Shown here one piece after another: positions 1-64,000 of a stretch of 64,000 bases of DNA. The stretch's first letter is position 1. Each line of letters opens with the position of its first letter. A program made the position numbers and the translations under genes. This DNA is from Candidatus Altimarinota bacterium (lineage in GTDB: Bacteria; Patescibacteriota; Gracilibacteria; BD1-5; UBA6164), in NCBI GenBank assembly GCA_028691535.1, contig JAQUZB010000001.1, positions 124,001-188,000 of the forward strand, in the 5' to 3' direction. Below the pieces are notes generated by a model. That model was not told where the DNA came from. It saw only the letters and a program-made list of their open reading frames with translations, and did no database searches.

Positions 1-205
1 TTATTTCACTTGATTCTAAAAAATCAAAATTCTCAGGTGGTAACATATCATTTACTGCCTTTACATTTTTACCTATTTTTTTTAATATATAATAAAAACT
101 AGCAAGTCATCAAAAAGCATCTGGATCCATTCTTATATGGTTTATAAGTAGTATCTTGTCAGCTTTTTTTATCAATTTTGCTAGTTTTTTTATGTTTTCT
201 TTCAT
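1..205 (-). CDS. DHH-family phosphoesterase, N-terminal part (runs off the window)
   Basis: Only the first 68 codons lie in the window; the gene continues to the left. Reading TGA as Gly gives a start MKENIKKLAKLIKKADKILL followed by INHIRMDPDAFGG, which resembles the first metal-binding motif (xxHxxPDxDxxGS) of the NrnA/RecJ-like DHH superfamily. Known members hydrolyse nanoRNA, pAp or cyclic dinucleotides with Mn2+. Two adjacent TGA codons supply the Gly-Gly after the Asp-containing motif. ATG at 203-205 is the only plausible start, and no Shine-Dalgarno is seen. Subfamily cannot be decided because the DHH and DHHA1 parts are outside the window. Confidence 0.7.
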
Positions 206-275
206 TGTTTTTTGTTATTTTTAAATCATTTTCATATTATATATTTTATATAAAAAGTAAAGTATAGAATTGTAT

Positions 276-338
276 TTGACTTTTTTATAAAAATTATTAT
301 AAATATAGGCGCTAAAAAATTTTTGGCTTTAAAAGGAG
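276..338 (+). promoter_or_regulatory. Promoter and Shine-Dalgarno of nhaD
   Basis: TTGACT (276-281) and TATAAA (298-303) are 16 bp apart. AAGGAG (333-338) lies 6 nt before the GTG start at 345. Such a strong Shine-Dalgarno is absent from almost all other genes in the window. Confidence 0.7.
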
Positions 339-344
339 AATACC

Positions 345-1601
345 GTGGAAAATATTTTGCAGTTCATAGTTCTAATCCTCTTCTTGGTAGCGTTTGCAGC
401 TATCATCTTTGAGGAAAAGCTCGGGTTTGAGAAATACAAGACCAGTATGTTTTTTGGTCTTTCTGCCTGGATTTTGTTGCTCATTGATGGACACTTCAAT
501 GGAAAAGAAGCATTTACAAAAATGGAACATGCTTTTCATGAGTATGTTCTTGAAATTGCGATGCTTTGGCTCTTCTTAATTTGTGCTATGACATTTGTTG
601 CTTATCTCGATAAGCGCAAGTGGATTGAAAGGGCGGTAATGAAAACACTGCCTGCACAGATGACAGAAAAGAAGTTCTTGTTCATCATGGGTGTATTTAC
701 ATTTATCTTTAGTGGGGTTGCTGATAATCTCACGGCAACTTTGGTTGCTTTGAGTATCGTTCTTGTGGTGATGAAAGGCGCCAATGTAGATACTCTGATT
801 CGGTTCGCAGTGATGATCATCTTTGCAGCGAATGCAGGTGGTCTTCCGCTCATCACGGGTGATGTGACAACTCTCATGATTTTTGTTGCAGGGAAAATCC
901 ATATGGTCGAGTTACTTCGTCTGTATATTCCTGCACTGATTACGAGTTTTGTGCTTTATGCATACCTTGCACGTGGTTTGTCCGGAAAAATCACAATCCA
1001 AAAGGAAGGAGCATCACTCAATTCTTTGGATACCAAAATTGCTGTAATTTTCATCATGACGATTGCTTCAATTTTGGCGGGTCATGTGGCTTTTCACCTC
1101 CCTCCGATGCTTGTCTTCTTGACTGGTTTGTCGGTGATGTTCTTGGTGATTGCTCATGACAAAATAAAAACAAAAAATGAGGTGAAAGTCCTTGAATATG
1201 TGCAACATGTTGAGTTTGATGCGCTTTTCTTCTTCCTTGGTGTCCTGCTTCTCGTGGGTGCACTCAAAGAGGTTGAGTTGCTTGGAAAACTTGCCATGTT
1301 GTATGAAGTAATGAACCCAATACTTGCAACATTCTTTATTGGTATCCTGTCAGCTGTGGTTGACAATATCCCAATTACTGCTGCTATGCTTAAGGCCGAT
1401 CTACCGCTCGATGAAGTGGGTTGGATGCTTATGACTTATGCAGTTGGAATCGGCGGATCAATACTCGTGATTGGTTCTGCCGCAGGTGTTGTGGCGATGA
1501 GCAAGGTGAAAGGACTCACTTTTGGTGCATATCTGAAATACACTCCTGTGGTTTTCACTGTGTATGCATTAGGAATGGGAATTACCTACATGATTGCTTA
1601 G
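345..1601 (+). CDS. nhaD: NhaD-type Na+/H+ antiporter, standard-code and probably foreign
   Basis: This 418-aa membrane protein has about eleven hydrophobic segments and the NhaD signatures GVADNLTATL (helix-breaking Asn/Asp motif) and AANAGG followed by GDVTTLM. The family exports Na+ or Li+ in exchange for protons across the cytoplasmic membrane. The GTG start is fixed by a good Shine-Dalgarno. It ends with TAG and is followed at once by a GC-rich terminator. Its composition is unlike its neighbours: clearly higher GC, about 30 glycines all written GGN with no TGA, and a CGG at residue 153 where homologues have Arg. Together this suggests recent transfer from a standard-code bacterium. Family call is firm; donor is unknown. 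Confidence 0.9.
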   Translation: MENILQFIVLILFLVAFAAIIFEEKLGFEKYKTSMFFGLSAWILLLIDGHFNGKEAFTKMEHAFHEYVLEIAMLWLFLICAMTFVAYLDKRKWIERAVMKTLPAQMTEKKFLFIMGVFTFIFSGVADNLTATLVALSIVLVVMKGANVDTLIRFAVMIIFAANAGGLPLITGDVTTLMIFVAGKIHMVELLRLYIPALITSFVLYAYLARGLSGKITIQKEGASLNSLDTKIAVIFIMTIASILAGHVAFHLPPMLVFLTGLSVMFLVIAHDKIKTKNEVKVLEYVQHVEFDALFFFLGVLLLVGALKEVELLGKLAMLYEVMNPILATFFIGILSAVVDNIPITAAMLKADLPLDEVGWMLMTYAVGIGGSILVIGSAAGVVAMSKVKGLTFGAYLKYTPVVFTVYALGMGITYMIA

Positions 1602-1620
1602 CTCTTCGGAGCAATTTAAA

Positions 1621-1648
1621 AAACCCTAGCTTTGGCTAGGGTTTTTCT
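1621..1648 (+). terminator. Rho-independent terminator after nhaD
   Basis: Perfect stem AAACCCTAGC / GCTAGGGTTT with a 4-nt loop and a T run. It is more GC-rich than the native terminators. Confidence 0.9.
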
Positions 1649-1655
1649 TTTTCTC

Positions 1656-2148
1656 TAAATTTTAGACATAAAAAAACTTAAGCATATTGGGTAATAGTGG
1701 CTCAAGTTATTAAGTGTCTAAATTCACTTCCTAGATGATAAAAAAAAATTTTTGTAGTCTAATCTAGGGGAATAAAGATCGGTTTTTGTAAAACTAATCC
1801 TTGTTTTATCTTGATGGTTCTAGCATCTAATTTAAACTCTGTTTGGGTAATTATTATAGAGATATTCACCATTCTCTTTGGTTTTTATTTTTGCAAATTA
1901 TTTTGCGGTTTTTTTGGTGTTAGTTATATTCATCCAGCAATTAAGATTTTCTTAATTTCTAAATGAATATAACTATCTACCGTTTTTGTTTTTATTTTTG
2001 TGATTTAGTAAACTAAATCAAAGTGTGAGGTAGGTTGCTGGATTTTTGCAAGTACCATTCTAGCAGAGTAAAAATTAATTTTAAGGAACGTAAGATGTAG
2101 TCCCTTGGAACTAACTTACATATCTATTATATCAGTTTTTAAAATTTA
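1656..2148 (+). ncRNA. rnpB: RNase P RNA
   Basis: AT-rich but recognisable ribozyme component of RNase P, which matures the 5' ends of tRNAs. Ends pair as P1 (TAAATTTTA 1656-1664 with TAAAATTTA 2140-2148). The P4 core pairs AAGTTA (1704-1709) with TAACTT (2112-2117). Conserved blocks are visible in the expected order: AGGGGAATAAAG (the AGGGTGAAA block), GGTAGGTTGCTGGAT near 2030-2043, and GGAACTAACTTACA (the ACAGAAnnnGGCTTA block) near 2107-2120. A long-range helix ATCCAGCAA / TTGCTGGAT closes a domain. Coding potential is absent. Ends are approximate; no promoter is seen between it and the nhaD terminator. Confidence 0.8.
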
Positions 2149-2501
2149 ACTCAAAATAAATAATACATTTTTTTTTTAAATCTTTAATAAAATTATAATA
2201 TTGGCTTATTTAAGAGATAAACTTAGGTATTTTAAAAAATAATTTTTAATAAAAAACTTGTGTTTTTGTATAAAAAAAGTATACATTAATACATAAAAAT
2301 AATAGCACTAATAAGCTCTTTTGTATCATTTTTGTATACAAAAAATAGTGTATTATAAAAATGTTAAAAACTAGTAAAATCATACTAACTTTTGACTAAA
2401 AATAGCTATTATTTAAATTTAATTTATATATAATCTTATAAATTAAATAATTACTTTTTAACAAAAATACTGTGTTAGAACTATCAAAAAAGTACTTAAA
2501 A
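2149..2501. other. Intergenic, AT-rich, putative ligA leader
   Basis: No gene seen. It contains T/A tracts, a loose repeat of TGTATACAAAAAA-like words near 2260-2345, and a TATAAT at 2429-2434 that could serve ligA. Confidence 0.5.
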
Positions 2502-4592
2502 ATGAGTTTTGAAGAGCTAAAAGAGCAAGATTTAAAAAAACTACAAGATTTGATTTCATATCACTCTGATTTGTATTATAACAAAGATGAACCAATTATT
2601 TCAGATAGTGAATATGACTCTCTATTTAAAAAATTAGAATATTTAGAAAAAAAATTTTGAGTTAAAAATAAACAAACTTCTCTTGTTTGAGCTGATATCA
2701 TAGAATCAACTTTTGAAAAAGTAAAACATTCTAGACCGATGATAAGTTTAGATAATACCTATAATGAAGAAGATTTAAGAGATTTTGATGAGAGAGTTAT
2801 TAAAAATATCCCTCACTCAATCTCTCCCAAAGGGAGAGAAGTAGCTACATATTCTTTCTCTATTGGAGAAAAAGATATATGAAATACAGATAGGAAGATA
2901 GAATACTGTCTTGAATTTAAATTTGATGGTTTAGGAATTGAACTTATTTACAAGAACTGAAAACTAGTTCAGGCAATAACTAGATGAAATTGAATTGAAT
3001 GAGAAGATGTAACAGTAAATGTTATGCAAATAGATAATATTCCAAAAACTATTTCATATAAAGAACATTTAGAAGTGAGAGGGGAGGTTGTTATGCCAAA
3101 TAGTGTTTTTGAAGAATTAAATGTAAATGCAAAGATAGAAGGAAGCAAGGTATTTAGTAATCCGAGAAATGCTGCAAGTTGAAGTCTTAGAATGAAAGAT
3201 TCTTCTGTTACAAAAAAGAGAAAACTTAAATTTTTTGCTTATGATCTAGCAAATTTTGACGAATATACTGATAATATGTGATTATCAAAGTATGGAGATG
3301 TTATATATAGTTTAGCTAATCTATGATTTGAAATTTCTAGTTATTTTAAAAAACTAAATTGAATAGAAGAAATTATTTCAGCAATAAATAATTTTTGAGA
3401 TGTTAAAAAAACAATAGATTTTGATATAGATTGATTAGTTATAAAAGTAAATGATATAAGTCTTTGGGAAGTAGTTGGTTGGACAGAACATCACCCAAGA
3501 TATGCAATTGCTTATAAATTTCCAGCTGAAATTTTGACTACAAAGATAATCAGTGTTGATCATCAAGTTGGTAAAACTTGAACTATTACACCAGTTGCAA
3601 ATTTAGAACCTATAAATATAAGTTGAGTTATAGTTAGAAGAGCAACTTTGCATAATTACGAAGAAGTTGAAAATCTGGATGTAAGAATAGGTGATAGTGT
3701 TTTTATAAAAAGAGCATGAGAAGTTATACCAAAAATAATTTCTGTTGTAAATACTCAAGATAGGAATAATTTAGAAAAAATAGTAGTACCAGAATTTTGC
3801 CCAAGTTGTGAAACTAAAATCGTAAAAGATGAAAATAAGGTTAGATTTTATTGTCCTAATACTATAGATTGTCCAGCTCAGCATATAGAAAAACTTGTAT
3901 TTTCTGTATGAAAAAATTGATTTGATATAGATTGATTTTGAGAAAAACAAGTAGAATTATTTTTAACCGAATGAATTATACATAATCTAGCTGATATTTT
4001 CAAAATAGCTGAAAAAAGGGAAGAAATATTACTTTTAGAATGATTTAAAGAAAAATCAGTTTCAAATCTAATTGCTTGAGTAGAATCAGCAAAATATATT
4101 GATATCACTAGATTTATCATGTGATTAACTATTCCATGAGTAGGTAAAAAAACTGCAAAAACTATTTCTTGTTTATTTAAAAGTAAAGAAGACTTACTAG
4201 ATTTTTCATATAGTTTGGAAGAATTGCAAGAACTTGATGATATAGGACCAGAAATCTGACAAAATATAATTGATTATTTTAATAATGAAGCACATAAAAG
4301 AATATTAGAAGAATTACTTAATTATGTTGTATTAACTTATTTTGTAGAAAAAACTATAATTTGAAATAGTATTTTTAATACAAAAAGTGTATGTATAACT
4401 TGAAGTTTTGAGTGATTTTCTCGTGATGAATTAGCTAAAAAATTGGAAGAAGTTTGATGAAAATTTATAACTTCAGTTAGTAAAAATACTGATTTCTTGC
4501 TTGCTTGAGAAAAAGCTTGAAGTAAGCTTGAAAAAGCAAATTCACTTGGTGTAAAGGTCATATATTTAAATTATTTTTTGGATAATTTATAG
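2502..4592 (+). CDS. ligA: NAD-dependent DNA ligase LigA
   Basis: Seals nicks in DNA during replication and repair, using NAD+. Reading TGA as Gly gives about 696 aa, normal for LigA. Seen in order: the N-terminal Ia domain with [15 protein letters not shown], the adenylation motif [13 protein letters not shown] (the KxDG lysine carries AMP), EVRGEVVMP, the OB fold, a four-Cys zinc finger beginning CPSCETK, helix-hairpin-helix repeats, and a C-terminal BRCT domain (CITGSFEGFSRDEL). I chose ATG 2502 because it puts 13 residues before the conserved [10 protein letters not shown], as in other LigA; an in-frame GTG at 2472 would add ten residues. Stop is TAG, inside the terminator stem. About two dozen TGA codons fall at conserved glycines. 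Confidence 0.95.
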
Positions 4593-4626
4593 AAGAAAAA
4601 GTAACACTTTTTCTTCTATTTTTTTA
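4591..4626 (+). terminator. Terminator after ligA
   Basis: Perfect 12-bp stem AGAAGAAAAAGT / ACTTTTTCTTCT with a 3-nt loop and T run. It overlaps the stop codon by two bases. Confidence 0.9.
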
Positions 4627-4734
4627 TTTATAAATCTCTATATTTTTAAGTAAAGACAAAATTATAAAAATTCTTTATTTTTCTCTAATTTTCTATATGA
4701 TTTAGTTAATTAATAATTGAAATAATAAATAAAA

Positions 4735-7700
4735 ATGAGTAAAAAATACATATATATATTAAGAATAATTTTTATTTTTTTCTTACTAAATACAAACATA
4801 GTTTTTTGATCATCAAATACTTGGCAATTTGATAATGCAATTGATTATACTGCATCAAATGCAAGTAGTTTTAACTTCACAGGTTCAATTGCAACTTTAG
4901 TTAAAAATACATTTATTCATAAATGATCAATAACAAATGCAACAACATATAATTGAGCATATGATGTTGTTGTAGAGTGAAATTATGCATATATGACAAA
5001 TAATTTAAGAAATAGTGTATCAATTCTTGATATAAGTAATCCTGCATCACCAACACTAGTAACAGAATTAGTAAATAATAACTGAACACTAAGATTGAGT
5101 TGAGCAGCATGAATAGTAAAAGATTGAAATTATTTATATATAGCATCACAAGTTAGTGATGCACTTCAAATAATAAATGTAACAAATCCACTTGTTCCAA
5201 CAGCAGCATGACAATTAAGAAATACCACAACTCTAAATGGAGCTAGATGAATCGCAAAAGTATGAAATTATGTTTATCTTGCATGTGATACATATGATGC
5301 ATTACAAGTAATAAATGTAACAAATCCAGCAGCACCAGCTATAACATGAACAATAAGAAACACAACAACACTTAATTGAGCAAGAGATGTAAAAATAGTA
5401 TGAAATTATGCATATGTTACTTCATACAATAGAGATGCATTATCTATTTTAGATATATCAAATCCAGCTAGTCCAACTTTTATAACTGAAGTACGTGATA
5501 GAACAAATCTAAACTGAGCATGGTGACTAGAAATAGTATGAAATTATGCATATGTATCATCATATTTAAATAATTCAGTTAGAATAATAGATATAACAAC
5601 ACCAACTGCGCCGGTAGCACTTTCAAATATATCATGATGAAGTTATAGTTTAACAAGTCCTAGAGATTTATTATCATATGATAATAAATTATTTATAACA
5701 TCGTTTTGAAATAGTGCAGTAAATGTAGCAGATATAACAAATCCAACAGCACCAGTATATGTAACAAAAGTTATACATAACGCTGCAAATCCACTTTTAA
5801 ATTGAGCATATTGAATATATAATGTATGAGATTATTTTTATGTTTCAGGGTATAATTGAGATTCTCTAGAAATTATGAAATGGTCTTATGATAGTACTTG
5901 ACCATATATTATTCCAAATAGTAATATAGTTTATTCTTGAAGTATAGATAAAGTAACAACTACATATTGAGCAAATAATGCTTGAAATGTAAAATATCAA
6001 ATATCAAAAGATAATTGAGTTACTTGGTATTATTTAAATTGAATTAATCGGATAAGTACTACTTCTTGAATATCAAATTCAAATACAGAAGCTGAAATAA
6101 ATTCTGAAATTCAAACATTTAATTGATTGGCTTGATGAACTTGAGAATTTAAAATAAAAGCATTTTTTAACTCAAATTGATCTCAACAAGTAGAAATAGA
6201 TAGTCTTAAAGTAGATTATACTTCTGGTTGATGAAATGAAATAATTGATTTTGAATCTCCATGATGATATACTGTTTCGTCATGAGTATTTTCAAGAGTA
6301 ACAACTGATAAATATGAATGATCTTATTCAATAGAAAGCTGAAATACTGCAAATAATTCTACATCTTGTTTTGATGTTAGTAGAACTCTTTACAATGATT
6401 ATGAAATAAGTTTTTACAAAAAAGTTTCTAGTGAATTAAACTATGATTTTCTTCATTTTTATATTGATTGAGTAGAACAAAATAAATGGTCTTGAACTGT
6501 TGCTTGGTCTCTTGAAACATTTAATGTATGAAATTGAGTACACAATTTTAGTTGGTGTTATTCAAAAGATGGTTCTGTAAACTCATGATCTGATAAGGCA
6601 TGGGTTGATTATATTGAACTAAAAGAAAAACCTACAATAATAATTCCTGAAATATCAATTCTAGATTTTGAAGTAGCATGAGGTTATACAGTTACAACAA
6701 ACGTTACAGGAACAAATACTGATTGGACTAGAGTCACATCTCAAATGTATGAATGATCTTATTCTATTGAAAGTCAAATAAGCTGAAATAATCAGACAGC
6801 TTGTTTTGAAAGGACACAAACTATAAGTCCTACAGAAAATTGAATTTCATTTTTTTATAAAGTTTCTAGTGAACTAAATTATGATTTTTTACGTTTTTAT
6901 ATAAATTGAGTAGAACAAAATAATTGGTCATGAGAAATAAATTGGACAAAAAAATCTTATAATTTAAGTTCTTGAACATATACTTTATGATGGTGTTATA
7001 CAAAAGATGGTTCAGTAAACACTTGATCTGATAAAGCTTGGATAGATTATGTAACTGTAACTACTGAACCGCCAATATTGTCTGAAATTACTCCAGTTGC
7101 AACTCCAACAAATGATAATACTCCAGATTATACTTTTTACTCACCAGTTGCATGAGCCATAAGTTATTCATGATCGTGTTCAAGTTCAACAACTACTGCT
7201 GTTGTATGAAATAATACTATTACATTAAATTCATTGGCAGATTGAATATATACTGATTGTACAATACAAGTATTATCAAGTCCAATTGAGAGTATAATTT
7301 TACCAATAACAAATTTTACAATTGATACAACTTGAATTAATATAACCATAAATTCTCCTGTTGATTTAAGTACAATTTCAAATAATGATTTTTCAATAAA
7401 TGTAGATTATTTTGATAGTCAAACTGGTGTAAACACTTCAAGTATAATATTATCATTATATAAATGGAATTGAACTAGTTATTGAGCAGATATATCTTGA
7501 ACTTATGTAAATTTTTGATGAGCATTAGTTTGAGCCTCAAATGCAACTTATCAAGTTACTACACCTTGACTCTGACAATATAAAGTACAATTTAGTATAG
7601 AAGATAATATTTGAAATATATCTATTTCAAATAGTGTATTTAATATAAATAATTCAGATACTCTACCTCCAAATATAACAATAAATTTCCCAAATGATTG

Positions 7701-8364
7701 AATAATATATCCAAATTGAAATTTAAATGTAAATATAAGTTACAATGATTTATTATCAAATATAAATACTTGAAGTATAGTTTATGACATAAGAAAATGG
7801 AATTGAACATCTTGGTGAACAGACATATCTTGATCATATATATTATCAAATAATTCTACTACAAGTTTATCTACGTATAATATATCAAAATTATGATATT
7901 GAAAATATAAAATGTATTTTTATATAGAAGATAGTGCTTGAAATTGAGATTTTAGAGAAAGTGTATTTTATATAGATGAGCCTAGTTTTGAAATAAATAC
8001 AGCTGATTATTTATCAAATATATGATTAATATATTGAGCTCAAGAAATAACTGTTACAGTTAAAACAGTATGAGTACCATACGAGTTACAAATTTCAAAA
8101 GATAACTTTAGTGATTGAAATTGAAATTTAATTATAGATTGGGATTGAGCAACTTGAGTTTGATATGATTTTGACCCATATACATGAGTTAAAAAAAGTA
8201 TAGTAAATTATCCAGTTGTATGATCATGAGCATTAAATTTAAATACAAATTGAGATTTAAATACTTATATTCATAAGTTTAAAATAAAATCTATTGTTTG
8301 AGAAGAGCAAGCAGCAGGGAATTATGAAATGAATATTTTATTTAGATGAGTTTTTAATTATTAA
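4735..8364 (+). CDS. Large secreted LVIVD-repeat protein with jelly-roll and Ig-like modules
   Basis: 1,209 aa with TGA as Gly. A signal peptide or anchor (residues 1-26) precedes about seven LVIVD-type beta-propeller repeats (residues ~60-390), each with the pattern GNYAYxxS...LxIxDITNPxxP. Next comes a module with DNGVTWYYLNGIN followed by CGG at residue 439, where related modules have Trp. Two similar jelly-roll-like modules follow (about 490-660), each containing YEGSYSIES and ending DKAWVDY or DKAWIDY, then a TSP3-like TPTNDNTPDYTF motif and Ig-like repeats with WNGTSWGTDISG. Probably exported and involved in surface adhesion. The gene is monocistronic, with its own terminator. No enzyme motif was found. 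Confidence 0.8.
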
Positions 8365-8365
8365 A

Positions 8366-8395
8366 AAGCTAGGATTTTGAAATCCTAGTTTTTTA
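8366..8395 (+). terminator. Terminator after the LVIVD-repeat gene
   Basis: Stem CTAGGATTT / AATCCTAG followed by TTTTTT. Confidence 0.85.
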
Positions 8396-8448
8396 AAACT
8401 TTTCTTGCTTTTTAAATCAAAAATCATAAAATAAGCAAGCAAATTTAA

Positions 8449-8524
8449 GGATTCTTAGCTCAGTTGGTAGAGCAGCGCCCTCTTAAGGCGAAGGTCTCGG
8501 GTTCAAGCCCCGAAGGATCCACCA
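8449..8524 (+). tRNA. tRNA-Lys (anticodon CTT)
   Basis: Full cloverleaf of 76 nt with encoded CCA. Acceptor GGATTCT pairs AGGATCC with one G:T. The D-loop is AGTTGGTA and the anticodon loop CTCTTAA gives CUU. The T-arm TCGGG-TTCAAGC-CCCGA is canonical. Confidence 0.97.
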
Positions 8525-8540
8525 AAAATCAAGAAAATAA

Positions 8541-8576
8541 AAAAGCATAATAATTATTTTGATTATTGTGCTTTTT
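8541..8576 (+). terminator. Terminator after tRNA-Lys
   Basis: AGCATAATAAT pairs with ATTATTGTGCT (one bulge), then a T run. Confidence 0.75.
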
Positions 8577-8650
8577 TAAAAATTTGTTTTTTTATAGTAT
8601 TTTATATAATATCAAATATATTTTAAAAATTTATTATTAAATTTATTAAT

Positions 8651-8869
8651 ATGGATAATATTGAAATAAAATGAGTTGAAATAAAAGTCTGAATTAAAAT
8701 TAAAATTTACTGAAATCAGAAAGCATTATGAGTTCCAAAATGATTTTTTACAGTTAAAAGAATCTATAAAATTGGCAATGAGCAACACATTGAATTAAAA
8801 AATTCTTTAAATGGTTCAGTTGTGTGAAAAATAAAAATTCTTGAATTAGTAGACTTTAAATTAGTTTAA
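8651..8869 (+). CDS. Small hypothetical protein (72 aa)
   Basis: Reading TGA as Gly gives MDNIEIKGVEIKVGIKIKIY and continues to a TAA. The protein is rich in Lys, Ile and Val in an alternating pattern that suggests a small beta-strand fold. It has no signal peptide or membrane segment. I do not recognise the family. It sits alone between terminators. Reality as a gene is supported by Gly-TGA use, a start after ATTATTAAT as in neighbouring genes, and its own downstream terminator. Confidence 0.6.
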
Positions 8870-8932
8870 TTTTTTTTTACTCTACTAAATTGTTTAAATT
8901 CTCACTTATAAACTTCACCAAAATTTATCTAA

Positions 8933-8970
8933 AAAACTAAAATAATCATTTTGATTATTTTAGTTTTTTT
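8933..8970 (+). terminator. Terminator
   Basis: AAAACTAAAATAATCA pairs with TGATTATTTTAGTTTT, followed by T residues. Confidence 0.85.
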
Positions 8971-9007
8971 GTATTATTTATAATACTTAAATACTAATTT
9001 AATAAAT

Positions 9008-9394
9008 ATGAAAAAAGTTTATATAAATCTTGCTATCAGAAATGTAGTAGATACTGATAGCTTTTTCAATAAATTATGATTTAATAAAAATGAACAATAT
9101 AGTAGTATTGATACTACTAATTTTCAAATTAATGAAAATACTTATGTAATGTTGTTGGAAGATGAAAAATTTCAAACTTTTACATGAGAATTTCCTAATC
9201 CAATTTGTAATAATAAAATTATTTCATTGCAGTTTGATAATATTGAAGAAGTTGATGTTTTATTTAATAAAGCAATTAATGCTTGAGCGACTGATATAAC
9301 TAAAACTAATGATGAAACAGATAAATTTATGCATTTAAAAAGTTTCCGTGATTTAAACGGTCATATTTGGGAATTATTTTTCTTTAAAATATAA
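9008..9394 (+). CDS. VOC (glyoxalase/bleomycin-resistance fold) protein
   Basis: 128 aa. The pattern YINLAIRNVVDTDSFFNKLGF at the start, a central FDNIEEVDVLFNKAINAGA helix and the C-terminal FRDLNGHIWELFFF are typical of single-domain VOC proteins of the COG3607 type. Known relatives bind a metal ion and modify or sequester small molecules; the substrate here cannot be deduced. Gly at residue 24 and others are TGA. It ends 10 nt before the next ATG, so it is probably co-transcribed with the YdeI-like gene. Confidence 0.8.
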
Positions 9395-9404
9395 TTTATT
9401 ATAT

Positions 9405-9689
9405 ATGAATAATATTACAGATATAACAGATTTTCTTCATGAAATGCCAAAAGATATAAAAGATATTTTGGATTCAAAACCAGATATTCTTAAAATATGG
9501 AATAATTTAACTCCATTAGCTCGTAATGAGTGGATATGTTGGGTAACTATAGTAAAAAAAGAAGAAACTAGAAAAGAACATTTAGTTAGATTATGTGAAG
9601 ACTTACTGAAAGGCAAGCATCGCCCATGTTGCTGGCCTGGTTGTCCACATAGAAGACCTAGTGCTGAAAAGTGGTTTAAAAATAAATAA
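9405..9689 (+). CDS. YdeI/OmpD-associated (OmdA-like) family protein
   Basis: 94 aa without any TGA. It shows LTPLARNEWICWV, KKEETRKEHLVRLCEDLLKG and the cysteine-rich end RPCCWPGCPHRR, all characteristic of the OmdA/YdeI C-terminal domain. In enterobacteria relatives are linked to bacteriocin or peptide resistance; the molecular function is not known. It is the second gene of a pair with the VOC gene and is followed by a clear terminator. Confidence 0.75.
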   Translation: MNNITDITDFLHEMPKDIKDILDSKPDILKIWNNLTPLARNEWICWVTIVKKEETRKEHLVRLCEDLLKGKHRPCCWPGCPHRRPSAEKWFKNK

Positions 9690-9692
9690 AAA

Positions 9693-9721
9693 TCTCCAGA
9701 ATTAATTCTGGAGATTTTTAT
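9693..9721 (+). terminator. Terminator after the YdeI-like gene
   Basis: AAAATCTCCAGAATT / AATTCTGGAGATTTT, a perfect palindromic stem. Confidence 0.9.
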
Positions 9722-9772
9722 TTATTTTTATTATTTATGCTAAGTCAAAAATAGAATCTTTATTTAAATTTT

Positions 9773-9813
9773 AAAAAGTAAAATAATCATAATAGTTATT
9801 TTACTTTTTTTGT
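9773..9813 (+). terminator. Second stem-loop with T run
   Basis: AAAAGTAAAATAA pairs with TTATTTTACTTTT. It lies 60 bp beyond the previous terminator with no gene between, so it may be a back-up terminator. Confidence 0.65.
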
Positions 9814-9858
9814 GATATAAGTATTATAAAATTTATATATATATGTTTAATTACAATT

Positions 9859-10407
9859 ATGAAAAAAATCTTAAACGATTCTTTATTAGAAGTAATAGAA
9901 TTAAATGAAATATCAAATATTTATTTTTTTCAAGTCAATTTTTCTTGATTAAAATTTACATGAAAAATCTTTACAGATTGCATATTTGAAAAATGTAATT
10001 TATCCAATATAGACTTGAAAAATACTACATTTAATAATATTGAATTTACTAATTCAAAGATTATGTGACTTAAATTTGTTGATATAAATCAACATCTTTC
10101 TAATTTTAATTTCAAGGATTGTAATATTAGTTTAACTCCATTTTATGGAGTTAATTTAAAAAATACCAATTTTGATGATTGCGAAATTAAAGAATCTGAT
10201 TTCAATAATTCTGATTTAGAAAATGCAAATTTTAATTATTGTAACCTAGAAAAAAGCTTATTTGTTAATTGTAATTTGAAAAAAACAAATTTTATTTGAA
10301 GCTACAATTTTTCTATTGATCCAAATAACAATAAATTAAATAAAACAAGATTTTCAAGAGAAAATTGTATATGATTATTAAATAATTTTGATATAATTAT
10401 AGATTAA
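9859..10407 (+). CDS. Pentapeptide-repeat protein
   Basis: 182 aa. From about residue 35 the A(D/N)LxX-like register repeats: FEKCNLSNIDLKNTTFNNIE, then FKDCNI, LKNTNFDDCEIKESDFNN and LENANFNYCNLEKS. This predicts a right-handed quadrilateral beta-helix. MfpA/Qnr-type relatives mimic DNA and bind gyrase; others have unknown roles. The length fits a Qnr/MfpA-like protein, but the N-terminal 35 residues differ. Located just upstream of a marR gene that has its own promoter. Confidence 0.8.
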
Positions 10408-10438
10408 AAAAATTATAAACTATTTTTAAAAATATATT

Positions 10439-10466
10439 TTGACAAATAATATAATTAAAATATACT
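10439..10466 (+). promoter_or_regulatory. Promoter of the marR-like gene
   Basis: TTGACA (10439-10444) and TATACT (10461-10466) with a 16-bp spacer, close to the sigma-70 consensus. Confidence 0.75.
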
Positions 10467-10479
10467 TGTTTAGTCAAGT
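10464..10479 (+). promoter_or_regulatory. Candidate MarR autoregulatory operator
   Basis: Inverted repeat ACTTG-N6-CAAGT overlapping the -10 box and the expected transcription start. Position and symmetry suit repression by the adjacent MarR dimer. Confidence 0.55.
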
Positions 10480-10502
10480 ATTAATTAATAATATATAAAA
10501 AT

Positions 10503-10931
10503 ATGAGCAAATTAAATATAGATTTTATATTAAGTATTTCAAAATTAAATATGGTTTTATCAAAGGATTTTGATTGAAAACTAGGTGGATTATGATTAAA
10601 TGATTTTATAGTTTTATATCATTTAAACAGTGCTGAAGGGAATAAACTTCGTAGGATAGATTTAGCAGATAAGGTTTGATTAACAGCTTCTTGAATAACA
10701 AGATTATTACTTCCTATGGAAAAAATTTGACTTGTATCAAAGGAAACAAATGTTTCAGATGCTAGAGTTAGTTTTGTTTTATTAGCACCAGGTTGAAAAA
10801 ATCTACTTGTTGATGCTATAAAAAGAATGGAAGAAATAACTGATATAATTATTCCAGAAAATAGTGATGAAAAAGTAAAAACTTTTATAGATTTTATGAA
10901 AGAAATCTGATGAAAAGTTATGTGGAAATAA
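10503..10931 (+). CDS. MarR-family transcriptional regulator
   Basis: 142 aa. A winged helix-turn-helix is seen: LRRIDLADKVGLTASGITRLLLPMEKIGLV, then the wing with DARVSFVLLAPGGKNLL, then a C-terminal dimerisation helix. The central DNA-recognition helix contains two Gly encoded by TGA. Members repress their own gene and resistance or stress genes and release DNA on ligand binding. A palindrome over the promoter supports autoregulation. Regulated target may be its own operon only, because the next gene starts 76 bp downstream without a visible terminator. Confidence 0.85.
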
Positions 10932-11007
10932 AAAATACGAATTTAGAAATGAAATATTATTCTAAAAAATAAGTAAGATAAATAAAAATATTTTATAATA
11001 AAAAATT

Positions 11008-11331
11008 ATGAGAAAAAAAATACTTATAACTTCTTTTATAATTACTTCAATATTATTTCTTTTTATTAGTTTTAGATTTTATAATAATTTATCAAATTTT
11101 AATGAACATAGATCATATATCAAGATGCCAATTAATGATCAAAAAATCCAAGAATGGATGACTTTAAATTATTTGAACAAAAATTTTTGAATAGATTTAT
11201 GAACTATTTTGTGAAGAAAAATTAATTTGCTTGATTCTAAAAATACATTAAAAGATTATTGTGAAAAAAATAAATTAAATTGTGATGAATTAATTATATT
11301 ACTTCAAAAAAATAAAGATGGAAATAAGTAG
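11008..11331 (+). CDS. Membrane-anchored hypothetical protein (107 aa)
   Basis: One N-terminal hydrophobic segment (residues 5-24, ILITSFIITSILFLFISF) is followed by a polar, lysine-rich part of about 80 residues that would lie outside the cytoplasm. No known domain recognised. Its end overlaps the DedA gene start by 14 nt, so the two are translationally coupled. Confidence 0.7.
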
Positions 11332-11911
11332 TATATTAACATTTTTTGAATCAAATATATATGTATTTCTTTTGGTTGTACCATTCATAAGTCAATTATG
11401 AATACCAATTGGTGCAATGTTTTTTATACTTTATGCTTGATCACTTGCAACTAACTTCAATGAATTAGTTATATTATTTTTCATTTCTTTTTTTTCTACA
11501 TTTTTATGAGATTTAACTTCTTATTTTATTGGTAGGAAACTCTATAATTTTGATTTTTTTAAGAATTTATTACAGAAAAAAATTATAAATAATATTTATA
11601 TTAGAACTGAAAAATTTTTTCATAAGAATTGATGAGTTTCTATATTCTTATCAAGATTTTTAATTACATGAGTTTGACCAGCTTTAAATTATGTAGTTTG
11701 ATTTCATTTATTTAATTATAAAAAATTTATATTTTATGTAGTTCTTTGAGAAATTTTATATTCACTAGAATTATTAATTTTATGATATTTATTTAAGGAA
11801 ACATTTGGTGATATTTTTAATATATTTTCAAATTTTTGAATAGGTTTACTATTGATATTTATTTTATATCAAATATTAAAAAGATTATTTAGGAAAAAAC
11901 ATAATCAATAA
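11318..11911 (+). CDS. DedA-family membrane protein
   Basis: 197 aa with about five hydrophobic segments. The family (SNARE-associated, PF09335) signature region is present: FLGDLTSYFIGRKL near residue 65, and FLSRFLITGVGPALNYVVGF near 115-135, with the conserved Arg and Gly. Known members move lipids such as undecaprenyl phosphate or phosphatidylethanolamine across the membrane. One of four DedA-type proteins in this window. Overlaps the preceding gene. Confidence 0.85.
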
Positions 11912-11982
11912 TTTGTTTTAAAATTGTTATTTTATATAAAAACTATATAGTTTAATTGTATTTAATTATTAATTTTATAATT

Positions 11983-12882
11983 ATGAAAGATATAAAAAAT
12001 TTGTCTATTTTAGATAGATTATTAAGAATAATTATTTCAGAAATATTGTTTATTGTTTGATATTTTTGGGTTTGATGAATACTTGAAATCATATTTTTAG
12101 TATTAAGTTTTATTGCTTTATTTACTGCAGTTATTTGATTTTGTCCTCTTTATATTCCATTTAAATTTAATACTTTTAAAAAAAATAATAAACTTTCTAA
12201 AACTATAACTGTTTTTTTAATCATACTTATTATTTCATTGTTATCAGCAGGTTCTTATTATAGTGTTTTCTTTTCTAAAAAGATATTTTTAGAAGATTAT
12301 AATGTAATGAATAACTATTATAAACAAACATTGTTTAACACTTGAAAAGATAATAGAAATGAATCAATAGCAAATTATGATTTATTGGTAATTAATTATA
12401 ATAATTTTTATAATAAATATTCAAATTATAAACCATATGTTGTAAAATGTGATAGTTTATTTGAGTCAGATTTAATTACTATTGATTTAAAAATAAAAGA
12501 ATTAAAAGATGAAGTTTATACTTGAGATTTACAAAAAAGTCATCTATCTTTAGAAACAATTCGTCCAATTTTTCAAGAATTATTGAAAAGAAATAATTTT
12601 TCTATGTTAGCAGTTTCTCTTGTTGATTTTCATGATGTGATGGAAAAAGTTATAGATGCATCCGATACAAAAGATATCACTTTATTAAATACTGCTTATT
12701 TAGAAGCCGATGAAAAACTTAAAGCAGTTGAAGTTGAAGCGAATGATGAAGAAATAAAAGCTATAAGAAATAGTTTAGAAGAAGTTAAAAGTTTGGCAGA
12801 TAATTGAGAATTAGATAAATTATCAGATAAAGCACAAGAATTAAAAACAAATTTTGTAAAAGTGTATTTGAAAAGAGGTTAA
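11983..12882 (+). CDS. YgaP-like transmembrane domain fused to a LemA-like or unknown soluble part
   Basis: 299 aa. Residues 5-65 match the DUF2892/YgaP transmembrane pattern (SILDRLLRIIISEIL, then FTAVIGFCPLYIPFKFNT). A third hydrophobic stretch follows near 75-100, and then about 200 charged residues with coiled-coil character. The function of the extracellular part is not recognised. The protein would have its bulk outside the membrane. Gly in GFCPLY is TGA. Followed 33 nt later by the next gene. Confidence 0.65.
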
Positions 12883-12914
12883 TTAATTTAAATATTATTT
12901 ATTAATAAAAAATT

Positions 12915-13358
12915 ATGATTTACGAACATAAACAAAAATGAAAATTGATGATAATTGTATTATTTGCTACAATAATATTATTTTCATTTATATTCTTTCA
13001 ATCTTGATTTGATCCTATATTAGGTTTATTTATGATATTTATCTTATTTATTATTTTTTCATTTTCATCACTTACTGTTTCTCTTTATTCTGAAAATATT
13101 ATTATAAGATTTACTTGTAAACTATTGAAAAAAGAGTTTTCTTTATGAGATGTTGATTCTGTTAAATCAGTAAAAAATAAATGGTATTTTGGTTGGTGAA
13201 TTAGATGATGGTTTTGGCCAAAATATATGTGGATTTATAACGTATCAGGTTTTGATGCAGTTGAATTAACTATGAAAAATGGTAAAATTTACAGAATATG
13301 AACTGATGAACCAAAAAAATTAGAATGAGAAATATTAAAACTTATAAATAAGAAATAA
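12915..13358 (+). CDS. Two-helix membrane protein with PH-like domain
   Basis: 147 aa. Two adjacent hydrophobic segments (residues 12-31 and 36-60) are followed by a beta-rich part: ENIIIRFTCKLLKKEFSLGD, a WGIRGWFWPK turn and FDAVELTMKNGKIYRIGTDE. This order resembles bacterial PH-domain membrane proteins (for example DUF3093-type). Function unknown. Probably in one operon with the preceding gene; a terminator follows. Confidence 0.65.
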
Positions 13359-13362
13359 AATA

Positions 13363-13397
13363 AAAAACATTACTTTTATTAGTGATGTTTTTTATTT
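13363..13397 (+). terminator. Terminator
   Basis: AAAAAACATTACT pairs with AGTGATGTTTTTT across a short T/A loop. Confidence 0.85.
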
Positions 13398-13478
13398 TTT
13401 GTAAATAGCTATATATTTTACATTTTTATTTTAATGAATAGTATTTACAGATAATTTTATTCTATAAATTTATAAATC

Positions 13479-14378
13479 ATGAAAAAATCAATTTTAATAT
13501 TACTTTTATTATTGCTAAGTTTTTCTTTTGTAAATGCTTATGAACCTACAAATTCAGAAGTTAAAACATTGGATTTACTTACAAAATTGATAGAAAAACA
13601 AGCAAATTTAAAATGAGAGTTATGGATAAAAAGACAAACTTATTTATTTACAAATGCTTTAAATAGTATTAATGATGAAAGAAAGATTTACATATTAAAT
13701 TATGTATTATCAGATATGAATGATAACTTAACTAAAATCCAAGAAAAAAATGAAGAAAAATTAAAAATTGAATTAGAACAAGTAGAATTGAAAAAACAAG
13801 AAGATTTAAAAAATACAAAAGATTACAATGAAAAAGCTAAATTATTTTTTGATCTATATTGAAAAAATATAACTACAGGTTTAGAAATAAGTGAAAAATG
13901 TACTAAATACTTCGATTTTATTGATGAAATTGCAAAGAAAAACGATTTTCCAACAGAATTAGTTATAGCAACTTGGAGTAAAGAAACTAATTGTAATTTA
14001 TCAAATCCATCAAATACTTGGTGACCTTTTCAAATAACAAGTGCATATTATGTTCCTTGAGATATAACACTAGAAGATTTTTGAGTTGCAGTACAAAAAT
14101 ACATAGATTTTACAAAAGGGAAGTGGAATTATTTTAATAATAATTCTTATCATAATTATAAAACTAGATTTTGAGATGAAAACATAACTATAACTTATGA
14201 TAATTATAGTTTGAGAGATTTAAAATTATCTGCTATCTTATATAATTGAGTTAGTTCTAATACAACTCTTGATTGAAATACATTTGCAAATTCAAACCTA
14301 AATTCTAGTGTTGTTACAAATAGTGATGGAATTGTTACTAGATTTTTAAAAATTTTAAATTATAGAATTAATAAATAG
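13479..14378 (+). CDS. Secreted lytic-transglycosylase-like protein
   Basis: 299 aa with a clear signal peptide (residues 1-20, ending VNA-YE). A lysine/glutamate-rich coiled coil spans about residues 25-125. The C-terminal domain shows IATWSKETNCNL and WGPFQITSAYYV, the SLT pattern in which the Glu of SKET would be the catalytic acid and GPFQI the lysozyme-superfamily motif. Such enzymes cut the peptidoglycan glycan strand. No cell-wall-binding domain other than the coiled coil is seen. Could act in wall remodelling during growth or host contact. Confidence 0.75.
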
Positions 14379-14400
14379 TTATTAAAACAATAATTATTCA

Positions 14401-14432
14401 CTTAATGTTTTCTTAATTAAGTAATATATAAT
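14401..14432 (+). promoter_or_regulatory. Response-regulator box and -10, copy 1
   Basis: CTTAA (14401-14405), 6 bp, CTTAA (14412-14416), 10 bp, TATAAT (14427-14432). The 11-bp direct-repeat pitch and replacement of the -35 box are typical of OmpR/PhoB-type activators. Confidence 0.7.
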
Positions 14433-14487
14433 AGGTATTAAGATAAAGAATCTTAATACTTTTTTATTACTTAATTCTTAATTGATA

Positions 14488-14519
14488 CTTAAATATTTCT
14501 TAATCGAGTTAAGTATACT
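14488..14519 (+). promoter_or_regulatory. Response-regulator box and -10, copy 2
   Basis: CTTAA (14488-14492), 6 bp, CTTAA (14499-14503), 10 bp, TATACT (14514-14519). Same spacing as copy 1. Confidence 0.7.
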
Positions 14520-14673
14520 TATTAAGTAATAAAAAATATTACATTTGTTTATCTTAATACTAAATTATAGTTTTAAAAATAGATATTGATTATAATAAAT
14601 GATACATTTAAAAATCAATCCTTCTAAATTTATAATTATAATGTATATTTCTTTATTTTATAATAATACTTTT

Positions 14674-15342
14674 ATGAAAAACAAAAAAATATTGGCTTGA
14701 GCTTTAATTACTACTTTAATTATTTCTTGAGTTTGATCTTCATTTGCCGCATATAACACAACTAGTTCTACAGCACAAATGAATAATAGAATGGAAAAAC
14801 CAGAAATGACTGAAGAACAAAAGTTAAAAATGGATGCCATAAAATTAATTTTAGATAAAAAAGAAGCAGGTGAAACTATTACTTCAGCTGAGCAAACATT
14901 ACTTGATGATTTTGAAGCAAATAAACCACAAATGGGAAGCTGACAAACAATTGGAAATAAACCACAAATGGGTAATAATGCTGATACATGAAATAACCTA
15001 CAAAATGGAAGTTGACAATTAAATAAATGAAATTTAGAAAATACAACTTCTAAATCAAAAATTTCAGCTAAATATAAAACATCAATTGATAAAAAAATAG
15101 AATCAATTTCTACTACTCTTGATTCTTATAGTAATGATATTAAAAAAGAAAAATTAGAATATTTCGTTTCAAAAGTAGAAGCAGCACAAACAAAATTAAA
15201 TAACTCTAGCGCTTATACTGATGCGAAGAAAGCAACTTACAACTCACTTTTTGATTATATAATCGAAAAAACTAGATCTGAAATTGATTGAGTTGATTAT
15301 GATACTGAAGAGGATGATATATTAAATGATATATTTAATTAA
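14674..15342 (+). CDS. Secreted LTxxQ/Spy-like protein, paralogue A
   Basis: 222 aa. A signal peptide (MKNKKILAGALITTLIISG...SFAA) is followed by MTEEQKLKMDAIKLILDKKE and ITSAEQTLLDDFEANK, which match paralogue B at 15545 in the same order. A Gly/Asn/Gln-rich linker (about residues 90-125) joins a C-terminal helical part. The Thr-Glu-Glu-Gln-Lys words resemble the LTxxQ repeats of Spy/CpxP, periplasmic chaperones and stress sensors. ATG 14674 is chosen because it starts the signal peptide; an in-frame ATG at 14641 is less likely. Preceded by two response-regulator boxes. Confidence 0.7.
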
Positions 15343-15347
15343 TTACT

Positions 15348-15379
15348 CTTAAATACTTCTTAAAAACTTTAGATATAAT
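15348..15379 (+). promoter_or_regulatory. Response-regulator box and -10, copy 3
   Basis: CTTAA (15348-15352), 6 bp, CTTAA (15359-15363), 10 bp, TATAAT (15374-15379). It drives paralogue B. Confidence 0.75.
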
Positions 15380-15382
15380 AAA

Positions 15383-15406
15383 GGTGTAATCAATAAAGAT
15401 TACACC
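15383..15406 (+). other. Hairpin at the 5' end of the paralogue B transcript
   Basis: Perfect 9-bp stem GGTGTAATC / GATTACACC with a 6-nt loop, beginning 4 bp after the -10 box, so at or next to the transcription start. A second small stem CAAAG / CTTTG follows. It may stabilise the mRNA; there is a 138-nt leader to the ATG. Confidence 0.6.
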
Positions 15407-15544
15407 ACGACACAAAGTTACCTTTGCAAGCTTAAATATATTCTTTTATTATTAAATGTAAAGTTTATATAACTAAATAATGATACTAAAGATATTTTAG
15501 CAACTTGTAAAAAGTAATTATTTTAATTTTTTAATTACATATTT

Positions 15545-16123
15545 ATGAAAAGAAATGTAAAAATACTTGCTTGAGCTTTAATTACTGCTATGACTGCAGC
15601 TTCAATTTGAGTTTCATTTGCAGATAGTTCTTCAACTTGAACACTAAATTTAAATAAAAAAGTTGAAAGACAAGCATTAACAACAGAACAAAAAGCTGAA
15701 ATGGATGCTATGAAATTAATTATGGAAAAAAAGAGAGCATGAGAGACTTTGACTACAGATGAACAAGCTAAACTTGATGCTTTTGAAGCAACAAAACCAA
15801 ACTTTTGATCAATGTGAGAATGAATGAAAAGAGGAGAATGAATGAAATCATGAGAAAGAGGTGAAAGAGGAGAAAAATGAGGTTTTATGAATAATTTAAC
15901 TACTGAAGAAAAAACTGCTTTACAATCTATGACTACTGAAGAAAAAAAGGCATTTTTTGAAGCTAAAAAAGCTGAACAAATTGCAAAAAGAGATGCAAGA
16001 GAAGGTGTAATTGATAAATTGCTTGCTTGACAAACTCTAACTGCGGACGAAGAAGTTGTAAGAGCTGAAATAATTAAAGAAAGAGCTGATAGAAAAGCTG
16101 AAATGTTGAATGATAATAAATAA
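15545..16123 (+). CDS. Secreted LTxxQ/Spy-like protein, paralogue B
   Basis: 192 aa. A signal peptide (MKRNVKILAGALITAMTAAS...SFAD) is followed by ALTTEQKAEMDAMKLIMEKK and LTTDEQAKLDAFEATKP, then a Gly/Glu/Arg-rich stretch (GEGMKRGEGMKSGERGERG) and further LTTEEK and LTADEE words. Four LTxxxE/Q repeats in one small secreted helical protein recall Spy/CpxP. It is a paralogue of the gene just upstream and precedes the two-component genes, which is the arrangement expected for an envelope-stress chaperone and its sensor. The Gly-rich part uses many TGA codons. Confidence 0.7.
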
Positions 16124-16164
16124 TATACAAAATAATAAGGCTATAAAATTGTATATTAAACATG

Positions 16165-16251
16165 ATAAGTAATAATAAATATAATAATAATAAACATAAT
16201 TAAATAACAAATTTCATAATAAAATAATAAGTAATAATAAATATAATAATA
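16165..16251 (+). repeat. 25-bp direct repeat, two copies
   Basis: The 25-bp word starting ATAAGTAATAATAAATATAA occurs at 16165-16189 and again at 16227-16251, 62 bp apart, in the gap between paralogue B and its terminator. Meaning unknown; simple AT slippage is possible. Confidence 0.6.
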
Positions 16252-16287
16252 TAAACTTCATAAATAAGACGAAAAATCTTATTTTCT

Positions 16288-16320
16288 AAGAAAAAACTCA
16301 CCTTTGGTGAGTTTTTTCTT
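16288..16320 (+). terminator. Terminator after paralogue B
   Basis: Perfect 15-bp stem AAGAAAAAACTCACC / GGTGAGTTTTTTCTT with a 3-nt loop. Its right arm overlaps the first CTTAA of box copy 4. Confidence 0.9.
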
Positions 16321-16349
16321 AATTAGCTCTTAATCTTTATTTATATAAT
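16318..16349 (+). promoter_or_regulatory. Response-regulator box and -10, copy 4
   Basis: CTTAA (16318-16322), 6 bp, CTTAA (16329-16333), 10 bp, TATAAT (16344-16349), upstream of the response regulator gene. It implies autoregulation. Confidence 0.75.
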
Positions 16350-16389
16350 AAAATTAATATAATGTAATAGTAATTATTAACAAAAAAAT

Positions 16390-17052
16390 ATGAGAGTATT
16401 AGTAATAGAGGACAATGAAATTTTATCTAGAAATTTAGTTAGATATTTTTCTGCTAGAGATATATTTACAGAAGCTGCTCTTGATTGAAAAGAGTGACTA
16501 TATAAAGCTTCTACTAAGTTTTATGATGTGATAATTCTAGATTTAAATCTGCCTTCTATGAATTGAATAGATATTTGTAAATCTCTTAGAGAAAAAGAAA
16601 AAGATGTTTCAATAATTATGCTTACATCAAAATGAACAAATGAAGATATAGTTACTTGACTTGATACTTGAGCTGATGATTATCTAGTTAAACCTTTTGA
16701 ATATAGTGAGCTACTTGCAAGAATGAATGCAATAGTTAGAAGAAAAAATATGAATAAAAGTAATACAATGATTACTATTTGAGATATAGAATTAAATCTA
16801 CAACAAATTGAAGTAAAAAAAGACGGAGAAATAATTTCGCTATCAAAATTAGAATATGATTTATTTAAATATTTGGCACAAAATAAGTGAGTAGCACTTT
16901 CTAGAAATGATATATATGAAAAAGTTTGGGGAGAATATGATTGAGATTTTATGTTTAGTAAAACAATTGATGTGTATATTTGATATCTTAGAAAAAAACT
17001 TTGAAAAGATTTAATAGAAACGAAAAAATGATTTTGATTTTTAATTAAATAA
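16390..17052 (+). CDS. OmpR/PhoB-family response regulator
   Basis: 220 aa. Receiver domain with acidic residues in VLVIEDNE, phospho-acceptor Asp in VIILDLNLPSMNG (about residue 52), Thr in IIMLTSKG and Lys in DDYLVKPFEYSEL. The C-terminal winged helix shows ISLSKLEYDLFKYLAQNKG and DVYIGYLRKKLG, as in OmpR/PhoB proteins, which bind 11-bp-spaced direct repeats. Exactly such repeats precede this gene and the two secreted paralogues. Stop codon is 2 nt before the kinase ATG. Confidence 0.92.
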
Positions 17053-17054
17053 AT

Positions 17055-18290
17055 ATGTCTTTAAATATAAATAAAACTAAGAGTAAATTAGCTATTGTTT
17101 TTGCAACAATAGTTTTTGTGGTGGTTTTTTTATTATGATTAATTTTTTTCTCAACTAAATATTACAATGCAATAAGTACTGAAAAAACAGATTTTAGTTA
17201 TTTTATAAATCTAATTGAATCAAAAAAAATAACAATTGAAAATATGTTAAATTTTTGACCAAAATTTGATAGTTTTAACAATATTAATAAGATAATTAAA
17301 TTTGATATAAAAAATCCAGATCTTTGACCTAGAGAATTTATGAATTATGTATTATTTGATGGTTCATGAAGTCTAGTTTCTAGCAATGTTAAAGACAATG
17401 TAACAGAAGATTTTATTTTAAATATTATAAACAATAAATCTTTTTACAATATAAAACAGGATTCATGATTCTTGGTTAATAAAACGGATTTTAATGATGA
17501 TTGATTACTTATAGTTTTTAAAAAACTTAGATATTGATTTTATGAATATTTAGAAGATATATTTACATTTACAATTATATCGTTGCTTTTTTCTATACTT
17601 ATTTACTATATTTGAATTATTTTTGTAAATAAGGTTTTTGTTCCTGTTGAGGAAAATATAAAAGATATGAGTAATTTTATAGACAATGCCTGACATGAGT
17701 TAAAAACTCCAATCTCTGTAATTGATTCAAATATTCAGTTAATAAATGAGTTAAAAACTTATGATGAAACTATGATGTTAGAGTTAAAAGGTGAAGTTAA
17801 AAAACTTAATTCTTTGATTGATTCTTTGGTTAAATTAAGCAATATAGATGTATTTAGAGATGTAGAAGATATAAATCTATATGATGCAGTAAATGAAATA
17901 ATAAATGATTTTAAATCAAAGATTGATAATAAAAAAATAACTGTAAATATTAAAATAAATAAAAAAATCACAGTTAGTTCAAATAAAAATTATTTATATA
18001 TATTTTTATCAAACATAATTTGAAATTCAATAAAATACAACAAAATTATGTGAATAGTAGATATAAATTATAAAAATAATACATTAATCATAAAAGATAC
18101 TTGAGTTTGAATAAAAAAATCAGATTTATCAAAAATCTGGGATAGATTTTTTAAATCTGATAATTCAAGAAACTCAGAATGATTTGGTATTTGACTTTCT
18201 CTTGTAAAGAAAATCTGAGATATTTATTGATGGAATATGAGTGTTAATAGTAAAGTTTGAGAGGGTAGTGAATTTAGTATAAAATTTTAG
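17055..18290 (+). CDS. Membrane sensor histidine kinase
   Basis: 411 aa. Two hydrophobic segments (residues ~13-35 and ~172-195) flank an extracytoplasmic sensor region of about 135 residues with no recognised fold. The H-box is NAGHELKTPISVIDS near residue 218, then the N-box IIGNSIKYNK, D-box IIKDTGVGI, F-box and G-box FGIGLSLVKKIG. It would phosphorylate the regulator encoded 2 nt upstream. By analogy with CpxA, the sensor domain may respond to the secreted LTxxQ-like proteins; that part is inference. Confidence 0.92.
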
Positions 18291-18298
18291 TTATTTAT

Positions 18299-18328
18299 TT
18301 GACGATTTACTGAAATATATGTTACAAT
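18299..18328 (+). promoter_or_regulatory. Promoter of the 71-aa membrane protein gene
   Basis: TTGACG (18299-18304) and TACAAT (18323-18328) with an 18-bp spacer. Confidence 0.6.
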
Positions 18329-18355
18329 ATAGTAAATATATAGTAAAACTTATTT

Positions 18356-18571
18356 ATGTTCTTTAAGTCAAAAAAAGCAAGAAATGAATTTCTATATAAT
18401 TTGAGGGTTTTTCTTCTTATTATAGCAGTAATCATGATATGGAGATGAGTATGGAATTTTTTAGATTTTTATTTTCTAAAAGATTATTTTATATTATCAA
18501 ATTTACTGACTATTGTTATTTGACTTGTAATTATATTTATAAATGATTATGAACTAGACGATTTCATATAA
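18356..18571 (+). CDS. Small membrane protein (71 aa)
   Basis: Two hydrophobic helices (about residues 16-34 and 44-63) joined by FLDFYFLKDYF; the end is acidic (NDYELDDFI). Similar two-helix proteins with an RNxxRVxxLLxAVxxIWRGxWN pattern occur in candidate-phyla genomes, but no function is known. Has its own promoter and ends in a terminator shared with the convergent regulator gene. Confidence 0.7.
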
Positions 18572-18602
18572 AAAAACTTAGATTATTTAATCTAAGTTTT
18601 TA
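18572..18602. terminator. Bidirectional terminator
   Basis: AAAACTTAGATT / AATCTAAGTTTT stem between convergent genes, with A and T runs on both sides. The hxlR stop codon lies inside it. Confidence 0.85.
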
Positions 18603-18898
18603 TTTACCCATTTTGCAAGTGATTCTATATGATGAGAAAGTCATTCTCATTTTTCTGTTAAGCAATAAATTGCTCTAAGTGGAACTTCTGATAAGATTTT
18701 TTTCTCTACAAAACCTTTTTCTTGAAGTTCTTTTAGTCTACTAGATAAAATCCTTGGATTAACTCAAGTTAAACTTCTTTCTATATCTGTATAACTTTTA
18801 CATCATTCACTTATAGATTTTATAATAACTAAAATCCATTTTTTAGTTAAAAATGACATAAAATCTATGAAAGGACAAAGTACTTTTTCGTTATTCAT
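18587..18898 (-). CDS. HxlR-family transcriptional regulator
   Basis: 103 aa. The HxlR pattern is present: LCPFIDFMSFLTKKWILVII with the Cys near the N-terminus, then YTDIERSLTGVNPRILSSRL (recognition helix) and LKELQEKGFVEKKI before the wing. Many HxlR proteins sense aldehydes or oxidants through that Cys. Two TGA codons encode Gly in the wing (LTEKGEGLSHH). No obvious target operon next to it. Confidence 0.85.
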
Positions 18899-18963
18899 AA
18901 TTTTTTTATTAATAATACTTTACTTATTATAGTAATAATATTTTTTTTTCAAATTTAAACATT

Positions 18964-18991
18964 AAAAAAAAGAGTTTACACTCTTTTTTTT
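18964..18991 (-). terminator. Terminator of the RRM gene
   Basis: AAAAAAAGAGTTTACACTCTTTTTTT; short AGAGT stem with flanking A and T runs. Confidence 0.7.
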
Positions 18992-18996
18992 TGAAA

Positions 18997-19257
18997 TTAT
19001 GCTTGAGCTTTTTCAACAGCGAAATCAACTTTGATTGTTCTACCGTTAACTTCTGCACCGTCCATAGCTTCTTTAGCTTTAACTGCATCTTCTAAGTTTT
19101 CAAATTCTACAAATCCAAAACCTTTTGATTTTCCAGTTTCTCTATCTTTGATAACTTTAACAAAAGTTACTTCTCCGTATTCTTTGAATACATCTTTAAC
19201 TTCTTGCCAATCTAATCCCCAAGATAACCCACCAATGAATAATTTTTTAGTTTCCAT
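18997..19257 (-). CDS. RRM-type RNA-binding protein
   Basis: 86 aa, a single RNA recognition motif: KKLFIGGLSW (RNP2), then SKGFGFVEF (RNP1, both aromatic residues present) and the final strand GRTIKVDFAV. Small RRM proteins bind single-stranded RNA and often act as abundant RNA chaperones. ATG at 19255-19257 is preferred; a GTG two codons upstream is possible. All nine glycines are GGN and none is TGA, unlike most genes here, which fits either high expression or a different history. Confidence 0.92.
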   Translation of the reverse strand: METKKLFIGGLSWGLDWQEVKDVFKEYGEVTFVKVIKDRETGKSKGFGFVEFENLEDAVKAKEAMDGAEVNGRTIKVDFAVEKAQA

Positions 19258-19395
19258 AAACACAAGGTAATAATAATAAAAAACAAAAATAAATCATTCA
19301 TTAAATGTATCAGGAGACAAACATCAAAAGCGAAAAATTTATTTCTACCTTGTTATTATATCAATTTATTTCATATAGCAAATTTTTTTATAAAA

Positions 19396-19421
19396 AAATA
19401 AGCCGTAGGCTTATTTTTATT
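19396..19421 (-). terminator. Terminator of ppaC
   Basis: AAAAATAAGCC-GTA-GGCTTATTTTT stem-loop just after the ppaC stop. Confidence 0.85.
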
Positions 19422-20358
19422 AATTATTTTTTAAAAAATATTCAGTTAAATCTGGAACAACTTGTTTTTTTCTTGATAATCTTCTTTTTAAATCTATCAA
19501 ATTATCTTTTACTTCTGCACCAAATACTTCACTTGCAACTTTTGAATCATCTCAATCTAAAACAATTGAGATATTTTTTTCTCAGATAATATCTACAATT
19601 GATAAAAATATAAAATCTAGTTTATCACTATCTTTTATAGTTTGCATAGCTTTAAGTATTTCATCTTTTCTACCAAGTGCATAGTTCGGATTTGTAGTTT
19701 CTAGTGTTCAAACTCATGCTTTTTTTCAGCTGAAATCAAATTCTTTATAATCATATTTTATCAAATCTATAGGATCCATATCTCATAGGTCTGATTTTGC
19801 ATCAAACATAGGTAGTGCAAATGCTTCTAAGTCAGTTATACCAGTTATTTCTTTTAATTTTTCAGCTATTTCTACATCTACTTTTGTAGTAGTTGCAGAT
19901 TTAAAAAGTAAACTATCTGATAAGATTCAAGCTAACATCATAGTTCCGATTTTTTTGTCTATTTCAAATCAAGCTTCTTTATACATCTTGTACAAAATAG
20001 AACAAGTAGAACAAATAGGTTCCATTCTGATATTTAGTGGAGCAGAGCTTGCAAAATCTATTTTGTGGTGGTCGATTATGTATTCTACTTCTAATTCTTT
20101 TATGTTTTCTAGAGTTTGGAAATCTTCATTATGGTCAACCAAAGCTACTTTTGTATTCGCAGGGAAGCTGTTTTTTATTTCTGGAGTTGCTATATCAAGC
20201 AATTTAAGTAAATACTCTGTTTCCTTATTTAATTTTCATTGAATGTATGGAGTTGCCGAATAGATTTTTTTTCTATTCAAAAAATCAGCAAAGATTATTG
20301 CAGCCAAAGTACAATCAGTGTCAGGAATTTTATGTCATACAACTTTTATTTCTATCAT
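19420..20358 (-). CDS. ppaC: Manganese-dependent inorganic pyrophosphatase (family II)
   Basis: 312 aa, the usual length for family II enzymes, which hydrolyse pyrophosphate to phosphate in the cytoplasm. DHH-superfamily motifs are in order: GHKIPDTDC near residue 8, VALVDHNE near 73, YIIDHHKIDF near 95, and the C-terminal DHHA2 part with a basic RRLSRKKQ segment that should bind pyrophosphate. The His-Lys-Pro-Asp-Thr-Asp spacing distinguishes it from RecJ or NrnA. No CBS domains. A 32-bp repeat found two more times in the following 1.1 kb lies just upstream of the start. Confidence 0.92.
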
Positions 20359-20398
20359 GTTTTTATCTTATTAAGTTTAATATATTTTGAACATTTTA

Positions 20399-20430
20399 TA
20401 GAAAAAAAGGGAAAATTCAAGAGGAGTTTT
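20399..20430. repeat. Gene-end direct repeat R1
   Basis: 32-bp copy beginning TAGAAAAAAAGGGAAAATTC. On the minus strand it lies 15 nt after the toxin stop. Differs from R2 at a few positions. Confidence 0.75.
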
Positions 20431-20444
20431 GTGAAAAATAAATC

Positions 20445-20801
20445 TTACCTTATAGGATTAATTTTTAATTTTTTATTTCAAACTAAATTTAAACTTGAAT
20501 GAGTTCAAAAGTTTATAAAATAACAAGTATAACTTCAATCTTTATTGATAGAAATTTTTATTTGAATAATAATTCTAAAATCTCATCCAATTTGAAGTTC
20601 ATGAAGATTAAATTTCTTAAATTCTCCATTTTTTAAAGGTTTTCTATAATATTTTGATAAATATAGATTTTTTTCAAAATCTAGGATACAATCATATATT
20701 TTATCTTCCAAAGAAGAATTATTTTGAACAAAATCTCTTACTTCTTTTTTGAAATTTTTTGTTAATTCAAAATATTTTATAATTTTTGGATTTACGACCA
20801 T
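20445..20801 (-). CDS. RelE/YafQ-like toxin
   Basis: 118 aa. KKEVRDFVQNNSSLEDKIYD, a basic middle (KYYRKPLKNGEFKKFNLHEL) and GGDFRIIIQI give the RelE/HigB fold pattern of mRNA-cleaving toxins that act on the ribosome. The ATG overlaps the end of the upstream ribbon-helix-helix antitoxin gene by 10 nt, the usual antitoxin-first layout. C-terminal half contains Gly encoded by TGA, so standard-code callers truncate it at residue 72. Confidence 0.75.
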
Positions 20802-21073
20802 AATGCTTTTTTTAATAATTCTTTAGTAATTTTTTCACCATTTGGATTTATAGAAGTCGTATCTCAATTTTCTATATCACGAAGTCATGCTCTAATTTTT
20901 TCATTCCAAAACTCATCTTCTGCTTTTTGTAGATAATCATTTCTTTCAAAATAAATAGATAATGCTTCGTTTACTATTTTTGATTTATTTGGATTAGAAG
21001 ACAATCTATTAAATAGATTTTCTTTTATAGTAAAAGATGATTTTATGCTTTTTTCTTTTGTTGCTGATATCAT
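20792..21073 (-). CDS. Ribbon-helix-helix antitoxin
   Basis: 93 aa. N-terminal SIKSSFTIKENLFNRLSSNP and KSKIVNEALSIYFERND fit a MetJ/Arc (RHH) DNA-binding unit; the acidic rest (QKAEDEFWNEKIRAG, then ENGDTTSINPNG) should wrap the toxin. Such antitoxins repress their own promoter. Directly upstream of and overlapping the toxin gene. Confidence 0.75.
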
Positions 21074-21150
21074 AGTGATATTTTTATAATTTAAGTAGTA
21101 TAATTATATACTTTTATCTTACTTAGTCAATTTTTTGGAGATTTTTTTTG

Positions 21151-21182
21151 TAGAAAAAAAGTTAAAATTCAAGGGGAGTTTT
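21151..21182. repeat. Gene-end direct repeat R2
   Basis: 32-bp copy beginning TAGAAAAAAAGTTAAAATTC. It overlaps the last codons and stop of the RhuM fragment and lies 78 bp upstream of the antitoxin start. Confidence 0.75.
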
Positions 21183-21437
21183 GAAATCTAAATTATAATA
21201 ATTACTTGGCTTTACAAAGCTATTGTCGGAATTGCTGACTTTACTTATTTTTTGCATTGTTAAGCTATCTTTAAGCTCTCAATCACTATAAATATTATTT
21301 ATATGTTCAGTTATTGTATTTCTTGACTTTCAAAATAATTCTCAAATCTGTTCTTGATTCATCCATATATTTTCATTTTGAATCAAAACTTTTATTTGTC
21401 ACTCAGGAGATTTATATATTATGATATTATTTTACAT
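21165..21437 (-). pseudogene. RhuM-family N-terminal fragment
   Basis: Reading TGA as Gly, the minus strand encodes IYKSPEGQIKVLIQNENIWM, QEQIGELFGKSRNTITEHIN and SNSDNSFVKPSNYYNLD, the N-terminal domain of RhuM/virulence-associated proteins. It stops after about 85 residues, far short of the normal length of over 300. There is no start codon: the only ATG in place is followed at once by TAA, which looks like AAA-to-TAA in codon 2. The last residues (KTPLEF) and the stop are encoded by repeat R2. I read it as a decayed remnant left by recombination. Confidence 0.65.
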
Positions 21438-21516
21438 TTTTTATAAATTTAAAAAATTATTTATATATATATATATATATACTAATTATATAAATAATTA
21501 AAATTACAAATTTTTA

Positions 21517-21546
21517 TAGAAAAAAAGGGAAAATCAAGGGAATTTT
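21517..21546. repeat. Gene-end direct repeat R3
   Basis: 30-bp copy beginning TAGAAAAAAAGGGAAAATCA, with two single-base gaps relative to R1 and R2. Lies just after the terminator of the 49-aa ORF (minus strand). Confidence 0.7.
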
Positions 21547-21550
21547 ACTA

Positions 21551-21591
21551 AAAACAAACAAATCCTAGCTTGCTAGGATTTGTTTGTTTTT
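21551..21591 (-). terminator. Very long perfect stem-loop terminator
   Basis: A 19-bp perfect stem (AAAACAAACAAATCCTAGC and its complement) with a TT loop, directly after the 49-aa ORF. Confidence 0.9.
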
Positions 21592-21739
21592 AAAAATTAG
21601 CCAAAGATTTAGCTTTTTCAAATAATTTTCTATTTTTACGAGATGAATTAAAAACTTCATCTTGTAGTTTTAAAGATCATTGTAATCATTTTGCTACTAT
21701 TCTTTGTAGTTCATTTTTTAGTCTTTTTTCCATAATCAT
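21590..21739 (-). CDS. Small basic protein (49 aa)
   Basis: MIMEKRLKNELQRIVAKGLQ continues with helical, Lys/Arg-rich sequence. No family recognised. It lies 36 nt downstream of the XRE-type gene and is probably co-transcribed with it. A true toxin partner of that antitoxin-like protein would normally be longer, so the link is uncertain. Confidence 0.5.
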
Positions 21740-21774
21740 TGTATTAATTGTAATATGTTTTTTTTAATTTTCTT

Positions 21775-22059
21775 TTAATTTTTAACTTCACTAATTTTTA
21801 ATTCTAAATCTAGGATTTTTAAAAATTTTGACAATGTTGTAATAGAAAGATTTTGATTTCAGGCTTCTATTCTAGCTATAACTGATTGAGTTGTGTTTGC
21901 TAATTTTGCAAGTTCTAGTTGAGATAATCACTTTTGTTCTCTAGCTTTTTTTAATCTCTCAGCTATTACATAGTTAAGCCAATATTGTTCGTATAATTCT
22001 TTTGTTTTTGGATTTCTCTCAAAAACTTCTTTTTTGTAGTCTTCAAATGTATAAGTCAT
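21775..22059 (-). CDS. XRE-family helix-turn-helix protein (HigA-like)
   Basis: 94 aa. The N-terminal half is helical (MTYTFEDYKKEVFERNPKTK...YWLNYVIAERLKKAREQKG) and the C-terminal half is a classical XRE helix-turn-helix: GLSQLELAKLANTTQSVIAR then IEAGNQNLSITTLSKFLKIL. This order is typical of HigA-type antitoxins. No HigB toxin gene adjoins it, so the pair may be broken or the protein may act as a solitary regulator. Confidence 0.8.
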
Positions 22060-22112
22060 AAAATAATAGTTAAGAAATATATCATATATATTATTTAAAC
22101 AAATTTTTATTT

Positions 22113-22270
22113 TTAAAAATCTACTCTATCTTTTACAATTCAAATAATTTCAAAATCTTCTCATTTTTTTACTTCTAAATCAGGATAATCTGGATTTAAA
22201 GAATGTAAAATATAATTTCAGTAATTGTAATAGAGTAAAGAGTGGGAAATAGTAAAAATTTTATTTTTGA
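22113..22270 (-). pseudogene. S24 (LexA/UmuD-like) peptidase C-terminal fragment
   Basis: With TGA as Gly, about 50 codons read LLYYNYGNYILHSLNPDYPD followed by EDFEIIGIVKDRVDF, matching the last strands of the S24 peptidase fold (xYxLxxxNPxYP ... xIIGxVxxxxxxF). No start codon and no helix-turn-helix or catalytic Ser/Lys part is present upstream. Likely a remnant of a phage-type repressor. Confidence 0.55.
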
Positions 22271-22324
22271 TATTTATAAAAATATTTATATAATATAAAT
22301 GATATTATAAATAATTATATAAAT

Positions 22325-22555
22325 ATGAATCATACTATAACAACAACAATGGAACACTCAATTTATACTTTTTTAGATGAACAATCAAAAGTATTAAAAA
22401 AACCTAAAAAATATATTATAGAAGAAGCATTAAAGTTATATCAAAAAAATCAATTAAAAGCTCAAATAGAATCTTGACTTGATGAAAGATATTGAGAATT
22501 TAAAGCTATAAATAAAGATTTTTCAGAAGTACAACTTAATTCTATAAAGATATAA
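22325..22555 (+). CDS. Antitoxin of a MazEF-like pair
   Basis: 76 aa. N-terminal MEHSIYTFLDEQSKVLKKPK and KKYIIEEALKLYQKNQLKAQ look like a short DNA-binding helix pair (RHH-like) followed by an acidic or amphipathic tail. It ends 1 nt before the toxin ATG. The identity rests mainly on the adjacent MazF/PemK toxin. Confidence 0.7.
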
Positions 22556-22556
22556 T

Positions 22557-22907
22557 ATGTTTCAAAAATATGATTTGGTTTATGTAAATTTAAATCCCAA
22601 AAAATGACATACACAAGCATGAATTAGACCTTGTATAGTTATTCAAAATAATTTATTTAATTCTAAATCAGCTACTTTAGTAGTTATTCTATTGACTTCA
22701 AATCTTAAAAAGCCTTTTCCTTCTGAATTTATAATTAAATCCAGTAAAGAAAATTGATTAAAAGAAGATTCTAGATTTCTTTGAACTCAAATTATAACTA
22801 TTGATAAAGATTTTATAGTAGAAAAAATTTGAGAATTAGAAAAAATATATTACAAAGAAGTTAAAAATGCTATTACAATAACTCTAGATTTAGATGATGA
22901 TTTCTAA
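22557..22907 (+). CDS. mazF: MazF/PemK-family toxin
   Basis: 116 aa. The MazF fold motifs are visible: YDLVYVNLNPKKGHTQAGIR then PCIVIQNNLFN (first strands and S1-S2 loop), TLVVILLTSN, and GTQIITIDKDFIVEKIGELE. MazF toxins cut single-stranded RNA at short sequences. Translationally coupled to the antitoxin upstream. Several Gly, including the one in QAGIRP, are TGA. Confidence 0.88.
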
Positions 22908-22917
22908 TTAAAATAAA

Positions 22918-22951
22918 AAAAAACAAATCAAATTAATTTGATTTGTTTTTT
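22918..22951. terminator. Bidirectional terminator
   Basis: AAAACAAATCAAATT / AATTTGATTTGTTTT between convergent mazF and the ABC-F gene. Confidence 0.9.
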
Positions 22952-24671
22952 ATTTTCTCCTATGTTTCTTCCCACTAAATTTTTCTTTCAATCTCTTAAA
23001 CTCTCTTTCTCACAATTTTTCTTCAAGTACTAGATTTAATTGAGCTTCTTCATCAAATAAACTCATATCCATATCTAGATTGAACTCTAATTTGTATCTA
23101 TAATCTTCATAATTTCAGTATGAAACTGATAATTCGTTGTTCGTTATAAACCATATATTTGTAGCCAATTTATTTACAAAATATCTATCATGAGATATAA
23201 AAAGTATAGATCATTCAAACTCTTTTAATGATTGTTCTAAACTCTCTCTAGTATCATAATCTAGGTGATTTGTAGGCTCATCAAGTATGAGTAGATTGTA
23301 TTCTTGTTGTCATAAAATAGCAAAAAGCAGTTTAGATGTTTGTCATCCTGATAAATCACTTACTTTTTTATCTAAATCTTCTCTTTCAAAAAGATAATGC
23401 TTAATCAATCAAATCAAGTTTTGTTCAGGATAATTTATCCCAGCAAGTTCAAAATTTTCTCTTACAGTTTTGTCTTTTTTAAGCTCTTCGTGAAGTTGAG
23501 AATAATATCAAATCTTAATTCATTTTCATCTCAAAAATTGACCATCAAGTATATCAATTTCTTTCATTATAGTTTTTAAAAATGTAGATTTTCAAACTCC
23601 ATTTTCTCAAACTATTCAAATCCTTTGTTTCTTGTATAAATTTACTTCATTTATGTAAAATAAAGGTTCATCTCTACCTATAAAACACTCTTTAAAACTT
23701 AGTACTTTTTCAGGTAATTCTCAAGTGAAGTTGAAGAAAAATTTTGGTTTTTGAGGTATAAATGGTGGAGTTATTTCTTCTCTTCTATCAAGTGCTTTTT
23801 CTCTTGATTTTGCCCATCAAGCACGACTTCAAGCTCTAAATCTATTTATAAGTTTTTCTTCTTTTTCTATAAATTCTTGTTCTCTTTTAAATACTTCTAA
23901 TTTTTTCTTTTCTGTTCTTTCTCTTTCTTCTAAATATCAAGTATAGTTTGTATGATAATATGTTATACCTCTTTTTGGTTGTACTTCATAAGTTTTTTCG
24001 CAAGTTTTATCTAGAAATTCTCTATCGTGGGAAATAATCACATAACCACTTTTCCATTTATTTTGTAGAAAACTTTCAAGCCACTCAACACTTCACATAT
24101 CTATGAAATTTGTAGGTTCATCAAGAAAAAGTATATCTGGTGATTCAAGAAGTACTTTTGCAAGTGCTATCTTTGTTCTTTGTCATCAACTTACTTCACA
24201 TAGTTTTCTATCAAGTAAATCAAGAATTCATATTCAAGAAGTTACATTGTGTATTTTATTATTATAATCATTTCATCATAGATTATTAAATACTTCTAAA
24301 AGGGAAGTATAGTTTTCTATAACTTCCAAATTATCAGGTTTTTCAATCATTTCTTTCTCAACTAAATCTAGTTTTTTTTCAGTTTCAATTATCTCAGTAA
24401 AAGCATCTTTTAGCTCTTCTCTTACTAGTTTATTTTCGTTTGATGAATGAATTTGTTTTAGATATCAAAGAGTTAGATTTCATACATTGTCTATACTTCA
24501 ATCATAGTTTTTGATTTCTCAAGTCAATATCTTTAAAAGAGTAGTCTTTCAAGCTCAATTAGCTCATACTATAGAAATCCTATCTGTTTTATTTAGTGTA
24601 AAATCTATATCTTTCAATATAGTTTCTCAATCAAATTCTAAACTGTTAATCTTTATTTTTAAGTGTTTCAC
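22950..24671 (-). CDS. ABC-F family ATPase
   Basis: 573 aa with two ABC domains and no membrane segment. First Walker A is GANGAGKTTLLK (near residue 38), second GENGVGKSTFLKT; a charged linker and a basic C-terminus (KEKFSGKKHRRK) follow. ABC-F proteins bind the ribosomal E site and rescue stalled or drug-blocked ribosomes. The first start is GTG at 24671, because a TAA lies just upstream in frame. It overlaps the RelA/SpoT-like gene by 26 nt, so both are probably translated from one mRNA. Confidence 0.88.
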
Positions 24672-25725
24672 TTTCTTGTATTAATTCATTATTTTTTATA
24701 ATATAATTGTATCAACAATGGACTTCTTTGAATAATTTTGACCATTTATTTAGTTTTACAGTGTATTGAAAATGACTTATTCAATCTTCAGTTTTTATTT
24801 TTTTATCCATTTCTAGAGTTCTTAATTGTAACTCTACAAGGATCTGAGTATCTCTATACGGACTTATATATTTATAGTGTAAGCTTTGATATCAGTTATC
24901 TTTTGGATTATTTATATAGTCTTTTTTATTTAAAAATACATATTTTGTTTCAAAAAAATCTGAAAATTTATCTAAATCTTTTATATCTAAAAAAATTATT
25001 CTCATTCAAATAGTATCAAGTAATCAAACTCATTTTTTTCTACTTAATTTATTATAAATACTAAAATAAGTTTTTCTTCTTACACTAGTTTTTCATATAA
25101 CATTAGCTTCATTCATCAAATCAGAGATATTGTTTACAATCGAAAACATATGTTCTCATGGAAACTCTACTTTATTTATCTTATCTATATAGTATTTTCT
25201 AATTTTTTCAAATTTTTTAGGATATACTTTTTTGAAATATATATCTTGAAAAAATCATAAAAGAGATGATTCTATATATGTTAAATAAGGAATAATATAT
25301 CAAATTGATTTATAATAATTACTTGGATTTTTAATTATAGATATAAATTTTTTTTCAAAAGATAATATATTGTATTTTATTACTATTTTTAATAAAAATA
25401 ATTCTTTATCCATTTTTATTACATAGTCTAAAAAATTCTTATAATCTCATTCGACTTCATGTATAAAACTAGTTTTTAATATTTCTAAGTTTTCTAAATC
25501 TTTTTTTGTTAATATAGGATTTTTGTTATCTATTATGGAAAAATATGATAATCAATAAATAAGAGCAAGAACCATAAGTTCTTCATTACTTGAATGTCTT
25601 TTAAAAATGATAATTACATTTTTAATAAGTAGTTTTAAATCATTTGATATATAATTTTTATTTTCATTATATAGTTTATCAAACCTTATTTTTTGATTCT
25701 TGTCTCTTATAATAATCTCCTCCAT
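24646..25725 (-). CDS. RelA/SpoT-like (p)ppGpp synthetase without HD domain
   Basis: 359 aa. Residues about 200-320 carry the synthetase signature: GKTSVRRKTYFSIYNKLSRK, LLDTIGMRIIF, NGYQSLHYKYISPY and ILVELQLRTLEMD. The N-terminal 180 residues are helical and lack the HD hydrolase motif; no TGS or ACT domain follows. So this is a short synthetase-type protein that would make the alarmone (p)ppGpp, and no hydrolase is seen in the window. AGGAG lies inside codons 2-3 rather than upstream. Followed by the ABC-F gene, tying the stringent signal to ribosome rescue. Confidence 0.8.
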
Positions 25726-25731
25726 AGATTT

Positions 25732-27195
25732 TTATATTAAGTTATACAATAATATTATACTTATTATTAAAATAATAAAAGAAGAAAAAATAGATGAGTA
25801 TTTTCATAAATTTCATATTTTTTCATATGCTTTATTTTTTAAATAAACACTTAGTATTACTATGAAAACTAGAGTAGTAAATATTCACAATCATAGTGCT
25901 AAAATTATCGGTAATAAATAATTTGTTTTTCACAATGCTGCAAGTAAAAGAAATATACTCCAAGCAAAACTACAGGGTGCTAGTCATGCAAGAAATGCAA
26001 TTGCTAAACTAGGTTTATTATATTTATTTTTTTCTTTTTTGACAGCTTTTTTTATTAAATAAATACTTAAAAAGAATAAAACTATAGCACTAAGGAATTG
26101 TATATAGTATAAATAGTCATTTAAATCCACAAATGTGATGATAACTTTTGTTATTATAAACAAAATAATTATATCAATTATATGAGTTATGGTGAAAATA
26201 ATTGAGAATAATATTCATTTTTTATATCAATTTTCTTTTTCTAATGTGTAAGCAATTAAAAGTCATTTTGAATGTCCAGGTCATGCTGCATGTAGGATTC
26301 ATAGTATATAAACAATTCAAAAAATAATTAATATATTTCAAATTCATTTTTCAAAGTAATCATTTATATATTTCATAACTTTTTTTAAGTATCAGTTATT
26401 TGATCAATAATCACTTAGATTTTTTTGAGAAATTGTTTTATTTATATTTTCTAATTCATCAATTTTTTTATTACTTAGTTCAACATCAAGTTTTTCTCTA
26501 TATTCTTGTCATGGAGATAATTCTTTATTTAATGCATCCCATCAGAAATCTATTTCTTCTTTATCAGTATAATTATCACCATCAGTATCTATTTCCTTTG
26601 GATTTGTTAAATAAACTTTTTCTTCTTCATCGGATAATCAATCATTATCACTATCAATTCTAACTACATTTAAGTTTTTTAAATCTAGATTTAATTCTTT
26701 TATTTTTGGTGTAAGAACCTTGTATATTATTGGTCTTAAATTGCTTATTCAGTTTGTTAAATCATATATTGTAATCCTGTTTGTTTGTAGTTTAAATTCT
26801 GAAAAATAATTGAAAAACAAATTAAATTTTGATATATTTTCACTACAAGTAAAACTATAATCACTTGATAATCAGTTTGTTAATATATTGTAAGTTTCAT
26901 CTCTGTTTATAGTTATATCTCATAGTTCACATTTTTTTTCATTATTAGATAATGCTATATTTTCTTTTATGTATTTTTTTATTATATCTTCATTTTCAAA
27001 ATAATCTATTACTCAATCTGGATTTATTCAATTATTTTTTAATAAATATTCTATCTCAAAACTATGAAAATATGTGTTTATATATACAATATTTCATTTT
27101 ATATTTGCTGTACTAACAGAAATATCAAGAGGATGAGCAAATGTTGTATTAAATGCTCATAAAAATATGATAAATGAAATTAATATTTTTTTCAT
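25732..27195 (-). CDS. RcnA/NiCoT-like metal exporter with periplasmic and Ca-binding N-terminal part
   Basis: 487 aa. A signal peptide leads into HPLDISVSTANIKG, as in proteins encoded with metal exporters (DUF1007-like). Two TSP3-like Ca-binding repeats follow (IDSDNDGLSDEEE and DTDGDNYTDKEEID, about residues 175-205). The C-terminal half is membrane-embedded with HAAGPGHSKGLL, which is the HxxGPGHxK motif of RcnA/NiCoT, and a later FLAGLAPCSFAWS helix. A Ni2+ or Co2+ exporter is likely, but sulfite-exporter-like or cytochrome-maturation-like functions are possible. Ends 6 nt before the RelA/SpoT-like start. Confidence 0.72.
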
Positions 27196-27232
27196 TATTT
27201 TTTTATTACTTTTATTAGTTTGATTATAAATA

Positions 27233-27262
27233 AAAAACTCTGGATTACCAGAGTTTTTTATT
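27233..27262 (-). terminator. Terminator of the DUF1800-DUF1501 gene
   Basis: AAAAAACTCTGG-ATTA-CCAGAGTTTTTT; the stop codon of the giant gene lies inside. Confidence 0.9.
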
Positions 27263-30200
27263 TTGAAAGATATTTACTAAAAATATATCAAGTAGTTCAT
27301 TCTTTTAAGTTTTTTGCTTTTATAACTTTTATCATAAAAAATCATTTTTCATGTATTTGAGTTATTTGTTCAACTATATCTCACTTTTCAAGAATTCAAA
27401 CATTGTTTACCCAATATGGATCTGCTTTTAAATATATATTTTCAATATTTACTCTAAATTGTAGACTTTTCAATTTTGTTTCACTTTGTACTACAACAGC
27501 AGTTTCTTTTGTTGTATTTTTTATAGTATTTGTATTATTTGTATTTACTACTATATTGTTATTTGGAGTTTTATTGTCATTATTTACAACTTTTTTTATC
27601 TTTTTTCTAGAATTTTTAAAATTTGTACTGAAATCTCTAACTGTTTCATTTATTTTTTTAAGCACAAGTGCTTTTGTATCAGCATCAAGATTTCAAACCT
27701 TATACATAGAAACATAAACTACTAAATCATTTAAATTATCAATTAATAATTGTGTTGATGCTATACTAAAATTTTGAGAAATAATAAATTCTCATATTTT
27801 TTTAACACTTTCATTTATTCATGATCATTTTATATTTGTTAGTTTAAAATTTCCTAATTGTATATATGAAATTTTATCTAAAAGTGTAGATATTATACTA
27901 TCTTTATTTTGTATTTCTGGAGAGCTTTTAATTATATTGTTATATAACATATCTTTTTGTTCAGTAAGTTCTCTTTCTTTTTCTATATTTTGTTCTAATC
28001 TATAAACATCAGTTTCACCTAATCACATTTTAGATAGTTTTTCATCTGGATCAACTCAACAAGAATTGTCATAATAACTAGGAGAAAAATCTCAATATTT
28101 ACAAACATCTTGTCTTAATATTGATCATCAACCTCAGCTAGAACTGCTAGATGAACTTGAACTAGTTGAACTTCATCAAGAACTTGAGCTAGAAGAGCTT
28201 GAACTTCAACCAGATGAACTAGAACTAGTAGAAGAACTTGAACTTCAACCAGATGAACTAGAACTAGAAGAATTTCATGTGTCAATAGGTATATTTACAA
28301 TTACTTTTCAAGTATTATCAACTTCAACTAAAGCAAAATATGTAAAATGATTTACTTTTAAATCTAAATTAGTTCATGTTTTAACTACATTTGTATCAGA
28401 AACCTTATTCCAATTTTCTCAATCCTGAGAATATATAACACTGTATTTTTTATTTGTATCTAAATTAGGTATTTTTATTATAGCATCTTGATTTAAATTC
28501 ATTGCAATATCTAATTTATCAGCTCAAACTTTTATTATCTTATCTATATTTAGGTTTGATAACAGATTTCAATTATATTTACTTGTTTTTGATATGAAAA
28601 AATCCTTGTTAATTTCATAGGGAACTGTAAAACCTCAATTCCAAATTGTTCAAGTTGAACTTGAAGATAGATTTGTTACATATGTTCAACTATTTGTTTT
28701 TAATATTAATCAATTTTCTCACATTATTTCACTATCTTGAGTTGTACTTCATAATAAGATTCAACTAGAAGTATTTGTTTCTAAATTAAAATTTAATCAA
28801 ATATTTGTATTGTTATATTTCATTAATCTTGTATCAGTATTCAATGAGACTATATCAGTATTATTTTTAATTTCAGGAGAAACAAAACTTCATTCTAAAA
28901 CAGTAGTATTATATTGATTGTCATAAATAGTTACTTTATAAAAATAATTAGTTTTTGACTCAATGTTATTTAAGTATAGATTTATAGCATTTTCTCAAAT
29001 ACTCATATACCTAGATATATTATATTGAGATTCATTGTATAAATTATTTACATCTTTTCAGTATTGTATTTTTACATATGATGCTTGATCTGGTTTAAAA
29101 TTTGTATCATCTAATTTAAATTTGAATCTAATTTTTGTTCTAGTAGTACTTATATTTTCAAACTCTTTATTAAGTAATTCAACTTTTGGTCAAGTAGTAT
29201 CTATATAGTTATTTATATCATATACTGCTCATAATTTAGCACTAATATCTTGTTTATAAATATATTTCATTAAGCTATAATATACAGCTCTGTAATCTAT
29301 TCAAACTCATAACCAATTTTCGTATCAATTTTTAAATGATAGATTTCAATATACTTTTTTATCTAGATTTTGAAGTACATCTTTGTTATTAGAAATAATA
29401 AACATTCAACCTCATTTTCAGTGGTCAGTTCACATAGAACCAGTCATTTTTAGTGTTCTTCAAAATTCTGAAAATATAACTATAGTTACATCTTGTTTAT
29501 CTTTAACTCTATTAAAATAATCTGCTGTTCTTTGAGCTACTTTTTCTAAGTTATCACTTAATCCTTGTTTTTGATTTCCATGAGTATCATATCATCAATC
29601 AGCTCACATTCTTGCAATACTTGAAATATTTGAATCAAAAATTGATTCCAAAAATATGAAATTATCAGTCATATTGTATCATGAACCTGGTTTTCATCAT
29701 GCATTATATGAATTTAAAGCTACATTACTTATAGTAACAGCGTTTTTAAATACATTTTTCGCATTTCAAGGATAAGTTCTATTATCTAAAATATCTTTTA
29801 ATAAATCTCTTTTATGTATTCTAAAAGCTGCATTTGTACTATCATACATATTAAAATATGCATTTGTTCAAATATTTAAATAATTTCATCATCTAAATAT
29901 CAAAGGATTATATCATCACATAACTATTGTTTTTGTATAATCTTCATCTTTAATGAAGTTTCATATTATTCAATCATCTAAGATGTCAGAAGAATTATCA
30001 ACTGAAGTTATTTTTTGAGAAGCAGTATCATGTCATCTAGAATTATCAGGAGTTCAAACTCTATTTATTAATTTTAGATTTCAAGAATCATACAATTGTT
30101 TAAATGGTTCTAATTTTGCATTTATATAATAATCATCATCTAAACTTAAAATTTCATTTCAAACTAACGCTCAAGTTCATCTATTATTCATATATTCGCT

Positions 30201-32285
30201 ATATTCATCTTTTGGAATAACTGCATGTAAATAATCAAGTCATCAAGATGCTTTTATTATAATTAATTTAGAATTATTGTTTATAAAATTTGTGTTCAAT
30301 GTATTGTTAACATCTTCTGCTAAATCATATCAACTTTGCATTACATATTCTGGTTGTGCCAACATTAAATTAACCAATCATTTTATATAATAATTTTTAT
30401 AATTATAATTTGTTAAATTCATAGTTACAGGAACTCATTTATCATCAAAACTTATAAATTTTATAAGTTTATTTTTTATATCAATAGGTAATTTTCTATC
30501 TAAATATAATTTATCTTCTAAATATGTTACAAGTCATTCGTTTGTAAAATCTTTTTGAATTAAATAAAATCAATCAATTTCTGCAGTTCAATAAATATTT
30601 TTTGATATTCAATCTTTTATATAAGTACCACTTATAATATTTATTTTTGAGTTTTTATAATCAAGTTTTCAGTTAGTTATTTCTATTTTTTCATTATTAC
30701 TTATAGAAATAGAAAAATCATTAAAATCAACACTTCAAGTATTTATAATTATAGGATTATTGTTTGTTTCTTTAATATTAAAATTTATCAAATTTACTAC
30801 TCAACTTAATCAGCTTCCTGTTCAAGTTTTTAGATTTAATAATTCACTTTTGTTGCTATATAATATATTTTGAAATTCTTTATCATCTCAAGCATAAGGA
30901 GTAAGATAAATTTTATCAGGTATTAATTTTGTAGTATCTAGCGAATTTATGATATAACTAGCTTCATTTACCCACTGAGTTTCAGTGTATGCAGTATAAA
31001 AAGCACCATTATCATCAAATCAATCTCTACCAAATATACTAGCTGGATAATATGGATTCCATCATAAATTAACAACGCTTGAAACTCTTAAGTTTTCAAA
31101 ATTTATTCAAAAAATATTTGCAGTTCAAAGTGTTAATTCAAGTGGATTTTTGTAAATAATTGAATTCATAGATTTTTCACTATACATCATATCACTTGCA
31201 AGTAACCATTTTACAGTTGTATAAATATCAAAATTATTTCAAAGTAATTTATTTGAAATCAAAGTTAAATTAGAATTACTAGGATTTTCATCAACATAAA
31301 ATTTATACAATCTGTTTGCTAAAAACATAGATATTGCATATTCTCTTTTTGAAAATATGTAATCAATTATATTGTCAGCTAATCAATTATTTCATCAAAT
31401 AGGATTTTTTAACAATTGAACATCTATTTCTCAAGTATTAGCATCATAAAAAGGGAAACTATCTCAAGCTTTTAAGTTTCAATCTAAAAATTTTATTTTT
31501 TGATTTGTATTTATTGCATTATTATATGTGATTTTATGTGTATTTTCATCACTTTCAAATCATACCAATATCTTTGCTAGTGCATTTACATCTTCTTCAC
31601 TATAATTCCTACTATCTCAATTTTCTGCTGATTTTCAAGGAATATATTCTAGCATTAAAAATAATTGCATTATTTCTCTAGCATAGTTTTCATTTGGAGA
31701 ATTTGGAGTTTTTTGATTAAATAAATCAAGAAATTTTCAAAGAGCATAATCTCAAGCTTCTCAATTATTATAAAGATTTCTTTTAATCATATCTTTATAA
31801 CTTCATAAAGTATATTTATAAAGCATATCATGATTATTTTCAATATCAATATATGTTATGTCTTGAGTACTATTTACATATACAGAAAATATATCTTCAA
31901 ACAAAGTAAATAATTTTGCTTTTGCTTGATATGGATCATATCAATTTTTTTGTAAATAATATGATTTCATATTATCTCAGTTTGTGATGTTAAAACCAGT
32001 TCAGCTTATTATACTGTTTAGTTTATTTTGAAAATCAGTTCTATCTGGTCATTGTACAGAAGGGAATAATGAATTTACAGCGGCTTCAGCACTTCAAGTT
32101 TCTAGAAGTTTTTTTACCTTGTCTCAATCAACTCAAAAAAGAGTTTTTCTAGCTAGATGGCTAGCTTTTTCATAAGTCCAAGGATTATTTAATCAATTTG
32201 TATCACTTGCATATGATTTAAAAAACATAAAATTATTAACTATTAAACATAGGATAACAACAAAAGAGATAAATTTTTTGTACAT
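27258..32285 (-). CDS. Giant secreted DUF1800-DUF1501 fusion protein with SH3 end
   Basis: 1,675 aa; I checked the frame codon by codon over 27258-31200 and found no TAA or TAG. Signal peptide 1-25. DUF1800 spans about 30-650: ARKTLFGVDGDKVKKLL, NENYAREIMQLFLML, YSEEDVNALAKILVGF. DUF1501 spans about 675-1000: IIKASGGLDYLHAVIP, FSEFGRTLKMTGSMGTDHGK. Ig/Fn3-like segments run to about 1335, a Ser/Gly-rich linker covers 1335-1385, a helical part follows, and the last 60 residues (ILEKGDIVEQI...GYIFSKYLSK) look like an SH3b domain. DUF1800 and DUF1501 genes are normally neighbours; here they are one exported chain. Function is unknown. Confidence 0.82.
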
Positions 32286-32426
32286 ATTTTATTTATTAAT
32301 AATAACTGATTTTATTATAAAATTTGTTGTAATTATGTCAATTTAGTTTTGATATTAAATCTTTATATTTATTTTTTTCTAGTTATAATGCATATGTAAT
32401 TATTTTATTTTTTAAACATATTTAAT

Positions 32427-33401
32427 ATGAAAAAATCTAATTACTTAGCAATTGTTTTATTACTAGTTTTGTCATTTTGATTATCAAATGCAAACGAAGA
32501 AGAAGACTCAATGTCTACAACAACAGAAGTTAAAGCAGATGTTTCTGTAGAAGCTAAACCTATGATTAGAACTACTATTTGAGTAAAAGAAAAAATGGAA
32601 TTAGATAGACCTACTATGTCTGGTTCTATGATAAAAGAAAAAATGGAATTAGAAAGATCTAAATCTGGTTCTTGAATTATGGATGATATGAAAGAAGTTA
32701 GAACAGGGTCTTGAATAAGAGAAGATATAAAAGTTTTTAAAAATGATATAAAAGAAATTAGAAACGAAAAAAAAGAAGTTATCTCTACTAATCTTCAAGA
32801 TTTAAAAGATAATAGATCTGAAATTAAAACTGAATTTTCATTAAAAAGTGTTTTAAAATGATTAACTCCTGAATTAATTACTGAAGTTAAAACATTAGAT
32901 GAAACTTTTAGAAATGATGTTAAAGCTTTAGAAGAAAAAATTAAAACAAATATTTGAGATATTGTAAAAGTTAAAGAATTAAGATTAGAATTACAAAATA
33001 TTAGAATTGCATACAATGAAAAACTTATTAGTTTAGTTACTGATACTGAAGTTAAAAATACTTTAACTAAAAGATTAGAATTATTAAAACAAAATTTTGA
33101 ATTAATTGATTCAAATATTGATGCTAGAATTGAATACAGAGGAGCATTAAATGATAAAGTTACTACTTATAAAGATAAACTTTCTACTAAACTTTGAAAT
33201 GGTTTACCAAAAGTAAAAGAAGCTAATATAGAAAAAGTATTATCAAAAGTTGATAGTGTTATTACTATTATTGAAAATAATACTAAAATAACTCAATATA
33301 ATAAAGATAAAATTATTGCACAAATAATTGCCTTAAAAGAACTATTGGAAGAACAAATTGAATCAAATAGTAGTGTTTGATTAGACATCTCTGCTGAATA
33401 G
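32427..33401 (+). CDS. Secreted coiled-coil protein
   Basis: 324 aa. A signal peptide (KKSNYLAIVLLLVLSFGLSNA) is followed by a repeat region with two copies of IKEKMEL or VKEKMELDR plus PTMSGSM, then a long Lys/Glu/Asp-rich region with heptad spacing from about residue 90 to the end. No enzyme motif. Likely periplasmic or cell-surface structural. Own terminator follows. Confidence 0.75.
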
Positions 33402-33402
33402 T

Positions 33403-33438
33403 AAAAATAAAAAAGAGCCTGGCTCTTTTTTATTTTTA
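33403..33438 (+). terminator. Terminator
   Basis: AAAATAAAAAAGAGCC-T-GGCTCTTTTTTATTTT. Confidence 0.9.
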
Positions 33439-33448
33439 CTTAATAGTA

Positions 33449-33476
33449 TTGACATTTTATAATTATATATTATATT
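33449..33476 (+). promoter_or_regulatory. Promoter of the 166-aa gene
   Basis: TTGACA (33449-33454) and TATATT (33471-33476), 16-bp spacer. Confidence 0.65.
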
Positions 33477-33513
33477 TCATTATAATAATAGTTATAATTA
33501 TTATATTAATAAA

Positions 33514-34014
33514 ATGAATAATTCTGGTAATTTAAATAATGTAGTTACTGATACTGAATTTTTTGATAATTTTTTAGTTGATATAACTACTACTAATAAA
33601 GATTCCTTTAAAAAAATTGAATTTTTTTTTAATAATAAATTAGGATCTCTTCTATGATATATTAAAATACATATATTAGAATGAGATAGTGAAAAAAATA
33701 ATGTAAGAATTATAGATGTAACATCTTGATCTGGATATATATATTTATCACAAAAATTAAAGGAATTATATGATGAAAACTGATATGATGACTGAAATTT
33801 TATAAAATGAAAAGCTTCAAATTTTTTATCTTTTGTTATTTTGTATTTAAGAAGAAATTATATAGACAGAAAGGTTATTTTAGTTTCTTGTTTAGAAAAA
33901 AATAAACAATACCTAGAACCAGTAATTGATGATGTTAAAAATAGAGTTTGAGATATAATAGAATCTATAACTTGATGATGAGAATTTGTTTCTTTTACAA
34001 TTAATTTAAAATAA
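33514..34014 (+). CDS. Hypothetical protein (166 aa)
   Basis: Cytoplasmic and mixed alpha/beta: NNKLGSLLGYIKIHILEGDS, RIIDVTSGSGYIYLSQKLKE, and a C-terminal GGGEFVSFTINLK. No recognised family. The stop is 3 nt before the next ATG, so it forms a pair with the 79-aa gene. Many Gly codons are TGA, and a consensus promoter and terminator frame the pair, so it is real. Confidence 0.6.
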
Positions 34015-34017
34015 CTT

Positions 34018-34257
34018 ATGCAAAATGAATTTTTAGTACTAGCATGAACTAGAGTTAGTTTAGAATGAAGAACTGTAATGGCTTCTTGAGATTTTTTAGT
34101 ATCTTTTGACGGAAAACTTTTAAATTATATAAATCATGTAAGATCGTGAGTAAAACATCTAGTTGATAATGGTGAATTTTCTTGATATTTTGTTGATTGT
34201 ACTACTGAATATTGAATTGCTACTATAAATATAGCTGATTTATTGACAATGCATTAA
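34018..34257 (+). CDS. Hypothetical protein (79 aa)
   Basis: MQNEFLVLAGTRVSLEGRTV and ASGDFLVSFDGKLLNYINHV predict a small beta-rich soluble protein. Second gene of a two-gene operon. Family unknown. Confidence 0.6.
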
Positions 34258-34296
34258 AAAATAAAAACACTGCGAAGCAGTGTTTTTATTTTTTAA
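34257..34296. terminator. Bidirectional terminator
   Basis: 16-bp stem AAAATAAAAACACTGC / GCAGTGTTTTTATTTT with a GAA loop, between convergent operons. Confidence 0.92.
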
Positions 34297-34966
34297 TTTT
34301 TTTTGCTACAAATCATATAATAGGAAAAAATATCTTTGTAATTATTTTTGGTAACCATGTTGCATCATAATGATGAATTGTATAAGTATTTTCTGTAATT
34401 ATCATATCTTCTGATTTTTCAAAATATGCAAAAGGATAAAAATAATCTTTTGTATAAATAGTGAAATCTTTTATCTTGATATTTTTTCATGTATATTTAA
34501 TAGAGCTATATTTTTTAAATATTTTATTCATTAAATTTGGTAAAATAATTCTTGTTTTTTTAGTTTTATAAAAATCAAGGATTTCTTTTAGTATAGTATT
34601 TCATTTTTTTGCTCAAATAATTGATCATCAAATACTAAATATGTCTTGATAACCAGTAAATGCATCATTTTCAAGTAATGAATCTATATTTTTTAAAACT
34701 TCAATATCAGTATCAAAATATACTCATCAAGTATTGTATAAAGCATACATTCTAACATAATCTGCAACAAAAGCCCATTTTCTTTTCTTATAAAATGTTT
34801 TTGTATAATAAAGAGAATTTACATCAAAGTTATCTTCATTCCACTCAATTATTTCGTAATCTGGACAATATTTTTTCCAGGAATTTATACATTTTATCAT
34901 ATCATCAGATTTTTTTCATCTTCAAAACCGGCAATAATGAATGGTTTTTGGTATATTATTTATCAT
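34286..34966 (-). CDS. GT32-type glycosyltransferase
   Basis: 226 aa. IPKTIHYC-x-FG at residues 5-15, then FVADYVRMYALYNTGGVYFD (about 70-90) with the DxD motif YFDTDIEVL, characterise the Gly_transf_sug (GT32) family that transfers sugars in capsule or surface glycan synthesis. Residue 13 is encoded by CGG; this position is Trp in the family (HYCWFG), so it supports CGG=Trp. Last gene of a GT28-DedA-GT32 operon; its ATG overlaps the DedA stop by 11 nt. A weakly hydrophobic C-terminus may associate with the membrane. Confidence 0.88.
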
Positions 34967-35534
34967 TTAAAACTTTTTTTATGAAATAAGAACTAATTAT
35001 TTTTATTAAAAAATATAATAATAAAAATGAGAATAGAAGTCATATTATTAAATATTTAAAATCATCTTTATTAACGAAATATTTTCAGAAATAAAATCAA
35101 ATAAAAGTAATTAAAAATCAATTTAAAAATGAAAAAATAACTATATTTTTAAGAAATTTTTTGAAATCTACTTTATTATATCATAGATAAATCAGTCATA
35201 TACTTGTTATTGGTGGAGTGTATTTTATAACAATTAATTTATCAAAAAGAGAATGATTTTTTAGTTTTTCTTCTGTTCTTTCTAAGATTTCAAAATTTTT
35301 ATTTTTAAATATATTTTGTTTAAAAAATCTTCATAAAATATAATGCAATATATCTCAAAATAATTCTCAAATAATAGCAAAAATATAAACAAAAATAAAT
35401 GAAAATCAAAAAGTTGTTGATAATAAACTTAGTGTTAATATCGTTATTGGTCATTCAAGTATTACAGTAATAATAAGCAATATGTAAAATATTACTGTAT
35501 AATTATTATAAAAATGTAGTGCATAATCAAGCAT
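34956..35534 (-). CDS. DedA-family membrane protein
   Basis: 192 aa, about five hydrophobic segments. IIGELFGDILHYILGRFF near residue 55 and IVIKYTPPITSIGLIYLG near 110 match the two DedA re-entrant-helix regions. The P-P-I-T-S-I-G piece replaces the common R-x-x-P-G. Located between two glycosyltransferase genes, separated by 1 nt and overlapping 11 nt, which suggests a lipid-carrier (undecaprenyl phosphate) recycling role in glycan synthesis. Confidence 0.78.
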
Positions 35535-35535
35535 T

Positions 35536-36627
35536 TTACTTGTATTTAGATATTATTTTTTCTATTTTTTCTAATGAATCGGTAGTTTTATAATTTGTAT
35601 TATATATATTTGAATTATCTACTTTTTTTACTAATTCTACTAAATTATCATTTTCTCATCAAAAAACATAAAAATTATTTTTGTTTAAAAATTCAACTAA
35701 ATATTCTTGTTCAGTTTGATTTGGAGTAGGGAAAAGTACAGCTTTTTTTGATAGTTCTACCAAATCCATAATAGTAGTATAACCAGCTCTAGAAATGATA
35801 ATTTCAGCATTTAAAAATAGGTTTTTTCTTAAATCTCAACTCGCGAATGAATAAATAGTTATATCATTTTCTAGTTCTTTTTTGTAATTATTTTTTGTAT
35901 CTCAAAGTATAAAAACTTTTCTTCAATCAAGTTTTTTTGCTTGTTCTAATAATTTATTTATGAAATTATCTTTGTATTCTGCTAAATATCAACTTATAGT
36001 AAAAAGATAATCTATCATCTCAGTTTTTTCTTGTTTCGATTCATTAAAAGATGAAAGTATTCAAATATAACTATGATTTAATTTCTTAATCCAATTTGGA
36101 TGAGATAATTTTCATGCAAGAGAATTATTTATATCTGTATAATCTGGTATAAAAATATGATCAAATTTTTTAAATGAATTATAATTGAAATAATTACTTA
36201 TAAAAGAAAAAAAATCAAGTCATTTTGGCATTATAAAAGCTAATTGATGACTAAGTAAAAAACTAGGAATATTTTTAGAATAAACTCAATATCTTCAATC
36301 TGAAAATATAAAATCATACTTTTCTCATATATTTTTTACAAATTTATTTTCTTTTTTTATTATAATATTTGTTTTAATTAAATCTAAAACAAGGTAATAA
36401 TAAAATTTCCATCATTTTCATCTCTCTAAATGCGGATAATCTGTAAATTCAATAAAATTTATTTTTTCACCATTAAATTCTGATTTTAAAAAATTTAGTG
36501 CATTTCAATAACTAATAATATCAATCTCAAATCATTTTTTTAAAAAATAATTTATAATAACTGATGTTCTAGTTGCATGACCAAGTCATAATGATGATAT
36601 AGCGAAAAGTAATTTATTATTCTTCAT
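35536..36627 (-). CDS. GT28/MurG-like glycosyltransferase
   Basis: 363 aa. N-terminal LLFAISSLGLGHATRTSVII contains the glycine loop GxGHxxR of nucleotide-sugar-dependent GT-B enzymes. C-terminal IIISRAGYTTIMDLVELSKK and LFPTPNQTEQEYLV are the UDP-sugar-binding motifs of GT28 (as in MurG). Not MurG itself: it lacks the HEQN region and differs in the N-terminal part. First gene of the operon; product probably a surface glycolipid. Confidence 0.85.
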
Positions 36628-36749
36628 ATTATTATTTTTTTATTATATATAATAATATTGTATTTTATGACTCAAAAGTCAAATTTTTTAAAATTTATGC
36701 AAATAAAAAAAGTATTAATAATTAATATTAATACTTTTATAGCTTATAT

Positions 36750-36826
36750 TGGCAAGGACCGTTGGAATTGCACCAACGTCTCTCAGGGTCGGAATCTGAG
36801 CACTCTTCGAATTAAGCTAGGTCCTT
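36750..36826 (-). tRNA. tRNA with anticodon CCG, probably tRNA-Trp(CCG)
   Basis: 77 nt with encoded CCA. The acceptor AAGGACC / GGTCCTT and T-stem GTTGG / CCAAC are perfect. The anticodon loop TTCCGAC gives CCG, which reads CGG, with an A:C mismatch closing the loop. Formally Arg, but A1:U72, G73 and A37 are features of bacterial tRNA-Trp, and CGG sits at conserved Trp positions in this genome. The T-loop is TGCAATT (G at position 55) and the D-loop has C18 G19 instead of G18 G19, so the elbow pair 18:55 appears to be C:G. D-stem is weak (two wobble pairs). Confidence 0.75.
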
Positions 36827-36878
36827 AAATTAAATATTTTAAGTAGTTTTATTATAATAAAATATTTAATAAATCAAT

Positions 36879-37358
36879 TTAAATGATATTTTTTGAATTT
36901 AATGCTCACATGTATGCTAATCATATAGCATCAGCTGCATCATCAGGTTTTGGTATTTCTTGCAGTCAAAAAAGGATTTTTATAGCATTTTGAAGTTGTA
37001 ATTTATTGGCTTTTCAATTTCAAGTTATAGCTTTTTTAACTTGTAGCGGAGTATAATCCATAATTCTCAGTTTATTTTTCATTCATTCATAAACTATTAC
37101 TCATCTTGCTTGTGCAACATCTATTGCAGTTTTTGTATTTGTTTGAAAAAATAATTTTTCAACACTAAGTATTTCAGGATTATATTTTTTAATTATATGA
37201 CTTATATCATTTCAAATTTCAAGTATTTTTAATGATAAATCAATTTTTGGTGTAGTTTTAAATACTCAATAATCTAGTAATTCCATCTTATTGTTTTCCT
37301 TTTTAATTAGAGCAAAACCAATAGTTGTAGTTCAAGGGTCTATTCAAAGTATAATCAT
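36879..37358 (-). CDS. ruvC: Holliday junction resolvase RuvC
   Basis: 159 aa, normal length. MIILGIDPGTTTIGFALI carries the first catalytic Asp (residue 7), ILSVEKLFFQTN the Glu, and PDDAADAIGLAY the C-terminal Asp pair. Cuts four-way DNA junctions during recombination as a dimer with RuvAB. Start ATG 37358; the Gly of DPGT is TGA. Confidence 0.95.
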
Positions 37359-37394
37359 ATTTTAAAATAAAATAGTAAAAAGTAAATAGAATAT

Positions 37395-37425
37395 TTGACA
37401 GATAATATAATATATGGAATAATAT
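37395..37425 (+). promoter_or_regulatory. Putative promoter of the 49-aa gene
   Basis: TTGACA (37395-37400) and TAATAT (37420-37425), 19-bp spacer. The transcript would start near a hairpin AGGAG-N6-CTCCT at about 37452-37467. Confidence 0.5.
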
Positions 37426-37501
37426 ATATGTATACTTAATTTATATTCACGAGGAGAACTAACTCCTTATAACAAGTATTATTAATATAATATAAAAAAA
37501 T

Positions 37502-37651
37502 ATGAAAAGAAGAAATATAAAAATTGATTGAAAGATCTTAGATAAGATCTCATCATCAGAAGTTATGACTGATTCTGAAAAAATGAGTTTTATGAAGTTT
37601 GTAGGTTATATGACAACTTCTGAACAAAAAGAATTAGTTGAAATTATATAA
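37502..37651 (+). CDS. Small protein (49 aa)
   Basis: MKRRNIKIDGKILDKISSSE continues with SEKMSFMKFVGYMTTSEQKE. Basic N-terminus and a helical, Ser/Met-rich rest. No family recognised. It has a candidate promoter, a leader with a hairpin, and its own terminator. Confidence 0.6.
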
Positions 37652-37652
37652 A

Positions 37653-37686
37653 GTAGGGAAGAAATGCAGTCTTCTCTATTTTTTTT
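37653..37686. terminator. Terminator between convergent small gene and pilin
   Basis: TAGGGAAGA / TCTTCTCTA stem followed by eight T. The pilin stop codon is inside. Confidence 0.75.
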
Positions 37687-38062
37687 GTATATAAATTCAC
37701 GTACTAGTATTTGTATAATCAGATGATATGCTTATTTCCCAAACTATACTTTTACTTAAAATATTTTTCATATCAGCAAATAATATATAATCTATATTGT
37801 CAATTTTGTTTATAACACTACTATCTGAATAAGTGCAAGATTTATAATCACTTCATAAATCTATATATTTACTCATAGTAATTCAACTACTTTCTATACA
37901 AGTTTCTATTATGGGAAATAATAAACTTACATTTAAATAATTATTAGAATTTATAACTATTTTTGAATTTTCTCCAATCATTTTGTATACTCAAAACACT
38001 GCTATAGACAATATACTTGTAGCAACTATCACTTCAATTAATGAAAATGCTTTTTTATTCAT
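37676..38062 (-). CDS. Type IV pilin-like protein (prepilin)
   Basis: 128 aa. The class III/type IV prepilin signal is MNKKAFSLIEVIVATSILSI: short basic leader, cleavage before Phe, Glu at +5, hydrophobic helix. The C-terminal domain contains a Cys pair (ETCIES ... YKSCTYS) that may form the D-region disulfide. Lies divergently from pilT, so it is probably a pilus or pseudopilus subunit. Confidence 0.85.
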
Positions 38063-38151
38063 TATTTTTATTATAAAATACTTAATTATTTTGTTTAATA
38101 TTATAATTATGTTATTATTATTACAATATTATTTTTAATAAATTTAACTAT

Positions 38152-39147
38152 ATGAATATAGTACAAATACTTAAAGATGCATTAGAAAGAGATGCTTCAG
38201 ATATAATCCTTACTTCTTGAGCTAAACCAGCTTTAAAAATTTATTGAGAAGTTGTTTATTTAGATGAGTATGACATTTTTTCTGCAACTGAACTAAACAA
38301 TCAAATTATATCTATAATGACTGAAAAACAAAAGATTTCTTTTAAAGAAAATTTGGAACTTGATTTCCCAATTGATTTAAAATGATATTCTAGATTTAGG
38401 GTAAATGTTTTTTTTGCTAAAAATTGAGCATGAGCTGTATTTAGACCAATAAAAACTAAATTACCAAGTTTTAGAGATTTATGATTACCAGAAAAATTAC
38501 TTGAATTAATAAAAAGAAAAAATTGATTATTATTAGTTACTTGATCTGTTTGATCAGGTAAATCTACTACTATGTCAGCATTAATTGATACTATTTCAGC
38601 CAATATGTCAAAACATATTATAACAGTTGAAGATCCTATAGAATATGTTTTTAATAATAATAAATCTTTAATTGAGCAAAGGGAAGTATGATTAAATACA
38701 AAAAGCTTTGAAAATGGTTTAAAATATGCATTAAGACAGGCTAGTGATGTAATTATGATTTGAGAAATGAGAGATTTGGAAACTTTTAGATTAGCACTTA
38801 GAGCAGCTGAAACTTGAAATTTAGTTATTGCAACTCTACATACTTCTGGTGCTGCCAGAACTGTAGCAAGAATTGTAGATATGTTTCCTTGAGAAGAAAA
38901 AGAATATATTAGATCACAATTAGCAGATTCATTAGTATGAATTATTTGGCAAGATTTATTAAAAACTAAAGATGGTAAAGGTAGGGTTTTAGCTACTGAA
39001 TTACTTGTAAATAACACAAGTATATCAAATATGATTAGAAAATGAGTTTTGCATCAAATTGATGGATCAGTAGAAACTGGTATGGCAGATTGAATGCATA
39101 CAATGAAAACCAGTATAGAAAAATTAAAAGAAAAATGACTTATATAA
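38152..39147 (+). CDS. pilT: Type IV pilus retraction-type ATPase PilT
   Basis: 331 aa. LERDASDIILTSGAKPALKI is the PilT/PilU N-terminal motif, Walker A GSVGSGKST at residues 131-139, the acidic motif HIITVEDPIEYVF, Walker B SDVIMIGEMRD and the His-box IATLHTSGAARTV. The AIRNLIRE-type end of PilT is not obvious, so PilU is an alternative. Drives pilus retraction or twitching. Reading standard code would leave only fragments. Confidence 0.92.
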
Positions 39148-39148
39148 T

Positions 39149-39178
39149 AAAAAGAACCTTAAAAGGTTCTTTTTATTT
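39149..39178 (+). terminator. Terminator after pilT
   Basis: AAAAAGAACCTT / AAGGTTCTTTTT. Confidence 0.88.
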
Positions 39179-39244
39179 ATTGATAAATACATATTTTTGA
39201 GTAAAATAATTAAAAATCTATTTTACTATTACTTTCTTTTTTCT

Positions 39245-41356
39245 ATGAATGATTTTTTACAAAATTTAATACCAACACTAGAAAATCTAAAATTAATTTG
39301 ATATATTGTCGTATTTTTCGCTGCACTTATTGAAAGTTTTATAATACTTTGATATTTTATACCAGGTGCGACTATTATATTGATATTTTGAATGTTGGCT
39401 TGAAGAGGGTATTATCATCTTTGAGATGTTATATTTTTTTCTGCTATCGGTAATATATTTTGAAATATAATTAGTTACTATTTATGAAAAAAAGTATGAG
39501 TAAAAGTTTTTGAAAAATGATTTTTATTTATAAAACCATCATATTTTATAAAAGCTGAATTATTTTTTGAAAAACATTGAGGGAAGAGTATTTTATTTTG
39601 AAGAACAATTCCTTGATTAAAAGAAAATATACCATTTATATCTTGAGTTTTAAATATAAATATAGTTAAATTTATATTATATAATATAATTTGAGCATCT
39701 ATTTGGAGTATTATATTGGTATGAATTGGTTATTTTTTCTCATCAAGCTTAACGATAGCTGAAATGTGAATATCTAGATTTTGATTCATATTACTAATTA
39801 TATTAATCATATTTATAAGTATATTTTTTATTAAATTTATTTTTACAAAGTATTGAAATACATTTTTAAATTTATTGTCAGACTTATTGCTATATTTAAA
39901 ACAAAATTTTTTATCAATTAGTATAGTAAAAAAAATTATAAATAATAATCCTTGAATTGTTAAATTTTTAAATAATAGAGTATCGAAAAATATATTTACA
40001 TGACTACCATTAACAATACTTATATTATTATTTATTTATATAATGGTAGAGTATTTATTGTTTACTGATGCTGTCTTAGATGGGAAAATGATAACTCAAA
40101 TTGATGTTAGATTGTCTGAATTTTTCTATTATTTTAGAGATCAAAGACTTATAAATTTCTTTTTATTAATTTCATATTTATGAAGTAAAATAATAGTATT
40201 GCTTGTAATATTTATTTCTACAACCATACTATATTTCAGATGAAAAAAACAAGAAATAATTTGATTATTAGTATCTGTTTTTACTTCTACATTTGTAGTT
40301 GTAATTTCAAAATTATTAATAGAAAGAAATAGACCAGAATTAGCTGTATATATTGAAAATAATTATAGTTTTCCTAGTTTCCATGCTACAATATCAGTAT
40401 CACTTTATTGATACATCATATACTTCTTAGCTAAAAAATATAAATCATGGAAAACTAAAGTCAATATTTATTTTTTATGAATAATTATTGCATTTTTTAT
40501 ATGATTTTCTAGATTATATTTAAATGTCCATTACTTAAGTGATGTAATTTCTTGATGGTTTTTATGAACTCTATGACTTTTATTTTGAATAACTATTATA
40601 TGATATATTGATCATAAAATCATAATTAATAAGCTAAAATTATCAAAAATATATTCTATTTATTTGACTTACATAACTATCATTTTCTGAATTATTTTTT
40701 CAATTTTTTATTATAAAATTTATTATAATAATATAGTTTTTACTGATTATAAAAATGAAAATTACAAAACAGTCGATAATATAAATCAGTTTTTTACTAA
40801 TAATCATTTAAAATTTACAGAAACTATAACTTGAAGGGAAACAGAGACAATCAATTTTATATTTTTATCTAAAAGTGATGACAATTTATTGAGATTATTC
40901 AATGATTCTGGATGGAAAGAAGCTGATAAAATAGGAAGATACTCATTAAAAAATATATGAAAAGCTCTATTAAATAATGAATTATATAACAATGCACCAA
41001 TAACACCACTTTATTGGAATAAAGAAATTCAAAATTTTTGATTTGAAAAATTTACAGATAAAAATACTATAAAAATAAGGCATCATATAAGAATTTGGAA
41101 ATCAAATTACAAAATATGAGAAAATTATATATATGTTTGATGTTGAGTTTATGATGATTGACTAAAATGGTGAATTACTCATAAAATAGATCCAGATATT
41201 GACAAAGAAAGAGAATATATTTTTTCTACATTTACCAATAATTATGATATAAAAAATTATGATTTATTACAATTAGAAAAAGCATTTGAATGAAAGAATT
41301 TTTCTTGAGATAAATTCTTTACAGATTGAAAAGCTTATTATATAGAAATCCAATAA
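39245..41356 (+). CDS. DedA-PAP2-LssY fusion membrane protein
   Basis: 703 aa. Residues 1-200 are a DedA domain (FIPGATIILIFGMLAG, FGRTIPGLKENIPFISGVL). Residues ~240-440 are a PAP2 phosphatase domain with all three motifs: KLLIERNRPE, YSFPSFHATIS and SRLYLNVHYLSDVI. A short LssY-C-like domain follows (about 470-700): GRETETINFIFLS, GWKEADKIGRYS, PLYWN. Such fusions (LssY) are predicted to dephosphorylate and move polyprenyl or phospholipids. The catalytic His of motif 2 and 3 are present. Confidence 0.88.
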
Positions 41357-41703
41357 ATACTATATATTTTATACACATAAGTTACATTATGTGACCTAAT
41401 AAATATTTCGCAAAGTACTTCTCTAATTGTTTTAAAAATTCAAAATATATTAATTTAATTTACAGTAACATTTATTTTTATAATTATGTTACTGTTTTTT
41501 ATATTTTTAAAATAAAATGTAAATCATAATATATCCTTTTGGATTGAAAAATATTAATAAATAGTAGTTTTTGAATATATATTATTATTTTCCTAAAATA
41601 CGAAAAAATAAATGGCTTATATAAGCCATTTATAGAATAAATATTGAAATTTTGCGTTTTAAGCAATTCTAATCTATTTTACTATTTAGATTACCTGAAA
41701 ATA
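41357..41703. other. Intergenic region with two terminator-like hairpins
   Basis: No gene seen. It holds ACAGTAACAT / ATGTTACTGT with a T run (41462-41500), serving the LssY-like gene, and AAATGGCTTAT / ATAAGCCATTT (41611-41632), which may serve murD from the other side. Confidence 0.7.
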
Positions 41704-43086
41704 TTATTTTAAACTATACTTTTTAGTAAACTCTTGAAATTGGTTTCATTTTTCTATATATCAAGACCATAATCCATAACTTGCAGATGCATTTGATAAT
41801 AAACATATTTTTCAAGCTTCAGTATTTTTGTATGCAAAAATAATTGCTTGTTCCATAGATTTAGTTTTTAATAAATTGAATTCAAATCAATTATGATTAA
41901 ATTTAAATTCATTATCATAATTGTAGTTACTTAAATCTCAAAGTATTTTTTCACCAGATTCTGGAAATAAAACCAAATTAGTTATATTATAATATTTTAT
42001 AGTTTCTACTAATTTATCAAAATTGAATCCATAATCAAATCATCATAAAAACAATGTTCAAATTTTGTATTCATATGTTTTTATTGCTGCAATTGTAGAT
42101 TCAGGTGTTGTAGCAATAGCGTCATCTATAAATAATATATCTTTATAAATTCAGACTTCTTCAAGTCTATGTGGTAATCATTTAAATGTTTCTAAACTAG
42201 TTTTAAGTCAATTTATAAGTCTTGAAAGAACCCAAGGTGAACAAAATTTATCTTTTTTGATTTGCTTTAAAATAGCTAATATTCAGACAATATTTAATTT
42301 ATTATGATCTCATATAAGTAAAAATCATTTATCATCCAATACTTTTATTCAATCAATATAAAACTTTTTATCACTGTATAAATAATTTGTACTGTCTCAA
42401 AAAAACTCTATATTTTCTACATTTTTAACAAAATCTTTTGTTTCTATATTAACTACTTTATGTTTTGATTTTTTAATTATATTTATCTTTGCATTACTAT
42501 AATTTCACATTCAATTATGCCAATCTAAATGGCAATTATATATATTATTTATAAATCATATATATAATTTAGGTTCTATTCATTCTAACATATATGATGA
42601 CATTTCATACACTATATAATCATATTTTTCATTATTAATTATATCTATTTCATCTAATACTGGAATTCATATATTTCATACAAGTTTTACATTGTATCAA
42701 GCGTTTTGTAGTGAAAGATATAATAGAGTTGATATTGTAGATTTTCACTTTGTTCCTGTAATTCATATAATTTTTCAACTGTAAAGGTTTGTAAAAATCT
42801 CAGTTTGAGTTGTTATTTTTTCACTATATTTTAATAAATTATTAGTATACGGAGAGATTCAAGGAGCTTTAATTATTAAATCAAATTGATCTAAATTTTC
42901 TAGATATAAATCTCAAGTTATATAATTTATATCTTTATTTTTTTCTGTTATATTTTTTTTATCAAATATAGTTATATCAGTAACTCATAATTTCATCAAA
43001 AAAGATAGGGTAGACTTCCCTTCTAATCAATAACCTAAAATTGCTATCTTTTTATTTTTAAATGTATTTAAATTGTTTATTTTCAT
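41704..43086 (-). CDS. murD: UDP-N-acetylmuramoylalanine-D-glutamate ligase (MurD)
   Basis: 460 aa, typical length. N-terminal KIAILGYGLEGKSTLSFLMK, ATP loop GTKGKST at residues 111-117, YEMSSYMLEGI in the place of the ligase ELSSFQL motif, NNIYNCHLDWH, and the later ILAILKQI and GLPHRLEEVGIYKDILFIDD motifs. Adds D-Glu to UDP-MurNAc-L-Ala in the cytoplasm. Translationally coupled to a DedA gene upstream (overlap 10 nt). Conserved glycines are mostly TGA. Confidence 0.92.
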
Positions 43087-43691
43087 TTTTTATTCTTGTG
43101 AATGTAGTAGTAAATTACTCAAATTAGTATAACAAAAACTAAGCCAGATATAAGTAGTTCTTTGCTATATTTTCATATTAATTCCCTATTTTGTCATGCA
43201 ATATATCATATTATCATAAGCATTAAATTCCATACTCATGCTCATAATCAAGTATATAATAGAAATTTAGGAAAATTGATTTTAAAAACTCAAGCTGGTA
43301 AACTGATTAATTGTCTAACTACAGTTATAAATCTAGCTAAAAAAGTAGTTATAATTCAGTGCTCTTTGAAATATCTTTCTGATTTTTCGTAATGTTCTAT
43401 TTTTATGAACAAGTATTTTCAGTATTTATTTATAAGTTTTTTAATTACGCTATCTCATAAATAATATCATAAGGTATAGTTTATACTTGCTCAAACTAGA
43501 GCTCACAGAGTTCATACTATTAATGCAATTGGAAAACTCATAACTCAAGTACTTGCTAAATATCAAGCTGGTATCATTGCAACTTCACTTGGAAATGGAA
43601 AAAAACTAGATTCCAATACCATCATTATAAAAATTCAAGTATATCACATATTTCAAACAATTTGTACTATCATATCTATTATTTCTTGCAT
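43077..43691 (-). CDS. DedA-family membrane protein
   Basis: 204 aa. ESSFFPFPSEVAMIPAGYLA near the N-terminus, GASINYTLGYYLG, and FLARFITVVRQLISLPAGVF fit the most canonical DedA of this window (FPxPSE, R-x-x-P-x-x-R variant). Likely a membrane lipid-carrier flippase. Its stop codon overlaps the murD start, linking it with wall precursor synthesis. Confidence 0.88.
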
Positions 43692-43737
43692 ATTTTGTTT
43701 TTTTATTTAAGTTATTATTTTTTATATTTTATATAAA

Positions 43738-43772
43738 AAATAATAAAAAGCTAGTTTTTAACTAGCTTTTTA

Positions 43773-43775
<3 letters not shown>
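43738..43775 (-). terminator. Terminator of ftsH
   Basis: AATAAAAAGCTAGTT / AACTAGCTTTTTATT. Confidence 0.9.
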
Positions 43776-45647
<1,872 letters not shown>

Positions 45648-45775
45648 TATTTTTTTAAATTAATTAATCTAAGCGAGAAATATTCTATCTAAAATATAGC
45701 TTTTTGCAAAAGAAAGTCTTTATTTTTTTAAAAAAACTAGTATATTTGGTTTATATTATATATTTATAATTTCCT

Positions 45776-46702
<927 letters not shown>

Positions 46703-46721
46703 TATTTAATTTAAAAAAACT

Positions 46722-47285
46722 ATGGAAAATATAAGATTTAATTTAATACTTGCTGTTGATGAAAAAAATGGTATTTGAAAATCATGAAACTTAGCTTGGC
46801 ACTTACCAAGTGATTTAAAATATTTTAAAAAGATAACATCTGAAACACAAGATTTAGCTAAAATGAATGCTGTAATTATGTGAAAAAATACTCGGAAATC
46901 TATTCCTAGTAAATATAGACCATTACCAGATAGGATAAATTGTATACTAAGTAGTGATTTGAAAAAAGAAGATATTTGATCAAGTATTGATAATTTTGTT
47001 TTGCATTTTAATAGTTTAGAACACTGTTTAAGTGAACTTGAATGAAAAGATAATGTAGAAAATATATTTATTATTTGATGATGACAATTATATAATTACG
47101 CGTTAAAAAATGATTTACTAGAAAAAATTTATATTACAAAAATAAAATGAGATTTTGATTGTGATATTCATTTTGATTGAATTCCTAGTAGTTTTGTTTT
47201 AGAAAGTTATACTGATTTTGAAAAAGAAAATGATATAGAATATAGTTTTCAAGTTTATAAAAAGATAAATTATATTTATGCTTAA
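46722..47285 (+). CDS. folA: Dihydrofolate reductase
   Basis: 187 aa. NLILAVDEKNGIGKSGNLAW with HLPSDLKYF, then MNAVIMGKNT-x-KSIPSKYRPL with DRINCILS, and IIGGGQLYNYAL. Residue 58 (codon CGG at 46893-46895) is the almost invariant Trp of the TWxSIP motif, so CGG is read as Trp here. The catalytic acid is Asp in LPSDLKYF. Co-transcribed with thyA. Confidence 0.95.
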
Positions 47286-47317
47286 AAATACTATTTTACT
47301 TATATAATCATATACTT

Positions 47318-47725
47318 ATGCTAAATTTTGGTAAAGGTATAGTCTTAGCTTGAAGTTTGCTTTTTAATCAAGTATCTCAAGCTGATACTACTTATTCAGC
47401 TGATACTTTAGAAAATATTAAAGTTACAAAAATTCAAACCGCTAACTCTTTAGATTTATGAAAAACTAGTCGTAATTTAGACAGTGAGTATATAAAAAAT
47501 ATCTCTGAAGCTAGAGCAAAAATAATAAAAAAAGCCTCTATAAATTTTGAATCTTATAGATTATGATTAAGTAACTGATGAAGTGATTTTTGATTTTGAA
47601 GAAATAATATTGTTCTTGAAACTCAATTTAAACTTTCATGATTTAATATAAAAGGTGAAGTTGGTACATGAAAAGATAATAATTGAAAATCATGAGTCTT
47701 TGCATGAATAAAAACAATTTTTTAA
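47318..47725 (+). CDS. Secreted hypothetical protein (135 aa)
   Basis: A signal-peptide-like start (MLNFGKGIVLAGSLLFNQVS, then QA) is followed by a helical piece and a Gly-rich end in which most Gly are TGA (LGLSNGGSDFGFGRNN, VGTGKDNNGKSGVFAGIKTI). The alternation suggests a small beta-barrel or surface protein. Family unknown. Third gene after thyA-folA, followed by a terminator. Confidence 0.65.
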
Positions 47726-47755
47726 AAACACTAGGCTTTGCCTAGTGTTTTTTTG
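47724..47755. terminator. Bidirectional terminator
   Basis: AAAAACACTAGGC / GCCTAGTGTTTTT; contains the stop of the convergent gene. Confidence 0.9.
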
Positions 47756-48515
47756 TTATACTAAAAAGTAATTTTTTATATTCATAATCTGGATTACCAC
47801 TCCTAAATCATACTTTTGAAGCATCAGATGAATTATTGTTTATTTCTAATTCTCAAGATACAAATTTATAATTCAAAAAATTATAATTATATGTTTTAGA
47901 ATTATAAAAATTTATTCAATCACTAACTACTTGCTTTAAAAATAAATTGTATTTTTTTGACATAGTAGATAGTTTTTTCTTTTCTTCTTTTAATTCGCTA
48001 AATTTTGATATTATTGTATCTAATCTAACAAATGCTTCGCTAGGTAGATTTCTAGTAAATAAAGTAAAAATAAGTAGATTTTTAGCTATAATTTTACTAT
48101 CTAATTGATTAATTGTATTTAAGAATTTATTATTTATTTTTATTATACATTTTTTTACTTTTTCAAAATCTATATTATTACTTTGTAGTATATCAAAGAT
48201 TTCTCTATATTTATCTTTGAGTATTAAATTATTATAAATATTTATCTCATTTTTAGTTAAAAAATAATTTTCTAAATAATCATCACTTTTTGATAAATCT
48301 ATATTTATTTTTCTACCAGAAACAATATCATCTTCTATGTCATTTAAAAATCATAGAACTGTTTTTGAATATTTATCATCATTATTTAGTTTAGATTTAT
48401 ATTTTTTAATTTTTTCTAATGCTTCTTTTAAATTGATTTTATTCTTATTATATTCGTAAGTTGCAGCAAAAAAAATAATTTCCTTTCCGATTTTTAATGT
48501 ATCATTATTTTCCAT
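47742..48515 (-). CDS. Hypothetical helical protein (257 aa)
   Basis: Starts MENNDTLKIGKEIIFFAATY. Almost entirely helical and Lys/Asn/Asp-rich with only three Gly. No signal peptide, membrane segment or known motif. The stop is a TAG within the terminator. Unrecognised. Confidence 0.65.
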
Positions 48516-48569
48516 ATAATATATTTATAATTATTACTTTTACTATATCATAAATATAATTTAAAACCA

Positions 48570-48601
48570 AAAAAAGACTAATTTATTAGTCTTTTTTTGT
48601 T
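48570..48601 (-). terminator. Terminator of the CoA-binding gene
   Basis: AAAAAAAGACTAA / TTAGTCTTTTTTT; stop codon lies inside. Confidence 0.88.
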
Positions 48602-48951
48602 ATATCTTCTATCATTATACAACTATCAGTAATAAAATTTGCAAAATTATTTTCAAGAAATATTTTTACTTTTTCGTTACTAGATCCTGGTTGACACCAA
48701 ATAGTTTTATTTTTTAAAATATCTATATTTTTTTCTAATATTTGTAGAGTTATTTCAGGTTGCACTACAAAATTTACTATATCATAAGCGAATTTTATAT
48801 TACTTATACTATTGTGTGCTCTAATCCCCTCAATTTCTTTTTCTTTTGGATTTACGGGAATAACAGTATGTCATTTTTTTACTAAATCTCTAACTATTTT
48901 ATTCCCAAACTTTTCCCTATCATTTGATGCTCATATAACTACTATTTTCAT
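48586..48951 (-). CDS. CoA-binding (Rossmann-type) protein
   Basis: 121 aa. KIVVIGASNDREKFGNKIVR, GHTVIPVNPKEKEIEGIRAH, YDIVNFVVQPEITLQILE, IWCQPGSSNEKV match the single-domain COG1832/YccU-type CoA-binding family. The ligand and role are unknown. Directly downstream of the gene at 48957 (6 nt gap). Confidence 0.85.
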
Positions 48952-48956
48952 GTTTA

Positions 48957-49439
48957 TTAATGATTATTTCTAAATCTTTTTTCATTTCTAATAAGCTTTT
49001 TAAACACTCTATTTCTATAAGTATTTAATAATCACTCTATTGCTCAAAGAATATATTCTGGCTTAAATTCAATTGATACTTGTTCATCATTTCATACATA
49101 ATCAATTGCATCTTCAATTGCTTGAGATTTTATAAACATTTCATCCCATATTTCAGTTGTTTCTTGCAATAGGTTTCTTTTTTCTATATCTGTTTCCTCT
49201 TCATTTTCTAATTTATCTCATTTTACTTTTAAATAATCTTCAATTCATTCATCAATTATAGCATCAATTACTTTAATAATTGCTTCTTGAAAATCCATCA
49301 ATTCTTTTTCTGCAGCATCTTCCATATTTAATTGTGTTGGGATTGATGAAACATTTTTTGGAAAATCTGTTCTCACTATCTCTGTATCATTTAATATTAT
49401 TTTATCAGGAAATTTACCTTTTCAAATTAGATTTCACAT
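48957..49439 (-). CDS. Hypothetical protein (160 aa)
   Basis: Starts MGNLIGKGKFPDKIILNDTE. Acidic, helical, with EEETDIEKRN and EFKPEYILGAIEGLL, ending in a basic RFRNNH. It ends 6 nt before the CoA-binding gene. It shares the opening pattern MG(N/K)(L/I) with the gene at 49443 but is not clearly similar. No family recognised. Confidence 0.6.
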
Positions 49440-49442
49440 ATT

Positions 49443-49940
49443 TTATTTATTTAAAAAATTAATAATAAATGCATTATTGTAAGAATTTGAATTTAAATTT
49501 AATATACTCTCTATCTTATCTTTAAATTGAGAAATAAAAAGATATCTTATATGTAATAATTTTTCTTTATCTGAAAAAGGTACATAGGTTTTACTTTTTG
49601 TATTACTAAGTCCTTCATTCATAAGTAAACCACTTATAAATATTTTATCACTTAATATATCTACTGAGGCAGCAATATTTTTTAATCATTCTTCTGGAAA
49701 GTATTTAAATAATCATTTACTTTTTTTCCATTCGTTTGTTACTTCAGATACTATTTCAACTACTAATTCTCTAATTTGACTAGAAAATAATTCAACTTCA
49801 TTATTTTCTTCATTAATTACTAATTCTTTTTTAATTGACTCTATATTAACTACATTTCAATCATTTATTCAAGGAGTTAATTTACATCTATTTCTAATTT
49901 TACCATGATGAAATTCATCAGATTCTAATATTTTTCACAT
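49443..49940 (-). CDS. Hypothetical protein (165 aa)
   Basis: Starts MGKILESDEFHHGKIRNRCK. Acidic N-terminal half, with KYFPEEGLKNIAASVDILSD and a helical end. Ends 4 nt before the 160-aa gene, so they form an operon with the CoA-binding gene. No family recognised. Confidence 0.6.
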
Positions 49941-50028
49941 AAATTCTAAAGTTAGGAGATACTTTACTTTTTGATTATATTATCTTTAAATATTATTACA
50001 AATTTATTTTATTTTTTTCAAAATAAAT

Positions 50029-50056
50029 TTGACTTATATATTATTATATATATAAA
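50029..50056 (+). promoter_or_regulatory. Promoter of the 50.1-kb transcription unit
   Basis: TTGACT (50029-50034) and TATAAA (50051-50056), 16-bp spacer. Confidence 0.65.
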
Positions 50057-50088
50057 TATGAAACTTCAACAAGAAATAGGAGGCAAAT

Positions 50089-50280
50089 ATGTGGAACTAC
50101 GTTCCTGCAATTCGTGCTCTCCTAGATTTTCTTTGGAGAGATATTTTTGTTTTGTTTATTAAACCTCAGTTAGGTAAAAATAAGCAAAAGAAACAAAACA
50201 ATTTATTTTGGATCGACTACGTTCCCTCGACAAGAACGCGACGGCTACTTTGTGCCGGAAATGGATCGGAATTTGGTTAG
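50089..50280 (+). CDS. Possible small basic membrane-active peptide (63 aa), or structured RNA
   Basis: ATG preceded by AGGAGG at 7-nt distance, the best Shine-Dalgarno in the window. The frame starts MWNYVPAIRALLDFLWRDIF and has a hydrophobic N-terminal helix, a Lys/Gln-rich middle and an Arg-rich end. GC content is much higher than around, and Gly is GGN only. The DNA word ACTACGTTCC occurs twice (50096 and 50218). Size and layout resemble type I toxins, but the sequence also forms many hairpins (GGAAC-TAC-GTTCC, CTCTCC...GGAGAG), so a structured RNA is the alternative. No family recognised. Confidence 0.4.
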   Translation: MWNYVPAIRALLDFLWRDIFVLFIKPQLGKNKQKKQNNLFWIDYVPSTRTRRLLCAGNGSEFG

Positions 50281-50324
50281 GTACACTAATCAATCTCCCA
50301 ACTAAGCGAAAGCTTCGAACCAAA

Positions 50325-50353
50325 CAAAACCCCAGCCTACGGCTGGGGTTTTT
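50325..50353 (+). terminator. GC-rich terminator
   Basis: AAACCCCAGCC-TAC-GGCTGGGGTTT with T run. Its style matches the nhaD terminator, not the native ones. Confidence 0.9.
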
Positions 50354-50360
50354 CACGCAA

Positions 50361-50388
50361 AAAATTCCTTACGAAGTAAGGAATTTAT
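50361..50388. terminator. Terminator of the 57-aa gene
   Basis: AAATTCCTTAC-GAA-GTAAGGAATTT directly after the minus-strand stop. Confidence 0.85.
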
Positions 50389-50561
50389 TAGTTTAGAGTT
50401 TCTATTTCTAATTCTGGAACGATCATGTATTCTATATTTGAGGTACTTAATCAATATTTCTCATACATCAAAATTTCAGCTTCTTCTAATTGTAAATCTT
50501 CTTTAATGTTATTGATTATTTTTACTTTTCAATCTGTGAAATCTAGGATTATTATTTTCAT
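50388..50561 (-). CDS. Small protein (57 aa)
   Basis: MKIIILDFTDGKVKIINNIK continues with acidic helical sequence (EDLQLEEAEILMYEKYGLST) and ends MIVPELEIETLN. Native codon use (Gly as TGA). Directly downstream of the DpnI-like gene by 16 nt, so probably in its operon; it could be a partner or regulator. No family recognised. Confidence 0.6.
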
Positions 50562-50577
50562 ATTTATTAAAATTATT

Positions 50578-51345
50578 TTATAAAACTTTATATTTCCCTT
50601 TTTCTAAAAACTCCAAATATCATTTATCTCTCAAAAATTGTAACTGTTGTCTAATTTTTGGTTTAATATTTTTATTTTCTGGATGTAAAATTTCTAAATC
50701 TTTTTCAAAAGCATATATTTCATTTAGTGAGAAATCATTTTTATTTAATGATTCTATACAATTCATAATATCTAAAATCCAACCTTTCAAATTATCTTTT
50801 TTTATATCTTTTAAAAATGCTGTCTTTTGCCATTTTTCTAAGATTTCTTTTTTTGAAATTTCTTTTCAATCTTCAATATAATAAATTTTCCCTGAATTTG
50901 GTATTTTTGAAAATAAAATATTCGAACCAGTCCACCCTGCTCTTTTTGCTGTGATTGATAAAGGTTTTCTTCTTTCTATTATTTCAGAAGTAAAAAAGTA
51001 TTTCGGAACTACAAAAAAGTCGTTTACTGAAAAAATACCATCTAAATAATGTAAAAAGAAAAAATTAGGTTTATCAACAGATTTTAGTCTATATATTAAG
51101 CTATAATATTCTGAAGAAATAACTTTATTTTTAAATTTATTTTTTGATGCTTTTTGTTCATAATTTTCTAAACAATTATCACATAAAAAATCAGAAACTT
51201 TTTTATTATTTTCAAGTTCTGATAATTTACTTCCACAATTTGGACAAAAAATATTTTGTTCCGTCCAAGGTTCTGACATTGCTCTTATTTTTTGAGAGTT
51301 GTTTGTGTATGAGTTTGCTAGTGATGTTTGGAAGTTTAGGTTCAT
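50578..51345 (-). CDS. DpnI-family methyl-directed restriction endonuclease
   Basis: 255 aa, the size of DpnI (254). N-terminal catalytic part: CPNCGSKL and CDNC zinc Cys pairs (34/37, 55/58), with DFLC...YEQK giving Asp52, Glu63 and Lys65 in the PD-(D/E)xK arrangement of DpnI. Further matches are NFFFLHY, FFVVPKYF, ERRKPLSITAKRAGWTGSNI and the C-terminal winged helix GWILDIMNCIESL, KIRQQLQFLRDKGYLEFLEK. DpnI cuts GATC only when adenine-methylated. No methyltransferase is nearby, as expected for a methyl-directed enzyme. Confidence 0.92.
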
Positions 51346-51403
51346 AAAAATATTATAAAATTAATTTATAAAAAACAAAAATATTATATTAATTTTTTAA
51401 AAA

Positions 51404-51820
51404 TTAATATTCCCATTTTCTTTTTTCTAATTTAGTAGTATAAACACTTCATAGGTCTTTTACTATAAAACCAGTAAGAATATATTTTTCATTAAATTCA
51501 TCTTCTATATAAACTTTAATTTCTGATTCTTTATCATTAAAATTACTTAAATCTGGAGCTGGTATCCAATAAAATGATTTTATAGCAATTAATCTAGGCT
51601 TAGTAAATTTATGATTATTTCAGTATGTCTCAAATTTATGAATGTATAAATTTATTTTTCAAACATTAACTAATTTTAAAGAATCAATATTTGGCTCTAT
51701 ATTTATGGCTACAGATTTTTGCAATTTGTGTAAATTGTTATTTATTTTAATTTGAAAATATCAAATTACTCATATTAATATTAGATTAAAAATTGCTAAT
51801 ATAATTTCTATTTTTGACAT
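51404..51820 (-). CDS. Membrane-anchored hypothetical protein (138 aa)
   Basis: MSKIEIILAIFNLILIGVIG is a single N-terminal membrane helix; a soluble beta-rich part follows, with SVAINIEPNIDSLKLVNVGK. No family recognised. Located upstream of the DpnI-like gene by about 60 bp; may share the transcript. Confidence 0.65.
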
Positions 51821-52277
51821 ATTTTAAATAACTTAAAAATTAATTATAAAACCAAGATTTAACAACTTGATAGCTTAAATTAAACTTTATTGAGTACTTT
51901 AAACTCTGAATATCAAAAAATGTAATTGTTTGCGTAGACATTATTTAAAAGTACAATTATAATATATATTCTAAATATAATATTTTTAATACAATAATCA
52001 ATAAAACATATTTTTTTATGTTAAAAAATAGTTAATATAAAATAACAAAAAAGTTTTGCATTATTTTACAAATAGTATAATATATATTTGTTCACGACGA
52101 AAGAGATTCCTAAAAGTGTTAGTGCTTCCGGACATCTCTTTTTTTATGTATTTAATTTTCTTTTTAATATCAGTAAAAACTTTTGACAAACTTTAGTGAA
52201 AGTTATATAATACATATACAAAGTCTAGATAAATCTAGATCCTCCCCACATTGTTATGTGGGAGAATAATTATAGGA
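51821..52277 (+). other. Long intergenic region with two apparent small RNAs
   Basis: No coding gene seen. The first 230 bp are plain AT-rich DNA. The rest holds two promoter-RNA-terminator units listed separately. Confidence 0.7.
52076..52146 (+). ncRNA. Small RNA candidate 1
   Basis: TATAAT (52076-52081) is followed by about 57 nt ending in AAGAGAT ... ATCTCTT and seven T. The 5' end reads TTCACGACG. Higher GC than the surroundings and no start codon. Class unknown. Confidence 0.55.
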
Positions 52278-52305
52278 TTAAAAAAACTTTTTAATCCTAT
52301 TTTTT
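52183..52305 (+). ncRNA. Small RNA candidate 2
   Basis: TTGACA (52183-52188), 17 bp, TATAAT (52206-52211), the best promoter in the window. The RNA of about 85 nt would contain hairpins TCTAGAT-AA-ATCTAGA and CTCCCCACA / TGTGGGAG and end in the stem ATAGGATTAAAAA / TTTTTAATCCTAT plus T run. It ends antisense to the last codons of the MazF-like gene. Class unknown. Confidence 0.65.
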
Positions 52306-52673
52306 ATTTCTAAAAAATCATCTACATCTATTTTTCATATCTTTTCTATAAATCTTTTTTTATCAACTGTTTTAATTTGAGAAAGTGTTATAAAAGAATC
52401 TTTTTCAAAATATTTATTATTTAAAGCAAAATAAAAATCATTATCTTTTCATTTAGTTGTCATTGATACAATTAAAAACATAGTTCAAATTCTTTTAAGT
52501 ATTAAGACAGGTCTTTTAAAATCTTCTCACTTACCATTTGATTCGAATCAAATATTTTTTCAAATTGATATATACCAAACCTCTCTATTTTTTGGATAAA
52601 AATTCTTTTTAGATTTATTTAAATGTTTTTTATATGTATTCCAGATATCAAATAATTCTATTTCTTCATCCAT
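52278..52673 (-). CDS. MazF/PemK-like toxin, solitary
   Basis: 131 aa. REVWYISIGKNIGFESNGKG, FKRPVLILKRIG, FLIVSMTTKGKDNDFYF and ITLSQIKTVDKKRFIEKIGK follow the PemK/MazF fold, with the insertion pattern of plasmid-type PemK. No antitoxin gene is adjacent: upstream is a 14-bp inverted repeat and then the helicase. It may be neutralised by a distant antitoxin or have another role. Confidence 0.72.
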
Positions 52674-52693
52674 ATTTCTATATAATTTCCTAT

Positions 52694-52748
52694 TAAAAAA
52701 CTCCTAAAAATATTAACTAATTTCTTAGCTATTATTTTTAGGAGTTAT
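52694..52748. repeat. 14-bp inverted repeat upstream of the solitary MazF-like gene
   Basis: AACTCCTAAAAATA and TATTTTTAGGAGTT separated by about 27 bp. It could be the terminator of the helicase gene or an operator for the toxin gene. Confidence 0.55.
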
Positions 52749-52791
52749 GTTTTTTTACTTAATTTAAGTAAAAATATATTAATTTTATTGT

Positions 52792-55700
52792 TTAATTTGT
52801 CAATAATTCTTTCCAAAACTCTATATCAACTATCTTTCCCCGTGCATCTTTTAACTCAGATTTAAAATCTTCATATTCTTCAAAAGTATAATCAATTGCA
52901 GTGTATTTGTATTGTTTATTTTTTCCTTCTACGAAATCAAGAGCTAGTTCTCACATGTTGTATTTTGAATTTAATTCAGAATTATTTTCAAACATAAGTT
53001 TATAAAATAATAATTGTCTTAAATAAGCTCATTCTCAAGGCTTTTTTTCTCCGTATCTATCTGTTCATTTTATCATTCAAATTGCTTTTACACTTCAAGT
53101 TTTGTAATCAACAAGTGCTACATTTTCTGTAAAAAGAGCTCATTGTCACTCTTTACTTTGATTTTCTATATTTGAACTAGAATTACAAATCTCTATTTTA
53201 TCTATTTTTCCTGTTAGTGGAACTCATTCAAAAATTATATTTTTTGATCTAAAGTTATACTCCGTTGCCACTAATTCCCTATTGTTTTGTTTAAATATTT
53301 CATAATATCATGTTAATCACTCATTTCATCTTTCTAATAATCTATCATATTCTTCAGGTGTTAAATCGTATTTTTTGATTTCATCTATAAATATTTTTTT
53401 TATTTCATCTAAACTCATCAAAAGTCATTTTTTAGATCTTTCAATTGATATTAATTCCAAAACTTTGTGATATGCACTTCAAAAAACTAGATTTTCATTT
53501 GATAAAAATGGATACTTGAAAATAACTTCATTTAGAAATTTCTTTGGATCTTCTAAAAATTTATTTAAATCAGTAGGACTTAATTTATAAGTTTCTAAAA
53601 ATTTTCTTATAAAATTAATCTCATCTTCGTTTGTATTTATTAGATTAGTATCTAACATTGACGAAATTAAAATCTCTTTTAATTCAAGTTCATTTATTTC
53701 TAAATCTACTTTTTCAACTTCTATTTCTGTCTCTTCTATAAAACTAGATTTTATCAATACTTTGTTTTCTTTTGATCATGCAAATGTAAAAATAAGTGAT
53801 TTTTTTGCTCTTGTAATGGCTACGAAGAACAATCTTCTCTCTTCTTCTATACTTATTTGTTTTTCCAATTCTTTGAACTCTTTTTCATCTAAATCGCTAT
53901 ATTGTAAACCATTTCATATAATTCAAATAGGAAGTTTTAGTTTATCTGGAAGTGCTTTTTTGTTCCAATTTCACTCGTAAACTTCTGGAATAAATACATA
54001 GTCATACTCAAGTCATTTTGAGCCGTGAGCTGTTAATATTTCTATGTTAGAGTTATTTGCTTTTATGTTTTCTCTTGAAATAGAAACTCCAAACTTCTTG
54101 TATAAATCAAATTTATTTAGTATATTTGCAAGTTTGATTTCCTTGTTATTTTCTATAAATGTTTTTATCTTATTTACAAGTGAAAATATATCTTGTAAAT
54201 CATCAAAACTTCAATTTTTTTCTACAAAATCAAATATTTTTAACTCTTCTAATACATCTCTCAAAAGCGAAGTTATTCAAGAATTTCAAATACTAGAATT
54301 TAGTTTTAATACTAAATCTCTAAATTTCACTACTTTTTCTATGTCTTTTAGATTTTCTCTTGCGAAAACATCATCTTCTACATCTTTTATTATATCCCAT
54401 AATCAAAGTTTAAATTTATCTCTAGAATAGTTTCTTTGATAAAGGTTTCTACTCATATAAATAGCATCTATATTTTCTATATCTATTAAATCACTTCTAA
54501 GTAAATTAAGTAAATTCACATCATCAAAATATGGATTTTCTATAAATTTTAGAAAATCTAGTAAAAAATTACATATATGATTATTTAATATATTTGAACT
54601 TTTTTTTGAGCTAACTTTTAATCATTTTCCAGTTAAAAAATCTGACCACTCACCTATTTGCTTATTACTTTTTACTATAATTGCAAAACTAGTATTTTCA
54701 TCATTATTTTTTACTATCTCTCTATATACAAACTCTTTTTCTACCATATCATTTTCAAGCATGATAAACTTATTTTCTTTTAAGTCTTTATTTACTCAAG
54801 CGGCAGTTAAGTTTTTGTTTAATCATTTTAATCTATTTGAGATTCTTTGAGTATTGTTTTTGATTAAGTTTTGTGATAAATCTAGTATATCTTGACTTGA
54901 TCTATAATTTTGTTCCAAAACTACAAGTTTTGTATCTGTGTATTTACTTGCAAAATCAAGCATATTTTCTATATTTGCACCTTGAAAACGGTAGATTGAT
55001 TGATCATCATCTCAAACAACCATTATATTTTGTTCTTCTGGAAAATAATTTAAAATCAGATTTATAACTTCATTTTGACTATTATTTGTATCTTGAAATT
55101 CGTCAATCATCATAAATTGAAATTTTTCAGCATAATATGCTAGTATTTCTTCATCTGTTCTAAATTTCTCAGTTACATAATTTATCATATCAGCAAAATC
55201 ATACAATCATTTTTCTCTAATTGTATTGTTGTATTCTCTGTAAACTAGGTTTAATTCTTTTAATTTATTTATATGTTTATCATATCATTCTTTGTCTTTT
55301 GCTCTTCTTTTTTCTAAATCTCTTATCCTTTTATTATTTTCTAGGTCAAGCAATTTTTCTTCGTATTCTTGTCTTTGTTTTTCAATTACTATACTAAATC
55401 ATTCTGGATTTAATCATTCTGTTTTTAATTTACTTATCCTATCTTTTATATCTCTTAGGTAAGCAAATCTATCCATTGTATTAAAAAGTTCTTTAATCTC
55501 TCAATTTTTTATGTTATCGTCTATGATTTCACTAAGTATCTCATATGATTCTATATCGTCAATTACTTTTTTAGCTCTTTGGTCTAAAAATTTTTCTGGA
55601 AAATCTGATATAACTTCAGATGAAAAAGCATGAAAAGTTGACACTTTTACCTTGTATCAATCTTGTCATAAAAATTTAACTAATCTTTCTTTTATGGCTA

Positions 55701-55911
55701 TAACTCAAGCTTCAGTAAAAGTAGTGATTAGTATATTTTCTGGTCTAATTCCAGCTTTTAGTATAATATTTGCAGTTCTAAGTCAGATAATTTGAGTTTT
55801 CCCTGTACCAGGTCATGCTACAACCATAACTGGTCAATATATAGAATCAACTGCTTCTTTTTGTGCTTTATTTAATTTATTGTATTCTACTTCAAAATTT
55901 ATTTCGTTCAT
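52792..55911 (-). CDS. UvrD/PcrA-type helicase fused to a RecB-like nuclease
   Basis: 1,039 aa. Helicase motifs: LNKAQKEAVDSIYGPVMVVA then GPGTGKTQII (Walker A), ITTFTEAGV, MIDEFQDTNNSQ (Walker B), VVGDDDQSIYRFQGA. A long coiled region lies near residues 180-220. The C-terminal 200 residues contain LVDYKTG and QLLFYKLMF, a PD-(D/E)xK nuclease as in RecB/AddB. This is the layout of single-chain AddA-like repair helicase-nucleases. A CGG codon at residue 1024 would read Trp. Confidence 0.88.
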
Positions 55912-56072
55912 AAAAAAAGGATTTAGTCATTAATCTAAATCTATTTTATATTTTTATTTTATATTGTCAAAATTATATACAAAATATATACTATTATTTT
56001 GAATTATATGAATATTGACTATTATAATAAATTATGTATATTAATACTTAATTATATATTAATACAAATTTT

Positions 56073-56354
56073 ATGTGATTATTTGATCAAATGAAAGAAT
56101 CAAGAGAAGCTCAAAGAGTTCTTAATTTAAAAAAAGATTTGTTTGATAGATATGCAAATTGAATATTAAATAAGGCTCAATATGAATTGGAGCTTGAAAG
56201 ATTAAATTTAACTTTAGAACAAGAAAAAATTAATAAAAGTAAACCTACTGTTTGATGAGTTGCTATTCGATTAGCATCTTCTATGGTAAAATGAACTGTT
56301 AATTGAATATTTTGGGCAGCTTGAACTAATGTTAAACCATTTAAAAAGAAGTAA
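56073..56354 (+). CDS. SHOCT-like small protein (93 aa)
   Basis: MGLFDQMKESREAQRVLNLK, then KDLFDRYANGILNKAQYELE resembles the SHOCT motif (L-x-x-L-x-x-x-G-x-I-T-x-x-E-F). A Gly-rich, mildly hydrophobic C-terminal part (VGGVAIxLASSMVKGTVNGI) may insert in a membrane. Residue 66 is CGA, whose meaning (Arg or Trp) is uncertain here. Function unknown. Confidence 0.65.
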
Positions 56355-56376
56355 AACTTTTAGTTTTACTTCTTTT
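56343..56376. terminator. Bidirectional terminator
   Basis: AAAAGAAGTAAAAC / GTTTTACTTCTTTT between convergent genes. Confidence 0.9.
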
Positions 56377-56381
56377 ATTTA

Positions 56382-56840
56382 TTATTCATCTTTTAAAATT
56401 TCTTCAACACTTTTTTTAGTTTTTTCTGATATAAGTTTATATACTAATCTTGTTATTATTGATAAGTTACTTAAGTTTGGTTTATGTACAAAATCTACCC
56501 ATTCTTGTAAATTTTTAATACCTTTAGTTATATAATATCATTTTTTTTCAATAAACTTAGCTATATCAAATGCAAGAATTAGAAAATAATCTAAATATTC
56601 TTTTTGATATATATTTCATTCTAACATTATATTTTCCCAAAAAGGATGATTTACAATTATTAAGAGTAATCCTGTTTTATCAAAATCAACTACATCATAA
56701 CTTCAATTTATAAAATTTTCTAGTGAATTTTTAAGATTTATAAATTCTTCTGTATATACTAATTGTTTATCAAAATTAGGAGATTTAGATTGATTTATTA
56801 CGTCTTTTAATAAATTATAGCCTTCTATTGAGTTACGCAT
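56382..56840 (-). CDS. Hypothetical helical protein (152 aa)
   Basis: MRNSIEGYNLLKDVINQSKS continues with VVDFDKTGLLLIIVNHPFWE and ends VEEILKDE. Mostly helical, soluble, no known motif. Ends in the terminator shared with the SHOCT-like gene. Confidence 0.6.
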
Positions 56841-56909
56841 AAATAATTGATTAGTTTTAATATTTTATTTATAATCTAAATATAAAAATAGTCAATATTA
56901 AAATAATAA

Positions 56910-58298
56910 TTATTTCAGTTCTCATTTATAAACATAATCTACAAACATACCTAAATCTAGGTCAAAATCTCATTCTATATCTTCAAATGCTACTTTATCT
57001 AAATCATCTATATCTGGCGCTTTTATTTCTGGTCTAATTATTGCATAATCATCGTATAATTCTTCTATATATCAAGATTGTTTTGTATCTACTCTCAATA
57101 TATCTTTTTTATCGTAGATATCATTTAAAATTGCCTTAATAGTTTTAACTCTTATTTTTATAGTTTTTGCATCTATTTTATTTTCTAATTTATTACTATC
57201 AGCAAGTGGTTCATCATGATAACCAAAAACAGAAACACTATCAAATTCGTATTTTTTTGCAAAATCTAAAAGCATATTGAAATCTTCCTCTGTTTCTCAC
57301 GGAAAACCTATGATGAAATTTGTATGAAAAAAATTATTTGGAAACTTTTGTTTTATATAATCAAGTATTTTTGAAATATGTTTATCATCATAAAATCTAT
57401 TCATATTTTTTAAAACATTTGGACTTATATGTTGAAATGGAAAATCAAAATATGGAAGTAATTTTTTCAGATTTGCTAATCTATCTATATGAATAAGGCT
57501 AAGTATATCTGGATACATATAAAATAATCTGATTTTGAAATCTCATTCTACCTTATCAATTTCTTCTAATAATTCTAGTAAATAAGGTGTGTTATATAAA
57601 TCAACTCCATATCTAGTTGTATCTTGAGAAATAATTTCTATTTCTTTTATTCAAGAGTTAACCATGATTTTAACTTCTTCGATTATGTCTTCTTTTGTTC
57701 TAGATCTTTGTTTTCATCTGATATTTGGAATAATACAAAAACTACATTTATTATTGCATCATTCTGCAATTTTTAGGTATTCATATCATTTATAACTATG
57801 AAGAAATGCTCTAACTGATTCTGTTCCATAAATATATGCTTTTGTACCAATTTGATCTCAACCTATACTTGATAAATATGCTTTTAATTTATCTTTTTTA
57901 AGATTAGCTAAACCAGTTTGTAATTTAGTTAATTTTGTATTATTTAATAGTATACTACTTGTATTTTTAACTTCTTCATATGGAACTACAGCTTCTAGAT
58001 TTTTTAAACTAGATAAAAATTCATCATCTTTTACTGGTACATAACAACCGATTAAGATTACTTTTTTTCACATATTATCATAATACCAAATAGTTTCTTC
58101 GGCTTCGTCACGAGAACTAGATAAAAATCAACATGTATTTATTATTACATATTCAACGAGTTCGTCTTCTGGATCTGGATAAAAATTTATCTCTACTTCA
58201 TCACTATTTAGTTTTAGTATTTCTCAAATAGTAAATTCTGTATCTACCATATTTTTATTACAACCTAAGTTTATTGCTGAAAAGTTTACTTGTTTCAT
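56910..58298 (-). CDS. rimO: Ribosomal protein S12 methylthiotransferase RimO
   Basis: 462 aa, the length of RimO/MiaB. The N-terminal UPF0004 domain has NLGCNKNMVDTE, TCGFLSSSRDEAEE and GCYVPVK (three Cys of one cluster). The radical-SAM site is EGCNNKCSFCIIPNIRGKQR. GDFKIRLFYMYPD, FPFQHISPNVLKNMNR and FIIGFPGETEEDF follow, then a TRAM-like end. RimO rather than MiaB is suggested by the MVDTE and SRDEAEE patterns. Adds a methylthio group to an Asp of S12 using two Fe-S clusters. Confidence 0.92.
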
Positions 58299-58386
58299 TT
58301 TTTTATTTATAATTAAAAACTTGTTGCATTTTAATTGTAAGTTTTGTAAAATCAAGATTTATATTTATATTTTATTTTTTGATTTA

Positions 58387-58413
58387 AAAAACGCGACTTC
58401 GTCGCGTTTTTTT
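58387..58413 (-). terminator. GC-rich terminator
   Basis: AAAAACGCGAC-TTC-GTCGCGTTTTT. Serves the 37-codon ORF on the minus strand, and can also end transcripts on the plus strand. Confidence 0.85.
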
Positions 58414-58426
58414 TCGAAAAAGAAAT

Positions 58427-58540
58427 TCATTTTTTCTTTTCGTTAGGGATTTTATTCCCTTGAGATCCTCCATTTTGTTCGTTATTTCCTCGGTTTCTCA
58501 TTTTCTTTAGGGTGAAAAAACTTGGTTTTTTGTAAGCCAT
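58427..58540 (-). CDS. Small basic protein in standard code (37 aa), TGA used as stop
   Basis: GGGAG lies 10 nt before the ATG. The frame reads MAYKKPSFFTLKKMRNRGNN and then GGSQGNKIPNEKKK before TGA. Glycine is GGA/GGG only, and Arg occurs as CGA. If TGA were Gly, the frame would run through the terminator hairpin, so TGA probably ends it. A structured RNA cannot be excluded (a GGGATTTTATTCCC hairpin is present). Intergenic otherwise from 58299 to 58693. Family unknown. Confidence 0.4.
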   Translation of the reverse strand: MAYKKPSFFTLKKMRNRGNNEQNGGSQGNKIPNEKKK

Positions 58541-58661
58541 TTCAAAAATACTCCCATTAGTAGAAAAATAACTAACTTATATTATCTATATTTTTTCAAA
58601 AACAATTTAAAGTTCTAATTCCCTGTTAAATTTTTGTTAAAATCTAGGTTTTATTATTTTA

Positions 58662-58700
58662 AAACAATTAAAAAAGATCTTTTAAGGTCTTTTTTAATTG
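58662..58700 (-). terminator. Terminator of the transglutaminase gene
   Basis: About 19-bp stem AACAATTAAAAAAGATCTT / AAGGTCTTTTTTAATTGTT with one G:T. Confidence 0.88.
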
Positions 58701-60193
58701 TTATAAGTTATATCTTTTGAAATAATAAGTGAAGTACTTCAATCATCTTTTATCCGTCTAAGTATAGTGTATCAACTTAAATTATAATTATTTTGTTCTA
58801 AAAAAGTATCTATTATATTATCTTCTAATTCTATATAATTTAAATTTTTAACATATTTAAGTCTTCAATCAATATATACTCAAAAATTTTCCATATTTGT
58901 TACTCACAATATATTAATTAAATCTTCAGTATTTATGTTTCTAGTTGATGCTATATTGTATTTTTCTTTAAATTTAAATAATTTTAATAAATTATAATCA
59001 CTATCTTTATATTTATTAACTAATTTTGATAGGTTTACCTTTATTATTGCTTTTCTATAATCTATTGTTGTATTTTTTAAAGATTCTGGAGTTTGTCATT
59101 TATCAAATCTATTTGTATAAAACAAGTCTTTTGGGAGTTTATAATAACTATATTGACTAAAAGTTTTAGTTTCAGTTGCTCAAACTGGGTCATCAAAAGT
59201 TATATCATAATAATTGTCTCAAATTTGTACCCAAGCATGTCAAATTAAAGGAAAATCTACAGCATCTATAACATCTCATATTAATATTTTTGACTGTATA
59301 CCATTAAATCAAAGCATTAAGTTAAATAATTCAACATATCATTCACAAACTCAATTCTTATTTTTAAAAGTATCTATTCATGAAAAAATTTCATAATCAT
59401 CCATTGAAAAATTTATTGAATAACTTACATTTTTTAGAATATAGTCATAAATTATTTTAATTTTTGCATCATCACTTTTTAATCATTTTGTAAGTTCAAG
59501 TGATATTTTTTCTAAATTCAATAGATTTGCATCATCATCATTCTTTGCATCAAAAAGCTTATTATTTCTAATAGTTTTTAATAATTCATATTTATTTGGA
59601 AAACCATATATTATATCATCACTTATCAATTTTACTTTTTCAAAATCCTTAACAAAATTTACATTTCAATTTTCATAATATACTAAGATATCTTTTCAAT
59701 ATAATCAGTTATATGATAAAGTTGATACATCAACTTCTGATAATTTTTCAAAAAAATATTTTTTTGAAAAATTATAAGTATACCGTATTCAATTTTCCAT
59801 TATAATTGCATCAGAGTTATAATAGAATCTTGAAAAATTATTAAGTATAGGTATGTTTTTTAAAATAATTTCATTTATTTTTTCTTTATTATCTAATTCT
59901 AAGTTAAATATTTTTTCATTATTTAATTTTTGCAAATCATAAATTATAACTCTATTCTTTTCAGTTAGTTTAGAAGAATTATGTAGACTATTTAAAGCCT
60001 TATCCAATAAATATAAATATGATAATCAATTATCATATTTATATTTTGATTTAACTATAGAATAAAATTTATTATAAGACTGCTTTGTGCTTTCATCTAA
60101 CACTTGATGATTTCAATATGCTTGAAATTCTCAGTGAGTTTGAAAACTAAAAAAGAAAGTAATTATAAATATTCATATCTTTAATAATTTCAT
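58694..60193 (-). CDS. Secreted transglutaminase-like protein
   Basis: 499 aa. A hydrophobic N-terminus (residues 3-20) suggests export. After a helical half, the transglutaminase core appears: KNGVCEGYVELFNLMLGFNG (catalytic Cys), PLIGHAWVQIGDNYYDIT (His and Asp). Such domains cut or form isopeptide bonds or act as peptidases. Residues 137 and 480 are CGG. It lies 10 nt after the ctpA-like gene, so both exported proteins are made together. Confidence 0.8.
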
Positions 60194-60203
60194 TTTTACC
60201 AAT

Positions 60204-61790
60204 TTAATTAATAATAGCTTTTTCTAATTGATTATCTTTTCATTCATTTTTAAATAAATCAAAATCATATTCTAATTCTATATCTGGTTTAAATCAAACT
60301 CAATCAATTCATGTTTGAGTTTTTCATGTAAACCATTTTGCAATAGTATACTTAAAACTAGATCAATCAGAGTATTCTTTCATAGTTTGTACTGATCCTT
60401 TTCAATAAGTATTCTCTCAAATTGTAACTATACTTGGAAAGTAATCTTTAAGTGTTCAAATCATGATTTCAGATGCAGAAGCTGTACCTGAATTTTGTAA
60501 AATTATTACTTTATAATCATTTAAGTTAATTAAATTTAGTCAAGCTGAATAAAAATTATTATCTCAATCAATATATTTAACAACTGCAGTTTTTTCTAAT
60601 TGTGGTACTACAAATCAAAGCATATCTGTTACTTCATTTAAGTATCATCCACCATTATTTCTTAGGTCAATTATTATTTTTTTAGTACTAGTATCTTTTT
60701 TTATTTTTTCTAATGTTTCTTTGAATTCATTTGCAACTCAAGAACCAAATGTTTTAATTTGAATTTTGTAAGTATTTAAATCTATTTTACTAGTTTCTAA
60801 ATTTTTAATTATAATTTTTTCTCTTTTAACTTCTATTTTAAGCTCATTTCAATTTCTATTTATAGTTAACTCTACTATAGTTCATGCTGGTCATTTAATC
60901 CATGAAACAACTTCATTTAAAGAATTATCTTTTGTTACTTCTTTTCAATCAACTTTTATTACTATATCTCAACCTTTTAATCCTGCTTTTTCTGCTGGAC
61001 CACCAGGAATTGGAGATGTTATTTTCATAACTCATGGATTTGTCATATCAACATATGATCAAATTCATTCATATTCTCACGATAAACTATCTTCAAAACT
61101 CTTGCTTTCAATAGGTGGAAAATAAACAGTATGTATATCATTAGTTCATTTTGCTAATCAAGAAATTGCTCAATATAATAAATCCTCTTTATCTATATTT
61201 GCATGATTATAATGTCATGTAATTATTGTATTATATACATCATTAAAAATTTCTTCTTTATCTCATAATATGTTTTCTTTTGTATTTTGAGGCGTTTCAA
61301 CTGATTTTACATAGTTATAAAAATCTGTTACAGTTTTTAAATCGTCAGCAGTTACATTTCTTTTACTTAGAATCTCTTTATCTATAACTATATCTAATCA
61401 TAAAATATCTTTTGCTAATGAATAAAAACTATAAGCACTCATAGTTTTATTTAAGTATAGATTTTTCTTTAAATTTCATACTTTGTTAAAATATACTAAT
61501 TTTTTTAATGATTTCTCAATTTCAGTATTTTCATTTATCGCAACAAAATTTAAATTTATATATTTATAAGAAAGTGGAACTTCATTAAAATAATTTCAAA
61601 AATAATTAAATATTTGTTCTCTATTTATATATTCTTCAATTTTTTTGTCTTCTACTATAATTTGTGTACTAGTTGTTTCTATTTTTATATCTTCTTGATT
61701 TATTTCTTGAGTATTTATTCAAGCTGAAACTATATTAGTTGAGATTAATAATATAGTTAAAATAGATAATAATTTGTTTATTTTTTTCAT
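60204..61790 (-). CDS. Carboxy-terminal processing peptidase (S41) with PDZ domain
   Basis: 528 aa. Signal peptide with KINKLLSILTILLISTNIVS. An N-terminal helical region of about 200 residues may carry S-layer-like or binding function. PDZ: GSYVDMTNPGVMKITSPIPG then PAEKAGLKGGDIVIKVDGKE. Protease: KKIIIDLRNNGGGYLNEVTD, LQNSGTASASEIMIGTLKDY (catalytic Ser), ENTYGKGSVQTMKE (catalytic Lys). Cleaves protein C-termini outside the cytoplasm. First gene of an operon with the transglutaminase-like protein. Confidence 0.9.
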
Positions 61791-61885
61791 TATTTATTGT
61801 TATTTTTAAAATTAGAATGGGTGTATTTTATATATTTTTTATATATTTATAAAAAATTAAATAATAATTACTTGATTATATTAAA

Positions 61886-61907
61886 AATTGTTATCTAAAT
61901 AACAATT
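61886..61907. terminator. Stem-loop overlapping the 74-aa gene stop
   Basis: AATTGTTAT-CTAA-ATAACAATT. No strong T run, so it is a weak terminator or processing stem. Confidence 0.5.
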
Positions 61908-62115
61908 CTGTGCCTCAGAATGGATATATAGCTCAATAAAATATACACGATAGTCATATTAATATCATTATTAGATATGTTCCACCTCTTCATACATATT
62001 GCTCCGCCCAAGCAAAATTTCATGTCCATCAATGCAGTTGTTTTCTATATTTTATTATACCTCATCATATAGATATAAAAAAAATAGAATAAAAAATTTT
62101 TACAAGTATATACAT
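61891..62115 (-). CDS. Small membrane protein (74 aa)
   Basis: Only visible when TGA is Gly. Starts MYILVKIFYSIFFISIGGGI; then KYRKQLHGWTGNFAWAEQYV, GRGGTYLIMILIGL and YPFGGTELLFR. The pattern K-Y-R-K-Q-x-x-x-W-T-G-x-x-x-x-A-E-x-Y-x-G-x-G-G-T-Y before a membrane helix is recurrent in small candidate-phyla membrane proteins of unknown role. Eight Gly are TGA. The ATG lies 3 nt beyond the preceding gene's stop. Confidence 0.75.
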
Positions 62116-62118
62116 ATT

Positions 62119-62385
62119 TTAATAATTACTAATTACTTTGTCTTTAAAATTATTTAATATTTCTTTACTATCAACCTCTACTTTAAAGTTTTCTTTTATT
62201 TGCTTATTTATCATATCTAAAATTTTTGAAAATCAAAACATGTAAAAATAAATAAGATATATTACTATAAATATCCTAAAAAGAGTTTTTCATATAAGTT
62301 TACGAGTTTCTCTTTTTTCTTGTTTTTGTAGAGTTTTAAAAATATAATCTATTTTTTCCTCTTGAGTTAGTTGTAAATTTTCCAT
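62119..62385 (-). CDS. Small membrane protein (88 aa)
   Basis: A charged N-terminal helix (ENLQLTQEEKIDYIFKTLQK) leads into one or two hydrophobic helices (about residues 36-56) and a Lys-rich tail. No family recognised. Sits in an apparent operon between polA (19 nt) and the 74-aa gene (3 nt). Confidence 0.65.
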
Positions 62386-62404
62386 TTTATATTTTAAATA
62401 ATTA

Positions 62405-63865
62405 TTATTTTGCTTCTCTCCAATTTTTTCAGATACCAAAATCAACTTTTAATTTTATAGCTTTATCTTTTAATATATTTTCCATAATTGTAGGAATTTC
62501 TTTTTCTAGTATTTTTTCTTCTCAAGGAAAGATATCAAATACAAGTTCATCATGTACTTGCATAATCATCAAGCTTTTTAGATTATTTTTTTCTATGAAA
62601 CTTTGAGTCTCAATCATTGCTAGTTTGATTATATCTGCACTTGTTCATTGGATTGGCATATTTGTTGCTTCCCTTTCTGCTGCACTTTTTATGATTTTAT
62701 TTAAATCATTTATACCATTTATATATCTTTTTCTTCAAAAATATGTTTCTACATATTTATTAGTTTCACAATCTTTTATTATATTATCTAAGTATATTCT
62801 AACTTTTGGATATGATTCAAAAAATTTGTTTATGTAAGTTTTACTATCTCACATAGGTATACCAATCATTTTTGAAAGTCAAAATGAACTTATTCCATAT
62901 ATAACTCAGAAATTTACAGCTTTTGCTATCTTTCTTTCACTACTTGTTATTACCTTGTCTGGAAATAAGAATTGTGCAGTTTTATGGTGAATATCCTCTT
63001 TATTTTTAAAAGCACTTAATAAATTTTCATCTTCTGATAATATAGCAAGAATTCTCACTTCAACTTGAGAATAATCTATTGTTAATATATTTCAGTTTTC
63101 AAATCTTGAAATAAAAGCTTCTCTTATAGTTCAAGCAATTCAACTAGAATTTGGTATATTTTGCAGGTTTGGATTAGTGCTTGATAATCTTCAAGTTGCT
63201 GCAATAGTTTGGTTATAATTTGTATGTAAAAGATCATCATTATCTAGTAAATCAGATAATCAATTTATATATGTTGAAAGCAATTTCGAATAATGTCTGT
63301 AATCAACAATCATTTGAGCAATTTCAAATTCATGTGCTAAATCTCATAAAACATCAGCATTTACACTATATCATGTTTTAGTTTTTTTTCATTTTGGTAG
63401 TGCTAATTTTTCAAAAAGTATGTCTCAAACTTGTTTTGGAGAATTTATATTGAAATTAGTATCTGCTAAAACGTATATATTTTTTTCTAGTCTTGAAATC
63501 TCATTTTCAAGTAAGATTCATATTTCCTTTAATTTATCTCTGTGAATTTTAACTCAGTTAATTTCCATTTTTTTCAGAACTTGCATTAATGGAAGTTCTA
63601 TATTATTTAAAACAAAGTTTGAACTATCTCAATCACCAATTTGTTTTTCATAGAGTTTATTTGTTATATAAACATCTTCTCAACTGTATATTGATGCAAC
63701 TTTCAAATCTACATCTTTAAAATTTATCTTTGATTTATCAGTTACACTATCGTAACTTATCATCATATAATTAAATTCTTTTGTAGAAAGCTTATCTAAA
63801 CCTATTCATCTTATTCAAGGATTTTTTATATATTCAGCTAACATAGTGTCATAAAATCTTGCCAT
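62405..63865 (-). CDS. polA: DNA polymerase I, short form without 5' nuclease
   Basis: 486 aa. Starts inside the 3'-5' exonuclease-like fold (FYDTMLAEYIKNPG, VASIYSGEDVYITNKL); the catalytic DEDD first motifs and the 5'-3' nuclease are absent. The polymerase domain is complete: GRLSSTNPNLQNIPN, LTIDYSQVEVRILAIL (motif A), RKIAKAVNFGVIYGISSFGL (O helix), MQVHDELVFDI (motif C). ATG at 63865 follows a terminator, so the gene begins here. Fills repair gaps or removes primers with a separate nuclease. Confidence 0.9.
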
Positions 63866-63903
63866 TATTTTGATTTAGAAAATATTTTTTAAATTATATT
63901 TAA

Positions 63904-63937
63904 AAAACAAAAAAAGACTAAATATTTTAGTCTTTTT
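63904..63937 (-). terminator. Terminator of the partial right-end gene
   Basis: AAAAAAGACTAAA / TTTTAGTCTTTTTT between the partial gene and polA. Confidence 0.82.
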
Positions 63938-63942
63938 TAAAA

Positions 63943-64000
63943 TTATGAAATTACTTGGTCAATAACTCTTGTATAGTTAAATACATCTTGTCATTTAAAA
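63943..64000 (-). CDS. C-terminal end of an unidentified protein
   Basis: Only 18 codons and the stop TAA are inside the window: FKGQDVFNYTRVIDQVIS, with the Gly as TGA. Too short to identify. Confidence 0.6.

Follow-up and report, generated by a model that had tools for sequence, protein, structure and literature searches.

In enterobacteria, the CpxRA/CpxP system pairs an autoregulated regulator-kinase operon with a neighbouring small, exported helical protein that has LTxEE-like motifs. The promoters of CiaR in streptococci carry TTTAAG-N5-TTTAAG with the -10 element ten bases further on; in the consensus an invariant G closes each half-site, and the recognition helix of CiaR is VVEVYVSKVRKKL (PMC3091779). 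The CiaR regulon of Streptococcus is covered by a further source (PMC8317062). The SaeR repeat of Staphylococcus aureus is GTTAAN6GTTAA, which often occurs in more than one copy (PMC5083920). In the open-access literature we found no two-component regulon described for Candidatus Gracilibacteria, the name borne by close relatives in a search with the regulator protein studied here. The only regulon of Patescibacteria that we found cited there is a DNA-damage network, given as a reference in PMC7739468.

Here we describe repeated promoter boxes at a two-component locus of this lineage. The boxes very probably mark genes turned on by the adjacent signalling pair, because they recur in relatives before the same genes.

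Results

Four promoter boxes in the window

The window is the whole stretch of DNA analysed, 64 kb at C17:124001-188000 of a 1.26-Mb genome in 20 contigs (G000). As the sequence-only reading had claimed, the pattern CTTAA-N6-CTTAA-N10-TATAMT occurs in four exact copies on the + strand, at 14401, 14488, 15348 and 16318, and positions, spacings and genes were all confirmed. The -10 element is TATACT in the box at 14488 and TATAAT in the other three. A fifth exact copy was sought within the 64 kb and none was found, in agreement with that reading. It overlooked a further CTTAA at 14477, placed 11 bp ahead of the 14488 box, which gives this promoter three half-sites in register. The promoters are as follows.

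14401..14432, + strand: P1, CTTAA-N6-CTTAA with -10 TATAAT, upstream promoter of gene A (exact match)
14477..14519, + strand: P2, CTTAA at 14477, 14488 and 14499 (11-bp pitch) with TATACT, proximal promoter of gene A
15348..15379, + strand: P3, box and -10 of gene B (exact match; orthologous promoters in G005, G001, G003 and G009)
16318..16349, + strand: P4, box and -10 of the response regulator-kinase operon (exact match; autoregulation predicted)

The genes of the window were translated with code 25, in which UGA stands for glycine. With this code the proposed assignment of two boxes to gene A, one to gene B and one to the response regulator was borne out.

14674..15342, + strand: gene A, exported paralogue (code 25), with two boxes upstream
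15545..16123, + strand: gene B, exported paralogue (code 25), with one box upstream
16390..17052, + strand: response regulator of the OmpR/PhoB family (Response_reg PF00072, 6.3e-28; Trans_reg_C PF00486, 1.9e-18)
17055..18290, + strand: cognate sensor histidine kinase (HisKA, 3e-6; HATPase_c, 2e-17)

Both domain scores of the regulator were above the cut-off, and the regulator-kinase order of the operon is kept in relatives. The tandem promoter layout of gene A was also found in G005. The products of A and B are 35% identical in alignment. A Pfam search of both gave no family above its cut-off, and the LTXXQ (CpxP/Spy) profile gave no Pfam match up to an E value of 1. The structure model of the gene B product is helical and of low confidence (mean pLDDT 65); Foldseek returned no match for it at E 0.001 or better, and VIA-align gave no Z above 4.7, with no CpxP/Spy chain among the rows compared.

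A helical module, GETLTxDEQAKLDEF, is C-terminal in the G026 and G009 proteins and near the N-terminus in the window's genus; the loci compared with gene B for its position were L122:1626-2183 and 2359-2901. The position of the module points to module shuffling in the A/B-type exported family. Upstream of gene A, positions 13479-14378 encode an exported protein that belongs to no known family; a relative of it adjoins the same cluster in G003 (L120:1135-2031).

Intergenic DNA at the locus is about 85% A+T, which would favour a chance match to the box. Nevertheless, the pattern appeared in none of 100 dinucleotide shuffles of the window (expectation 0.00), and 20,000 shuffles of the three intergenic regions alone gave a mean of 0.0003 and a maximum of 1, in keeping with the original estimate that chance agreement is very unlikely. 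Genome searches were pattern searches with reversed-pattern controls. Random matches across the genome were checked for and not found: there were five exact copies against none for the reversed pattern, the fifth lying outside the window at G000:C20:132859. When up to two mismatches were allowed, 42 matches were obtained against 34 for the reversed control, so these matches are mostly chance. The relaxed box was therefore unusable for a genome-wide search, and only exact or conserved sites were used after this result. Among 2.9 million viral contigs, 44 scattered exact matches were taken as background.

Conservation of the box in relatives

A search of 60 genomes, the window's own included, gave about 37 exact sites against 2 for the reversed controls; many are at orthologous genes, and all but one are within the window's own family. 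The spacing was mapped on a grid of N2-10 by N7-13 over 35 relatives. Within the window's own family, 27 of 48 matches fell in the single cell N6/N10, and the remaining 62 cells averaged 0.34 matches. Conservation at orthologous genes refutes a chance match, against which the shuffles, the reversed controls and the spacing peak also speak and to which we give a negligible probability.

Twelve regulator orthologues were at least 70% identical. In eleven of them a direct-repeat box lies at a distance of 61-74 bp ahead of the regulator ATG, with CTTAA twice in seven and CTTAC as the second half-site in four (G002, G003, G005 and G022); the half-site varies between CTTAA and CTTAC even between close orthologues. 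The twelfth, in G027, has no box right upstream, because the regulator directly follows a MacAB-like operon, joined to it, that carries the box at its head.

In the regulator promoters of G009, G026 and G034, a perfect TATAAT lies only 4 bp after the box, 6 bp closer than elsewhere, and the N10 position reads TAAAAT or TAATAT. Since TATAAT sits closer to the box there, the start point or the sign of regulation could differ. This arrangement, like the overlap of the box with the -35 region, would suit a regulator that represses, with bound dimers blocking the -35 region until a signal relieves the block. We consider repression unlikely. P1-P4 show no alternative -35 hexamer 17 bp from the -10 and for this reason look weak without an activator, and the fixed 15-bp distance resembles that of activated CiaR promoters (PMC3091779).

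Genes behind the boxes

The box precedes orthologues of the secreted paralogues in several genomes. In G005, G009 and G001 the cluster starts with a box, an exported protein of about 105 aa, a membrane-fusion protein, an ABC ATPase and a MacB-like permease, and continues with a box, the secreted paralogue, another box, the regulator and the kinase. The efflux operon of the window's genome is on another contig (C14), where the box is kept with one mismatch. A box at the membrane-fusion-protein/efflux operon was found in G000 (the one-mismatch site), G001, G004, G005, G009, G013 and G027; the G002 operon is outside this count, as its contig ends too near. The efflux operon keeps its box in both of its chromosomal settings, which argues strongly for a functional box. 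The membrane-fusion protein scored 149.7 bits against TIGR01730 (RND/MacA periplasmic adaptor; cut-off 94.9) and did not reach the cut-off of the MacA equivalog NF008606. The best match of the permease was MacB. The regulon proposed by the sequence-only reading was supported in substance, but it is larger than the four promoters and includes this MacAB-like operon.

Exact boxes in relatives also precede genes for HtrA-like proteases, a ferric-reductase-like membrane protein, thioredoxin and peroxiredoxin. Exact boxes at L044, L046, L036, L034 and L047, several of them CTTAAG, occur in relatives with or without the regulator; the genes behind them encode an HtrA-like protease, a thioredoxin-like lipoprotein with a peroxiredoxin, a MoxR-like ATPase and a ferric-reductase-like protein. 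Several of these boxes (HtrA, peroxiredoxin and others, often CTTAAG) sit in genomes that lack a close regulator orthologue, so they may belong to a paralogous, possibly envelope-stress, regulator. The C20 site, at lipoprotein-DUF4153, was found in G000 only. Being absent upstream of the orthologues, even the 74%-identical one of G005, it counts as no more than a possible species-specific target.

Half-sites and recognition helices

Differences in the repeat run parallel to differences in the recognition helix. Helix SKTIDVYIGYLRKKL goes with CTTAA, or with one CTTAC at four promoters, SKTVDVYIGYLRKKL with CTTAC repeats, SRTVDVHISTLRKKL with TTTACA repeats and SSVTLEAHIS with TTAAAC repeats; the parallel series of helices is SKTIDVYIGY, SKTVDVYIGY, SRTVDVHIST and SSVTLEAHIS. 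The more distant regulators thus differ in recognition helix and in their repeats, which keep the 11-bp pitch: CTTAC types belong to regulators 52-61% identical and TTTACA types to sister-family regulators about 47% identical. At L083, of the sister family, a TTTTTACATGC unit is repeated five times head to tail, in 11-bp copies, upstream of the regulator. A second two-component system, with the box TTAAAC-N5-TTAAAC, was observed at G000:C10:102305 and its orthologues (L197, L205, L206 and L220), and a box-like site in G000 also precedes the exported DUF2202 protein neighbouring that system (L016).

The genome encodes at least seven OmpR-like regulators, so that cross-recognition among them is possible and it is difficult to say to which paralogue a box belongs. 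They could be operators of another OmpR-type regulator elsewhere in the genome, with the adjacent regulator merely one target. We regard this as quite unlikely, as several of the paralogues examined have a repeat of their own, such as TTAAAC-N5-TTAAAC before C10:102305 or the CTTACA types in relatives. Moreover, the box is a constant feature of the operon that encodes the regulator itself, and its abundance tracks the closest regulator orthologue: 27 sites lie in the 12 genomes with an orthologue at least 70% identical, against 9 in 24 others.

The constant distance of the repeat to the -10 might also be explained if the repeat were the -35 element of an alternative sigma factor and no activator site. 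However, the -10 is the housekeeping TATAAT, the half-site is repeated at 11-bp pitch in up to three to five copies at some promoters, and half-sites change in step with the recognition helices of the regulators, which together make a sigma factor very improbable.

Hairpins around the promoters

Two hairpins border P3 and P4.

15383..15406, + strand: hairpin where the gene B leader is predicted to start (fold; position conserved in relatives)
16291..16317, + strand: intrinsic-terminator-like hairpin with T6, ending directly where the regulator's box (P4) begins

Hairpins lie at the predicted transcript start after each A/B promoter (14434-14460, 14526-14542 and 15383-15406), their position being conserved in relatives and their stem sequence variable. 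The gene B leader has an additional conserved hairpin, CAAAG-TTAC-CTTTG. Consensus folding of this leader in six sequences supported only two short hairpins. A hairpin similar to the terminator-like one stands just ahead of the box at seven other regulator loci. The lone Rfam match in the region, STnc370, fell on the terminator below threshold (E 0.84) and was rejected.

Discussion

What we saw directly are the sequences of the boxes, how they are spaced, how far orthologous genes conserve them, and the parallel change of repeat and recognition helix. We consider it highly likely, on comparative grounds, that the adjacent OmpR/PhoB-family regulator uses the box as its operator; it would activate its own operon, genes A and B and the MacA/MacB-like efflux operon.

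In the proposed mechanism, phosphorylated regulator dimers would line up head to tail on two CTTAA half-sites (at times three to five), all on the same side of the helix and between about -38 and -23. There appears to be no -35 hexamer where the half-sites lie, and TATAAT is taken as the -10; the bound half-sites would replace the missing -35 and recruit RNA polymerase to TATAAT. The genes turned on in this way would be those of the regulator and the kinase, those of the exported helical paralogues A and B, and the efflux operon, which is on C14 in this genome and beside the regulator in relatives. The match to the promoter layout of CiaR and to the repeat geometry of SaeR suggests an activator site for tandem dimers. 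We infer binding, activation rather than repression, and control by phosphorylation from the sequences.

Given the efflux operon and the exported proteins, the physiological role most likely lies in coping with envelope stress or an antimicrobial peptide, and A and B are most likely extracytoplasmic adaptor or feedback proteins. A broader reading, which we offer only tentatively and think rather doubtful as a whole, is that paralogous OmpR-type regulators have diverged into a helix-to-half-site code on a fixed 11-bp frame (CTTAA, CTTAC, TTTACA and TTAAAC), and that the CTTAA member controls a regulon for envelope defence, where A and B, with their hairpin-led leaders, feed back on the kinase and work with the MacAB-like pump. 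If this were true, A and B would form a family of exported helical repeat proteins that has not been described before.

Mechanisms of this kind are known; what is new, as far as the open-access literature shows, is the regulon, the half-site and the lineage. The locus gives an experimentally testable two-component regulon, with operator, regulator and targets, in a lineage that is uncultured and uses an altered genetic code. For the study of DNA recognition by the OmpR family, it is useful that half-site and recognition helix differ in parallel while the geometry stays constant.

Comparison with known systems

The likeness to CpxRA/CpxP is an analogy only, that of a regulator-kinase operon beside an exported small helical protein; no LTXXQ/CpxP family match was found for A or B, nor a fold match with the low-confidence model of B, and the operator is different. 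The efflux operon resembles MacAB-type operons in its membrane-fusion protein, which passes TIGR01730, and its permease, which is nearest MacB. It differs from them in that the ATPase and the permease are separate genes, no MacA or MacB equivalog cut-off is reached, and the operon is preceded by the exported protein of about 105 aa, which is of no known family.

With CiaR the locus shares an OmpR-family regulator, a TTAA core, an 11-bp pitch in the -35 region, a fixed distance from the repeat to TATAAT and autoregulation, which is predicted here; both recognition helices have a tyrosine at the corresponding position (VVEVYVSKVRKKL in CiaR, TIDVYIGYLRKKL here). However, the flanking letter is a 5' C here and a 3' G in CiaR, TTAA lies one base closer to the -10 here, and the core targets comprise efflux proteins and exported helical ones. 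Boxes at HtrA genes were found only in G008 and G035, relatives without a close regulator orthologue. The half-sites do not support the view that the regulator is a CiaR orthologue: CTTAA is followed mostly by T or A, with G in only 7 of 36 second half-sites.

SaeR differs in the first base of its half-site, which is G and not C, and belongs to another phylum with other target genes. The geometry of its repeat (5 + 6 + 5) is nevertheless identical to that of the box described here. Both have a TTAA core, several half-sites at some promoters, mostly exported proteins as targets and autoinduction, the last of these being predicted at this locus.
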